Origin: Sideroxydans sp.
GTDB lineage: Bacteria > Pseudomonadota > Gammaproteobacteria > Burkholderiales > Gallionellaceae
Assembly: GCA_013824485.1 (NCBI GenBank)
Contig: PNNY01000003.1
Location: forward strand, 1 to 55,680
DNA length: 55,680 nucleotides
Reading direction: 5' to 3'
Shown: positions 1 to 55,680 of the stretch, in pieces
Numbering within the stretch: the first letter of the stretch is position 1
Layout of the letters: the number at the start of each line of letters is the position of its first letter
Notes under the pieces: generated by a model
Database searches by the model: none
Seen by the model: the letters and a program-made list of their open reading frames with translations, nothing else
What the model was told of the DNA's origin: nothing
Position numbers and translations under genes: made by a program

Positions 1-414
1 GAAACAGTAGCGACCGAACCGGAGGTCTCGACTGGCAACGCATGGACTCGCTTTTGGCATGAGTTGTGGCAAGAATTGCGCAGCTTAGTACGCATCGAGA
101 ATACCGAACAAGCAGAGATGCCCTTGCTCTCGCCGACCCAGACCTTCTTCCTGCGTGAGAACCTGAAACTACGTTTGATCTCTGCGCGTCTGGCCTTGCT
201 GTCTCACGATGAAGCGAGTTTCCAGCGCGAACTCAGCTCGGCACAGGCGTGGGTCAACCGCTACTTCGATAGCAAGTCGAAAGACGCGACCCAAGCGCTG
301 GCTTCTTTGCAAAAGCTGACCGCCACCCATATCACCCTCAACGTGCCAGATATCAGCGGTAGTTTGGAAGCGGTTCGCAACTATCGAACCACCCATGAGC
401 GGAGCGCTCGATGA
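1..414 (+). CDS. hemX: HemX-like protein (uroporphyrinogen-III C-methyltransferase family), C-terminal part; 5' end outside window
   Basis: Frame open from base 1 (ETVATEPEVSTGNAWTRFWHELWQELRSLVRI...), overlaps hemY by 4 bp; typical hemX-hemY order. Confidence 0.8.
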   Translation, partial: ETVATEPEVSTGNAWTRFWHELWQELRSLVRIENTEQAEMPLLSPTQTFFLRENLKLRLISARLALLSHDEASFQRELSSAQAWVNRYFDSKSKDATQALASLQKLTATHITLNVPDISGSLEAVRNYRTTHERSAR

Positions 415-1589
415 GATTCCTGATCTGGTTGTTGGCCTTGTTCGCTGCCGCCGTGGCGGTGACCTTGCTTTCGCATAACGATGGCTATGTGCTGTTCGTG
501 CATCCTCCGTATCGCATGGAGATGTCACTCACGATGTTCGTGTTCGCGCTGATCGCGCTGTTCATCGCCGCCCATTTGCTGGTGCAACTCATCTCGTCTG
601 CCATCCAACTGCCGCGATATGTGCGCGCCTTCCGTGCCGAGCGCGCCCAGAGCAAAGGTCGTCTCGCGATGCAGGAGGCGCTGGTCGCTTTCTTCGAAGG
701 GCGTTATGCCGCCGCCGAAAAGGCTGCTGTGAAAGCGATGGAACTGGGTGAGAACTCTGGCCTCAATTCCATCATCGCCGCACGTGCAGCGAACGAATTA
801 CGAGAATTCGAACGACGCGATACCTACCTCAGCGAAGCCGAGGGCAAGACGGTGGGCGAGCAGACCATGCGTTTGATGGCGAAAGCGGAATTCCAACTCG
901 ACCAGAAGCAACCGCAATCGGCACTCAGCTCGCTCAAAGAATTGAACGATTCCGGCATCCGCAAACACATCGGCGCGCTCAATCTCGAACTCAAAGCACA
1001 ACAACAATCACGCAATTGGGACGCGGTACTCGATGTGGCGAACCAATTGGAAAAACGCAATGCCATCAACTCGACCTTGTCGTCGCAGATGCGCCAGCAA
1101 GCATGGTTGGAGAAGATCAAAGCCTGCGCGCAAGACGGTGCGATGCTGCGCACGGTACTGAAAGAGATGCCTAACGAATTCAAACATCGCAACAAGGTGG
1201 CAGTAGAAGCGGCGAAGGCTTTCAAACAGTTGGGAGAATGTTCGGTTGCGCGCAGTTTGCTCACCGACAGTTTGAACAAGGAATGGAGCAGCGAGTTGGT
1301 GACGCTGTATGGCGATTGTCTGGAAGGCAGTGTCGTGGCGCAGATCGATCAAGCGGAACGCTGGCTGAAGACACATCATGACGATGCAGGGCTGTTGCTC
1401 GCCCTAGGAAAACTTTGTTTGCATCAAGAGTTGTGGGGCAAGGCACAGAGCTATCTGGATGCTAGCCTCAGTGTGAGCCCCAGCCACGAGGCCTACACCA
1501 CGCTGGCGAAGCTGGCCGAGAAGTTGCACCAACCAGACGAAGCTTTCAAGTATTACCAACAAGCCAACAAGCTTGCTTGTGCTGATTAA
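411..1589 (+). CDS. hemY: HemY, heme biosynthesis-associated TPR membrane protein
   Basis: 392 aa, N-terminal TM segments, TPR-like helical repeats, position after hemX. Confidence 0.88.
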   Translation: MRFLIWLLALFAAAVAVTLLSHNDGYVLFVHPPYRMEMSLTMFVFALIALFIAAHLLVQLISSAIQLPRYVRAFRAERAQSKGRLAMQEALVAFFEGRYAAAEKAAVKAMELGENSGLNSIIAARAANELREFERRDTYLSEAEGKTVGEQTMRLMAKAEFQLDQKQPQSALSSLKELNDSGIRKHIGALNLELKAQQQSRNWDAVLDVANQLEKRNAINSTLSSQMRQQAWLEKIKACAQDGAMLRTVLKEMPNEFKHRNKVAVEAAKAFKQLGECSVARSLLTDSLNKEWSSELVTLYGDCLEGSVVAQIDQAERWLKTHHDDAGLLLALGKLCLHQELWGKAQSYLDASLSVSPSHEAYTTLAKLAEKLHQPDEAFKYYQQANKLACAD

Positions 1590-2599
1590 GTCTTCGGTAC
1601 GAAAGTGAAAGCGTCAGAATAGAACGCATCATTAGGTAAGCCGCGTTGCGTCGTGAAATCGCGGTGAGCCGCTTCTACCACCACCGGAGCGCCACAGGCG
1701 TACACCGCATACTTAGACAAATCCTTGAAGTCTTCTAGCACGGCTTGATGCACGAAGCCAGTACGACCGTTCCACTGTTCATCAGAAACAACGGGCGTGA
1801 ACTTGATGCCGTGTTCGGATTCCCATCCCTGTATCTTATCCAGCATGTAGAGGTCAGATGCTTTGCGCACGCCCCAGTAAAAATGCATCTCACGCTTGAA
1901 ACCGATCTTGATCGCGTGCTCGATGATGGCCTTCACGGGTGCGAAGCCCGTACCGCTTGCCACGAAAACGATAGGTTTGTCTGAATCCTCACGCAGGAAG
2001 AAGCTACCGAGCGGCCCCTTGATGCGCATGATGTCGCGCTCCTTCATGGTATTGAACACATGGTGCGTGAACGTACCACCTGCGATGTTGCGGATGTGCA
2101 GCTCCAGCACGGCATCGTCATGCGGTGCATTAGCCAGCGAGAAAGCGCGCGGCTTATCGTCTTTTTGCAGGATCTCGATGTACTGACCCGCAAGGAATTG
2201 GAGACGTTCGTTTGCTGGCAGCTTCAATGTGATGACCATCACATCCTCTGCCACCTTGTGCATCTTCTCCACACGGCAGGGCAACATCTTCACGGGGATG
2301 TCTTGCGCACGACTCACTTCATGGCTTTCGATGACCAGATCAGACAGCGGTTTGGCACAACAGAACAAGGCGAGGCCTGCCGCTTTGTCCGCTTCCGACA
2401 GGGTGTAAGCCTGCGCATCACCATAGTCGACCGTGCCTTCCAACACTTTCCCTTTGCACACACCGCACGCACCATTACGGCAGCTGTAAGGCATGACGTA
2501 ACCATGATCTAGCGCTGCTTCGAGAATGGTCTCGTCGGCTGCAATAGGAAAGCTGTGGTTACTCGGCTGGATGGTGGTCTTGAAGCTCATGGCAGTCAT
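1586..2599 (-). CDS. 2Fe-2S ferredoxin / FAD-NAD(P)H oxidoreductase (CDP-6-deoxy-delta-3,4-glucoseen reductase-like)
   Basis: CRNGACGVCKGKVLEG 2Fe-2S motif, RAFSLANAP FAD motif, GTGFAPVKAIIEHA NAD motif; start set at MTAMSFKTT rather than ORF start. Confidence 0.88.
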   Translation of the reverse strand: MTAMSFKTTIQPSNHSFPIAADETILEAALDHGYVMPYSCRNGACGVCKGKVLEGTVDYGDAQAYTLSEADKAAGLALFCCAKPLSDLVIESHEVSRAQDIPVKMLPCRVEKMHKVAEDVMVITLKLPANERLQFLAGQYIEILQKDDKPRAFSLANAPHDDAVLELHIRNIAGGTFTHHVFNTMKERDIMRIKGPLGSFFLREDSDKPIVFVASGTGFAPVKAIIEHAIKIGFKREMHFYWGVRKASDLYMLDKIQGWESEHGIKFTPVVSDEQWNGRTGFVHQAVLEDFKDLSKYAVYACGAPVVVEAAHRDFTTQRGLPNDAFYSDAFTFVPKT

Positions 2600-2639
2600 C
2601 TCGATTTGGAGGGGCGCGATTTTAACGCATAATCTCACT

Positions 2640-3509
2640 ATGACTAATCTACTCATCATCGGCTGTGGGGACATCGCGTTACGCACCATCACGCTCTTGC
2701 GAGGCCACTATCGGCTTTATGCCCTAGTGAGGAACCCTGCCAAGGTAGATACATTGAGGAAGCTTGGCGTTACACCCATCTTGGGTGATCTGGATGAGAG
2801 GAGCGGTCTTACCAAAATCGCTGGTCTTGCCGATATCGTGCTGCACTTCGCCCCACCCGAGCGTCAAGGTCGCTTCGACACACGCACACGCAATCTACTC
2901 TCTGCGCTCTCCACTCGACTGCTACCAAATCGACTCATCTACATCAGCACCAGCGGTGTATATGGCGATTGCGGTGGCGACATCATCAGCGAGACACGCC
3001 CTGTGAATCCGCAGTCCGACCGTGCACGATTGCGCGTGAGTGCGGAGCGACAGATACGCACTTGGGCGACTCGCAATCACGTGAACGCCAACATCCTGCG
3101 TGTGCCGGGAATCATTGCAGAAGACAGATTACCAGTTGATCGGATCAAAGCTGGCGCCCCCGCCATCGTGGCAAGCGAGGACGGCTACAGCAACCACATC
3201 CACGCCGATGATCTGGCGCGCACCGTCATTGCCTCGCTACGTCATGCCAAGCCCAACCGCGTGTATCACACAGTGGATGACGATGAGATGAAGATGGGGG
3301 ATTACTTCGATGCCGTTGCCGATGCCTACAAGCTGCCTCGCCCACCACGCTTGCCACGCACAGAAGTTCAGCGCGCCGTATCACCCATGATGTGGTCATT
3401 CATGAATGAATCGCGACGACTGACCAACCTGCGCATGAAACAGGAATTGAAAGTGCGCCTACGCTATCTGACAGTGGGCACAACTTTGCACACGGCGAGC
3501 AAAACTTGA
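2640..3509 (+). CDS. NAD(P)-dependent epimerase/dehydratase (SDR family)
   Basis: Start MTNLLIIGCGDIALRT (nucleotide-binding motif), YISTSGVYGD, C-terminal SFMNESRRLTNLRMKQELKVRLRYLTV. Confidence 0.82.
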   Translation: MTNLLIIGCGDIALRTITLLRGHYRLYALVRNPAKVDTLRKLGVTPILGDLDERSGLTKIAGLADIVLHFAPPERQGRFDTRTRNLLSALSTRLLPNRLIYISTSGVYGDCGGDIISETRPVNPQSDRARLRVSAERQIRTWATRNHVNANILRVPGIIAEDRLPVDRIKAGAPAIVASEDGYSNHIHADDLARTVIASLRHAKPNRVYHTVDDDEMKMGDYFDAVADAYKLPRPPRLPRTEVQRAVSPMMWSFMNESRRLTNLRMKQELKVRLRYLTVGTTLHTASKT

Positions 3510-4213
3510 AAACCCTTGCCATCACCGCTTCGTTCCTATCACTCTGGTTGACTGGGACAGCCTACGCGGTCGAACGACTCGGAGAATTGCCCGAACGGTT
3601 CTGGGCGGAGACCGACCTACGCTATTGGAGCTCCACCTACCTTCCCGGTGTCGCCCCAGTGGCCCGCGAGGAAGGGCGTTGGATCGCCACGCTCACGTTG
3701 GGATGGCGACGCTTCTTCTGGAGCGCCCCCTTCAACCTCACCCCTGAACCCTGGCTGACTCAGCCTGCCTATCCGAACCAGCGCATGCAGCTTTTTGGCG
3801 ATGCCTTTTCACTAGGTTATCTCGTACATCCCCATCTCGCGATCACCCTTGGCGAACGTTACGCGGGAGAGCGTTTCGGCGGCGGTATCGAACCGCCTAG
3901 GACTAATTACACGACACTCTCCGCCCGCATGGATTGGCCTCTAGAAGACAGCAAGCTGGCCCTGCGCGGAGCGGTCACGGCCGGCTATGGCCGGACGCTC
4001 CATTCGCATTCGGGCAGGGTCCATACCAGTCTGGAAATGGGCGTGACCTACCCGCTCATTGATGCAACACGCATACATTTGGGTTACAAGGCCGAATGGC
4101 TGGAACTCGCCCATCCTCTCTATACCGGTGGAACGTGGAATGCGACGGGGCCATGGGGTGAGGGCCGATCCCGGCAGAGCGGCGTCTATACTGGACTTAT
4201 CCTTTCTTTCTGA
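3506..4213 (+). CDS. Putative outer-membrane beta-barrel protein, uncharacterised
   Basis: Signal peptide, alternating aromatic/polar strands, ends LILSF; TTG start overlaps epimerase stop. Confidence 0.6.
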   Translation: MKTLAITASFLSLWLTGTAYAVERLGELPERFWAETDLRYWSSTYLPGVAPVAREEGRWIATLTLGWRRFFWSAPFNLTPEPWLTQPAYPNQRMQLFGDAFSLGYLVHPHLAITLGERYAGERFGGGIEPPRTNYTTLSARMDWPLEDSKLALRGAVTAGYGRTLHSHSGRVHTSLEMGVTYPLIDATRIHLGYKAEWLELAHPLYTGGTWNATGPWGEGRSRQSGVYTGLILSF

Positions 4214-4222
4214 TTCCCGTAA

Positions 4223-4254
4223 AAAAGGAACGGGAGTCACCTCCCGTTCCTTTT
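4223..4254 (+). terminator. Rho-independent terminator
   Basis: AAAAGGAACGGGAG-TCAC-CTCCCGTTCCTTTT perfect stem with A/T flanks. Confidence 0.85.
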
Positions 4255-4281
4255 GCGTCCTGTTAGGCTACTTGAAGAGGA

Positions 4282-4327
4282 TCACTTCCAGATCGCTTTG
4301 CCATCTTCAGACTTGCACTTCTTCGAT
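4282..4327 (-). pseudogene. Remnant of the 3' end of a pstS-like gene
   Basis: Reverse strand reads ASKKCKSEDGKAIWK*, resembling the intact PstS C-terminus WKAKIKSNGKAVWK* at 5251. Confidence 0.6.
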
Positions 4328-4445
4328 GCGGTCGTTCATGAACGAATCGTTACGACTGGCCAACCTGCGCATGAAGCAGGAATTGAAAGTGACGCTACGT
4401 TATCCGACCGTAGCATCCCTACTTAAAACATCATCCCTAACCTAA
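4328..4445 (+). pseudogene. Remnant of the 3' end of an epimerase-like gene
   Basis: SFMNESLRLANLRMKQELKVTLRYPTVASLLKTSSLT* aligns with the C-terminus of 2640..3509 (SFMNESRRLTNLRMKQELKVRLRYLTVGTTLHTASKT*). Confidence 0.8.
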
Positions 4446-5016
4446 AATCGGTTCGGCTGGCATCCCGTGCATATCCTTCGTAATTTACGACCCCGATGCT
4501 GAACATGAACATATCCATCTTGAAGCCGATGGAAACGGTCGAATAAGGATAGCTATCCCCATCATAGTTATATCGGATGTCTTTGCCATTCACGATATAG
4601 CCAGACGAGATCGTCGAACTACCCTTACCTACTGCCATCATAATGTCATCAAAAATGGCTGTGAACTGTAGACCAGCATCAGCCATCTCGACATAGACGC
4701 TGTCTGTCGCGCTGTTAGGCTTGTGCGAATAATCGGCAGACCAGCGGCTATAACCGAGATGCGGTCCAATCAATATCTTCATATCATCGACCTGTGCGCC
4801 GATTCCGATGCTGCCGCCAAAACCAAACCCCATCTTCGAGTCATCCGCCATCCCGACCTTTGACCAGTTCTGCAAGGCAATATACGCATCTCCGCCATAG
4901 GCGAATTTCACGCCTTGATCAGTGGCGTTACTCGACACATCCTGTGCTGATGCAACTCCACCAAACATGCAGAAAGTTAAGAGAATTAAGGACCCGATCC
5001 GTTTATTGTTTTTCAT
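4423..5016 (-). CDS. Putative outer-membrane beta-barrel protein
   Basis: Signal peptide MKNNKRIGSLILLTFCMFGGVASAQ, Gly/aromatic strand pattern, C-terminal FRLGMMF. Confidence 0.65.
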   Translation of the reverse strand: MKNNKRIGSLILLTFCMFGGVASAQDVSSNATDQGVKFAYGGDAYIALQNWSKVGMADDSKMGFGFGGSIGIGAQVDDMKILIGPHLGYSRWSADYSHKPNSATDSVYVEMADAGLQFTAIFDDIMMAVGKGSSTISSGYIVNGKDIRYNYDGDSYPYSTVSIGFKMDMFMFSIGVVNYEGYARDASRTDFRLGMMF

Positions 5017-5200
5017 GATTCCTCCATAGACACTGCTTCAGTTTTTTAACCATCTCTGATGAAATATCCTACGCCGACAGAATCATAAAGATAGCCCTTG
5101 AAGCCCTGTATATCAGCAGACAACTCAACTACTCGTCACTAAACGTTTGCCTTGAAAATACGCGACGCACCATGCATACAAAATGAGCAGCCTAAATGAC

Positions 5201-5224
5201 TGAGGGAGCCGCTTGGCTCCCTCA
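5201..5224 (-). terminator. Terminator-like inverted repeat downstream of pstS
   Basis: TGAGGGAGCC-GCTT-GGCTCCCTCA perfect 10-bp stem. Confidence 0.75.
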
Positions 5225-5250
5225 ATTTTCAATCACTACCTAGCTGAAAC

Positions 5251-6297
5251 TTACTTCCAAACAGCTTTGCCGTTAGACTTAATCTTTGCCTTCCAAGATT
5301 CGCGAATCATCTTGGTGACGTTCTCTGGCAACGGAACATAGTGCAGTTCGTCTGCCATCTTGTCGCCGTTCGGCGTAAACGCCCAGTCGAAGAACTTCAA
5401 AGTCTCTTGTGCCTTCGCAGCGTCATCTTGGCTCTTATGCATCAAGATGAAAGTCGCGCCAGAGATAGGCCAGCTGTCTTTGCCAGGCTGGTTCGTCAGC
5501 ATCATGTAGAAGCCTTTGTCTGCATCCCACTTCGCATTGGCCGCTGCTGCTTTGAAGTTAGCAGCTTCTGGCTTAACGAATTGGCCGTCACGGTTCTTCA
5601 TCTGCACGTAGGCCATCTTGTTTTGCAAGGCGTAAGCATATTCAACATAACCGATGGAGTTCTTGATGCGTTGCACGTAAGAAGCCACGCCTTCGTTACC
5701 CTTGCCGCCCGTACCGACTGGCCATGCCACTGCGGAATCGTTACCCACAGCACGCTTCCAATCGATGCTTACTTGCGACAAGTAAGTCGTGAAGATATAA
5801 GTCGTACCTGATCCATCAGAGCGGTGAACCACGTTGATCGCTGCATCTGGCAGTGCTACGCCTTGGTTGTCAGCTGCCAATTTTGGGTCGTTCCACTTCT
5901 TGATGTCGCCCTTGTAGATCGCGGTCAAAGTCTCAGCTGTCAGTTTCAATTGACCTGCAGCAACCCCTTCAACGTTGACCACTGGCACCACGCCACCGAT
6001 CACGGTTGGGAATTGAGTAAGACCATTGAAGTCCAAGTCTTCGATCTTGAGAGGCTTATCAGAAGCACCGAAATCCACGGTCTTCGCTTGGATCTGTTTG
6101 ATACCACCACCAGAGCCGATGGATTGGTAGTTCATGCCTACGCCGGTCTGAGTCTTGTAAGCATCAGCCCACTTGGAATAGACAGGGTAAGGGAAGGTAG
6201 CGCCTGCGCCAGTGATATTGACGGCAGTAGCAGACCCAGCAGTGAGCAACATCGCGGTGATGCCGAGGCCGCCTAGGATACGTGCAACTTTTTTCAT
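5251..6297 (-). CDS. pstS: Phosphate ABC transporter substrate-binding protein PstS
   Basis: ITGAGATFPYPVYSKWADAY..., SIGSGGGIKQI, HRSDGSGTTYIFTTYLS motifs. Confidence 0.96.
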   Translation of the reverse strand: MKKVARILGGLGITAMLLTAGSATAVNITGAGATFPYPVYSKWADAYKTQTGVGMNYQSIGSGGGIKQIQAKTVDFGASDKPLKIEDLDFNGLTQFPTVIGGVVPVVNVEGVAAGQLKLTAETLTAIYKGDIKKWNDPKLAADNQGVALPDAAINVVHRSDGSGTTYIFTTYLSQVSIDWKRAVGNDSAVAWPVGTGGKGNEGVASYVQRIKNSIGYVEYAYALQNKMAYVQMKNRDGQFVKPEAANFKAAAANAKWDADKGFYMMLTNQPGKDSWPISGATFILMHKSQDDAAKAQETLKFFDWAFTPNGDKMADELHYVPLPENVTKMIRESWKAKIKSNGKAVWK

Positions 6298-6325
6298 TTG
6301 ATTCTCCTGAGTTTATGGAGGCCGA

Positions 6326-7354
6326 TTAGAAGGAGTGAACTACACCTGCACCCAAGACTGATTGAGTAGAACCTGCAGTGGTACCGTAGAAACCATAAGT
6401 GCCTGCAGTGTCATTCTTTAATGAAGTGTAAGCAGCGAAGGCCTCTGTGCGCTTGGAGAAGTCAAAGCCATAACGCAGTGACAATTGAGTAGCACCTGTT
6501 GCAGCTACACTTGTCTTGCCTGCCTTTGCGAAGCTTGCTGCAAGTTTGTGCGGGCCCATCTTGTATTGACCAGCCAACTCCATGTTGCTTTGTGTGTAGG
6601 CCGTCGCTGTATTGATCTTGATGCTTTCAACTGTTGCGCCCAACCATAGATCAGCAAGACTGAATTTGCCAACCAAACGCATCGCTGAGTCTGTCTTGCC
6701 TGCTGTTGTTGCATCAGCACGGCTCTCGTAGGCTGCGGACACATAGATCGCTTCTTGTTCGAATGTGCCAGACATGGACATCAAGCTCTTATTCGTTGTC
6801 GTTGTTGGCGCTTCATCTGGGCTGTAAGACAAGGCAGCTTGGAATCCACTGAGGTTTGGAGACCAGTATTGAACATCGTTCTTTTGGCGAGTGTTGTAGT
6901 TGTTCGCCGAACCGTTGTAGTGACCAATGAGGTTCAAGGATGTGAAGGAAGTCGTGTTGTCGAACAGCTCGATCTTGTTGTGCGCGACCTTGAATGGTGT
7001 ATCCCAGATACCGATGATCACCTTACCGAAACCGCCTTCGATACCAACGCCGCTGTTGCGTGTGCCATTACCAAAGCCGTTGCTACCATTGCCATCTGCA
7101 TCCATTTGCACTTCAAATTGATACAGGCCCTTCAGACCTTCGCCCAGATCTTCGCTACCTTTAACGCCAAAACGTGAAGCATTTGTGTTCACGCGAGTCA
7201 CGCTCTTGCCTGTCGTTGCTGTAGCGACTTTGTCGCTGCTAGCAGATTCAACGTTCAAAAACGCTTTGCCGTAAACAGTCACGTTAGCGTTGTCGGCGAA
7301 TGCCGGAGTTGTGAATGCAGCTGCAACTGCCAGTGCTACGATTTTCTTCTTCAT
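6326..7354 (-). CDS. Gram-negative porin (betaproteobacterial OmpC-type)
   Basis: MKKKIVALAVAAAFTTPAFADNANVTVYGKAFLNVESA..., GSEDLGEGLKGLYQFEVQMD, C-terminal VVHSF. Confidence 0.93.
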   Translation of the reverse strand: MKKKIVALAVAAAFTTPAFADNANVTVYGKAFLNVESASSDKVATATTGKSVTRVNTNASRFGVKGSEDLGEGLKGLYQFEVQMDADGNGSNGFGNGTRNSGVGIEGGFGKVIIGIWDTPFKVAHNKIELFDNTTSFTSLNLIGHYNGSANNYNTRQKNDVQYWSPNLSGFQAALSYSPDEAPTTTTNKSLMSMSGTFEQEAIYVSAAYESRADATTAGKTDSAMRLVGKFSLADLWLGATVESIKINTATAYTQSNMELAGQYKMGPHKLAASFAKAGKTSVAATGATQLSLRYGFDFSKRTEAFAAYTSLKNDTAGTYGFYGTTAGSTQSVLGAGVVHSF

Positions 7355-7424
7355 GGTTGCTCCTAGTCATTAATAAAAATTGCTCTGAATTCCTCAACTC
7401 ACAGGGGAGGATTAAGGCGAGCGA

Positions 7425-7469
7425 ATTATGGGGAGGCTTTATGACAGGGCTGTTACATGAAAATGACAG
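7425..7469 (-). promoter_or_regulatory. Pho box (three 7-bp units at 11-bp spacing) plus -10 element upstream of porin-pstS
   Basis: Minus strand: CTGTCAT-TTTC-ATGTAAC-AGCC-CTGTCAT, then 10 nt, then CATAAT. Confidence 0.75.
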
Positions 7470-7567
7470 GCGTGTTAAACCTGCATTTGTTGGCAGTAGC
7501 AAAATGGAGTGGCAGGAGAGGCTGTGACCTGCCTCTAAGATTCAGAAGCAGATTAGTCAGGGTGACT

Positions 7568-8185
7568 TCAGCGTCTTGGGCGCCAGATCGCGATCAACAT
7601 CAAAAGGAAAAGTGCAACGAGGCTTTGCTCTATCCTATTGTTTGCTTTAGCGATGAGCCTTCCATTAGCCCTCGCCTTTTCATCTTCCATCTCTGCATCG
7701 GCAGCCTCAAGGATCTCGATCAGGGGTTGATCTACGCCTTTCACGCTGTCGTCTGCCTTGTGGGGATTGAAATTCTGTTGCGCTAGGATCTCGGTGGCTT
7801 GTTTGTATAAGAGTAGATTCGCAGCATGTGCATCAACGAAAGCCTCTAGCTTCACATTGATCGCCCTGACATCATTTTGAAACAAACCTTGCTTGGCCGC
7901 TTCAGCGACTTTCTTGTGCTGTGCTTCGAATATTTTCCAGTTCTTTAGCAAACTGTCTTGGCTATTGCTTCGCAACAGTACGTTCTTCCAATTTTGGACT
8001 TCCGACTTATATTCGATCTGCAGATCATGCACCACCGCGAATTGATCTGTACTTGTTTTCAGCTGGCTCTCCAGCTCTGCCGAACTGCTCCAGATCAGAT
8101 AGAGGAAGAAACAGAAAGCAGCGGTCAATCCGATGCGCTCAAAAGTCTCCATTGAGAAAAATGCATTCTTACGTCTTTCTTTCAT
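7568..8185 (-). CDS. Membrane protein with chemoreceptor-like periplasmic sensor domain and no output domain
   Basis: Two TM helices flanking a helical domain with VQNWKNVLLRSNSQDSLLKNWKIFE; GGAGAG upstream of start. Confidence 0.65.
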   Translation of the reverse strand: MKERRKNAFFSMETFERIGLTAAFCFFLYLIWSSSAELESQLKTSTDQFAVVHDLQIEYKSEVQNWKNVLLRSNSQDSLLKNWKIFEAQHKKVAEAAKQGLFQNDVRAINVKLEAFVDAHAANLLLYKQATEILAQQNFNPHKADDSVKGVDQPLIEILEAADAEMEDEKARANGRLIAKANNRIEQSLVALFLLMLIAIWRPRR

Positions 8186-8264
8186 CGCTACTCTCCGTTT
8201 TACTATTTAGGACAGCACTTGGTCAACGTTGCCGCTATTTCGTTCAATCACATTAGAAATTTCT

Positions 8265-8930
8265 TTACTGCCTGATCATCAGGTTCGCAAAGATGAATCC
8301 GAACAACGCCATGAAGAACAGCGAGGTCGCACCCAACAGACCGATCATAAAGTTGCGATTCCCCTGCGTCTCGGGTGTCCTATACATCTGCTGTTTGGCA
8401 AACGCCGATATCCCCGCTTTGACCGACGCTATATCTTGTTGCAACTTGCGATCTACACCGACGATCTGCATATCGACCTTGTTGGAAGAATCCTTCACCG
8501 ATGGCCTGAGTTTGGAGTGCGCCAGTAGGTATTCAGAAAGTAGCGACTTATGCTCCGATATCAAATGGTCTATCTCTGCGGTATCCATGCCGATATCCTG
8601 CATCGCGGTCTTTGCATTCAGCAGCGCATATTGCACACCGATACTGGATTCCCGAAACCCTTTAAGATGGATGTCGTATAGCGTCTTATCGTTGGCGCGT
8701 AACAACAGGTCCTTCCACTCTTGCACCTGCCGCCCCAAGCCGATAGCTGCCTCATCAAGGCTTTCTTCTATCTCCAGCAGTTGTACGCTGCGCTGTGCTG
8801 CAGCCTCATTCACTTGAGAGAATATCCTTGATAGCTGATACCCCCCAGCCATCGCCAAGAGCAGCAGCGCTGCAAAGAATATCAAGAAGGGTTTCGATAG
8901 CCAGACTGGGGGCAATGTGTTGTTAGTCAT
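8265..8930 (-). CDS. Membrane protein with chemoreceptor-like periplasmic sensor domain and no output domain (related to preceding gene)
   Basis: Start MTNNTLPPVWLSKPFL; motif VQEWKDLLLRANDKTLYDIHLKGF; terminal TM helix. Confidence 0.65.
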   Translation of the reverse strand: MTNNTLPPVWLSKPFLIFFAALLLLAMAGGYQLSRIFSQVNEAAAQRSVQLLEIEESLDEAAIGLGRQVQEWKDLLLRANDKTLYDIHLKGFRESSIGVQYALLNAKTAMQDIGMDTAEIDHLISEHKSLLSEYLLAHSKLRPSVKDSSNKVDMQIVGVDRKLQQDIASVKAGISAFAKQQMYRTPETQGNRNFMIGLLGATSLFFMALFGFIFANLMIRQ

Positions 8931-8977
8931 TTCGAGTTTTTTTAAATGCGATATTGCCGCAATGATACTTGAGCGAC

Positions 8978-9883
8978 TTAGCTCTTCTCCATGAAACGCT
9001 CGATGTGATCTAAAAAGACGCGTGTCTTGGTCGGCAGGAAACGTCGCGTGGGCATCACCGCCCAAGCAGGCACGGATGGGAAACACCACTTCGGCAGTAC
9101 ACGTACCAAGCGACCACTCTTTACATCACTATTGGCGAAGAGGTCAGGTAATGCGCCGATGCCAGCGCCGTCGAGTAGCAGTTGCTGAATCATGTCGGGT
9201 GAGTTCAGCGTGAGTCGTCCTGGCGGTACATCCTCCCATACTTCTTTTCCGCGCATCAATTTCCACGGCACGGCTGTGCCACGCGCAGATAACAATCGCA
9301 CCGAGGTATGGCGCTCCAGATCGTCAGGATGTTTGGGCGCGGGATGCAATGCGAGATAGATAGGACTGGCGTAGAGCGCCATGCTTTGCTCGTCGATCTT
9401 GCGTGCCACCAACGTCGCATCATTATCCAAGTCGCCCATACGGATGGCGAGATCGAAACGCTCGCCGATGAGATCGACGCGACGCGAACTCAGGTCAAGG
9501 TCGAGTTGAATCTCGGGATAGGCGTCGATGAAGGTGGCGATAGCGCGCGAGAAATGCACCTTGGCGTAATCGGCCGGCATAGAGACGCGCAAACGACCAC
9601 GCGGCTGGATGTCTTGACTGCGTACGAAGTCCTGCACGGTGGCGACCTCTTCCGCCACACGACGACTATGGTCAAGGAACTCCTGCCCGAAGTCGGTGAG
9701 GGTAAGACGGCGCGTGGTGCGTATCAACAGACGCTGACCCAGTGCCGCTTCAAGATTGGTGAGGCGGCGCGACACCGTGGCTTTGGGCATGCCCAGCTGG
9801 TCAGCGGCGCGCACCAGACTCTCCTGGTCCACGATGGTGGCGAACAGGATGAGGTCGTCTGCTGATATCTTAGCTTGTTCCAT
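8978..9883 (-). CDS. LysR family transcriptional regulator
   Basis: ESLVRAADQLGMPKATVSRRLTNLEAALGQRLLIRTTRRLTLTDFG HTH. Confidence 0.95.
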   Translation of the reverse strand: MEQAKISADDLILFATIVDQESLVRAADQLGMPKATVSRRLTNLEAALGQRLLIRTTRRLTLTDFGQEFLDHSRRVAEEVATVQDFVRSQDIQPRGRLRVSMPADYAKVHFSRAIATFIDAYPEIQLDLDLSSRRVDLIGERFDLAIRMGDLDNDATLVARKIDEQSMALYASPIYLALHPAPKHPDDLERHTSVRLLSARGTAVPWKLMRGKEVWEDVPPGRLTLNSPDMIQQLLLDGAGIGALPDLFANSDVKSGRLVRVLPKWCFPSVPAWAVMPTRRFLPTKTRVFLDHIERFMEKS

Positions 9884-9893
9884 TTGTGGAACA
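9876..9893. promoter_or_regulatory. Palindrome TGTTCCA-TTTG-TGGAACA over the lysR start codon
   Basis: Perfect 7-bp arms in the lysR/pirin divergent region. Confidence 0.5.
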
Positions 9894-9974
9894 GTCTATC
9901 TCGAATAGATGGCTTTATCTATCATTTCGAGCCGCCTAATATGCAACTCAATTACTCAGGCATTGGAGTCCAAA

Positions 9975-10841
9975 ATGAACACCACCACACCAAACAGTAT
10001 CCGCCAACCCCGTACCGTGGAGCGCCTCATCCAAGGCGTTGCCACTTCCGATGGCGCAGGTGTAAGCCTGACCCGCGTGCTCACCGGCAAGTTACAACGT
10101 CGTCTCGACCCCTACCTGATGCTGGATGCTTTCGGTAGCGACGACCCTGACGACTACATCGCAGGCTTCCCCGACCATCCTCATCGCGGCTTCGAAACCA
10201 TCACCTACATGTTGGCCGGCCGTATGCGTCACCGCGACAGCGCGGGCCACGAAGGTCTGCTGGGCGATGGCGGCGTACAGTGGATGACGGCAGGTAGCGG
10301 CGTGATCCACTCCGAGATTCCCGAACAGGAAGACGGCGTGATGGAAGGTTTCCAGCTTTGGCTCAACCTGCCTGCAAAAAACAAGATGGCAAAACCTTGG
10401 TACAAAGATTTCGCCAGTGCCGACATCCCTGAATACGAGACCGCAGAAGGTGTGACCGTGCGCGTCATCGCAGGATCTAGCAACGGCGTGACGGGTGCGG
10501 TCACCCGCGAGGTGACCGAGCCTATCTATCTCGACATTCATCTGCCCGCAGGTGCTTCGTTCTCGACCGCGCTCCCCGACACACACAATGCGTTCATCTA
10601 CACCTATCGCGGTGCGACGAATGTGGCGGGCACGCAGGTGGATGTGCAACGCATGGGCATCTTGAGCAACACAGAAGGATCGGATGGCATCACCGTTTCG
10701 GCGACAGAGCCGACGCGCCTCATCTTGGTGGCGGGCAAACCATTGAACGAGCCCATCGTGCAATACGGCCCATTCGTGATGAACACACAGGAAGAGATCC
10801 ACAAAGCGCTGGACGATTTCCGTGGCGGTCGCTTGGCTTGA
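9975..10841 (+). CDS. Pirin family protein
   Basis: DPYLMLDAFGSDDPDDYIAGFPDHPHRGFETITYMLAGRMRHRDSAGHEG, WMTAGSGVIHSE. Confidence 0.95.
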   Translation: MNTTTPNSIRQPRTVERLIQGVATSDGAGVSLTRVLTGKLQRRLDPYLMLDAFGSDDPDDYIAGFPDHPHRGFETITYMLAGRMRHRDSAGHEGLLGDGGVQWMTAGSGVIHSEIPEQEDGVMEGFQLWLNLPAKNKMAKPWYKDFASADIPEYETAEGVTVRVIAGSSNGVTGAVTREVTEPIYLDIHLPAGASFSTALPDTHNAFIYTYRGATNVAGTQVDVQRMGILSNTEGSDGITVSATEPTRLILVAGKPLNEPIVQYGPFVMNTQEEIHKALDDFRGGRLA

Positions 10842-10851
10842 GGGGATAGAG

Positions 10852-11400
10852 ATGAGCACACCTATCCAGCGTTACAACAACACCGCGATGGCGCTGCATT
10901 GGCTGGTGGCGTTGCTGATATTCGCCGCTTTTCCGCTCGGCGTATACATGCACGATCTGCCGCTGTCGCCCACCAAGTTGCAGTACTACAGCTATCACAA
11001 ATGGATAGGTATCACGATATTGTTGCTGGTCATCGCCCGTGTGCTGTGGCGCTTCACACATACACCACCTCCGCTGCCCGCTTCGACACCGCGCTGGGAA
11101 GTGCTGGTGAGTCACATCACGCATCTGGCACTGTATGGATTACTGATCGCCATCCCACTCTCGGGTTGGTTGATGAGCTCCGCCAAAGGATTCCAGACCG
11201 TGTGGTTCGGCGTGTTACCGCTACCTGACCTCGTGGAGAAGAACAAAGAATTGGGCGAGTTGCTCGCGACCGTTCATCAGGGACTGAACGTGTTCCTCTT
11301 CTTGTTGGTGGGCATGCACATCGCCGCCGTCATCAAACACAAATTCATCGACCGCGATCAGATACTGGAACGCATGTTGCCGAAAGGAATGAGCAAATGA
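10852..11400 (+). CDS. Cytochrome b561
   Basis: MSTPIQRYNNTAMALHWLVALLIFAAFPLG; four TM helices with conserved His. Confidence 0.93.
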   Translation: MSTPIQRYNNTAMALHWLVALLIFAAFPLGVYMHDLPLSPTKLQYYSYHKWIGITILLLVIARVLWRFTHTPPPLPASTPRWEVLVSHITHLALYGLLIAIPLSGWLMSSAKGFQTVWFGVLPLPDLVEKNKELGELLATVHQGLNVFLFLLVGMHIAAVIKHKFIDRDQILERMLPKGMSK

Positions 11401-11969
11401 AATCTCGCTTGCGAATCGTTTTACTTGGATTGGCCTTGATCGGCACCACTGCCACCGCTGTCGAATTCAAACAAGTGCAGGCGAATGAAAGCACGGTCAC
11501 CTTCGGCTACAAGCAGATGGGCGTGCCGATGGAAGGCAAGTTCGCGAAGTTCACCGCGCAGACTAGCTTCGACCCTGCCAAGTTGAGCAAAGCACAAGCG
11601 CGCATCGACATCGACCTCGCTAGCATCGATACCGGCTCGGAAGAGGCCAACGATGAAGTGAAAGCCAAGCCGTGGTTCAACACGCAAGCTTTTCCCAGCG
11701 CAGGTTTCGTATCCACTGGTGTGAAAACACTGGGCGGAAATAAATACGAAGCGATGGGCAAACTCACCATCAAAGGCAAGACGCTTGATGTCGTCGCACC
11801 CTTCACCTTCCAAGCCAACGGCACACGCGCATCATTTGATGGCGTGTTCGCTATCAAGCGGCTGGACTACAACATCGGCGAAGGGGTGTGGACAGATGTC
11901 AGCACCGTCGCCAACGAGATACAGATCAAGTTCCACATTGTCTTAACTGCAGCACCTAACAAGAAGTAA
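11397..11969 (+). CDS. YceI family periplasmic protein
   Basis: Signal peptide, VTFGYKQMGVPMEGKFAKF, DIDLASIDTGSEEANDEVKAKPWFNTQAFPSAGF. Confidence 0.93.
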   Translation: MKSRLRIVLLGLALIGTTATAVEFKQVQANESTVTFGYKQMGVPMEGKFAKFTAQTSFDPAKLSKAQARIDIDLASIDTGSEEANDEVKAKPWFNTQAFPSAGFVSTGVKTLGGNKYEAMGKLTIKGKTLDVVAPFTFQANGTRASFDGVFAIKRLDYNIGEGVWTDVSTVANEIQIKFHIVLTAAPNKK

Positions 11970-11995
11970 GCCCTCAACCACCCCAGGAGAACACC

Positions 11996-12562
11996 ATGAA
12001 GAAAATCATCGCCCTCACTATCGCCGCCACTATCTCTTCTGTCGCTTACGCAGAACCAGTGACTTACAACATCGAACCCTCTCACTCCATGCCGCGTTTC
12101 GAATACAGCCATTTGGGTTACTCCATCCAGTTGAGCCGCTTCGACAAGACATCCGGCACCATCGTACTCGACCAGATCAAGCGCACTGGCTCGATCGATG
12201 TGACGATCGACGCCAAGTCGGTGAACACAGGTTCTGCACTATTCAATGAACACATCCAAGCGGAAGATCTGTTCGACACTGCGAAGTATCCGACCATCAC
12301 TTACAAGTCGAGCAAAGTGAAATTCGATGGAGACAAGGTCGTGGCAGTGGAAGGTGACTTGACCGTCAAGGGCGTGACCAAGCCCGTGAAACTCACTGTA
12401 AATTCGTTCTTGTGCATGCCACATCCAATGGTGAAGAAAGAAGCCTGTGGCGCAACAGCTACTGCCAAGATCAAACGCTCTGATTTCGGCTTGAGCAAAG
12501 GTGTACCTTACGTTGGCGATGAAGTCACACTGACCATCCCAGTCGAAGCGATCAAGCAATAA
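11996..12562 (+). CDS. YceI family periplasmic protein
   Basis: YNIEPSHSMPRFEYSHLGYSIQLSRFDKTSGTI, HIQAEDLFDTAKYPTITYKSS. Confidence 0.95.
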   Translation: MKKIIALTIAATISSVAYAEPVTYNIEPSHSMPRFEYSHLGYSIQLSRFDKTSGTIVLDQIKRTGSIDVTIDAKSVNTGSALFNEHIQAEDLFDTAKYPTITYKSSKVKFDGDKVVAVEGDLTVKGVTKPVKLTVNSFLCMPHPMVKKEACGATATAKIKRSDFGLSKGVPYVGDEVTLTIPVEAIKQ

Positions 12563-12576
12563 CAGCCACACCTCTC

Positions 12577-12592
12577 CTCCCGATCGGGAGGG
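12577..12592. repeat. Palindrome CCTCCCGATCGGGAGG in yceI-OYE intergenic region
   Basis: Perfect 16-bp self-complementary sequence. Confidence 0.6.
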
Positions 12593-12622
12593 GAGTTTGA
12601 AAAGACACACTAAGGAAAAGAC

Positions 12623-13690
12623 ATGACCTCGACATTATTCACCCCGACCACCCTCGGCAAACTGCAACTCAAGAACCGCATCGTCATGGCACCGATGACG
12701 CGTTCGCGCGCGACGGGCAACGTACCTAACGAACTGATGGAAAAGTATTACAAGTTGCGTGCCGGCGCGGGACTCATCATCACCGAAGGTGCGTCTCCCT
12801 CTGCCAACGGCCTTGGTTATGCGCGCATCCCCGGTATGTTCTCTGACGCGCAAGTAGCTGGATGGAAGCGTGTGAACGATGGCGTACATGCCGCAGGAGG
12901 CAAGATATTCATTCAACTGATGCACACAGGTCGCGTGAGTCATCCCGCCAACATGATTGCTGGCACCAAGATCGTCGCGCCTTCCGCTGTAGCACTGGCT
13001 GGCGACATGTGGACGGACACCAGCGGCATGCAGCCCTATCCCGTACCGACTGCGATGACAGAAGAAGACATCGCGACTGCCATCGCCGAATATGCGAACG
13101 CATCCAAGCGCGCCATCGAAGCAGGTTTTGATGGCGTCGAGTTACACGCGGCCAACGGTTACCTCATCGATCAGTTCCTCAACACCGCGACCAACCAACG
13201 CACAGACAAATGGGGCGGCAGTGTAGAGAACCGCATCCGTTTCGCAGTCGAAGTCGCCAAGGCATCTGCCGCCGCCATCGGTGCTGAACGTATCGGCATG
13301 CGTATCTCACCTTATGGCGCATTCAACGGCGCAGTAGCTGATGCCAAGATGGATGCGCTGTATCTACGCTTGGTGGAAGAATTGAATGCTGTCGGTCTGG
13401 TGTACATCCACGTTGTCGATCACAGCTCGATGGGTGCGCCCGAAGTCAGCGCGGATCTGAAAGCCAAGATACGCGCCAACTTCAACGGCAAGTACATCTT
13501 GTCTGGTGGCTACGATGCCGCACGTGCGAATGCCGATCTGGATTCACAGGAAGGCGACCTCGTGGCCTTCGGACGTCCGTTCATCTCCAACCCCGATCTG
13601 GTCGCGAAGTTGCAAAGCGGCGCGGCACTCACCGCACCCGATTTCAGCACCTTCTACACACCGGGTGAAAAGGGTTACACGGATTATTGA
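12623..13690 (+). CDS. Old yellow enzyme family alkene reductase (NemA-like)
   Basis: LKNRIVMAPMTRSRATGNVPNELMEKYYKLRAGAGLIITEG, FDGVELHAANGYLIDQFL, GRPFISNPDL. Confidence 0.94.
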   Translation: MTSTLFTPTTLGKLQLKNRIVMAPMTRSRATGNVPNELMEKYYKLRAGAGLIITEGASPSANGLGYARIPGMFSDAQVAGWKRVNDGVHAAGGKIFIQLMHTGRVSHPANMIAGTKIVAPSAVALAGDMWTDTSGMQPYPVPTAMTEEDIATAIAEYANASKRAIEAGFDGVELHAANGYLIDQFLNTATNQRTDKWGGSVENRIRFAVEVAKASAAAIGAERIGMRISPYGAFNGAVADAKMDALYLRLVEELNAVGLVYIHVVDHSSMGAPEVSADLKAKIRANFNGKYILSGGYDAARANADLDSQEGDLVAFGRPFISNPDLVAKLQSGAALTAPDFSTFYTPGEKGYTDY

Positions 13691-13714
13691 ACCCAAACTA
13701 AGGACGGATGAATC

Positions 13715-14350
13715 ATGCAAGTAGAGATATGGTCTGATGTGATCTGCCCTTGGTGTTACATCGGCAAGCGCCGCTTCGAAGCAGCGCTTGCCGCTTTTCC
13801 GCATAAAGACAAAGTGAATGTGGTCTGGCGCAGTTTCGAGCTCGACTCCAAATCACCACCTCAATATGCCGAGACACTCATCGAGATGTTGTCGCGCAAG
13901 TACAAAGTCTCTCTGCAAGAAGCAGAGAACATGAACACCCATGTATCGTCTATCGCCAAGCAGGTCGGATTGGAATATCGCTTGCGCGAGGCACACCCCG
14001 GCAACACCTTTGACGCACACCGCCTGTTGCATCTCGCCGCCTCTCGCAAAGTTACAGATAAGGCGATGGAACACATCATGCACGCGTATTTCTCTGAAGC
14101 ACTTCCCGTAGGAGACCGTGCCGCACTGGCCAGTCTTGCACCAGAATTCGGCATCAGCACCAACGACGCGTTGGCGATGCTAGAGAGCGATGCCTATGTG
14201 GATGCCGTTCGCGCGGACGAAGCGCGAGCGACAGAATTGGGTATCTCCGGTGTGCCGTTCTTCGTCATCGACGGCAAGCTCGGCATCTCAGGCGCACAGC
14301 CTGTCGAAGTGTTCGCTGACGCACTGAACCAGTGCATCCATCCTAGTTAA
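13715..14350 (+). CDS. DsbA family oxidoreductase (FrnE-like)
   Basis: MQVEIWSDVICPWCYIGKRRFEAAL with CPWC; C-terminal GVPFFVID. Confidence 0.92.
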   Translation: MQVEIWSDVICPWCYIGKRRFEAALAAFPHKDKVNVVWRSFELDSKSPPQYAETLIEMLSRKYKVSLQEAENMNTHVSSIAKQVGLEYRLREAHPGNTFDAHRLLHLAASRKVTDKAMEHIMHAYFSEALPVGDRAALASLAPEFGISTNDALAMLESDAYVDAVRADEARATELGISGVPFFVIDGKLGISGAQPVEVFADALNQCIHPS

Positions 14351-14497
14351 GATTCCTCACCCCATCTGCGCGCTCTGTCAACTTGCATCATTGTTATCGC
14401 AGGATTAATCTGCTTCACATAGTGGATACATCAAAGATTCATATCTTCGCGATACATTTCTGCTGAACTTTTCTCAACTCTTGCTCGAATCGAAATC

Positions 14498-16867
14498 ATG
14501 AAAACTGCAACCTCTCCTTTGTCCGACGACGAGGTAATGCGTATGCACGCCTATTGGCGCGCCTGTAACTACCTTGCCGCCGGCATGATCTATCTGCGTG
14601 ACAACCCCTTGCTCGAAAAGCCGCTGGCCCCCGAACACATCAAACATCGTTTGCTCGGCCACTGGGGCGCGAGTCCGGGTTTGGCGTTCACCTACATCCA
14701 CATGAACCGCCTCATCAACAAATATGACTTGAGCGCGATCTTCATGGCAGGCCCCGGACATGGCGCGCCCGGCGTATTGGGACCCGTGTATCTCGAAGGT
14801 CGCTACAGCGAGGTGTATCCGAACAAGAGCGAGAACACCGAAGGCATGAAGGAGTTCTTCAAAGAGTTCTCCTTCCCCGGCGGCATCGGTAGTCACTGCA
14901 CACCGGAGACACCCGGCTCCATCCACGAAGGTGGCGAGTTGGGTTACAGCGTGTCGCACGCGTTCGGAGCGGCGTATGACAACCCAGACCTCATCATCAC
15001 CGTGATGGTGGGTGATGGCGAATCCGAGACTGCCCCACTCGCCACCTCATGGCACTCGAACAAATTCTTGAACCCCATCCGTGATGGCGCAGTGTTACCT
15101 GTGTTGCACTTGAATGGCTACAAGATCAACAACCCGACCATCCTCTCGCGCATATCGCACGAAGAATTGGAGAACCTGTTCAAGGGTTACGGTTGGACAC
15201 CGTATTTCGTCGAAGGCAGCGATCCCGAGACCATGCACCAAGCGATGGCCGCGACGATGGAAGTGTGCGTGCTAGAGATCCGTCGCATCCAACAGGAAGC
15301 GCGTAGCAGTGGCAAACCGACACGTGCGCGTTGGCCGATGATCGTGCTGCGTTCGCCCAAAGGTTGGACTGGCCCGAAAGAAGTGGATGGCAAGAAGGTC
15401 GAAGGTTTTTGGCGTTCGCACCAAGTGCCTATCGGCGACGTGAAGACGCCTGAGCATTTCGCCAAGCTGGAAGAATGGCTGAAGAGCTACAAGGCAGATG
15501 AGCTGTTCGACAAGAACGGCACGCTGCTGCCTGAGCTGAAAGCCTTGGCACCCAAGGGTGAGCGCCGCATGAGTGCCAACCCGCATGCCAACGGCGGCCT
15601 ATTGCGCAAAGCTCTGCACATGCCTGACTGCAAAGATTACGCAGTGGAAGTGAAGAAGCCCGGCACCACCGTGGCCGAAAACACGCGCCCACTCGGCAAG
15701 TTCTTGCGCGACATCATGCGCGACAACATGCAAAACTTCCGCGTGTTCGGCCCCGACGAGAACAGCTCTAACAAACTCGACAACATCTACGAGGTGAGCA
15801 AGAAGACGTGGATGGCCGACCTGCTGCCGGAAGACGCGGGTGGCGGCGAGCTATCCCCCGATGGCCGCGTGATGGAGATGTTGTCCGAACATACACTGGA
15901 AGGTTGGTTGGAAGGCTATCTGCTCACGGGTCGTCATGGTTTCTTCTCCACTTATGAAGCCTTCGTGCACGTCATCGACTCCATGTTCAACCAACATGCG
16001 AAATGGCTCGCGATGTCGAAAGACGTACCTTGGCGCGCGCCCGTTTCATCGCTGAACCTGCTCATCACCTCCACCGTGTGGCGTCAGGATCACAACGGCT
16101 TCACCCACCAAGATCCCGGCTTCCTTGATCTGGTGGTGAACAAGAGCCCTGAGGTCACGCGCATCTATCTGCCGCCCGATGTGAACTGTCTGCTGACTGT
16201 CGCTGATCACTGCCTGAAGAGCACCAACTACATCAACGTCATCGTGTGCGACAAGCAGAAACATCTGCAATTCTTGGACATCGATGCCGCGACCAAACAT
16301 GTCAGCAAGGGCATCGGCATCTGGGATTGGGCGAGCAACGACCAAGGTAGTGAACCCGATGTGGTGATGGCCAGCGCAGGTGACATCCCGACCAAGGAAG
16401 CATTGGCTGCTGTGGTGTTGCTACGCGAACACTTTCCTACCTTGAAGGTGCGCTTCATCAACGTGGTCGACCTGTACAAACTCACTCCTGCAAGTGAACA
16501 CCCGCACGGCCTAACTGACCGCGACTTCGACAGCCTGTTCACCTTGGACAAGCCGGTGATGTTCAACTTCCACGGCTACCCTTGGCTCATCCACCGCCTC
16601 GCTTATCGCCGCAACAACCACAAGAACTTCCACGTGCGCGGCTACAAAGAGAAAGGCAGCATCAACACGCCGCTGGAGTTAGCGATACAAAACCAGATCG
16701 ACCGCTTCAGCTTGGTCATCGACATCATCGACCGCATACCAGCGTTGCATGTGGCTGGCGCGCACGTGAAAGAGAAGATGCTGAACAAACAGATCGAGTG
16801 CCGTAACTACGCTTATGAGCAAGGTATCGATTTGCCAGAAGTGGATAATTGGACGTGGCCGTTTTGA
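14498..16867 (+). CDS. xfp: Phosphoketolase (xylulose-5-phosphate/fructose-6-phosphate)
   Basis: 789 aa; [60 protein letters not shown]. Confidence 0.96.
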
Positions 16868-16886
16868 TAATGAGTAGGGTTGAACC

Positions 16887-16964
16887 ACCGCGCTTTTCCG
16901 TTGAACAGCGCGGTGTTGTAGGTCGGGTTTTAACCCGACATGTCGGACTGAAGTCCGACCTACA
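16887..16964. repeat. Hairpin plus REP-like cloverleaf element
   Basis: ACCGCGC...GCGCGGT (16887-16914), then TGTAGGTCGG (16917-16926) paired with CCGACCTACA (16955-16964) enclosing TCGGGTTTTAACCCGA and GTCGGACTGAAGTCCGAC. Confidence 0.75.
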
Positions 16965-16997
16965 TCCGACTGAATCACCTAAGGTTATTGGTTAACA

Positions 16998-18047
16998 ATG
17001 AAAACCATCCTCACCATCAACAGCGGCTCGTCGTCCATCAAGGCCAGCCTGTTCGAAGCGAATGGCACGCGGCGTGATTTCCGCTATGGGCATCTGCGCG
17101 ATCACGCCACGGCTTATGATGAACTGATGCGTGAGTTGGGCGGACACACACCTGACCTCGTCGGCCATCGCTTTGTGCATGGCGGTGACATCACCGATGC
17201 GGCGCGTGTGGTGGACGATGTCGAGTTGGCACGGCTGAAAAGCATCACTCATCTCGCGCCGCTGCATCTGCCTGGCAACTTGATGGGCTTGGAACTATGC
17301 CGCCAACGTTTCGGTGTGCCGCAGATCGCCTGCTTCGACACCGCGTTCCACTCCACCATGCCGGAACTCGCCAAGCGTCTGCCCATCCCCTCGTCGTATG
17401 GCTTGCGTCGCTATGGCTTTCACGGCTTGAACTATGCGCATGTCGCGTCTGTGTTGCCTGACCTGATCGGCAGCAAAGCAAATGGCAATGTGGTCGTTGC
17501 GCATCTGGGGAGTGGTGCGAGTCTGTGTCTGATGCGCGAATTGAAGTCACAAGACACCACCATGGGCTACACCCCTGCGGGTGGCATCGTGATGGGTACA
17601 CGCAGCGGCGACCTCGATCCTGGCGTGATGCTGGAACTGGCACAGCGCCACGACACCGACACCCTGCGCGACATCGTATTCCATCAGATGGGATTACTCG
17701 CTCTCTCTGAAGGTGAGAGCAGCGAGATGGAAGACCTGCTCGACAGTAAGAGCGCCGCAGCAAAATTAGCCGTGGATTATTTCTGCAATCAAGTGAGTGG
17801 CGCTATCGGCAACCTCGCCGCCAAAGCGGGCGGCATCGATGCGTTGGTATTCACCGGAGGCATCGGCGAACACAGCGCCATCATCCGCGACAAGATCTGC
17901 AGCACACTCGCCTTCATGGGTATCAGACTCGATGCGGCAGCGAACAAAGCGAATTCGACCTACGTAGAAGCACTCGGCTCCAAACCCATCTGCATCATCC
18001 CCGCTGATGAAGAACACATGATCCAACAGCTATGCCTACATCTGTGA
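16998..18047 (+). CDS. ackA: Acetate kinase, compact form (349 aa)
   Basis: ILTINSGSSSIKASLFE, HRFVHGG, CFDTAFH, YGFHGLNYAHV, AHLGSGASLC, FTGGIGEHS. Confidence 0.9.
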   Translation: MKTILTINSGSSSIKASLFEANGTRRDFRYGHLRDHATAYDELMRELGGHTPDLVGHRFVHGGDITDAARVVDDVELARLKSITHLAPLHLPGNLMGLELCRQRFGVPQIACFDTAFHSTMPELAKRLPIPSSYGLRRYGFHGLNYAHVASVLPDLIGSKANGNVVVAHLGSGASLCLMRELKSQDTTMGYTPAGGIVMGTRSGDLDPGVMLELAQRHDTDTLRDIVFHQMGLLALSEGESSEMEDLLDSKSAAAKLAVDYFCNQVSGAIGNLAAKAGGIDALVFTGGIGEHSAIIRDKICSTLAFMGIRLDAAANKANSTYVEALGSKPICIIPADEEHMIQQLCLHL

Positions 18048-18265
18048 AGCTCATCCTATACGGCACCACCTTCTGCCATCTGTGCGAACAAGCGGAGGCC
18101 GTGCTTCAAGCCGTGGGCGTAGAAGCCGAACACATCGACATCGCAGAGGATGATGGATTGCTTGAAAAGTATGGTGTGCGAATCCCTGTTGTGAAGCGGG
18201 AAGATACGGGGGCGGAGTTGGGGTGGCCGTTTGATGAGGTAGCCCTAAGGGGATTTATTTTGTAA
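18032..18265 (+). CDS. Glutaredoxin family protein
   Basis: LILYGTTFCHLCEQAEAVLQAVGVEAEHIDI, RIPVVKREDTGAELGWPF. Confidence 0.85.
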   Translation: MPTSVKLILYGTTFCHLCEQAEAVLQAVGVEAEHIDIAEDDGLLEKYGVRIPVVKREDTGAELGWPFDEVALRGFIL

Positions 18266-18294
18266 GGCACGCCTGATGCAAGGTTGCTGTCATC

Positions 18295-19512
18295 TTATTC
18301 GGAGTCAGAGAAGCGAAGGAGTATCTCAATACTAAGCATGTCAGCTTGGAAAGTCTTCTTGGCTCGCTCCATGAGATAGTAGTCAAACGCCATCATCGGT
18401 GTCGTACTGGTACCGCGCCTTGCAATCATTTCAGCTGACTGAACGACTCTTAGTAGTTCGGCAATATCGAGAATATGAAGAAAGCCCTTCGTTGCGCGCA
18501 TAAAGTCGGCGATAAACTCTTTGCCATAATTTGCCGGATCCTTAATCAAATCGAAGTCAGGAACAAGCACAATGGCATGGAAGGGTTGCGTTCGTTCAAC
18601 GTGAAGTTCAGCTCCAGTCTTATCGAAAACAGGTACACCCTGCTGAAGTTTTCTTGCAGCACCGCGAAGCTGACTAACTGCCTTCTCGATGTGTTTGCTG
18701 ACATCAGATGCAAGAGCATCTCGAGTCGGCAAGGTCGTGCGATTAAAGATAGTCAGCGTCTTTGACTCAATAAGGATCGTTCCGAACTGATATGTAAGCA
18801 GAATATCTGTCAGTTCCCGTCGTAACAACCCCTTTGGAATCTGTGGACTGTGAACCGCGCCTGAGGGCTGGAGGTTATCTGTCAACCACATAGCCAACTG
18901 CTCTTGTTGTCCTCCTTCGTCCTTGTTAAAGAGATGAATAGGAGCGACAGCACCTTGATTGGTGATGTAGTGATTGAAAGTCTCTTTCCATTCGTGGGAA
19001 GGGAGTAGTGATACCGAGAAGTGAGGCATATCCGCACTACAGCCGTCTGACAATTTTTCCATCAGCTCAGTCGCTTGAATCCTCATGCTGGAGTGATCAA
19101 CTGACCCCAGCATTGTATCTGCGATCCAAATAGATGCTTCGCGTGGAATTTTGACATTGATTGTTGTCCATGCGGCGTTGAGCGCAAGCTCATTGAATAA
19201 GAATAGCGGGCATTCCTGCTCGTGGATGAGTGCCATCAGAGCATCACGCTCAACATTGGATTCGGCGATTGACCAGAGAGTTGCCGGCTTCATAACATCA
19301 TCGAACACTTTGATGCCGTATAACAACCGCTCATCGCACTTTGCGACAACCAGTTCAAGAGAACTACCTTGAACGATGTATTTAAGAAGAAGCGTGCTTG
19401 CCTTTAGCAGGAGGGTAGGCACATGCCCACTTTCGCCTCCAGCGTTATCTATACGAAATAGTTGAGGGGTTGAAAGGAATTCAATCCTGTAGTGCTCAGC
19501 CAAGATATGCAT
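18295..19512 (-). CDS. Uncharacterised protein with possible PD-(D/E)XK nuclease-like motif
   Basis: 405-aa ORF, AT-richer than flanks; RELTDILLTYQFGTILIESKTLTIF resembles D...ExK. Confidence 0.55.
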   Translation of the reverse strand: MHILAEHYRIEFLSTPQLFRIDNAGGESGHVPTLLLKASTLLLKYIVQGSSLELVVAKCDERLLYGIKVFDDVMKPATLWSIAESNVERDALMALIHEQECPLFLFNELALNAAWTTINVKIPREASIWIADTMLGSVDHSSMRIQATELMEKLSDGCSADMPHFSVSLLPSHEWKETFNHYITNQGAVAPIHLFNKDEGGQQEQLAMWLTDNLQPSGAVHSPQIPKGLLRRELTDILLTYQFGTILIESKTLTIFNRTTLPTRDALASDVSKHIEKAVSQLRGAARKLQQGVPVFDKTGAELHVERTQPFHAIVLVPDFDLIKDPANYGKEFIADFMRATKGFLHILDIAELLRVVQSAEMIARRGTSTTPMMAFDYYLMERAKKTFQADMLSIEILLRFSDSE

Positions 19513-19681
19513 GTCGTCGAAAGCACAAAGAGATAGTTTTTGTCGTTCGCATCAAGTTAGACAATACGACGCGTTGCGCTTTTGTCCAATCCACATATTC
19601 GGTGGAGTCGTGCATTTCCCAGAAGGCTTGCTCTGCTGCCTCGTTAGAGAATTTGGGTGCGGCTTCAAGTTGCTTGGTCAT
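19496..19681 (-). pseudogene. Truncated CopG/BrnA-type antitoxin
   Basis: KFSNEAAEQAFWEMHDSTEYVDWTKAQRVVLSNLMRTTKTISL matches the family N-terminus, then ends CFRRHAYLG* without the usual C-terminal helices. Confidence 0.65.
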
Positions 19682-19743
19682 CAATCGTGTTCCCATCTTC
19701 ACATAATAAAAAAACATGTTGAGTTCCGAGCAGTTTTATAGCG

Positions 19744-20751
19744 TCACTCCCACTTGAACACCAACGCCCCGATCGCCAAAAATACCGCACTGGTCAGCGA
19801 GAGCACCCACACATCCGGCATCACCTGAGCTAAGGTCGCGCCTTCGTTCATGATGCTGCGGGTGGCGGAGATCATGTGGGTGAGGGGGAATATCTCGGCG
19901 ATGTGTTGTACCCAAGGTTGTGCGCCTTCCAGCGAGAACCACGCGCCCGAGAGCAACATCATCGGCCAGGTCACGATGTTCAACATGCCGCCCGCCAACT
20001 CTTCACTGGCGGTATGTGCGGCGACCAACAGGCCGATGGAGATGAGGCTCATCGCGCCCAGTGTGGTGACGAGCAGCAACGTCCAATACGAACCCTGCAT
20101 GTTGAAGTCGATGAACAGGTCACAGCCCACATAAACTATCGTGGTGATGACGACGACCAACAACAAGCGCGAGATGAGCTGCGCGAAAAGGAATTGGAAC
20201 GCGCCCAAGGGCGTGGCTTTGAGTCGCTTCAAGAATCCGTTCTTGCGATAACGCACGATGACGAAGCCCACGCCGAACAGGCAGGCGAACATCATGTTCA
20301 TGCCGAGGATGCCGGGCAGGAACCAATCCACGTAACGTATCTCCGCACCTCCCACCGCTTGCCGCTCGAACTTGTCTGCCCCCACGCCCCAGATGATGCG
20401 CTCCAGCAGATAGCCATTGGGTGAGCTGGTGTTGACCCAATACTTGGGCGCAGCACTCACGTCGATGAGCATGTCCATCTGGTGATGTTTCACCTTGTTG
20501 ATGGCGGCATCGAGGTCATCGTAAGGGATGAATTGCAGATGCTGTGTGGCCGGCAACTTGGGTGCGGCTTGCGTCAATTGTTCAATGCCACCCACGACAC
20601 CGATCTTGTAGATGTCTTTGTTTCCACCCGAGAAGGTGAACGCAAGACCGAACACCAGCATGAACGGCATGGCGAGGTTCCACACCAGCGCGGAACGGAC
20701 GCGCAGAAATTCCATGTTGCGGGCGTGTAAGACGGCGAGGAATTTTTTCAT
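19744..20751 (-). CDS. ABC-2 type transporter permease
   Basis: MKKFLAVLHARNMEFLRVRSALVWNLAMPFMLVFGLAF; multiple TM helices. Confidence 0.88.
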   Translation of the reverse strand: MKKFLAVLHARNMEFLRVRSALVWNLAMPFMLVFGLAFTFSGGNKDIYKIGVVGGIEQLTQAAPKLPATQHLQFIPYDDLDAAINKVKHHQMDMLIDVSAAPKYWVNTSSPNGYLLERIIWGVGADKFERQAVGGAEIRYVDWFLPGILGMNMMFACLFGVGFVIVRYRKNGFLKRLKATPLGAFQFLFAQLISRLLLVVVITTIVYVGCDLFIDFNMQGSYWTLLLVTTLGAMSLISIGLLVAAHTASEELAGGMLNIVTWPMMLLSGAWFSLEGAQPWVQHIAEIFPLTHMISATRSIMNEGATLAQVMPDVWVLSLTSAVFLAIGALVFKWE

Positions 20752-21632
20752 AGCTTGTGCTCCTTGCCTGTCACGTTTATAAATAAGTCTTCCAGCGTCC
20801 ACGCGCGGATGCGCAGCCTATCCAGATTGATACCATTGTCCATAAGCTGTTGCAGGGTGTGGTGCAAGCGATTGGTCTTGATCTCGAACAATTCGCCGGC
20901 CGGTACGGCACCGATATCCATTTGCATCAACTTATCGCCCACATCGTCGCCAGGTATCTGCAACACGACATCGCCGAAATGTTCTTTCAGCAATTGTTCT
21001 GGCGTGCCTTGCGACACGATGCGCCCTTTGTCCATGATGGCGATCTCGTCACACAGTGCATACGCCTCTTCCATGTAGTGCGTGGTGAGCACGATGGTCT
21101 TGTTGCGCGATTTCACCAGCTTCACCAAGTCCCAAAAGTTGCGACGTGCTTGCGGGTCGAGTCCGGTCGTCGGCTCATCCAAGAAGATGAGGTCGGGATC
21201 GTTGATGAGTGCGAGTGAAAGCAACAAGCGTTGGCGTTGACCACCCGAGAGTTTGCGAGTGTCTCTATCCAAGATGTCGGTGAGTGAACAAAGCTCGATG
21301 ACCTCATCGATAGGGAGTGTCTCGGTATAAAGGCGCTCGAAGAACTTCAGTGTCTCGCGCACCGTCAGAAAATCTTGCAATGCGGTGTGCTGGAACTGGA
21401 TGCCCACCTCTTCGCGGTAACGCACCCCGAGTGGTTCGCCTTTGTAATGCACCGCGCCACTCGTAGGTTGATGGATGCCTTCCAGCATCTCGATGGTGGT
21501 GGTCTTGCCCGCACCGTTGGGGCCGAGCAGTCCGAAGCAGATGCCTTGTGGGATGGCGAGGTTGATGCCATCCACGGCGCGCACGCCGGGATATTGTTTG
21601 ACTAGGTCGGTGGCGGTGATGATGGCATGCAT
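20748..21632 (-). CDS. ABC transporter ATP-binding protein
   Basis: GLLGPNGAGKTTTIEML, LSGGQRQRLLLSLALINDPDLIFLDEPTTGLD. Confidence 0.95.
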   Translation of the reverse strand: MHAIITATDLVKQYPGVRAVDGINLAIPQGICFGLLGPNGAGKTTTIEMLEGIHQPTSGAVHYKGEPLGVRYREEVGIQFQHTALQDFLTVRETLKFFERLYTETLPIDEVIELCSLTDILDRDTRKLSGGQRQRLLLSLALINDPDLIFLDEPTTGLDPQARRNFWDLVKLVKSRNKTIVLTTHYMEEAYALCDEIAIMDKGRIVSQGTPEQLLKEHFGDVVLQIPGDDVGDKLMQMDIGAVPAGELFEIKTNRLHHTLQQLMDNGINLDRLRIRAWTLEDLFINVTGKEHKL

Positions 21633-21670
21633 GGGTCGTTACCTGTTTGATGCGTTGTTGTGCAATCCGA

Positions 21671-23635
21671 TCAGTTCGCTTTGGCTGCCCATCGTGCCTC
21701 GAGCAATCTGTCTTCGCGCTCTTCCGGCACACGCTGCATGAAGGGGCAATCGCGGCGATGGATGGTGATGCCTCGATCACGCGTGACGTAGCCGATGATG
21801 TCGTCGCCTTTGGTCGGGCTGCAACATTTCGCGGTGCGGCTCACCAGATTGCCCACGCCCTCGATCAACACATTGCCGTTCGGCGTAGCGATGGTTTGTG
21901 TGCTGGCGCGCGGTGCGTTCACGGGCGTTTCTTGTCCGATAGCGAGGCTGACGCGGCGCGGGGTGATGTCGCCGCGACCAAGGGCGGCGAGCAGATCGTC
22001 CAGCTTGTTGTACTTCAGCTTCTGCGCCAGCTTCTCTTGGTTGATGTCGGTCACACCGATGCGAACCAACTCGCGATCAAGCAATGCCCTGCCCTGCGCG
22101 ATGCTGTCATCCACGTTCTGCTCAGAGAACCAGTGACGTACCTTGGCGCGTGAACGAGCGCTTTGCAGGAAGCCTAGCTTGGGGGATAACCAATCACGAC
22201 TCGGGCCGCCTTGTTTGGTGGTCAAAATCTCCACGCGCTGCCCCGTTTGCAACTTGGTGTTGAGCGGCACGATGCTGCCATCCAATTTTGCACCGCGCGT
22301 GCGGTGTCCCAGATCGGTATGCACCACGTAGGCGAAGTCCACTGGCGTCGCGCCCTTGGGCAGATCGATGACCTTGCCTTGTGGCGTGAACACATACACG
22401 CGGTCTTGCAGCAATTCGTTCTTGAACTGCTCTTTCATCTCACCGCTATCCGCCAACTCTGCCTTCCACGCCAAGATCTGGCGCAGCCAAGCGATCTTCT
22501 CGTCGAAGCCGGATTCGCTCTGCTTGTTCTCTTTGTAGCGCCAGTGCGCAGCCACGCCCAGTTCGGAATCGTGATGCATCTGCGGCGTGCGTATCTGCAC
22601 TTCGACCGCAAGGTCGCGCGGCCCCAGCACGGCAGTGTGCAGCGATTGATAGCCGTTCGGTTTGGGATTGGCGATGTAGTCGTCGAATTCGCTATGGATG
22701 GCAGGCCACAACTCGTGCACGACCGAAAGTGCGGCGTAGCAATTCTCGATGTCTTTGACCTGGATGCGCACCGCGCGAATATCGTACAGCTCGCTGAACT
22801 CCATCTGCTTGCGCTTCATCTTGTTGATGATGCTGTGGATGTGTTTCGGACGTCCGTTCACCTCACCTTTGATGCCTTGTGCAGCCAGTGCGCTTTGCAA
22901 TTGCGCGACGAGATCAGCGATATATCTCTCACGATCGACGCGACGCTCGTCCAACAGCTTGGCGACTTTCTTGTACAGCGTTGGCTCGAGGTAACGCAGC
23001 GACAGGTCTTCCAATTCCCACTTGAGCTGCCACACGCCGAGTCGGTTCGCCAATGGTCCGAAGATGCTGCGCGTCTCTTGTGCGATGTGCTGTTGCGTCT
23101 CTGGGCTAGCCGAGGAAAGGTTGCGCAAGGTCTGCGTGCGCTCAGCCAGCTTGATGAGCACGACGCGGATGTCTTCCACCATCGCCAACAACATCTTGCG
23201 CAGACCTTCCACCTGCTGCGCGGCTTCCTGTTTGTCTGCGATGGCGGCCTCGCGAACTTCGCTGAAGTGGCGTAGGCGCTCCATGTCGGAGATACCGCCG
23301 ACCAAGCGTGTGACGTTCGCACCAAAGCGCGCGGTCAACACCTCACGCCAATCTGGCAGATGGTTCGGCACGGCATGCAAGGCGGTCGCCGCGATGGTCT
23401 CGTGATCCATGTGCAGGCCGATGAGGATGGAAGCGGAACCTAATGCATGCTGCAACAGTGATGCGCCTGTCACATCCACTTCGTCGTGATACAGCGGCGC
23501 TGCGAACTCGCAGGCTTTGCGGATGAGTGCAACTTCTTCGGGCGCGTAGACGTCGTTCAGCGCCAACATCCAACGCTCGATGTCGGCGCTGTCTTGGCTG
23601 AGCAAGGGAGGGAACGGATGCTGGACGGAAGCCAC
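21671..23635 (-). CDS. relA: RelA-type (p)ppGpp synthetase lacking C-terminal ACT/RRM domain
   Basis: Degenerate HD region (ALHAVPNHL), EFDDYIANPKPNGYQSLHT synthetase motif, TGS, CCSPTKGDDIIGYVTRDRGITIHRRDC, then stop after RLLEARWAAKAN. Confidence 0.9.
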   Translation of the reverse strand: MASVQHPFPPLLSQDSADIERWMLALNDVYAPEEVALIRKACEFAAPLYHDEVDVTGASLLQHALGSASILIGLHMDHETIAATALHAVPNHLPDWREVLTARFGANVTRLVGGISDMERLRHFSEVREAAIADKQEAAQQVEGLRKMLLAMVEDIRVVLIKLAERTQTLRNLSSASPETQQHIAQETRSIFGPLANRLGVWQLKWELEDLSLRYLEPTLYKKVAKLLDERRVDRERYIADLVAQLQSALAAQGIKGEVNGRPKHIHSIINKMKRKQMEFSELYDIRAVRIQVKDIENCYAALSVVHELWPAIHSEFDDYIANPKPNGYQSLHTAVLGPRDLAVEVQIRTPQMHHDSELGVAAHWRYKENKQSESGFDEKIAWLRQILAWKAELADSGEMKEQFKNELLQDRVYVFTPQGKVIDLPKGATPVDFAYVVHTDLGHRTRGAKLDGSIVPLNTKLQTGQRVEILTTKQGGPSRDWLSPKLGFLQSARSRAKVRHWFSEQNVDDSIAQGRALLDRELVRIGVTDINQEKLAQKLKYNKLDDLLAALGRGDITPRRVSLAIGQETPVNAPRASTQTIATPNGNVLIEGVGNLVSRTAKCCSPTKGDDIIGYVTRDRGITIHRRDCPFMQRVPEEREDRLLEARWAAKAN

Positions 23636-23650
23636 TTGTCGCGATGCTGA

Positions 23651-24679
23651 CTAGGCTTTGCTTTGGTTGCTGACTTCGATGAGCTGCGCCAACTTAGCTT
23701 TGGCCGCACCGCTGGCAAGTATGTCGCCTGCCTTCTTGATGCCGTTCGCCAAAGTGTCGGTCAGGCCTGCCACATAGATGGCTGCACCCGCGTTGAGTTG
23801 CACGATGTCGCGTGCAGTCCCTGGCTGGTTATTCAACACGCCGAGCAACATGGCCTTGGCTTCATCCTTGTTGGCGACTTTGATGGAATCGAGTGAAGTT
23901 ACCTTGAACCCGAACTGCTCCGGTGTCACGGTGTATTCGTTCACCTGTCCGTCTTTCAACTCGGCGACGTTGGTCGCGCCACTGATGGTGATCTCGTCCA
24001 GCCCGTCGCTACCGTTCACCACCAACACATGGCGGCTGCCGAGGCGCTGCAACACGCGAGCTTGGATACCAACGAGATCTGGATGGAACACACCCATCAC
24101 TTGGTTATCCGCACCTGCCGGATTGGTGAGCGGGCCCAACACGTTGAACATGGTGCGCACACCCAACTCACGACGTACTGGTGCGGCATGTTTCATCGCA
24201 CCGTGGAAGTTAGGAGCGAACATGAAGCCGATGCCGATCTGGTCGATGCTGTGGCCGACTTGTTCTGGAGTGAGTGTGAGGTTCACGCCCAGCGCTTCCA
24301 ATACATCGGCAGAACCGCAAGTGGATGACACCGAACGACCACCATGCTTGGCGACGCGCGCACCCGCTGCCGAAGCCACGAAGGCGCTCGCCGTGGAGAT
24401 GTTGAAGGTATGTGCCGCATCACCGCCCGTACCGCAGGTGTCCACCAGATGCTCACGTTTTGTCACGGGCACTTTGCTGGCGAACTCGCGCATCACGAAA
24501 GCGGCAGCAGATATCTCGCCGATGGTCTCTTTCTTCACACGCAGACCGACCAAGATGGCGGCGATCATGGTGGGCGACACTTCGCCGCCCATGATCTGGC
24601 GCATCAACGACAGCATCTCGTCGTAGAAGATCTCGCGCTGATCGATGAGGCGAACGAGGGCTTGTTGTGGTGTGATCAT
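23651..24679 (-). CDS. trpD: Anthranilate phosphoribosyltransferase
   Basis: [53 protein letters not shown]. Confidence 0.97.
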
Positions 24680-24681
24680 GA

Positions 24682-25251
24682 TTACTTCGCCCCTTCCAGA
24701 AAGTTCTTCAACATGTCATGGCCGTGTTCGGTGAGGATGGACTCGGGATGGAACTGCACACCATGTACCGCCAATGTCTTGTGGCGTACGCCCATGATCT
24801 CGCCATCGTCCGTCCATGCGGTCACTTCCAAACAGTCAGGGATACTCGCGCGCTCGATGACCAGCGAGTGGTAACGCGTGGCGGTGAACGGGTTGGGCAA
24901 TCCGGTGAACACGCTGTTGCTGTTGTGGTGGATGAGCGAGGTCTTGCCGTGCATCAAGGTCTTGGCGTGGATGATCTTGCCGCCGAAGGCTTGGCCGATA
25001 CTTTGATGGCCAAGGCACACACCCAACAGCGGTATCTTGCCCGCGAAGTGTTTGATGGCGGCGACCGAGATTCCCGCCTCGTTCGGCGTGCAGGGGCCAG
25101 GCGAGACCACGAGGTGTTGCGGATTCAATCTTTCGATCTCTTCCACCGTGATCTCGTCGTTGCGGTGCACGACCACATCGGCACCCAACTCGGCGAAATA
25201 TTGCACGAGGTTGTAGGTGAAAGAATCGTAATTGTCGATCATCAATAACAT
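24682..25251 (-). CDS. trpG: Anthranilate synthase component II
   Basis: [61 protein letters not shown]. Confidence 0.97.
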
Positions 25252-25278
25252 GGCTGCTCCATCTAACTTTTCTAATCT

Positions 25279-25989
25279 TCAGGCGCTCGTCGCGCCACTC
25301 TTCAATTTGCTCGCTTGCGCCCAATAGATCACGGCAACGACAGCGATAGCCAACGGGACGAATCCCCAGTTCTGGTCGAGCGGTGGTCGCAACAGCGGCG
25401 TGAAGGAGAATACCGCATCGTACAGGGTGTGCAACACGATGGCGGCCAAGATGCTTCCTGTGCGCACGTAGACCAGACCCAGCACCAACCCCACGAAGAA
25501 TATCTGACTGAACGTCCACACCGATGGCTCCCACGTACCGATATGCCATGCAGTGAAGATGACGCTGGCGTAGAACACCGCTTGCATCTGTCCGTACCGT
25601 GTCTCCAACAGGTTCTGCACGATGCCACGGAACAAGAACTCTTCTTTGATCGCCACGGGTATGCTGGTGACCGCGAACAACAACGCCAGCGATGTGCTCA
25701 ATGCGTAATTGCCGACCATCACCGGAATCGCGAACAGCGCCAACATCCCAATCACCAAAGGTACGACATGCACAGTGTCGAAAGACGCTTTCTTAGACAG
25801 GATGAGTGGCTTCATCAACTGCCAGTAGATCAGCGCAGTCGCGATACGTAGTGCGGTGCGGATCAATTCCGCCGTGAACGATTCTGCCGAGTAGTAGTGA
25901 ATAGCGAGCCGACTGCCCACCATGTACAGAAGCTCGACAGCCACGACCACCAGCAATCGTTGCTTGAGGCTCATGTCTTGGACGTTCAT
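25279..25989 (-). CDS. CPBP family intramembrane metalloprotease
   Basis: KEEFLFRGIVQNLL (EExxxR), FTAWHIGTWE (HxxF-like), HTLYDAVF. Confidence 0.85.
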   Translation of the reverse strand: MNVQDMSLKQRLLVVVAVELLYMVGSRLAIHYYSAESFTAELIRTALRIATALIYWQLMKPLILSKKASFDTVHVVPLVIGMLALFAIPVMVGNYALSTSLALLFAVTSIPVAIKEEFLFRGIVQNLLETRYGQMQAVFYASVIFTAWHIGTWEPSVWTFSQIFFVGLVLGLVYVRTGSILAAIVLHTLYDAVFSFTPLLRPPLDQNWGFVPLAIAVVAVIYWAQASKLKSGATSA

Positions 25990-26003
25990 GTAGAGCCTAC
26001 AGA

Positions 26004-27491
<1,488 letters not shown>

Positions 27492-27499
27492 GAACGACT

Positions 27500-27569
27500 C
27501 CTAAAAGATTGATTGACGATGAACGAAGCGGGTGTTGCTGTTCACCATCGCCAATCAGTTGTCTTTAGG
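27500..27569 (-). promoter_or_regulatory. Imperfect hairpin upstream of trpE reaching into its Shine-Dalgarno
   Basis: Minus-strand arms CCTAAAGACAACTGATTGGCGATGGTGAAC and GTTCATCGTCAATCAATCTTTTAGG; SD AGGAGT just before ATG. Confidence 0.5.
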
Positions 27570-27586
27570 AATCGGTATGTCATTTC

Positions 27587-28273
27587 TTATGCTCGTTTGA
27601 CGAGTGGCAACACGCCCATCAGGTCAGGGATCACAGCATCCACGTTGAGTGTCTCGACGGGTTCGCCGTGGTTGTAACCGTAAGGCACGCAGATGATAGG
27701 ACAGCCCGCAGCACGTGCTGCTTGTGCATCGCTGAGGGAATCGCCGACCAACAGCAGTTGCTCGATAGGACAGCCGAAGAACTTCGCCGCATGCAGCAAA
27801 GGCATGGGGTGTGGCTTCTTCTCAGGCAGGGTATCGCCCGCCAACACGATGTCGAAGTATTTCGCCATACCGATGCCCTTGAGCAGCGGATTGGTGTAAC
27901 GCTCTACCTTGTTGGTGATGCAACCCAAACGGTAGCCCGCCGCCTTCATCGCATCCAAACCCGCGATCACGTTGGGGAACGGTTTGCTCTGCAACAACAG
28001 CTCGGTGTAGTGCTTCTCGAAGATGGGCAGTGCCTTGTCGAACAAGGCCGCATCCGGCTCGGCATGCATGTCGCCCGTGAGCGCACGCTTCACCAACCAG
28101 TGGATACCGTTGCCGATGTAGCTCATCAGCAGGTCTTGCGACACGGGCGCACGGCCCATGTCACGCAACATGCGGTTCGCCGATTCCGCCAACTCTGGCG
28201 CGGTATGCAGAAGCGTACCGTCCAGATCGATGACGATGGCCGCGACAGGAAGCGGGAAGTTTTTGAAACTCAT
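27587..28273 (-). CDS. gph: Phosphoglycolate phosphatase
   Basis: VIDLDGTLLHTAPELAESANRML, GDSLSDAQAARAAGCP. Confidence 0.93.
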   Translation of the reverse strand: MSFKNFPLPVAAIVIDLDGTLLHTAPELAESANRMLRDMGRAPVSQDLLMSYIGNGIHWLVKRALTGDMHAEPDAALFDKALPIFEKHYTELLLQSKPFPNVIAGLDAMKAAGYRLGCITNKVERYTNPLLKGIGMAKYFDIVLAGDTLPEKKPHPMPLLHAAKFFGCPIEQLLLVGDSLSDAQAARAAGCPIICVPYGYNHGEPVETLNVDAVIPDLMGVLPLVKRA

Positions 28274-28962
28274 TACTTGCCGACCTTAGCCAACTCCGCA
28301 CGCATCTCAGCGATGATGGTGTTGTAGTGGTTCTTGTCAGCGGCGTTCTTCTTACCGAACACTGCGGAGCCCGCCACGAAAGTATCTACACCGGCTTCAG
28401 CCACTTCTTTGATGTTCGCTGGGCCAACGCCACCGTCGATCTCCAAACGGCACTTGTAACCACCAGCGTCGATCATCTTGCGCACGGCACGTGCCTTGTC
28501 TAACACATGAGGGATGAACTTTTGACCGCCAAAGCCTGGGTTCACAGACATCAACAGCACCATGTCCAACTTAGGCAATGTGTATTCCAAGATATCCAAA
28601 GGTGTCGCTGGGTTGAATACCAGACCGGCTTTGCAACCCAGCTCTTTGATGAGACCGATGGTGCGGTCGATGTGCTCAGAAGATTCTGGATGGAACGTGA
28701 TGTAGGTCGCACCTGCTTTTGCGAAGTCAGGGATGATGCGATCAACAGGCTTCACCATCAGGTGAACGTCGATGTCTGCCGTAACACCATGCTTGCGCAA
28801 TGCTTCGCAAACCAGAGGGCCGATGGTCAGGTTAGGCACGTAGTGGTTGTCCATCACGTCGAAGTGAACGATGTCGGCGCCAGAAGCGAGAACGTTGTCG
28901 ACTTCTTCGCCCAAGCGTGCAAAGTTAGCAGAGAGAATCGAAGGGGCGATCTGGTAGTCCAT
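28273..28962 (-). CDS. rpe: Ribulose-phosphate 3-epimerase
   Basis: [52 protein letters not shown]. Confidence 0.97.
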
Positions 28963-29056
28963 GATTAGTCCTTAGAGTTTGAAATTTGGAAGCGGCATTT
29001 TACCCGAAACTCGCACCGTGCTTGTCATCGTGAGCAAAATACGGTGAAATGCGGCG

Positions 29057-29440
29057 ATGGAAGATATCAACCAATACAAGGTACACGTTGCCGTACAGGT
29101 ACGTTACCTCGCCGACCAGTCTGATGAGGCCGATAACCGCCACGTCTTCTCTTACACCATCACCATCACCAACCAAGGCGAGCACCCCGTGCAATTGCTG
29201 CATCGTCATTGGATCATCACCGATTCCAACAACCACGTGCAGGAAGTGAAAGGCAAAGGCGTGGTGGGCGAACAACCCATCATCAAGCCGGGCGACCACT
29301 TCGAATATTCCAGTGGCACGGTACTGGCGACACAGGTCGGTACCATGTCTGGCAGCTATCAGATGCAAGTGTTGGACGGCGGCATCTTCAACGTGCCGAT
29401 ACAGCAGTTCGTATTGAGCGTCCCGCGCGTGTTGCACTGA
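29057..29440 (+). CDS. apaG: ApaG protein
   Basis: VRYLADQSDEADNRHVFSYTITITNQGEHPVQLLHRHWIITDSNNHVQEVKGKGVVGEQP. Confidence 0.95.
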   Translation: MEDINQYKVHVAVQVRYLADQSDEADNRHVFSYTITITNQGEHPVQLLHRHWIITDSNNHVQEVKGKGVVGEQPIIKPGDHFEYSSGTVLATQVGTMSGSYQMQVLDGGIFNVPIQQFVLSVPRVLH

Positions 29441-30624
29441 TGAGTCGATTCCATTTCAGCAAATCGATATGGTTGATGGCATTCGCAGCGGTCTGGTTGT
29501 CGGCCTGCCAAGCCCCGCCCAAGCCACCCAAGATCGTAGTAGAACCACCCAAACCAGTGGGGAAACCCTCGCCTGATTATCTATTGAGTGATTGGACTAA
29601 ACTCCCAGATTGGTTATCGCAAGACCTACCTGCTTCTTGGCCCGCCCTACAACAAAGTTGTCGTGCCCTGCGGCTCAAACCAGTGTGGCTGCCCATCTGT
29701 GCTGCGGCTGAAAGGGTCGATAAAGAGGACCTGATGGCACAGCGCACCTTCTACGAGACATGGTTCACTCCCTATCAAGTGCTCAACCCAGACGGCACCG
29801 ACACCGGTCTCATTACTGGCTATTACGAACCCTTGCTCAAAGGTAGCCGCACACGCAGCGATCAATTCCCCTATGCCATCTACGCACCACCCGATGACAT
29901 GCTCGAAGTGGATATGAGCGAGTTGTTCCCGCAGTTCAGGGGCAAGATCGTACGCGCCCGTTTGCAGGGAAAGCGCGTCGTGCCCTATTTCAATCGCGCC
30001 GAGATCGACGCTGGACTAGCCACCGCCTTGCAAGGCAAAGAATTGTTCTACGTTGGAAATGCGGTGGAGTTGTTCTTCTTGCAGATACAAGGCTCGGGTC
30101 GCATCGAGTTGGAAGACGGCACACGTGCCAAGATCGGCTATGCGGAACAGAATGGTCATCCCTACGCTTCCATCGGTCGCAAGCTCATCGATATGGGTGA
30201 GATGAAACCGGAAGAAGCCTCCATGCAGGGCATCAAACGCTGGGCGGAACAGAATCCTGAGAAATTGGATGTCGTTTTGGGACACAACCCCAGCTATGTC
30301 TTCTTCCGCGAGCTACCTGACAACCTCTCCGGCCCGCTCGGCGCATTGGGCGTACCGCTCACCAACGAATACAGCATCGCCGTCGACCGCAACAGCGTCC
30401 CCCTCGGCGTGCCCGTCTTCCTCGCGTCCACCCAACCGAACAGCACTGAACCGCTCAACCGCCTCGTGTTCGCACAAGACACGGGCGGCGCCATCAAGGG
30501 CGCGGTGCGTGCGGATTTCTTCTGGGGATTCGGCGACATCGCCGGCAGCAAAGCGGGCCGCATGAGACAGAGCGGCCGTATGTGGGTATTGTTTCCTAAG
30601 GGTTCAGAGCCGACGTTGAATTAG
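29440..30624 (+). CDS. mltA: Murein transglycosylase A
   Basis: TGLITGYYEPLLKGSRTRS, VELFFLQIQGSGRIELEDG, RADFFWGFGD; start overlaps apaG stop. Confidence 0.9.
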   Translation: MSRFHFSKSIWLMAFAAVWLSACQAPPKPPKIVVEPPKPVGKPSPDYLLSDWTKLPDWLSQDLPASWPALQQSCRALRLKPVWLPICAAAERVDKEDLMAQRTFYETWFTPYQVLNPDGTDTGLITGYYEPLLKGSRTRSDQFPYAIYAPPDDMLEVDMSELFPQFRGKIVRARLQGKRVVPYFNRAEIDAGLATALQGKELFYVGNAVELFFLQIQGSGRIELEDGTRAKIGYAEQNGHPYASIGRKLIDMGEMKPEEASMQGIKRWAEQNPEKLDVVLGHNPSYVFFRELPDNLSGPLGALGVPLTNEYSIAVDRNSVPLGVPVFLASTQPNSTEPLNRLVFAQDTGGAIKGAVRADFFWGFGDIAGSKAGRMRQSGRMWVLFPKGSEPTLN

Positions 30625-30643
30625 GCTTTAGCGGGAAAGGCCG

Positions 30644-30796
30644 TTAGTGCTTCTTGCCTGCTTTGGCTAACCGTAAAAATTGCGCCAATTCTTCGACCCA
30701 ACGCAAACGTTGCTCTGGCGTGAGCGCCTTGAATGCGCGCAAACGCTCATCACTCACGTAGTAGGTTCGATCACCTGAGTTGAAGGGTTGTTTCAT
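30644..30796 (-). CDS. Small 50-aa protein coupled to nucleotidyltransferase (not in ORF track)
   Basis: MKQPFNSGDRTYYVSDERLRAFKALTPEQRLRWVEELAQFLRLAKAGKKH*; start overlaps the stop of the upstream gene by 4 bp (ATGA). Confidence 0.7.
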   Translation of the reverse strand: MKQPFNSGDRTYYVSDERLRAFKALTPEQRLRWVEELAQFLRLAKAGKKH

Positions 30797-31278
30797 ACTG
30801 CTTTCACCCTTTCAAGATGTTCAATATCTGACAGATCTATCGGACGACTTACCGCACGCTTAAGTGCGATCAAATCATCAATCGACACGACTTTGATCTC
30901 TGTGCCTGCCACATCGAATCTAACGGCACGCGCCATCATTCCCGAAAAATCCACGGGTGGAAACAGCAACACATCAATGGTCACACCGGCCAATTCAGGC
31001 GTACGTAAAGCGAATGCTTCGAGATGTCGGTTCGCTTGCCATTCACGCAATAGCGCGATATCGCTCAGCGATTCAAGAGGCACAGGAAGCACGGGCTTGA
31101 GCTCCAACTCCTTCGCCAACTCGATCAACGCATTCAGATTGACTGGATTCATCGCAACCGTGATATCCACATCCATCGTGGCCCGCTCCACACCATGCAA
31201 AGAAACGGCCAATCCGCCAATCAGTAGATAATCCACCTTGTGGCGATCCAACGCAGAGAAGAGTTTTAGATAGAACAT
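30793..31278 (-). CDS. Nucleotidyltransferase family protein (AbiEii-like)
   Basis: YLLIGGLAVSLHGVERATMDVDITV: GG...D.D nucleotidyltransferase motif. Confidence 0.85.
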   Translation of the reverse strand: MFYLKLFSALDRHKVDYLLIGGLAVSLHGVERATMDVDITVAMNPVNLNALIELAKELELKPVLPVPLESLSDIALLREWQANRHLEAFALRTPELAGVTIDVLLFPPVDFSGMMARAVRFDVAGTEIKVVSIDDLIALKRAVSRPIDLSDIEHLERVKAV

Positions 31279-31300
31279 GCAGTCAGTCTATCAGTACGCC

Positions 31301-31759
31301 TTATTTGATTCCAATCAACTCCACATCGAACACCAGCGTCGCGTTCGGCGGAATGACACCACCTGCACCGCGGTTGCCGTAGCCCATCGCGGGCGGAATG
31401 ATGAGGGTGCGATTGCCGCCCACCTTCATGCCTTGCACGCCTTCATCCCATCCTTTGATGACTTCGCCAGCACCGAGTGAGAATTCGAACGGCGTGCCGC
31501 GATCACGTGAGCTATCGAACTTCTTGCCCTTGTTCTCCACACCCTTCGCGTCATACAGCCAACCCGTGTAATGCACGCTCACCTGTTGACCCGCTTTAGC
31601 CTCGGCACCTTCGCCCTTGGTCATGTCTTTCTTGATGAGTTCAGTCACGTTGCTAGTCTCCATAGGGGTGATGTCCTGCTGCGAGCAGGCGGTGGTGACA
31701 CAGGCTGCGGATAGCAGCAGCGCGAGTGACAGTTTGGAAATGTGGTTCAGCGCTGACAT
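31301..31759 (-). CDS. FKBP-type peptidyl-prolyl isomerase, probable lipoprotein
   Basis: Signal/lipobox-like [52 protein letters not shown]. Confidence 0.93.
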
Positions 31760-32446
31760 TTATTCCACCGCCAACAGCTCGACCTCGAACACCAAGGTCG
31801 CGTTCGGCGGAATCACACCACCTGCACCGCGACGGCCATAGCCCATCTCAGGCGGGATGACCAAAGTACGTTGACCGCCGATCTTCATGCCTTGCACGCC
31901 CATGTCCCAACCTTGGATGACGCGCCCCATGCCGAGCGGGAATTCGAAGGGTTCGTCGCGGTCACGCGAGCTATCGAACTTCGTGCCTTTGTTCTCCGCT
32001 GCGTTCTTGTCGAACAACCAGCCGGTGTAATGCACCGTCACATGATGACCTTCCTGCGCCTCGTCACCTTCACCGACCTTGGTATCCACCATGTCGGTCT
32101 TGATGACCTTGAGCAGTTTCACATCGAACACCAACTTCGCGTTCGGCGGGATCACATCGCCCGCACCGCGTGCCCCATAACCCATCTCGGATGGGATGAC
32201 CAAGGTGCGCTCTCCGCCTTCCTGCATCCCAGCCACGCCCTCGTCCCAACCTTGGATGACACGGCCCCCACCGAGCGGAAAATCGAAGGGCTCGTTGCGG
32301 TCGAGCGAGCTGTCGAACTTCGCACCTTTGTTGTTTGGTGCGCTCTCGTCATACAGCCAGCCGGTGTAATGCACGATGACGGTTTGTCCGGCTTGCGCTA
32401 CTGCGCCTTCGCCTAGTTTGGTGTCGGTTTTGATGAGGGTGGTCAT
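31760..32446 (-). CDS. Double-domain FKBP-type peptidyl-prolyl isomerase
   Basis: Two complete copies of VHYTGWL...[23 protein letters not shown]. Confidence 0.93.
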
Positions 32447-32462
32447 TTCAAATTTCTTTCGG

Positions 32463-33305
32463 TTATTGTTGAACTTTAATTTTTAATATACGCGACATCA
32501 CATTTTCAAGTTTACGAACGTTCTTCTTCCGAACATTTTCCGATGTATGGAGTACACAGAAGAATATGAAATCCTCAAACTCTACAAATCCTGTGTACTC
32601 TATCTTGGTGCTTTCTGGCACTAATACTTCTCTCAATGAAACGGTCGCATCATCACGCCGAATAGTCGGGAGTAATTTGATTACTGCGGCAGCATTGTCA
32701 CTCAATAGGTTTTTCTTTTGAATTTCAAGCAAATCCTGAAGAGACTCTTTGTTTTTTGTTTTATCCCAAAAATTTATATACATAAACTCACAGGAATGCA
32801 TCGCATCTTCAAGCGTAATACCTTGTTGGTGCATAACAGCCAACCATGCGCCAGTTCTACGCGCATCAATTACCCAACCAAACGGCGCCGGCAACAACAC
32901 GCCATTTTTTCCCGCAAAAGGAAATGCACAATGGCCTTGGTATTGCTGAAGGTCCTCAAAATTAAGGATATCAAGCTCAACATCTGAAGTCCCATAGTGA
33001 GCTCTGTTTAGTGCAGCTTCTGTAAAGCCAACTTTAGTAATCAAAAGGCCTTTATGAGCCCCAATGTCCTCAAGCATTCCTACAAATGAGTCGACAGCCT
33101 TCACATCAACCTTTGACTGAAAATATTTCCCATCGACAACAATTGTCATGCGATTGCCAGCTACATAATCCTCAATAAGAACATCACATTGGCGGTCTGT
33201 TTTGGAATATCGCCCTAGACGAAAAATATTATGTGAAATTTCTGCCTTAGGATATTCCGCCTTAAATATTGCATAAATTTCTTTTTCATATTGCTTCCAG
33301 TCCAT
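32463..33305 (-). CDS. Mrr-like restriction endonuclease family protein
   Basis: [72 protein letters not shown]-rich. Confidence 0.7.
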
Positions 33306-33322
33306 CGCAATACCTTTAAACG

Positions 33323-36300
33323 TTAGTAACTCAACACCGGCGCCAACCACCGCTCCGCCTCTTCCACCGTCCAGCCCTTGCGCTTGGCGTAATCCGCCAC
33401 CTGATCCTTGTCCACCTTGCCGGTGGCGAAGTACTGCGCCTGCGGATGCGAGAAGTAGAAGCCGCTGACGGCTGCGGTGGGCAGCATGGCGAAGCTGTCG
33501 GTGAGGGTGATGCCTGCATTTCGTGGTGCTTGCAGTAGCTCGAACAACGGCGCTTTCTCGCTATGCTCGGGGCAGGCGGGATAGCCGGGCGCGGGGCGGA
33601 TGCCGCGATATTTCTCGGCGATGATGTCGTCGTTGCTCAATGTCTCATCGGCGGCATAGCCCCAGAACTCGCGGCGCACGCGCAGGTGCAGGTGTTCGGC
33701 GAAGGCTTCGGCCAATCGATCGGCCAGTGCCTTCAACATGATGGCGCTGTAGTCGTCGTTCTGCTTTTCGAACTCCGCCACGCGCGCGTCGATACCAAGA
33801 CCCGTGGTGACAGCGAAGCCACCGATGTAGTCCTTCACGCCGCTCGTCTTCGGTGCGATGTAATCGGCCAAACAGTAGTTAGGGATGTCGGCTGGCTTCT
33901 TGGTCTGCTGGCGTAGGTTGTGCCACGTCATCGCCACGTTGTTGCGCTTGTCGTCGGTGTAGATCTCGATGTCGTCGCTGTTCACTGAGTTGGCGGGGAA
34001 CAAGCCGAACACGGCGTTGGCGCTGAGCCATTTTTCTTTGACGATCTGCTTCAACATGGCTTGTGCATCAGCGAACAATTTGCGCGCTTCCTCGCCCACT
34101 ACTTCGTCTTGCAGAATCTTCGGATAACGCCCCGCCAGTTCCCAAGCTTGGAAGAACGGCGTCCAATCAATGTAGTCAACCAAAATTTCCAGGGGATAGT
34201 TCTCCAGCTTCTGCACACCGAGTAGCTTGGGTTTGGGTGGCGAGACCTTCTTCCAATCGGTCTTCACGCCATGCTTGCGCGCTTCTGCCAACGAGACATA
34301 ACTCGCCTTGCCCTTCTTGCCTTCGTGTTGCTCACGTGCGGCTTGGTAGTCGGCTTTGATCTCGGCCACGTAATCGTCGTGCAGGGTGTCGCTCAACAAG
34401 TTGCTGCACACGCCCACGGCGCGTGAGGCATCGGTGACGTACACCACGGAACCGCTCGGATAGTTCGGCTCGATCTTGACGGCGGTGTGGATGCGCGAGG
34501 TGGTGGCGCCGCCGATGAGCAGGGGAATCTTGAAGCCTTGGCGTTCCATCTCTTTCGCCACGTGCGCCATCTCTTCCAATGAAGGCGTGATGAGACCGGA
34601 CAAGCCGATGATGTCGGCCTTGTGATCGCGCGCAGTGTCCAATATCTGTTGGCACGGCACCATCACGCCCATGTTCACCACTTCGAAGTTGTTGCACTGC
34701 AACACCACGGTGACGATGTTCTTACCGATGTCGTGCACGTCGCCCTTCACTGTCGCCATCACGATCTTGCCCTTGGTGCTGGTGTCGCCGGAGCGTAGTT
34801 TCTCCGCTTCGATGTAGGGGATGAGGTGTGCCACGGCTTGCTTCATCACGCGCGCCGATTTCACCACCTGCGGCAGGAACATCTTGCCCGCACCGAACAG
34901 ATCGCCGACCACGTTCATGCCGGTCATCAACGGACCTTCGATCACTTCGACGGGGAACTTGGCTTGTAGGCGCGCTTCTTCGGTGTCTTCCACGATGTAG
35001 GTGGTGATGCCGCGCACCAGTGCATGGGTGAGACGCTCTTGCACCGTGCCTTTGCGCCATTCCAGATCTTCGACCTGTTCCTTGCCGCCGCCTTTGAAGT
35101 TCTCGGCCAGTTGCACCAGCTTCTCGCCCGCGTCGGGGTGACGGTTCAACACCACGTCTTCCACCGCGTTGCGCAAGTCCTTCGGCAATTCTTCGTACAC
35201 GCCGAGCTGACCGGCGTTGACGATGCCCATGTTCATGCCCGCTTTGATGGCGTGATACAGGAACACGGTGTGGATGGCCTCGCGCACAGGCTCGTTGCCA
35301 CGGAAGGAGAACGAGACGTTGGACACACCGCCGCTCACCTTGGCATAGGGCAGGTTCTTACGTATCCACGCAGTCGCTTCGATGAAGTCCACGGCGTAGT
35401 TGTTGTGCTCTTCGATGCCGGTGGCGATAGCGAAGATGTTCGGATCGAAGATGATGTCCTCGGGCGGGAAGCCGACCTTGTTCACGAGGATGTCGTAGCT
35501 GCGTTTGCAGATGTCGATCTTGCGTTTATAGGTGTCGGCTTGACCTGCTTCGTCGAACGCCATCACTACCGCTGCCGCACCGTATTGGCGCACCAGCGTG
35601 GCGTATTTGATGAAGTTCTCTTCGCCCTCTTTGAGCGAGATAGAGTTGACGATGGACTTGCCCTGCACGCACTTCAAACCCGCCTCGATGATGCTCCACT
35701 TGGAGGAGTCGATCATCAGCGGCACTTTGGAGATGTCCGGTTCGGAGGCGATGAGGTTGAGGAACTTCACCATCGCGGCTTCGCCATCCAACATGGCTTC
35801 GTCCATGTTCACGTCGATGACTTGCGCACCCGTCTCCACCTGCTGCTTGGCGACTTCCAGCGCTTCGTCGTATTTACCTTCCAGCACCAGTCGTTTGAAT
35901 TTGGCCGAACCAGTGACGTTGGCGCGCTCGCCCACGTTGACGAAGAGCGAACCTTCGCCGATGTTGAACGGCTCTAATCCAGACAAACGACACTCGACCG
36001 GATTGCTCGGCACTTTGCGCGGCGGGATGTCTTTGACAACGTCGGCAATGGCTTTGATGAACGCAGGCGACGTGCCGCAGCAACCGCCGATGATGTTGAG
36101 GAAACCACTCTGCGCCCACTCTTTGATGTGGCCGGACATGTTCTCCGGTGTGTCGTCGTAGCCTGTCTCCGCCAAGGGATTGGGCAGACCTGCGTTGGGG
36201 TGGGCACTCACGTAACAGTTGGCGACGCGCGACATCTCTTGCACGTACTGGCGCAGTTCTTCCGCACCGAGGGCGCAGTTCAAGCCGATGGAGATGGGGT

Positions 36301-37009
36301 TGGCGTGCGCTAGCGAGTTGTAGAAGGCTTCGGTCACTTGCCCAGTCAGCGTACGCCCCGAGGCATCGGTGATGGTGCCGGAAATCATGATGGGCAACTC
36401 AGTGCCGCACTCGGCGAACACCGACTTCACCGCAAAGATAGCGGCTTTGGCGTTCAGTGTGTCGAAGATGGTCTCGATGAGGATGAGGTCAGAACCGCCA
36501 TCCATCAGGCCGCGCGTCGCATCGGAATAATCTGCCACCAGTTGGTCGAAGCTGATATTGCGCGCGGAGGGATCGTTCACATCGGGCGAGATGGTCGCGG
36601 TCTTATCCGTAGGGCCGAGCACACCTGCCACGAAGCGCGGTTTGTCCGCCGTGGCATATTGGTCGCAAGCTTCACGAGCGACACGCGCACCGGCGACATT
36701 CAACTCGTAATTGAGTGATTCCATCCCGTAGGCTTTCAGCGTCGTCGCGTTTGCGCCGAAAGTGTTGGTCTCGATGATGTCCGCGCCCGCTTCCAAATAT
36801 TCGCAGTGGATGGCTTTGATGACTTCAGGCTTGGTGATGACCAACAGGTCGTTGTTGCCCTTGAGGTCGCGATGCCAATCGGCAAAACGTGAGCCGCGAT
36901 AGTCCTTCTCGCCCAGCTTGTAACGCTGGATCATGGTGCCCATGGCACCGTCCAGAATGAGGATGCGCTGTTGCAGGAGCTGTTCGAAGCGAGAAGGTTT
37001 TTTGTTCAT
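33323..37009 (-). CDS. metH: Cobalamin-dependent methionine synthase
   Basis: 1228 aa; [32 protein letters not shown] (B12 binding), SAM activation domain. Confidence 0.98.
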
Positions 37010-37048
37010 GGTTTGTGATTTCTAATAAATATTCTGTACGGTTCTGCT

Positions 37049-37363
37049 TCAGATCCCAGCAAAGACCAGATCGAGTGCCGCGATGATCTCATCGCGCTTG
37101 CTCTTTAGCGACGTGACTTTGTCGCCCAATGCACGCATCGGTAGACCCGCCAATTCGGCTGTGGATAGGACGACCGTTTCGCCTTTGACTTTGAATCTGA
37201 GATGGAGCCCCTTGACCGATTTGCCCATCTCTTCTTCACGTACTAAGGGCACGATGACCCGCGTGTTCAAACTATCGAGCAGATCAGCCTGCACATTCAA
37301 GTAGTAGGGAATGGCTTTATTGGTGGCGGGATTTGGATTCAGATACACATCGAACTGCGCCAT
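37049..37363 (-). CDS. ccdB: CcdB family toxin
   Basis: MAQFDVYLNPNPATNKAIPYYLNVQADLLDSLNTRVIVPLV. Confidence 0.92.
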   Translation of the reverse strand: MAQFDVYLNPNPATNKAIPYYLNVQADLLDSLNTRVIVPLVREEEMGKSVKGLHLRFKVKGETVVLSTAELAGLPMRALGDKVTSLKSKRDEIIAALDLVFAGI

Positions 37364-37611
37364 CAGAATCTCCTCAATCCTTCACTGAAGACGCCATCCT
37401 TTTCAATTCGTTCATTGTAGGCAGCGATCGCCTCCGCATTCTCGGCCAACCATTGTTGCTCCTTGGCCTTGCGCACCAACTCCGACAAATATCCTTCAAC
37501 CTGTTGTGATAGGTTGATGTTCAACTCTTTCGCTTGTCGTAGCAGATCGGAATTGATGCTGAGGTTGGTCGCCTTTTTGGGTGCGGATGTGTCGAAGTGC
37601 AGGGTGGACAT
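37363..37611 (-). CDS. ccdA: CcdA family antitoxin
   Basis: MSTLHFDTSAPKKATNLSINSDLLRQAKELNINLSQQVEGYLSELVRKAKEQQWLAENAEAIAAYN; overlaps ccdB. Confidence 0.92.
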   Translation of the reverse strand: MSTLHFDTSAPKKATNLSINSDLLRQAKELNINLSQQVEGYLSELVRKAKEQQWLAENAEAIAAYNERIEKDGVFSEGLRRF

Positions 37612-37627
37612 GATGGCCTCCATGATT

Positions 37628-37650
37628 GATGCGCATATTATATGCGCATC
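37628..37650. promoter_or_regulatory. Perfect inverted repeat upstream of ccdA, probable operator
   Basis: GATGCGCATA-TTA-TATGCGCATC. Confidence 0.65.
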
Positions 37651-37786
37651 CAAAGACATCATCAATTACTCAAATATTCCGCTCACCTGCTGTAAAACCC
37701 TCAGGCAAGTGCAGTAGACTTTGTCCCCGTAGCAATCAACGCCATCAGCGCAGTTCTTCTATAACGATAAAAGTGGGGAGAAAGAT

Positions 37787-39139
37787 ATGCAGCAAACCAA
37801 GATCATGTTGGAGGAGTCGGAGATCCCGACCCATTGGTATAACGTAGTAGCTGATATGCCGAATCCACCGACCGCGCCACTAGGACGTGATGGCAAGCCC
37901 GTTGGCCCTGATGCCTTGACCGCTATCTTCCCGATGGCGCTGATCGAACAAGAAGTCTCGGCACAACGTTGGATCGAGATCCCCGCCGAAGTGCGCGAAG
38001 CGCTCACCACGTATCGCCCCTCGCCGCTGGTGCGTGCGCATCGCTTGGAAGCGGCGCTGGGTACACCCGCCAAGATCTACTTCAAAAACGAGAGCGTCTC
38101 TCCTGCCGGTTCACACAAGGTGAACACCGCTATCCCGCAGGCTTACTACAACAAGATGGCGGGCATCAAACGTCTCGCCACCGAAACTGGCGCCGGACAG
38201 TGGGGTTCGTCCATCGCGTTGGCTGGACAGATGTTCGGCATCGACGTGCGTGTGTTCATGGTGCGTGTGAGCTACGACCAGAAACCATTCCGTCGCTCCA
38301 TGATGCAGACATGGGGCGCGAATGTGTTCGCCAGCCCTAGCATGGAAACGAACACGGGCCGTGCTGCTCTGGCTGCTGACCCGAACAACCAAGGTTCACT
38401 CGGCCTCGCCATCTCGGAAGCCGTAGAAGAAGCGGCCTCCCGCGCGGATACCAACTACGCCTTGGGCTCGGTGTTGAACCACGTGTTGTTGCATCAAACC
38501 ATCATCGGTCTGGAAGCGAAGAAGCAATTCGCCAAGGTGGGCGACTACCCCGACATGGTGTTCGCACCCTGCGGCGGCGGTTCCAACTTCGGTGGTGTGG
38601 CGTTCCCCTTCTTGGCGGACAAAGCGGCGGGCAAGAACGTACGCTTGGTGGCGGTCGAACCGACTTCCTGCCCGACGCTCACCAAAGGTGTGTACGCATA
38701 CGACTACGGCGACACAGCGGGCTTCACCCCCATCATGAAGATGTACACGCTGGGTCACGACTTCATGCCGCCTGGCATCCACGCAGGTGGATTGCGCTAT
38801 CACGGTGATTCACCACTAGTGTCACAGCTCTTCCACGAGAAGCTCATCGAAGCGGTCGCCGTGCCACAGTTAGCGACGTTCGAAGCGGGCGTGCTGTTCG
38901 CCAAGTCCGAGGGCATCATCCCAGCGCCAGAGTCCAATCACGCGATCCGTGCGTGTATCGATGAAGCTTTACGTTGCAAGGCTACGGGTGAGAAGAAGAC
39001 GCTGTTCTTCAACTTGTCAGGACACGGACACTTCGATATGGCATCGTACGACCGCTATTTCTCGGGCAAATTGGAAGACTTCAATTATCCTGAAGAAGCG
39101 ATCAAAGCATCGTTGGCGCATCTGCCAAAGGTGGGCTGA
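37787..39139 (+). CDS. TrpB-like pyridoxal-phosphate-dependent enzyme (TrpB2 type)
   Basis: RPSPLVRAHRLEAALGTPAKIYFKNESVSPAGSHKVNTAIPQAYYNK, ETGAGQWGSSIALAGQMFG. Confidence 0.93.
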   Translation: MQQTKIMLEESEIPTHWYNVVADMPNPPTAPLGRDGKPVGPDALTAIFPMALIEQEVSAQRWIEIPAEVREALTTYRPSPLVRAHRLEAALGTPAKIYFKNESVSPAGSHKVNTAIPQAYYNKMAGIKRLATETGAGQWGSSIALAGQMFGIDVRVFMVRVSYDQKPFRRSMMQTWGANVFASPSMETNTGRAALAADPNNQGSLGLAISEAVEEAASRADTNYALGSVLNHVLLHQTIIGLEAKKQFAKVGDYPDMVFAPCGGGSNFGGVAFPFLADKAAGKNVRLVAVEPTSCPTLTKGVYAYDYGDTAGFTPIMKMYTLGHDFMPPGIHAGGLRYHGDSPLVSQLFHEKLIEAVAVPQLATFEAGVLFAKSEGIIPAPESNHAIRACIDEALRCKATGEKKTLFFNLSGHGHFDMASYDRYFSGKLEDFNYPEEAIKASLAHLPKVG

Positions 39140-39181
39140 AGTAGGCTCAACAAAACAAGAAAACATCTAGGAGCAGGCAAC

Positions 39182-39580
39182 ATGAAGAAGCTGATCTGGT
39201 CGGACAATCTCAACACGGGCATCCAAGTGATTGACCGCCAACACAGACGCATCGTGGATTACATCAACCGTCTCTACGAAGCACACAAGAATGATTCCTC
39301 GAAGGAAGAGACGGGTGCGGTGATCGATGAGTTGGTCGACTACACCCTCACCCACTTTGCGTTTGAAGAGACCATGTTGGAAGACGTGAACTACGCTCAG
39401 TTAGATGCACACAAGGTCTTCCATGACCAGTTCATCCAGCAAGTGCGTGAACTACGTGAACGTTTTGAAGAGCATGAGCCTGCCGCGATCGAATTGAACA
39501 ACCTGATGGTCACTTGGTTGTTCAATCACATCCTGCATGAGGATGCCGCTTACGTTTCGGCGGTGGTAAGCAAAAAGTAG
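39182..39580 (+). CDS. Bacteriohemerythrin
   Basis: QHRRIVDYINRLYEAH, THFAFEETMLED, HKVFHDQF, HILHEDAAY metal ligands. Confidence 0.93.
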   Translation: MKKLIWSDNLNTGIQVIDRQHRRIVDYINRLYEAHKNDSSKEETGAVIDELVDYTLTHFAFEETMLEDVNYAQLDAHKVFHDQFIQQVRELRERFEEHEPAAIELNNLMVTWLFNHILHEDAAYVSAVVSKK

Positions 39581-39596
39581 CTTTGTTCCTTCCATT

Positions 39597-39626
39597 AAAA
39601 AAGGCAGCCCGTTTGGCTGCCTTTTT
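39597..39626. terminator. Bidirectional terminator
   Basis: AAAAAAGGCAGCC-CGTTT-GGCTGCCTTTTT. Confidence 0.85.
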
Positions 39627-39631
39627 ATTTT

Positions 39632-40096
39632 CTATTTTTCTTCAACAGACTCTGACGCATCCCCTTGCCTTGGGTCACTGACTAATCTATACACGATGCC
39701 GATGATGAGCAGTGCCGCCAACAACAGTCCGTAATGGATGGGGTTGAAGTTAGCCCCTTCACCACCGGGTGAACTGATGACTTGGACTGGTTGCACGATC
39801 ATCTCGCGGATGACCGAGATCATGGCGACCTCGACGAACACACGCACGTAGATACGTCCTGTTTGTAGGTAACTCATCTCTGCAGAGATGAGTGTCGAGA
39901 GCGTCCATAAGATGAACAGCGAACCCAACGCATGGAAGAAACCGTTCGCAGCATTCCCCGCCGTCCAAGCTTCGATCGCTTTCAACCCAAAATCCCAGAT
40001 CACCATCACACAGGCGACGCCTAATGCCAAGGCGAGCAATACGTGGATGAGTTGGTTGAAGTTCTTCATGCTGGTGATGAGTTTTTGTTCGAACAT
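39632..40096 (-). CDS. PsiE family phosphate-starvation-inducible membrane protein
   Basis: Four TM helices, VREMIVQPVQ/EVAMISVIREMI motif. Confidence 0.8.
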   Translation of the reverse strand: MFEQKLITSMKNFNQLIHVLLALALGVACVMVIWDFGLKAIEAWTAGNAANGFFHALGSLFILWTLSTLISAEMSYLQTGRIYVRVFVEVAMISVIREMIVQPVQVISSPGGEGANFNPIHYGLLLAALLIIGIVYRLVSDPRQGDASESVEEK

Positions 40097-40151
40097 TTTT
40101 TCCTTTCAAAAATAGAATAAATCCTAGTTGTTTTATCGAAGCTCGCGTTAC

Positions 40152-41348
40152 TCAACCAGCGAGATTAATCTCGACACGATTGCGCCCCATTTCTTTCGCA
40201 CGATACAAAGTCGCATCCGCTCTCTTGCTCAAAGCATCGGCGTCTTTTCCATGCTCAGGATAGATGGCGACACCCAAACTAGAACTAATCGTGATTGTGA
40301 TATTTCCAATCACGAAGGGGCGATTAAGTGCCTCGCGAATCTTTTCCGCCACTAATGCCACATCTTGATGCGTTTCGATAGTTGGCAACAATATGACGAA
40401 CTCATCTCCACCTATCCGCGCCACGGTATCAGATTCTCTAACGCACCCCACCATACGTTTAGCCGCTTCTTGTAGCATTACGTCTCCGACTGCATGTCCA
40501 TGCGTGTCGTTGATAGGTTTGAATCGATCTAGGTCGACGATCATCAAAGCGAATTTTGAATCATCTCGTGTCGCTTTAGATACGGCCTGCTGAATGCGGT
40601 CATCTAATAGATATCTGTTCGGCAGGCCCGTTAGAAAATCAGTCTGCGATTGCACCTTGAGTTGCAGATTAGCTTCCTTCAGCGCCTCCTTATTCATCTC
40701 TTCGATGACAGAGTAGAGGAACATCCGTCTGCTGGTGTACGTGTTGTGCCAAGCGACGAATAGGCTGATCAGGATGAACGGGATCATGACCAAAAAGTAG
40801 ACGGCAAAATCGTTGGGGGATATGTGAAAAACGTAAAATAAGATGATCGAAGAAAGTAAGCTGGTGTACACAAGAGAAGCAGAAAAATTAGTCTTTATCC
40901 CCAGATTGGGAAAGACGACAAAAATGATCGCCGCATAGATATAGTTCGTAAGGTGCTCACTTTGTGTACGCCTTGCCAATTCGAACCAGAATATCGTGCC
41001 CACCACTGTCGATGCGAGTAGCAGCAATTCGAGAAGGGAGGCGTTACGTGTATTCTTGATCAACCAAATGGTGGTTGGTAACAACGTGACAAACAAAATA
41101 CTTCTTATAACGATCGAAGATTCACCCACATCGGGTATGACATACCAATCTGCAAATCCATAGAGCAAGAACAAAGTGAAGCCGACAACATTCATCAACT
41201 GGATATACGTTGCATTCTGTTCATATTGGAATTGCAAGAAATCGAGCTTCAACACATCAGGGATCGGGATGCGCCAATCTGCTATCGATGTGTCGATCTG
41301 GCCACGCAACCGCCCGTGACTATTATCGAATGGTGACGAGTCCCCCAC
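40152..41348 (-). CDS. Diguanylate cyclase (GGDEF) with N-terminal membrane domain
   Basis: TDFLTGLPNRYLLDDRI, ARIGGDEFVILLP. Confidence 0.95.
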   Translation of the reverse strand: MGDSSPFDNSHGRLRGQIDTSIADWRIPIPDVLKLDFLQFQYEQNATYIQLMNVVGFTLFLLYGFADWYVIPDVGESSIVIRSILFVTLLPTTIWLIKNTRNASLLELLLLASTVVGTIFWFELARRTQSEHLTNYIYAAIIFVVFPNLGIKTNFSASLVYTSLLSSIILFYVFHISPNDFAVYFLVMIPFILISLFVAWHNTYTSRRMFLYSVIEEMNKEALKEANLQLKVQSQTDFLTGLPNRYLLDDRIQQAVSKATRDDSKFALMIVDLDRFKPINDTHGHAVGDVMLQEAAKRMVGCVRESDTVARIGGDEFVILLPTIETHQDVALVAEKIREALNRPFVIGNITITISSSLGVAIYPEHGKDADALSKRADATLYRAKEMGRNRVEINLAG

Positions 41349-41401
41349 TATTCCCCCGCTTAGATTATTTTTATTTCAAGCCATTCCCAAGCTTGTTTTC
41401 G

Positions 41402-42904
41402 CTACTGTGAACCTATTTTGTCCATTCGTCGATACTGCACCGCTTCGGCGATATGGGCAGTTTGAATATCTTTGCTAGCCGCCAGATCCGCGATGGTGCG
41501 CGCCACTTTGAGGATGCGGTGATAAGCGCGTGCTGACAGATTCAGCTTTGTGATGGCCTGTCGTAGCAGCGCTTCGCTTTGTGCATCAGGCGCGCAGTGA
41601 GTGTCGATCTCAGTCACCGAAAGTTGTGCATTGGGTTTGCCTTGGCGGGCAAGCTGCCTTTGACGTGCGGCTTCGACGCGTGCCTGAATGTCAGCGCTAC
41701 TCTCCCCTTCTGACTGTTTCAGCAAATCTTCTTGCGGCACGGCAGGCACTTCGATCTGAATGTCGATGCGATCTAACAACGGGCCAGAGATCTTGCTGCG
41801 ATAGCGCGCGACTTGATCGGGGGTGCAACGGCACTTGCCGTTGAAGTGGCCAAGGTATCCGCAGGGGCAAGGATTCATCGCAGCGACGAGTTGGAACTGC
41901 GCTTTGAAATCGGCGCGGCGTGCGGCACGGGAGATGGTGATGCGTCCGCTCTCCAGTGGCTCGCGCAACACTTCGAGCACGCCTCGGTCGAACTCGGGTA
42001 ATTCATCTAGGAACAAAACGCCATGCATCGCCACGGATATCTCACCCGGGCGCGGGTTGCTGCCACCGCCCACCAAAGCGACCGCAGAGGCAGTGTGATG
42101 TGGCGCACGGTAGGGGCGGCGCTTCCAGTTAGCCACGTCGAACATGCCGCCCAGCGATTGCATGGCGGCGGATTCGAGTGCTTCTTCCTGTGTCATCTGC
42201 GGCAGGATGCCGGGGAAGCGCGCGGCCAACATGCTCTTGCCCGTTCCTGGTGGGCCACTCATCAGGACCGAATGTCCGCCTGCCGCTGCGATCTCTAGTG
42301 CACGTTTAGATTGCCCCTGACCTTTCACCTCGCGCATATCGGCATAGTGCGGCGCAACGGCTTTCACTTCTGGGATGTGGCGCGTGAGCGGATCACGCCC
42401 TGCGAGATGTGCAGCGACTTGTAGTAACGATTGCGCGGGATACACGACCGCATTTTCGACCAATGCAGCTTCGGGCGCATTCACTGCTGGCAAGATGAAG
42501 GCTCGGCCACTGTCCGCTGCACGGTAGGTCATCGCCAGCGCACCACGTATCGCACGCAGCTCGCCAGTTAGCGCCAACTCACCCGCACATTCATATTCTG
42601 TAAGCTTGTCTGAAGGTATCTGCCCTGATGCGGCAAGGATACCGAGCGCGATAGGCAGGTCGAAGCGGCCACTTTCTTTGGGTAGATCGGCTGGGGCGAG
42701 GTTGACGGTGATGCGTTTGGCTGGAAATTCGAACTGGCAGTTCTGCAAAGCGGCGCGTACACGATCTTTGCTTTCTTTTACTTCGGCCTCGGGCAGACCG
42801 ACGATGGTGAATTGGGGCAAGCCGTTGGCAAGATGCACCTCGACAGTGACCAGCGCGGCATCCATGCCCGCTAGGCCGCGACTGTAGAGGACAGCCAACC
42901 CCAT
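41402..42904 (-). CDS. comM: YifB/ComM family Mg-chelatase-like AAA ATPase
   Basis: GLPEAEVKESKDRVRAALQNCQFEFPAKRITVNLAPADLPKESGRFDLPIALGIL, GPPGTGKSMLAARFPGILP. Confidence 0.95.
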   Translation of the reverse strand: MGLAVLYSRGLAGMDAALVTVEVHLANGLPQFTIVGLPEAEVKESKDRVRAALQNCQFEFPAKRITVNLAPADLPKESGRFDLPIALGILAASGQIPSDKLTEYECAGELALTGELRAIRGALAMTYRAADSGRAFILPAVNAPEAALVENAVVYPAQSLLQVAAHLAGRDPLTRHIPEVKAVAPHYADMREVKGQGQSKRALEIAAAGGHSVLMSGPPGTGKSMLAARFPGILPQMTQEEALESAAMQSLGGMFDVANWKRRPYRAPHHTASAVALVGGGSNPRPGEISVAMHGVLFLDELPEFDRGVLEVLREPLESGRITISRAARRADFKAQFQLVAAMNPCPCGYLGHFNGKCRCTPDQVARYRSKISGPLLDRIDIQIEVPAVPQEDLLKQSEGESSADIQARVEAARQRQLARQGKPNAQLSVTEIDTHCAPDAQSEALLRQAITKLNLSARAYHRILKVARTIADLAASKDIQTAHIAEAVQYRRMDKIGSQ

Positions 42905-42910
42905 GACGCG

Positions 42911-43120
42911 CTACTTGGCTTCTAGTGTAGCGAGACGTGCTTCTAACTTCGCCAATCGCTGTTCCAATACCTCATATTCCTCGCGCGACACCAGATCGAG
43001 CTTGGCGAAACCTTGTGCCATCAATGCGCGGGCGTTCTTCTCGAAGTCTTTTGCGGGGCTGTTAGCCATCACATCGCTGAGTTTGGCTGCCATATCTTCA
43101 AAGAATTTCGCGTTCATCAT
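42911..43120 (-). CDS. ubiK: UbiK/BMFP accessory factor
   Basis: MMNAKFFEDMAAKLSDVMANSPAKDFEKNARALMAQGFAKLDLVSREEYEVLEQRLAKLEARLATLE. Confidence 0.9.
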   Translation of the reverse strand: MMNAKFFEDMAAKLSDVMANSPAKDFEKNARALMAQGFAKLDLVSREEYEVLEQRLAKLEARLATLEAK

Positions 43121-43354
43121 GTTGCGGACCCTCATTTCAGTTAAGTGGGGCGAGTGTACCAAATCCATCCGCACCGTCGCAGTGCATCGCCCTGTTTTCG
43201 TGCAATTCCTTGGTGCATCTTACTCTCGTCGAATTTAGCGTCACCTCCTTACAATGCCCATAGATACGGGCTTTTTTTCACTCTGGCACGGTTGGTGCTG
43301 ATAGGGAGGCGTGGATACTTTGTCCCGCTTTGAAACTAAACGAAAGGAAATACC

Positions 43355-44092
43355 ATGTTGAAGAAAAAAATGTTGGTTGTTGCTCTGGCTTCTGCTTTCT
43401 CTCTGCCTGCATTGGCAGGCGATCACACTGTGACTGCTAACGTTGGTTTCGTCACTGACTACGTCTATCGCGGCCTCACTCAAACCGCACACAAACCAGC
43501 ACTGCAAGGCGGTGTGGATTACTCACACGCAAGTGGATTCTACGCTGGCCTGTGGGGTTCAAATGTTAGCTGGATCAAAGATCAAGGCGCGCTTGCTACC
43601 GGCGACAAGACCATCGAACTTGATACTTATTTGGGTTACAAAGGTGCCGCAGCTGAAGTGAGCTACGACTTGGGCGGTATCCGATACAACTACCTAGGCG
43701 ACGGTAAAGCCGCCAGTGGCTTCACCTCGGCTGACACACTTGAACTGTATGGTGCGGCCACTTACAAGTGGTTCACTGCGAAATATTCTTACAGCTTGCT
43801 GGATGGCTTTCTGACATTCCCTAACACCAAAGGCACTTCGTATTTCGACATCAGCGGTAGTTACACACTGGAAGATTCTGGCGTTGTATTGGGCGCGCAT
43901 TACGGCAAACAAGACATCAAAAATGCTTCCTCCTATAGCTACGGCGATTACAAACTGAGCGCTTCCAAAGATTTCAGCGGTTATGTCGTAGGTGCAGCTT
44001 TAACTGGTACCGATGTTAGTTCGTCATGGACTATCAATGGTGTCGAGTGGGGCAAGACTGCGGTTACTTTGTCGGTTCTGCGCGCGTTCTAA
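43355..44092 (+). CDS. TorF family putative porin
   Basis: TVTANVGFVTDYVYRGLTQTAHKPALQGGVDYSHASGFYAGLWGSNVSW. Confidence 0.92.
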   Translation: MLKKKMLVVALASAFSLPALAGDHTVTANVGFVTDYVYRGLTQTAHKPALQGGVDYSHASGFYAGLWGSNVSWIKDQGALATGDKTIELDTYLGYKGAAAEVSYDLGGIRYNYLGDGKAASGFTSADTLELYGAATYKWFTAKYSYSLLDGFLTFPNTKGTSYFDISGSYTLEDSGVVLGAHYGKQDIKNASSYSYGDYKLSASKDFSGYVVGAALTGTDVSSSWTINGVEWGKTAVTLSVLRAF

Positions 44093-44104
44093 TTTGTAGC
44101 CTGT

Positions 44105-44126
44105 GTCGGGGCGAAGAGGCCCCGAC
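44105..44126 (+). promoter_or_regulatory. Hairpin between torF and glnK
   Basis: GTCGGGG-CGAAGAGG-CCCCGAC perfect 7-bp stem. Confidence 0.6.
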
Positions 44127-44135
44127 CGAATCTAA

Positions 44136-44486
<351 letters not shown>

Positions 44487-44493
44487 GGAGAAC

Positions 44494-45984
44494 ATGATGA
44501 AGAAAATAATCGCATCACTAACGCTGCTGGCCATGTTGTGCGGCCTCGCGGCACCTGCATTCGCAGAAGAGGCGGCTCCTGCCGCAGCGACTACGACTGT
44601 AGCTGCACCTGCTGCTGAAGCGGCGCCCGCCGTTGAAGCACCTGCCGCTGCACCTGCTCCCGTTCCTAACAAGGGCGATACCAGCTTCATGCTGCTCGCT
44701 ACCGTGTTGGTGATCATGATGTCCATCCCAGGCTTGGCCTTGTTCTACGGCGGTCTGGTACGTAGCAAGAACATGCTGTCTATCCTGATGCAAGTATTCA
44801 GTATCTTCGCGTTGATCACTGTGTTGTGGGCAGTCTATGGTTACTCGCTGGCATTCACGACTGGCAACGCATTCATCGGTGGATTCGACCGTGTGTTGTT
44901 GAAAGGTATCTTCGACCCAACCACTGGAGCGGTTGCTAATGCTGCCACCTTCAGCAAGGGCGTCTATATCCCTGAGTTCGCATTCGTCGCGTTCCAAGCA
45001 ACCTTCGCTGCGATCACGGTGGCACTGGTAGTGGGTGCATTCGCTGAGCGTATGAAGTTCGCTTCCGTGATGTTGTTCTCGGCTCTGTGGTTCACTTTCG
45101 CTTACTTGCCAATCGCTCACATGGTTTGGTTCTGGGCGGGTCCTGATGCTTACACCGACGCTGCTGCGGCTGAAGCTGCCACGGCGACTGCGGGTTGGTT
45201 GTTCGCTAAGGGCGCATTGGACTTCGCAGGTGGTACGGTCGTACACATCAACGCCGCTGTCGCTGGCTTGGTCGGTGCGTTCTTGATCGGCAAGCGTATC
45301 GGTTACGGTAAAGAGCCAATGGCACCTCACAACCTCGTGATGACCATGATCGGCGCTGCATTGTTGTGGGTGGGTTGGTTCGGTTTCAACGCAGGTTCTG
45401 CGCTGGAAGCGGGCGGTACAGCTACCTTGGCATTCGCTAACACCTTGATCGCAACGGCTGCTGCTGTGGTGACTTGGTTGGGTGCTGAATGGATGTTGAA
45501 GGGCAAACCTAGCTTGTTGGGTGCAGCTTCTGGTGCAGTTGCAGGTCTGGTTGCCATCACGCCAGCTTGCGGTTGGGTTGGTATCGGTGGCGGCCTGATC
45601 ATCGGCGCACTGGCTGGTGTAGTTTGCTTCTGGGGTGTGACTGGCCTGAAGAAACTGTTGGGCGCGGACGACTCTCTGGATGTGTTCGGTATCCACGGCG
45701 TGGGCGGTATCTTGGGCGCGTTGCTGACAGGTGTGTTCAACACTTGGAGCATGGGCGGCACCGGCATCATCGACTACGTGAACAACACCATCGTCGATAC
45801 GACCATCAGCTCACAAGTTTGGATCCAAGCACAAGCTGTGTTGACTACGATCATCTGGTCCTCTGTGGTCGCATTCATCTGCTACAAGATCGTTGACCTG
45901 ACTATCGGTCTGCGTGTGAAGGAAGAAGACGAGCGCGAAGGTCTGGATACCACAGCCCACGGCGAGCGTGCTTACAACCTGTAA
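44494..45984 (+). CDS. amtB: Ammonium transporter with Ala/Pro-rich N-terminal extension
   Basis: MPGLALFYGGLVRSKNMLSILMQ (IPGLALFYGGLVRSKN), DFAGGTVVHINAAVAGLVGA. Confidence 0.97.
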   Translation: MMKKIIASLTLLAMLCGLAAPAFAEEAAPAAATTTVAAPAAEAAPAVEAPAAAPAPVPNKGDTSFMLLATVLVIMMSIPGLALFYGGLVRSKNMLSILMQVFSIFALITVLWAVYGYSLAFTTGNAFIGGFDRVLLKGIFDPTTGAVANAATFSKGVYIPEFAFVAFQATFAAITVALVVGAFAERMKFASVMLFSALWFTFAYLPIAHMVWFWAGPDAYTDAAAAEAATATAGWLFAKGALDFAGGTVVHINAAVAGLVGAFLIGKRIGYGKEPMAPHNLVMTMIGAALLWVGWFGFNAGSALEAGGTATLAFANTLIATAAAVVTWLGAEWMLKGKPSLLGAASGAVAGLVAITPACGWVGIGGGLIIGALAGVVCFWGVTGLKKLLGADDSLDVFGIHGVGGILGALLTGVFNTWSMGGTGIIDYVNNTIVDTTISSQVWIQAQAVLTTIIWSSVVAFICYKIVDLTIGLRVKEEDEREGLDTTAHGERAYNL

Positions 45985-46021
45985 ACCTCTCCTCCCTGGA
46001 GCCTCCCCGGCTCCTTCTTCA

Positions 46022-46048
46022 AGGGCACCGCAAGGTGCCCTTTTTTTA
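46022..46048 (+). terminator. amtB terminator
   Basis: AGGGCACCGCAAGGTGCCCTTTTTTT. Confidence 0.85.
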
Positions 46049-46077
46049 CCCAACAAGAAAAACTACTGGAGGATTCA

Positions 46078-46362
46078 ATGGCTGGCGAAAGAGAGATATT
46101 GTTTTCATTGGCAGGACGAATACATGTACTACTTCGACGTCAAACCAATCGCATCATCGATGTCGAATGGATGTGTTGCGATGTCTTGTATGCAAAAGAA
46201 GTCCTTCGTTTAGCGCGCTTAGAGGCTTCGCAAGAGCTTTACGAATTGGCCATACGTGTTGAAGATGTTCATCCCTTGTTGCCTCGCATCAAAAGGGAGG
46301 CTGTTGAATCAGAACTCAAGCCTGCAAGTTCACATTTGAAATACGTTGTCAGTCTGCGCTGA
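46078..46362 (+). CDS. Hypothetical small protein (94 aa)
   Basis: ORF MAGEREILFSLAGRIHVLLRRQTNRIIDVEW...; GGAGGATTC upstream; own terminator downstream. Confidence 0.7.
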   Translation: MAGEREILFSLAGRIHVLLRRQTNRIIDVEWMCCDVLYAKEVLRLARLEASQELYELAIRVEDVHPLLPRIKREAVESELKPASSHLKYVVSLR

Positions 46363-46392
46363 AGAAACTAAAAAATTACAAGGGGAGAAACT

Positions 46393-46417
46393 AGGGCACC
46401 GCAAGGTGCCTTTTTTA
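46393..46417 (+). terminator. Second copy of the amtB-type terminator
   Basis: AGGGCACCGCAAGGTGCCTTTTTTAT; first 18 nt identical to 46022-46039. Confidence 0.8.
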
Positions 46418-47368
46418 TTCTCGCGGCATAGTGCTGCGCGAGAAGCCGCTACGGGAATAGCCGCTACGCGAGAACTGGCGCGAAGTGGAAAGGTTGTACG
46501 AGATGACTTTCTGCGTATTCATACTGAAACCGCGATACAAGTCGAGATCATCGTCAGATTCACGGATCGCCTTCGCAACGATGGCGAATGACTCGATGAA
46601 AGTCTCCCAAGTTTGGAAACGATGCTTGATGTCTTTTTCCAGTGCGCGTGAGATGAATTCGACCAATATTTTCGGCAAGTCTTTGCGATAGGTTTGGATT
46701 GGAATGATGGGGAAATTCAAGATGGCGATACGCGCATCGAACTGATTGTCTGCTTCGAAGGTGTATTTGCCGGTGAGCAAGCGATACAGCACCGCGCCCA
46801 AGGCATAGATGTCCGCACGCTGGTCCAAAGCCTCACCTTCCAATTGTTCAGGTGACATATACGCCAGGCTACCCGCCACCACCTCACCCATCTTGCTGGT
46901 CGGGATGGCACAGCCGAAGTCTGTCAGCTTGGCGATACCGTTCGGCATCAGGATGATGTTGCCAGGCTTCACGTCACGATGCACTACACCAAGCGATGCT
47001 GCGTATTGCAATGCCTCTGCCACTTGCTCGATGACTGACAGCACTTGCTCTAACGGTAGCAAGGTATCCTCTTGGTCATGTCTATCCAGAGGCTTCCCTT
47101 TGATGTATTCCATCACTAAGTACGCACCCGTTGGTTCTTTAAGATTGGCATCCAATACGTGCACGATGTTGCGGTGATGCATCTTGCTACCTAGTTCCAC
47201 CTCGGTGGTGAACATCGCTTTGTGCAACTCCGTCTGCGCAGTCTTGCGCAATTGTTTGAGCGCCACCGACGCATAGGATTTATCGCGCATCGCCAGATAG
47301 ACGTTCGAAGTTGCCCCTTCGCCAAGTTCGCGAACGATGGAGTATTGACCTATACGGAGTGGCGGCAT
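46415..47368 (-). CDS. Serine/threonine protein kinase
   Basis: LGEGATSNVYLAM, VALKQL, VVHRDVKPGNIIL, LTDFGCA, AYMSPEQL; Ser/Arg-rich tail. Confidence 0.93.
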   Translation of the reverse strand: MPPLRIGQYSIVRELGEGATSNVYLAMRDKSYASVALKQLRKTAQTELHKAMFTTEVELGSKMHHRNIVHVLDANLKEPTGAYLVMEYIKGKPLDRHDQEDTLLPLEQVLSVIEQVAEALQYAASLGVVHRDVKPGNIILMPNGIAKLTDFGCAIPTSKMGEVVAGSLAYMSPEQLEGEALDQRADIYALGAVLYRLLTGKYTFEADNQFDARIAILNFPIIPIQTYRKDLPKILVEFISRALEKDIKHRFQTWETFIESFAIVAKAIRESDDDLDLYRGFSMNTQKVISYNLSTSRQFSRSGYSRSGFSRSTMPRE

Positions 47369-47437
47369 GAAATGGAATGACTCACACGAGGAAGGCTCGT
47401 GTCATAGAGCGTGCCGAAACGAAATGGTTCGCTCAGA

Positions 47438-48292
47438 TCAACGGAAAACGATGGTCTTGTTGCCGCATACCAACACACGGTCTTCCACGTGATAGCGCAA
47501 ACCGCGCGACAGTACGGTCTTCTCGATGTCGCGTCCGTAGCGCACCAAGTCATCAGGTGTGTCGCCGTGGTCGATGCGCACGGTGTCTTGCTCGATGATG
47601 GGGCCTGCATCCAACTCATCCGTCACGTAATGGCAGGTCGCGCCGATGAGCTTCACACCGCGTTGATAGGCTTGGTGATAAGGTTTCGCTCCGACGAAAG
47701 AAGGCAGGAAGCTGTGGTGGATGTTGATGATACGTCCGGGGAAACGCTGGCACAGCGCAGGCGGGATGATCTGCATGAAGCGCGCGAGTACCATGCTGTC
47801 ACCGCGATGCTGCTCGAACAGCGCGGCGATCTTATCGAACGCAGCCGCCTTGTCCTTCATGTCCACATAGATGAACGGGATGCCGTGCCACTCGACGAAG
47901 CTGCGCAGATCTTCGTGGTTGGAGATGACGCACGGGATATCCACCTCCAGCTCGCCACTACGCCAACGATGCAACAGATCGTTCAAGCAATGATCTTGTT
48001 TGCTCACCAACACCACCAAGCGTTTCTTAATGCTCGAATCGGAGAGCTGCCAAGTCATGTCGAATTCTTTGGCGATATTCGTGAAGCGCTGCGCAAACTC
48101 TGCGGCACCGAAAGGCAATGAATCAGAGCGTATCTCTTGGCGCATGAAGAATCGCTGCGCCTCTTGCTCGGTGTGGTAACTCGCTTCGACGATGAAGCCG
48201 CCATGCTGCGCGATAAAGCCGGTAACGGCTGCAATGATGCCAGCGCGGTCAGGACAGGAGATGGTCAGGGTGTAATGGTGATTGCTTTGCAT
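47438..48292 (-). CDS. purU: Formyltetrahydrofolate deformylase
   Basis: LTISCPDRAGIIAAVTGFIAQHGGFIVEASYHTE, INIHHSFLPSFVGAKPYHQAYQRGVKLIGATCHYVTDELDAGPIIEQD. Confidence 0.95.
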   Translation of the reverse strand: MQSNHHYTLTISCPDRAGIIAAVTGFIAQHGGFIVEASYHTEQEAQRFFMRQEIRSDSLPFGAAEFAQRFTNIAKEFDMTWQLSDSSIKKRLVVLVSKQDHCLNDLLHRWRSGELEVDIPCVISNHEDLRSFVEWHGIPFIYVDMKDKAAAFDKIAALFEQHRGDSMVLARFMQIIPPALCQRFPGRIINIHHSFLPSFVGAKPYHQAYQRGVKLIGATCHYVTDELDAGPIIEQDTVRIDHGDTPDDLVRYGRDIEKTVLSRGLRYHVEDRVLVCGNKTIVFR

Positions 48293-48394
48293 TGGCGTTT
48301 CCTCAAACAAGTCGCTTGATTTTACAGGATAACCCCGCGTGCCAATCCATTTGAAAAGCGATAAAATGTGTCCAATTGAATAAAGGTATTTGAA

Positions 48395-48763
48395 ATGGCT
48401 TCGATCTCGAACACAGCAGCGAATCTTTACAACTACACAGCACCCGTCACTGATCCGAGCTTGTTGAATGACAAGAAGACGAACAGCAATCTCAGCCCGT
48501 CTACTGTCGCGCAAGCCAAGCTCACTGCGGAAAGTACTATCGTTTCTATTGGTAACAAACAAAAGGAAGATCCGTTGACTTACAACGCGCTCGGCCTATT
48601 GGGTAACACCAATCAGAACAACATCACCCAGAATCCCGTCCTTCAAGTGCAAAGTGTGATTTCCGACACGCTCAATTCTTTGCGCTCAGATGCTGCATCG
48701 AAGATCCCGAACGACATCCTCGCTCAGCTCGATATTCCTGGCGTGACCAGTAATCGGGTTTAA
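48395..48763 (+). CDS. Hypothetical protein
   Basis: 122-aa ORF MASISNTAANLYNYTAPVTDPSLLNDKK...; convergent with murI. Confidence 0.6.
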   Translation: MASISNTAANLYNYTAPVTDPSLLNDKKTNSNLSPSTVAQAKLTAESTIVSIGNKQKEDPLTYNALGLLGNTNQNNITQNPVLQVQSVISDTLNSLRSDAASKIPNDILAQLDIPGVTSNRV

Positions 48764-49563
48764 AGAAACTCCTGCGGCAGCTGCATTGCGCTGACCGCCT
48801 CTCCCCACAGACCTGAAATGATGCGCGATGCCTGCTCGGTATCACCGCTGGTGAAGAACTCGACTTCTGCTTTAACTGACGAACGATTTGCCAACTCGGT
48901 ATGGACGCGTCGTTGCACCTGTCGCGCCACCGCCTCACCAGTATCAACCAGCGTGATGTCCGCCCCCACCACTTCACGGATCAACGGCGCCAAGAATGCG
49001 TAATGGGTGCACCCAAGGATGATGGTATCTGCACCTTGAGCTAGCAAGGGCGCGGTGTAACGCTCGATCAACCTGCGCGTATCTGCCTCGGTCAAATGTC
49101 CGCGTTCGACTTGCTCGACCAACCCCGGGCATCCCTGTGTGACGATCTTCACGTGACCCGCATATTTTTCTAACAGCGCAGCAAAGCGGACGCTCTCTAA
49201 CGTGCCAACGGTTGCCAGCACACCGACCACGCCGCTCTTTGTCGCAGCGACTGCAGGTTTTACGGCTGGCTCCATGCCGATGATTGGGAACTTGTTATAT
49301 TTGACGCGCAATGCATGAGCAGCAGCAGCGGTGGCTGTGTTGCACGCGATGACGATGGCATCCGCGCCTTGTGAGAATAGGTACTTCGAGAGTGTCAGCG
49401 AACGCGCTTCGATGTAAGCAGGTGATTTGTCACCGTAGGGAACGTGACCTGAATCGGCAATGTAGATGAGGCGTTCGTTAGGAAGTATCTGGCGGATATG
49501 GTGCAGGACGGACAGACCGCCCACACCCGAATCGAAGACGCCGATGGCTCCCGAACGACTCAT
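48760..49563 (-). CDS. murI: Glutamate racemase
   Basis: IGVFDSGVGGLSVLHHIRQ, YIADSGHVPYGDKS, IACNTATAAAAHALR, ILGCTHYAFL. Confidence 0.96.
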   Translation of the reverse strand: MSRSGAIGVFDSGVGGLSVLHHIRQILPNERLIYIADSGHVPYGDKSPAYIEARSLTLSKYLFSQGADAIVIACNTATAAAAHALRVKYNKFPIIGMEPAVKPAVAATKSGVVGVLATVGTLESVRFAALLEKYAGHVKIVTQGCPGLVEQVERGHLTEADTRRLIERYTAPLLAQGADTIILGCTHYAFLAPLIREVVGADITLVDTGEAVARQVQRRVHTELANRSSVKAEVEFFTSGDTEQASRIISGLWGEAVSAMQLPQEFL

Positions 49564-49569
49564 CGTGAC

Positions 49570-51165
49570 TTATTCCACCGCTTGGTCACGCAGGAACTCT
49601 TCATACGTGCCGTGGTAATCGTTCACGCCCTTGGCCGATATCTCGATGATGCGTGTCGCCAATGAAGAGACGAACTCGCGGTCATGACTGACGAAGATGA
49701 GCGTGCCCTTGAACAGATCGAGCGCAGTGTTGAGCGATTCAATGGCTTCCATGTCCATGTGGTTGGTCGGCTCGTCCATCAGCAACACGTTGGGTTTCGC
49801 CAACATCAGCTTGCCGAACAACATGCGACCTTTCTCACCACCGGACAGCACTTTTACTTTCTTCTTCACATCGTCGCCAGAGAACAGTAAACGACCAAGG
49901 GTGCCGCGCACCACTTGATCGTCGTCGTGTGGACCGCGCCAGTTGGTCATCCATTCCATCATCTCGATGTTCTCGGCGAAATCCGCCGCATGGTCTTGGG
50001 CGTAGTAACCTAACTTGGCTTTTTCCGCCCACTTGATTGTGCCGTGATCGGGTGCGAGATCGCCTGCGAGGCAACGTAACAGCGTCGTCTTACCGATACC
50101 GTTTGGACCGATGATGGCGACCTTCTCACCCGCGTCGATACGGAAGTTGACGTTGGAGAACAACATCTTGTCGTAGCCCTTCGCCATCTTCTCCACTTCC
50201 ACGGCGACACGATGCAGCTTGTCGCGCTCGTCGTATTCGTAACGGATGAAAGGATACTGGCGGCTAGATGGTTTGATGTCTTCGATCTTGATCTTGTCGA
50301 TCTGGCGCGCACGAGATGTGGCTTGCTTGGCCTTAGAAGCGTTCGCCGAGAAACGTGCCACGAAGGCTTTCAGTTCAGCGACTTTCTCTTTAGCCTTGGT
50401 GTTGTCTGCTGACTGCTGCTCACGCGCTTGGGTGGAAGCCAACATGTAATCGTTGTAGTTGCCCGGGTAAACCGTGATCTTGCCGAAGTCCAAGTCGGCC
50501 ATGTGCGTACACACGCTGTTCAAGAAGTGACGGTCGTGCGAGATGATGACCATCGTGCTGTTGCGCGCATTGAGGATGTCTTCCAACCAGCGGATGGTGT
50601 TGATGTCCAAGTTGTTGGTCGGCTCGTCCAGCAACAGGATATCGGGATCAGAGAACAAAGCCTGCGCGAGCAACACGCGCAATTTGAAACCCGGCGCTAC
50701 TGCACTCATCGGGCCCGTATGCAAATTGATGTCGATACCCAGACCCAACAACAATTCGCCTGCCCGCGCTTCTGCGGTGTAACCATCGTATTCGGCAAAA
50801 GTCGCTTCCAGATCGGCAGCGCGCATGTAGTCTTCTTCAGACGCATCTGGGTTGGCGTAGATCGCATCGCGCTCGGACATGGCTTCCCACATCTCATCGT
50901 GCCCCATCAACACCACATCCAACACACGCTTATCTTCGTAAGCGAATTGGTCTTGGCGCAACTTACCGAGGCGCTCAGTCTTGTCGAGCATGACTTCGCC
51001 TGAGGATTGCTCTAGGTCGCGGCCAAGGATCTTCATGAAAGTGGATTTGCCGCAGCCGTTGGCGCCGATCAGACCGTAACGGTTGCCGTCACCGAACTTG
51101 ACGGAGACGTTCTCGAACAGGGGTTTCGCCCCGAACTGCATGGTGATATTAGCGGTAGATAACAT
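49570..51165 (-). CDS. ABC-F family ATPase (YbiT-like)
   Basis: Two ATPase domains: [14 protein letters not shown] and [34 protein letters not shown]. Confidence 0.94.
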
Positions 51166-51352
51166 GATGTGCCTTACGAATACCGCCAAACCTACTGCGC
51201 TATTGATGCCCTACGTTGCGCGGTGCTCAAAATCCTCATGTATAAAAATACATTCCGGTTTCTGCGCGCCGTGCGCCTTGTCCATCAATTGCTCGCTACG
51301 GTTATGCGATATTCGGAAAAATTAAAGGCGCGCATTCTACCACCGACCGCCT

Positions 51353-52000
51353 TTAGACTAACCCCATGTTCTTAGCCTGTAGCGCAGCCTCGGCACGTGA
51401 GGTGATGTTGAGTTTGCGATAGATGTTCTTCACATGATCGCTCACTGTATGTCGCGAGATACCGATCTCGACTCCGATATCGGCGATGCTGATTCCGCGC
51501 GCCAGATGGACCAGCACTTCTCGTTCGCGTGGCGAGAGCTGCGCATACTCTGCCTCAACCTCCGACGAGCCTGTCCGTTGCGCGACATAAAAATGGTCGA
51601 GCAAGCGACGAGCGATGGCGGGCGATAGCGGCGGATGCCCTTCACTGATGCCGCGCAGTTGCTTAACCAATTGCTCGGGAGCTTGGTCTTTGAGCAGATA
51701 GCCTTGGGCTCCCGCACGCAGGGCAGGGAATAGATGCGCATCGTCATCGAATATCGTCGCCACCACGATCATGCTAGCGGGAAAGCGCGAGGCCATCGCT
51801 TCTACAACCGTGGTGCCATCCCCATCAGGCAAGGAAAGATCGATCAAAGCGAGATCGAATTGGAACTGATTGATGATGCTCAGCGCTCCCGCGACACTGG
51901 ACTCGCAGCGTACCCGAACGCCGGGGTAGGCAGTCTGGGCTACCTCACGCAACATTTCTTGCGACTCTGGCATGTCTTCTAGGATGAGCGCGACTTTCAT
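51353..52000 (-). CDS. LuxR/NarL-type response regulator
   Basis: REC domain LALIDLSLPDGDG; LSPREREVLVHLARGISIADIGVEIGISRHTVSDHVKNIYRKL. Confidence 0.94.
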   Translation of the reverse strand: MKVALILEDMPESQEMLREVAQTAYPGVRVRCESSVAGALSIINQFQFDLALIDLSLPDGDGTTVVEAMASRFPASMIVVATIFDDDAHLFPALRAGAQGYLLKDQAPEQLVKQLRGISEGHPPLSPAIARRLLDHFYVAQRTGSSEVEAEYAQLSPREREVLVHLARGISIADIGVEIGISRHTVSDHVKNIYRKLNITSRAEAALQAKNMGLV

Positions 52001-54150
52001 GGAAAGGGGGTCGCAAGTGTCAATCGGACTTTGCCATCGCTAGATGAGATGTTAAGGTTGCCGCCCATCTCCTCCATGCGCCCACGTATGTTGCGCAATC
52101 CGTAACCATCTTGCCAAGTGAGCGGATCAGCGATGCTCCCATCGTTCTCCACTTCCACCTTCATTTGTGACACGCTTGCTTCGACCCCCACTTGAATAGT
52201 TCTGGGGGATGCATGCTTGAGGGCGTTGGTGATGACTTCTCGCATCACTGATTCCAACATGCCTTTCATACGCGGCGGCAGATCGACTTCGGGTATATCT
52301 TCCGATTGATTCCAATGCAACTGGCACTTTGCTACTTCGCAACGCGCATTTGCCTCAGCGCGCCAATCCGCTAGGGCATCTCGCAAGGGGATGGGTTGCG
52401 AATCCATCGCGGCGATGGAAGTGCGCAAGTCTTTCATCGCATCGCGCGCGATCTCGGCGTCGGGTGTGCCGCGCAGATGGTGAATGAGCTTCAACAAGCG
52501 TGCGCCGATGTTGTCGTGCAGATCACGCCCAATACGCAGCCGCTCTTGCGCCACCCCTTGTTCGTAGCTTGAGCGGCCACCCATCACCTGATGCAGCAGT
52601 TGGCTCAACGCCATCGCAAAATCTGCATCGCGCGTGGAGAACAAACGGATACCTCGGCCCGCATAGCGCAGGGTGTAGGACGGCAAAGTGGCAGATGCGG
52701 GCACTTGTAAGGCGAGGCCTTCTTCGAGCACACCTGCTTCTTTGATGTCAGCTTCCCCTTGCTTCATCTCCAAGGGATCGAAGACGCGCATCAAGAATGA
52801 TTCCCAGCGGAATTTTTGTTCGCTGTGCGAAGCAGTGAACGCGATCGCTGACAACTCCGGCAACAAAGACTCGAATTTGGGGTAATGTTTTTTGACGATG
52901 CGTTGCCACATCCATTGTCGAAGCGGAAAGTACAACCAGCCCGCGATCAACAAACTCACACCAAGCGAAGTCGCCTCAGTCAATCCAAAGTAAATGAGCA
53001 AGGCATCGAGTGCGATGACCGACAGCGCCCCCACCACCCACATGAATCCGCGATAGGCCCACTCATCCATGTCGAACAATTGATAGTGACGCAAACCTAG
53101 TGCGATGCCTATGTAGATGAGTAGGAAGTATCCGAACGCATACCCCTGTTTTGGCATATCGAACAAGCCAAGCACTTGCGAACCAACCGTAATAAAGATG
53201 AACAAACCGCTACCAACAAGGGTAGATAGCGTGAACCAGCGCAATGCGGCACGCTCTAGTGGCTGCCCCCGTGTCTTGCGCCATTGCACCACAGCGAAGA
53301 CGATAGCCAACAGCATCTCTACCGACACTGGCATACGTGATCCCCAGTCTTGATCTGGTGCCCAGCGCAACACATCTGCTGCCAACCAAAGCCCAAAGAT
53401 GGCGGGCAACCATAACAAATGGATGGGCCGCACCAGCTTGCGCGGGTAAGTCATGAAGATGGCTACCAAGGTGCAACCAAACATGAATGCGCCAAGATGA
53501 TTGAGTGACGCGAGCCAACGGATCGTCTCGCCCTGCATCGCCAATTCACGCGTGCTATAGATGGCAGCTGGAACAGTGAATAGGGGAAACGCCAAGCCTG
53601 AAAGCCAGAACATGCGCGCAGCCCAATCGTCTTTGCGTAACAAGAATATCCAGCTAGCGATTAAGAAGCCGATGAAACCAACGATCACTTGGAACCAAAA
53701 CACCATAGGCAGGCTGCTGAACGGGCGCTTCGTTGGTGTCACTGTCACTTGTTTTTCTACGCCCGAAGCATCGACCCAAACCAAGGTCACGCTCTTATCT
53801 CGCAACATAGCCTCGAAAGTCGACTGACGAGAAAAGAACTCAGCCATCTCTGGGTAGGTGTTGAAGAAGTCAGGCTCTTCGATAAGGTCAGAAACCAAAA
53901 CATCTTGCGCCACCCCTGTTGCAGAAACGAGACGCTTTACCTCAACCCCTTCAGGAATCTGTTGCACCAAAGCCTCTACGACATGAACGACACGCACCTT
54001 GTCATCCACCACCGCCATCTGCACACCTACCCAAGGTTGCTTCAGCGCGAACCAAACCGTACAGGCGATCAGTGCCACGCTAGCTAAGGCCAACGCTAAC
54101 AATGCATAAGTAGGTCTTTTGTATAAGGACAACATCACTCGATTACCCAA
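51997..54150 (-). CDS. Membrane sensor histidine kinase
   Basis: RLRIGRDLHDNIGARLLKLIHHLRG, DGYGLRNIRGRMEEMGG; multi-TM N-terminus; overlaps response regulator by 4 bp. Confidence 0.92.
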   Translation of the reverse strand: MGNRVMLSLYKRPTYALLALALASVALIACTVWFALKQPWVGVQMAVVDDKVRVVHVVEALVQQIPEGVEVKRLVSATGVAQDVLVSDLIEEPDFFNTYPEMAEFFSRQSTFEAMLRDKSVTLVWVDASGVEKQVTVTPTKRPFSSLPMVFWFQVIVGFIGFLIASWIFLLRKDDWAARMFWLSGLAFPLFTVPAAIYSTRELAMQGETIRWLASLNHLGAFMFGCTLVAIFMTYPRKLVRPIHLLWLPAIFGLWLAADVLRWAPDQDWGSRMPVSVEMLLAIVFAVVQWRKTRGQPLERAALRWFTLSTLVGSGLFIFITVGSQVLGLFDMPKQGYAFGYFLLIYIGIALGLRHYQLFDMDEWAYRGFMWVVGALSVIALDALLIYFGLTEATSLGVSLLIAGWLYFPLRQWMWQRIVKKHYPKFESLLPELSAIAFTASHSEQKFRWESFLMRVFDPLEMKQGEADIKEAGVLEEGLALQVPASATLPSYTLRYAGRGIRLFSTRDADFAMALSQLLHQVMGGRSSYEQGVAQERLRIGRDLHDNIGARLLKLIHHLRGTPDAEIARDAMKDLRTSIAAMDSQPIPLRDALADWRAEANARCEVAKCQLHWNQSEDIPEVDLPPRMKGMLESVMREVITNALKHASPRTIQVGVEASVSQMKVEVENDGSIADPLTWQDGYGLRNIRGRMEEMGGNLNISSSDGKVRLTLATPFP

Positions 54151-54320
54151 GGATTCAATGAGGAGACTTTAACAAATGCAGGCGTTAAAGCTACCCCCGC
54201 GTTCGCGGGATTGTTCAAAGCCCATCGCTCCATGAGAATTCATCTGCCTAGAAAAGCGTGCATTTCGACAATCACACCTTCTGCGCAAACTGATCGCTCA
54301 TTCAATCTTGGAGGCTGTAA

Positions 54321-55680
54321 ATGTCGAAACACCTATTCACCAAATCTATTGCTTCATTGCTCTTTGGATTCATTCTTGCTGGATGTGGGGGCGGTGGTGG
54401 TTCAAGTAGTGGCGGCACGACACCAGCAACCACCTCACTCAGTGGCACGGCTGCTGTGGGCTTTGCAGTTGCTAACGGCACGGTGAATATCAAATGTGCA
54501 AGTAGCACAACAATTGCATCCTCGACCACAAGTGCATCTGGCGCGATACAGACGACGCTCTCTGGTCAAACCCTACCTTGCGCCATTCAGGTGACAGGCG
54601 GCACGATTAACAGTGTAGCTAACAGCACCAACTATCATTCCATCGCCACCAGTGCTGGCAATGTCAATGTGACACCGCTGACCGATCTGTTGATTGCTAA
54701 TTTGGCGGGTACTGCAACACCCAGCTCATGGTTCGCTGGTTTGACCACCACACAACTCGCTGCAATTTCGGCTGGCCAAGTATCTACAGCTACGACGAAT
54801 GTGAAAACTGCTCTGGGTCTGTCCACGCAATTGGCAGGGATCGATCCCATCACTACTGTCTTCACGCCCACCAACGATAACGTGATGGATAACACGCTGG
54901 AAGCGTTGCAAACAGCCCTCACCAATAGTGCAACCTCATATACAAGCTTGTTGACTGGTGCGGGTGCTAGTGCAAATGCTGGCTTCACGACTCCTGCAGG
55001 TTTCAATACTGCATTGACGACAGCTTATGTTCCACCTGCGGGTGGTGGGTCGACGCCCACCATTACGAGCTTTACTCCAAACACTGGAACCGTGGGTACA
55101 CCGATGACGATGACGATAACAGGGACGAATCTCACGTCGGTCTCACAAGTATATTTTTTTGGGCCGCTGCCTAGCAGTGCAAGCACAAACGCTACTATTT
55201 CTTCTAAGACTTCAACCAGTATCACCATCACTGTTCCGACATCCCTTGCGGCCGGCTCTTACAACATTGATGCTGTTCAATTTGGATTAAGTGACATTGT
55301 GGCACCGGGCACATTTGTATTAACAGGCACAGGTAGCGGAACTGCGCCCACTGTAACCCCGAGTGCTAGTGCAACAGCGATTGGTGATGTGCAGGTCGAT
55401 GTGAGCTGGGGCGCAGTAACTGGTGCAACGGGTTATAACGTTTATCGTTCAACTACTAAATTAGGCAATAATGATTTCGTAATTAGTCCAGCTAATAAAG
55501 TAAATGCATCACCGCTTTCTGGTCTTTGGCTAACCGATACGGGGGTGACCGCTACAACTACTTACTATTACAAGGTGACAGCCGTCAATGCAGCGGGTGA
55601 GGGACCTGCTTCAAACATGGTTACTTCAACGACAGCAGCGGCCGCAACTATTGACGGTAGCGTATGCCTTGAAACACTCT
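54321..55680 (+). CDS. Large lipoprotein with TIG-like and fibronectin III-like domains, 3' end outside window
   Basis: Not in ORF track (no stop): MSKHLFTKSIASLLFGFILAGCGGGGGSSSGG... lipobox; PTITSFTPNTGTVGTPMTMTITGTNLTSVSQVYF; VDVSWGAVTGATGYNVYRS. Confidence 0.85.
   Translation, partial: MSKHLFTKSIASLLFGFILAGCGGGGGSSSGGTTPATTSLSGTAAVGFAVANGTVNIKCASSTTIASSTTSASGAIQTTLSGQTLPCAIQVTGGTINSVANSTNYHSIATSAGNVNVTPLTDLLIANLAGTATPSSWFAGLTTTQLAAISAGQVSTATTNVKTALGLSTQLAGIDPITTVFTPTNDNVMDNTLEALQTALTNSATSYTSLLTGAGASANAGFTTPAGFNTALTTAYVPPAGGGSTPTITSFTPNTGTVGTPMTMTITGTNLTSVSQVYFFGPLPSSASTNATISSKTSTSITITVPTSLAAGSYNIDAVQFGLSDIVAPGTFVLTGTGSGTAPTVTPSASATAIGDVQVDVSWGAVTGATGYNVYRSTTKLGNNDFVISPANKVNASPLSGLWLTDTGVTATTTYYYKVTAVNAAGEGPASNMVTSTTAAAATIDGSVCLETL

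Follow-up and report, generated by a model that had tools for sequence, protein, structure and literature searches.

PhoE of E. coli is a Pho-regulated general porin, and OprP and OprO are porins selective for phosphate and polyphosphate. Gallionellaceae live in habitats that contain iron oxides, which are tight phosphate binders. A general-type porin for which induction by PhoB has been proposed is KpnO of Klebsiella (PMC3405095). CTGTCAT is the reported PhoB motif of E. coli (PMC4415409), a Pho box has been published as CTGTCATA(A/T)A(T/A)CTGT(C/A)A(C/T) (PMC3405095), and PhoB sites are placed over the -35 position (PMC3348028). Bacterial lipid remodelling under phosphate stress has been described for the PlcP-Agt pathway (PMC4796936, PMC8528852).

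We analysed a 55.7-kb stretch of DNA (hereafter the window) from a draft assembly of 197 contigs with 89.9% completeness (G000). A plasmid origin was discarded, as no match was found among plasmids. The source is an uncultured relative of iron bacteria within the Gallionellaceae, and the nearest named loci belong to metagenome-assembled genomes of Sideroxydans and Gallionellaceae. On the minus strand of the window, an outer-membrane porin gene (7354-6326, 342 amino acids, Porin_4 family) is followed by a pstS gene (6297-5251) encoding a phosphate-binding protein of 348 amino acids. As the first-pass annotation had proposed, the two genes are 28 bp apart and this pstS is stand-alone, pstCAB not being adjacent to it. 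The reading that we favour, with a probability of roughly 0.85 on sequence evidence, is that PhoB drives the porin and pstS as a dicistron under phosphate limitation, the two genes having been joined by loss of a segment in the G000 lineage. Elsewhere in the window, two adjacent genes of the minus strand (7568-8185 and 8265-9089) encode small proteins without a Pfam match; their mutual similarity is weak (26% over 108 amino acids, E = 3e-4), and their orthologs occupy the same place in the sister genome G025. On the plus strand, Pirin, cytochrome b561 and two YceI-like genes stand in a row (9909-12562) and bear no relation to the Pho finding.

Direct reading of the minus strand from 7480 to 7425 gave GTTTAAC-ACGC-CTGTCAT-TTTC-ATGTAAC-AGCC-CTGTCAT-AAAGCCTCCC-CATAAT. 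The units CTGTCAT (7469-7463), ATGTAAC (7458-7452) and CTGTCAT (7447-7441) form a three-unit Pho box (7441-7469), predicted to be a PhoB site replacing the -35 element. The -10 element CATAAT, kept in five species, lies 10 nt past the last unit. The layout CTGTCAT-4-ATGTAAC-4-CTGTCAT-10-CATAAT noted in the first-pass annotation is thus exact, at 7469 to 7425. Its three units and -10 element stand, and are amended by a weaker fourth half-site upstream (GTTTAAC, 7474-7480; CTGTAAC in G015, CTGTAAT in G020), by a -10 element at 7430-7425 and by a predicted start at about 7418. The promoter carries CTGTCAY-like 7-bp tandem units with 4-bp spacers and an 11-bp period, as well as a -10 element some 10 nt downstream of the final unit, with the Pho box covering the -35 position, as in PhoB-activated promoters. 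The middle unit, ATGTAAC, agrees with CTGTCAY at five of seven positions. Agreement is also found with the E. coli motif, with the published Pho box and with the placement over -35 (PMC4415409, PMC3405095, PMC3348028).

With as many as three mismatches allowed, the three-unit pattern occurs once in the window and in none of 100 dinucleotide shuffles. In a motif scan of the whole genome, suggested earlier as a check, the porin site was the sole match in 2.07 Mb (2,066,618 bases), and relaxed versions of the pattern again found only this site. When the region upstream of the porin was scored for three units at different periods, 11 bp gave the best value, 19/21, and 8, 9, 10, 12 and 13 bp gave no more than 14; a score of 19/21 was not attained by any of 2000 Markov-resampled sequences. 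A chance match is ruled out by the shuffles, the genome-wide uniqueness and the conservation across species described below.

The genome encodes PhoB (359.5 bits against an NCBIfam cut-off of 296.2), and PhoR (PF11808) adjoins it downstream. Several further regulators of the PhoB family score below the PhoB cut-off. The orphan pstS scores above the curated cut-offs of TIGR00975 and PRK10918 (NF008171, 424 bits against 339; TIGR00975, 384 against 205). It is a second copy, the main pst system being represented by a pstS-pstC pair at the end of contig C5. By eye, the promoter of this pair reads GTGTAAT-AATT-ACGTAAC-10-TACGAT, which repeats the geometry of the porin site in weaker form.

Four sister species (G001, G015, G020, G025) share with G000, in front of the orthologous porin, the boxes (near -115), the 10-nt gap, the -10 element and a leader of about 64 nt that is nearly identical. 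Non-conservation of the repeats in orthologous promoters, named beforehand as the observation that would speak against a Pho site, was not seen. Upstream of the boxes, the window and the four sisters are 39-48% identical. Identity rises to 84-87% within the boxes, 81-100% around the -10 element, 93-100% in the leader and 81-97% in the signal peptide, giving a range of 81-100% from the boxes through the signal peptide. It is about 54-73% in the mature porin, G001 being left out of this bin because its ortholog ends at a contig end. Of the 199 genomes searched, only G000 and the four sisters gave the promoter-leader block at substantial length; these five species form one subclade and are not independent samples. 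A second class of porin promoter, with the layout unit-4-unit-4-unit-10-CATCAT and a different sequence, occurs before the orthologs of five other congeners (G006, G009, G016, G018 and G032); a three-unit site reaches p<0.01 in four of the five, G016 (13/21) being the exception. The closest porins by sequence, up to 69% identical and located at other loci, are without boxes. Related porins at other loci score 10-13/21, ruling out a Pho box common to the entire porin family. To judge from these comparisons, the reading of the porin promoter as a Pho site is supported, and promoter, leader and signal peptide are a module inherited within the Sideroxydans-like clade.

The predicted leader (7355-7418, minus strand, about 64 nt from the presumed start) contains the ribosome site AGGAG. 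Across the five species it is more conserved than the neighbouring coding DNA. A structured leader RNA was ruled out, as folding was no better than that of shuffles.

The porin protein matches PF13609 (160 bits, cut-off 27) and PF00267 only; no match was found to Porin_O_P, the OprP/OprO family, which we take to be PF07396. There is no support for a phosphate-selective pore. Its nearest solved relatives in the PDB are Neisseria PorB (E = 1.4e-18) and Delftia Omp32 (E = 1e-13). The signal peptide is kept with the Pho-promoter orthologs, and the mature barrel is closest to porins without a Pho box. Over its first 100 coding bases, the porin gene shows 92-93% identity to its counterparts in G025 and G015, and identity drops to 42-84% in the remainder. 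In the porin tree, the window barrel is nearest to L126 and L127, both with promoters lacking boxes; the barrels of G015 and G025 form a group at a second position, and those of G020 and G001 at a third. The five modules precede barrels in three places of this tree, in which several forks are weak and a single origin of the Pho-promoter group is compatible once unlabelled rows are ignored. The pattern of block identities and the tree fit either barrel exchange or rapid divergence behind a fixed module. It is possible, if rather doubtful, that recombination with other porin genes has replaced or greatly diversified the barrel behind a fixed module of Pho promoter, leader and signal peptide. For E. 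coli, outer-membrane proteins have already been described as evolving in mosaic fashion (PMC12175518). If such an exchange behind a fixed module took place, the conserved and apparently unstructured leader would be a site of post-transcriptional control, for instance by a small RNA.

The porin and pstS are arranged differently in the sister species. The same strand carries both genes in G015, G020 and G001, the porin (or its end) being upstream of pstS, at a distance of 14.3 kb in G015 and 8.4 kb in G020, the interval in G001 being cut by a contig end. As scored in G015, the intervening segment encodes two alkaline phosphatases directly after the porin, a Zn-dependent phospholipase C, PAP2, GT4, DgkA (prokaryotic diacylglycerol kinase), a GNAT protein and an acyltransferase; the last two may be ornithine-lipid genes (OlsB/OlsA-like). 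This phosphate-stress gene cluster of G015 extends over L155 1088-17541. Two sites were seen at the sister pstS: a forward Pho-like site of its own and a three-unit site facing the phospholipase. A hairpin terminator is found about 30-40 nt past the stop codon of all sister Pho-promoter porins whose 3' end is covered, and also after nearly every other porin ortholog inspected. In the window, the 28-bp junction (6298-6325, minus strand) contains the pstS ribosome site and no terminator, and the segment and pstS's own Pho promoter are likewise missing. Because the sister-type terminator and the pstS promoter are both absent, the co-expression of porin and pstS assumed in the first-pass annotation is supported, as a prediction from gene arrangement.

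Orthologs of the glycosyltransferase and phospholipase are present in 20 of the 21 congeners searched, the exception being G002, which is 53% complete. In G000 these orthologs were not found, and neither were the GNAT protein and the family of alkaline phosphatases; with 197 contigs and 89.9% completeness, the draft does not make the absence of the segment certain. Synteny is kept on both sides of the junction, the regulator-side block resembling G025 and the pstS-side block G031; homology of pstS to its sister ends at 6307. On the minus strand nearby, a 35-bp remnant (4281-4315) is 94% identical to the 3' end of the G031 pstS, and an 85% duplicate of the SDR gene's end (3389-3475) adjoins it at 4325-4411. 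Both are traces of earlier duplication or recombination beside pstS, so that a simple deletion and the insertion of an incoming pstS segment are both possible. An ancestral porin-pstS pairing is unsupported, the sister loci being without it. From the gene orders compared, the two genes appear to have been joined in the G000 lineage by loss, through deletion or recombination, of an 8-14 kb segment. Since the pairing is a derived fusion seen only in G000, it is not in itself grounds for regarding the porin as a phosphate-starvation channel. This role, put forward in the first-pass annotation, keeps the support of the conserved box and of the adjacent alkaline phosphatases in one sister.

An assembly chimera would also bring the porin and pstS together: the Pho promoter would then control the porin, and the real pstS would lie 8-14 kb away with a Pho promoter of its own. 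The draft state of the assembly, with its 197 contigs, and six related loci in which pstS stands beside its own promoter and a phospholipase gene are in favour of such an artefact. However, the two sister flanks share at most seven identical bases, too few for a k-mer join, which argues against an assembly join. Moreover, the junction is internal to a 55.7-kb contig and flanked on either side by gene order shared with the sisters, the rest of the assembly lacks four genes of the segment, and the pstS remnant with the duplicated SDR fragment indicates that the locus was really rearranged. We consider a chimera unlikely.

The regulator and the pore leave room for two other interpretations. Regulators of the OmpR/PhoB family share a tandem half-site architecture, and with several PhoB-family members below the PhoB cut-off in the genome, the repeats might bind one of these and respond to a signal other than phosphate. 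This is highly improbable in view of the agreement of the units with published PhoB motifs (PMC4415409, PMC3405095), of the same geometry in front of the genome's pstS-pstC, and of the alkaline phosphatases that are the next genes in G015. As for the pore, the promoter may be PhoB-dependent and the porin a general diffusion pore, its role in starvation being a higher non-selective permeability. Membership of Porin_4, the similarity to PorB and Omp32 and a mature barrel whose nearest porins lack a Pho box make this fairly probable. On the other side, a preference for anions does not require an OprP-like pore, as general porins, PhoE among them, can show it. A general pore is compatible with a PhoB-driven porin-pstS dicistron and refines that explanation.

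The site, its conservation, the gene order, the lost terminator and the PhoB and PhoR genes are observed, and the following scheme for the dicistron can be predicted from them. Under phosphate limitation, PhoR would phosphorylate PhoB, which would bind head-to-tail on the 7-bp repeats between 7480 and 7441 and bring RNA polymerase to the CATAAT -10 element in place of a -35 element. A single transcript starting at about 7418 would then encode the porin followed by the orphan PstS. Together, the two proteins would raise outer-membrane permeability and periplasmic phosphate-binding capacity, the orphan PstS feeding PstCAB encoded elsewhere.

Overall, the locus provides a well-supported candidate for a Pho-regulated porin in the iron-oxidiser family Gallionellaceae. 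It is also a candidate case of regulon rewiring, in which a loss of 8-14 kb would have taken a terminator and a promoter, turned two Pho units into one and removed nearby candidate lipid-remodelling genes. PhoB-regulated porins and Pho-regulated pstS genes are already known; less usual are the fused arrangement and the conserved module. As in E. coli promoters of the pstS/phoA/phoE type, CTGTCAT-type 7-bp repeats recur every 11 bp over the -35 position and are followed by a -10 element. The porin site differs from these in its three to four units, one of which is the variant ATGTAAC, and in the conserved leader behind it, which is specific to the lineage. In the sisters, the segment that separates porin and pstS recalls PlcP-Agt by its phospholipase and glycosyltransferase genes, accompanied by GNAT and acyltransferase genes; in contrast, the sister phospholipase belongs to Zn_dep_PLPC (PF00882), and the segment is absent from G000. 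With OprP and OprO the window porin shares an outer-membrane pore plausibly expressed in phosphate starvation, although its matches to PF13609 and PF00267 set it apart from Porin_O_P. It is like PhoE and KpnO in being a general-type outer-membrane porin with proposed induction by PhoB, whereas it is a Porin_4, PorB-like betaproteobacterial protein and forms one unit with an orphan pstS.
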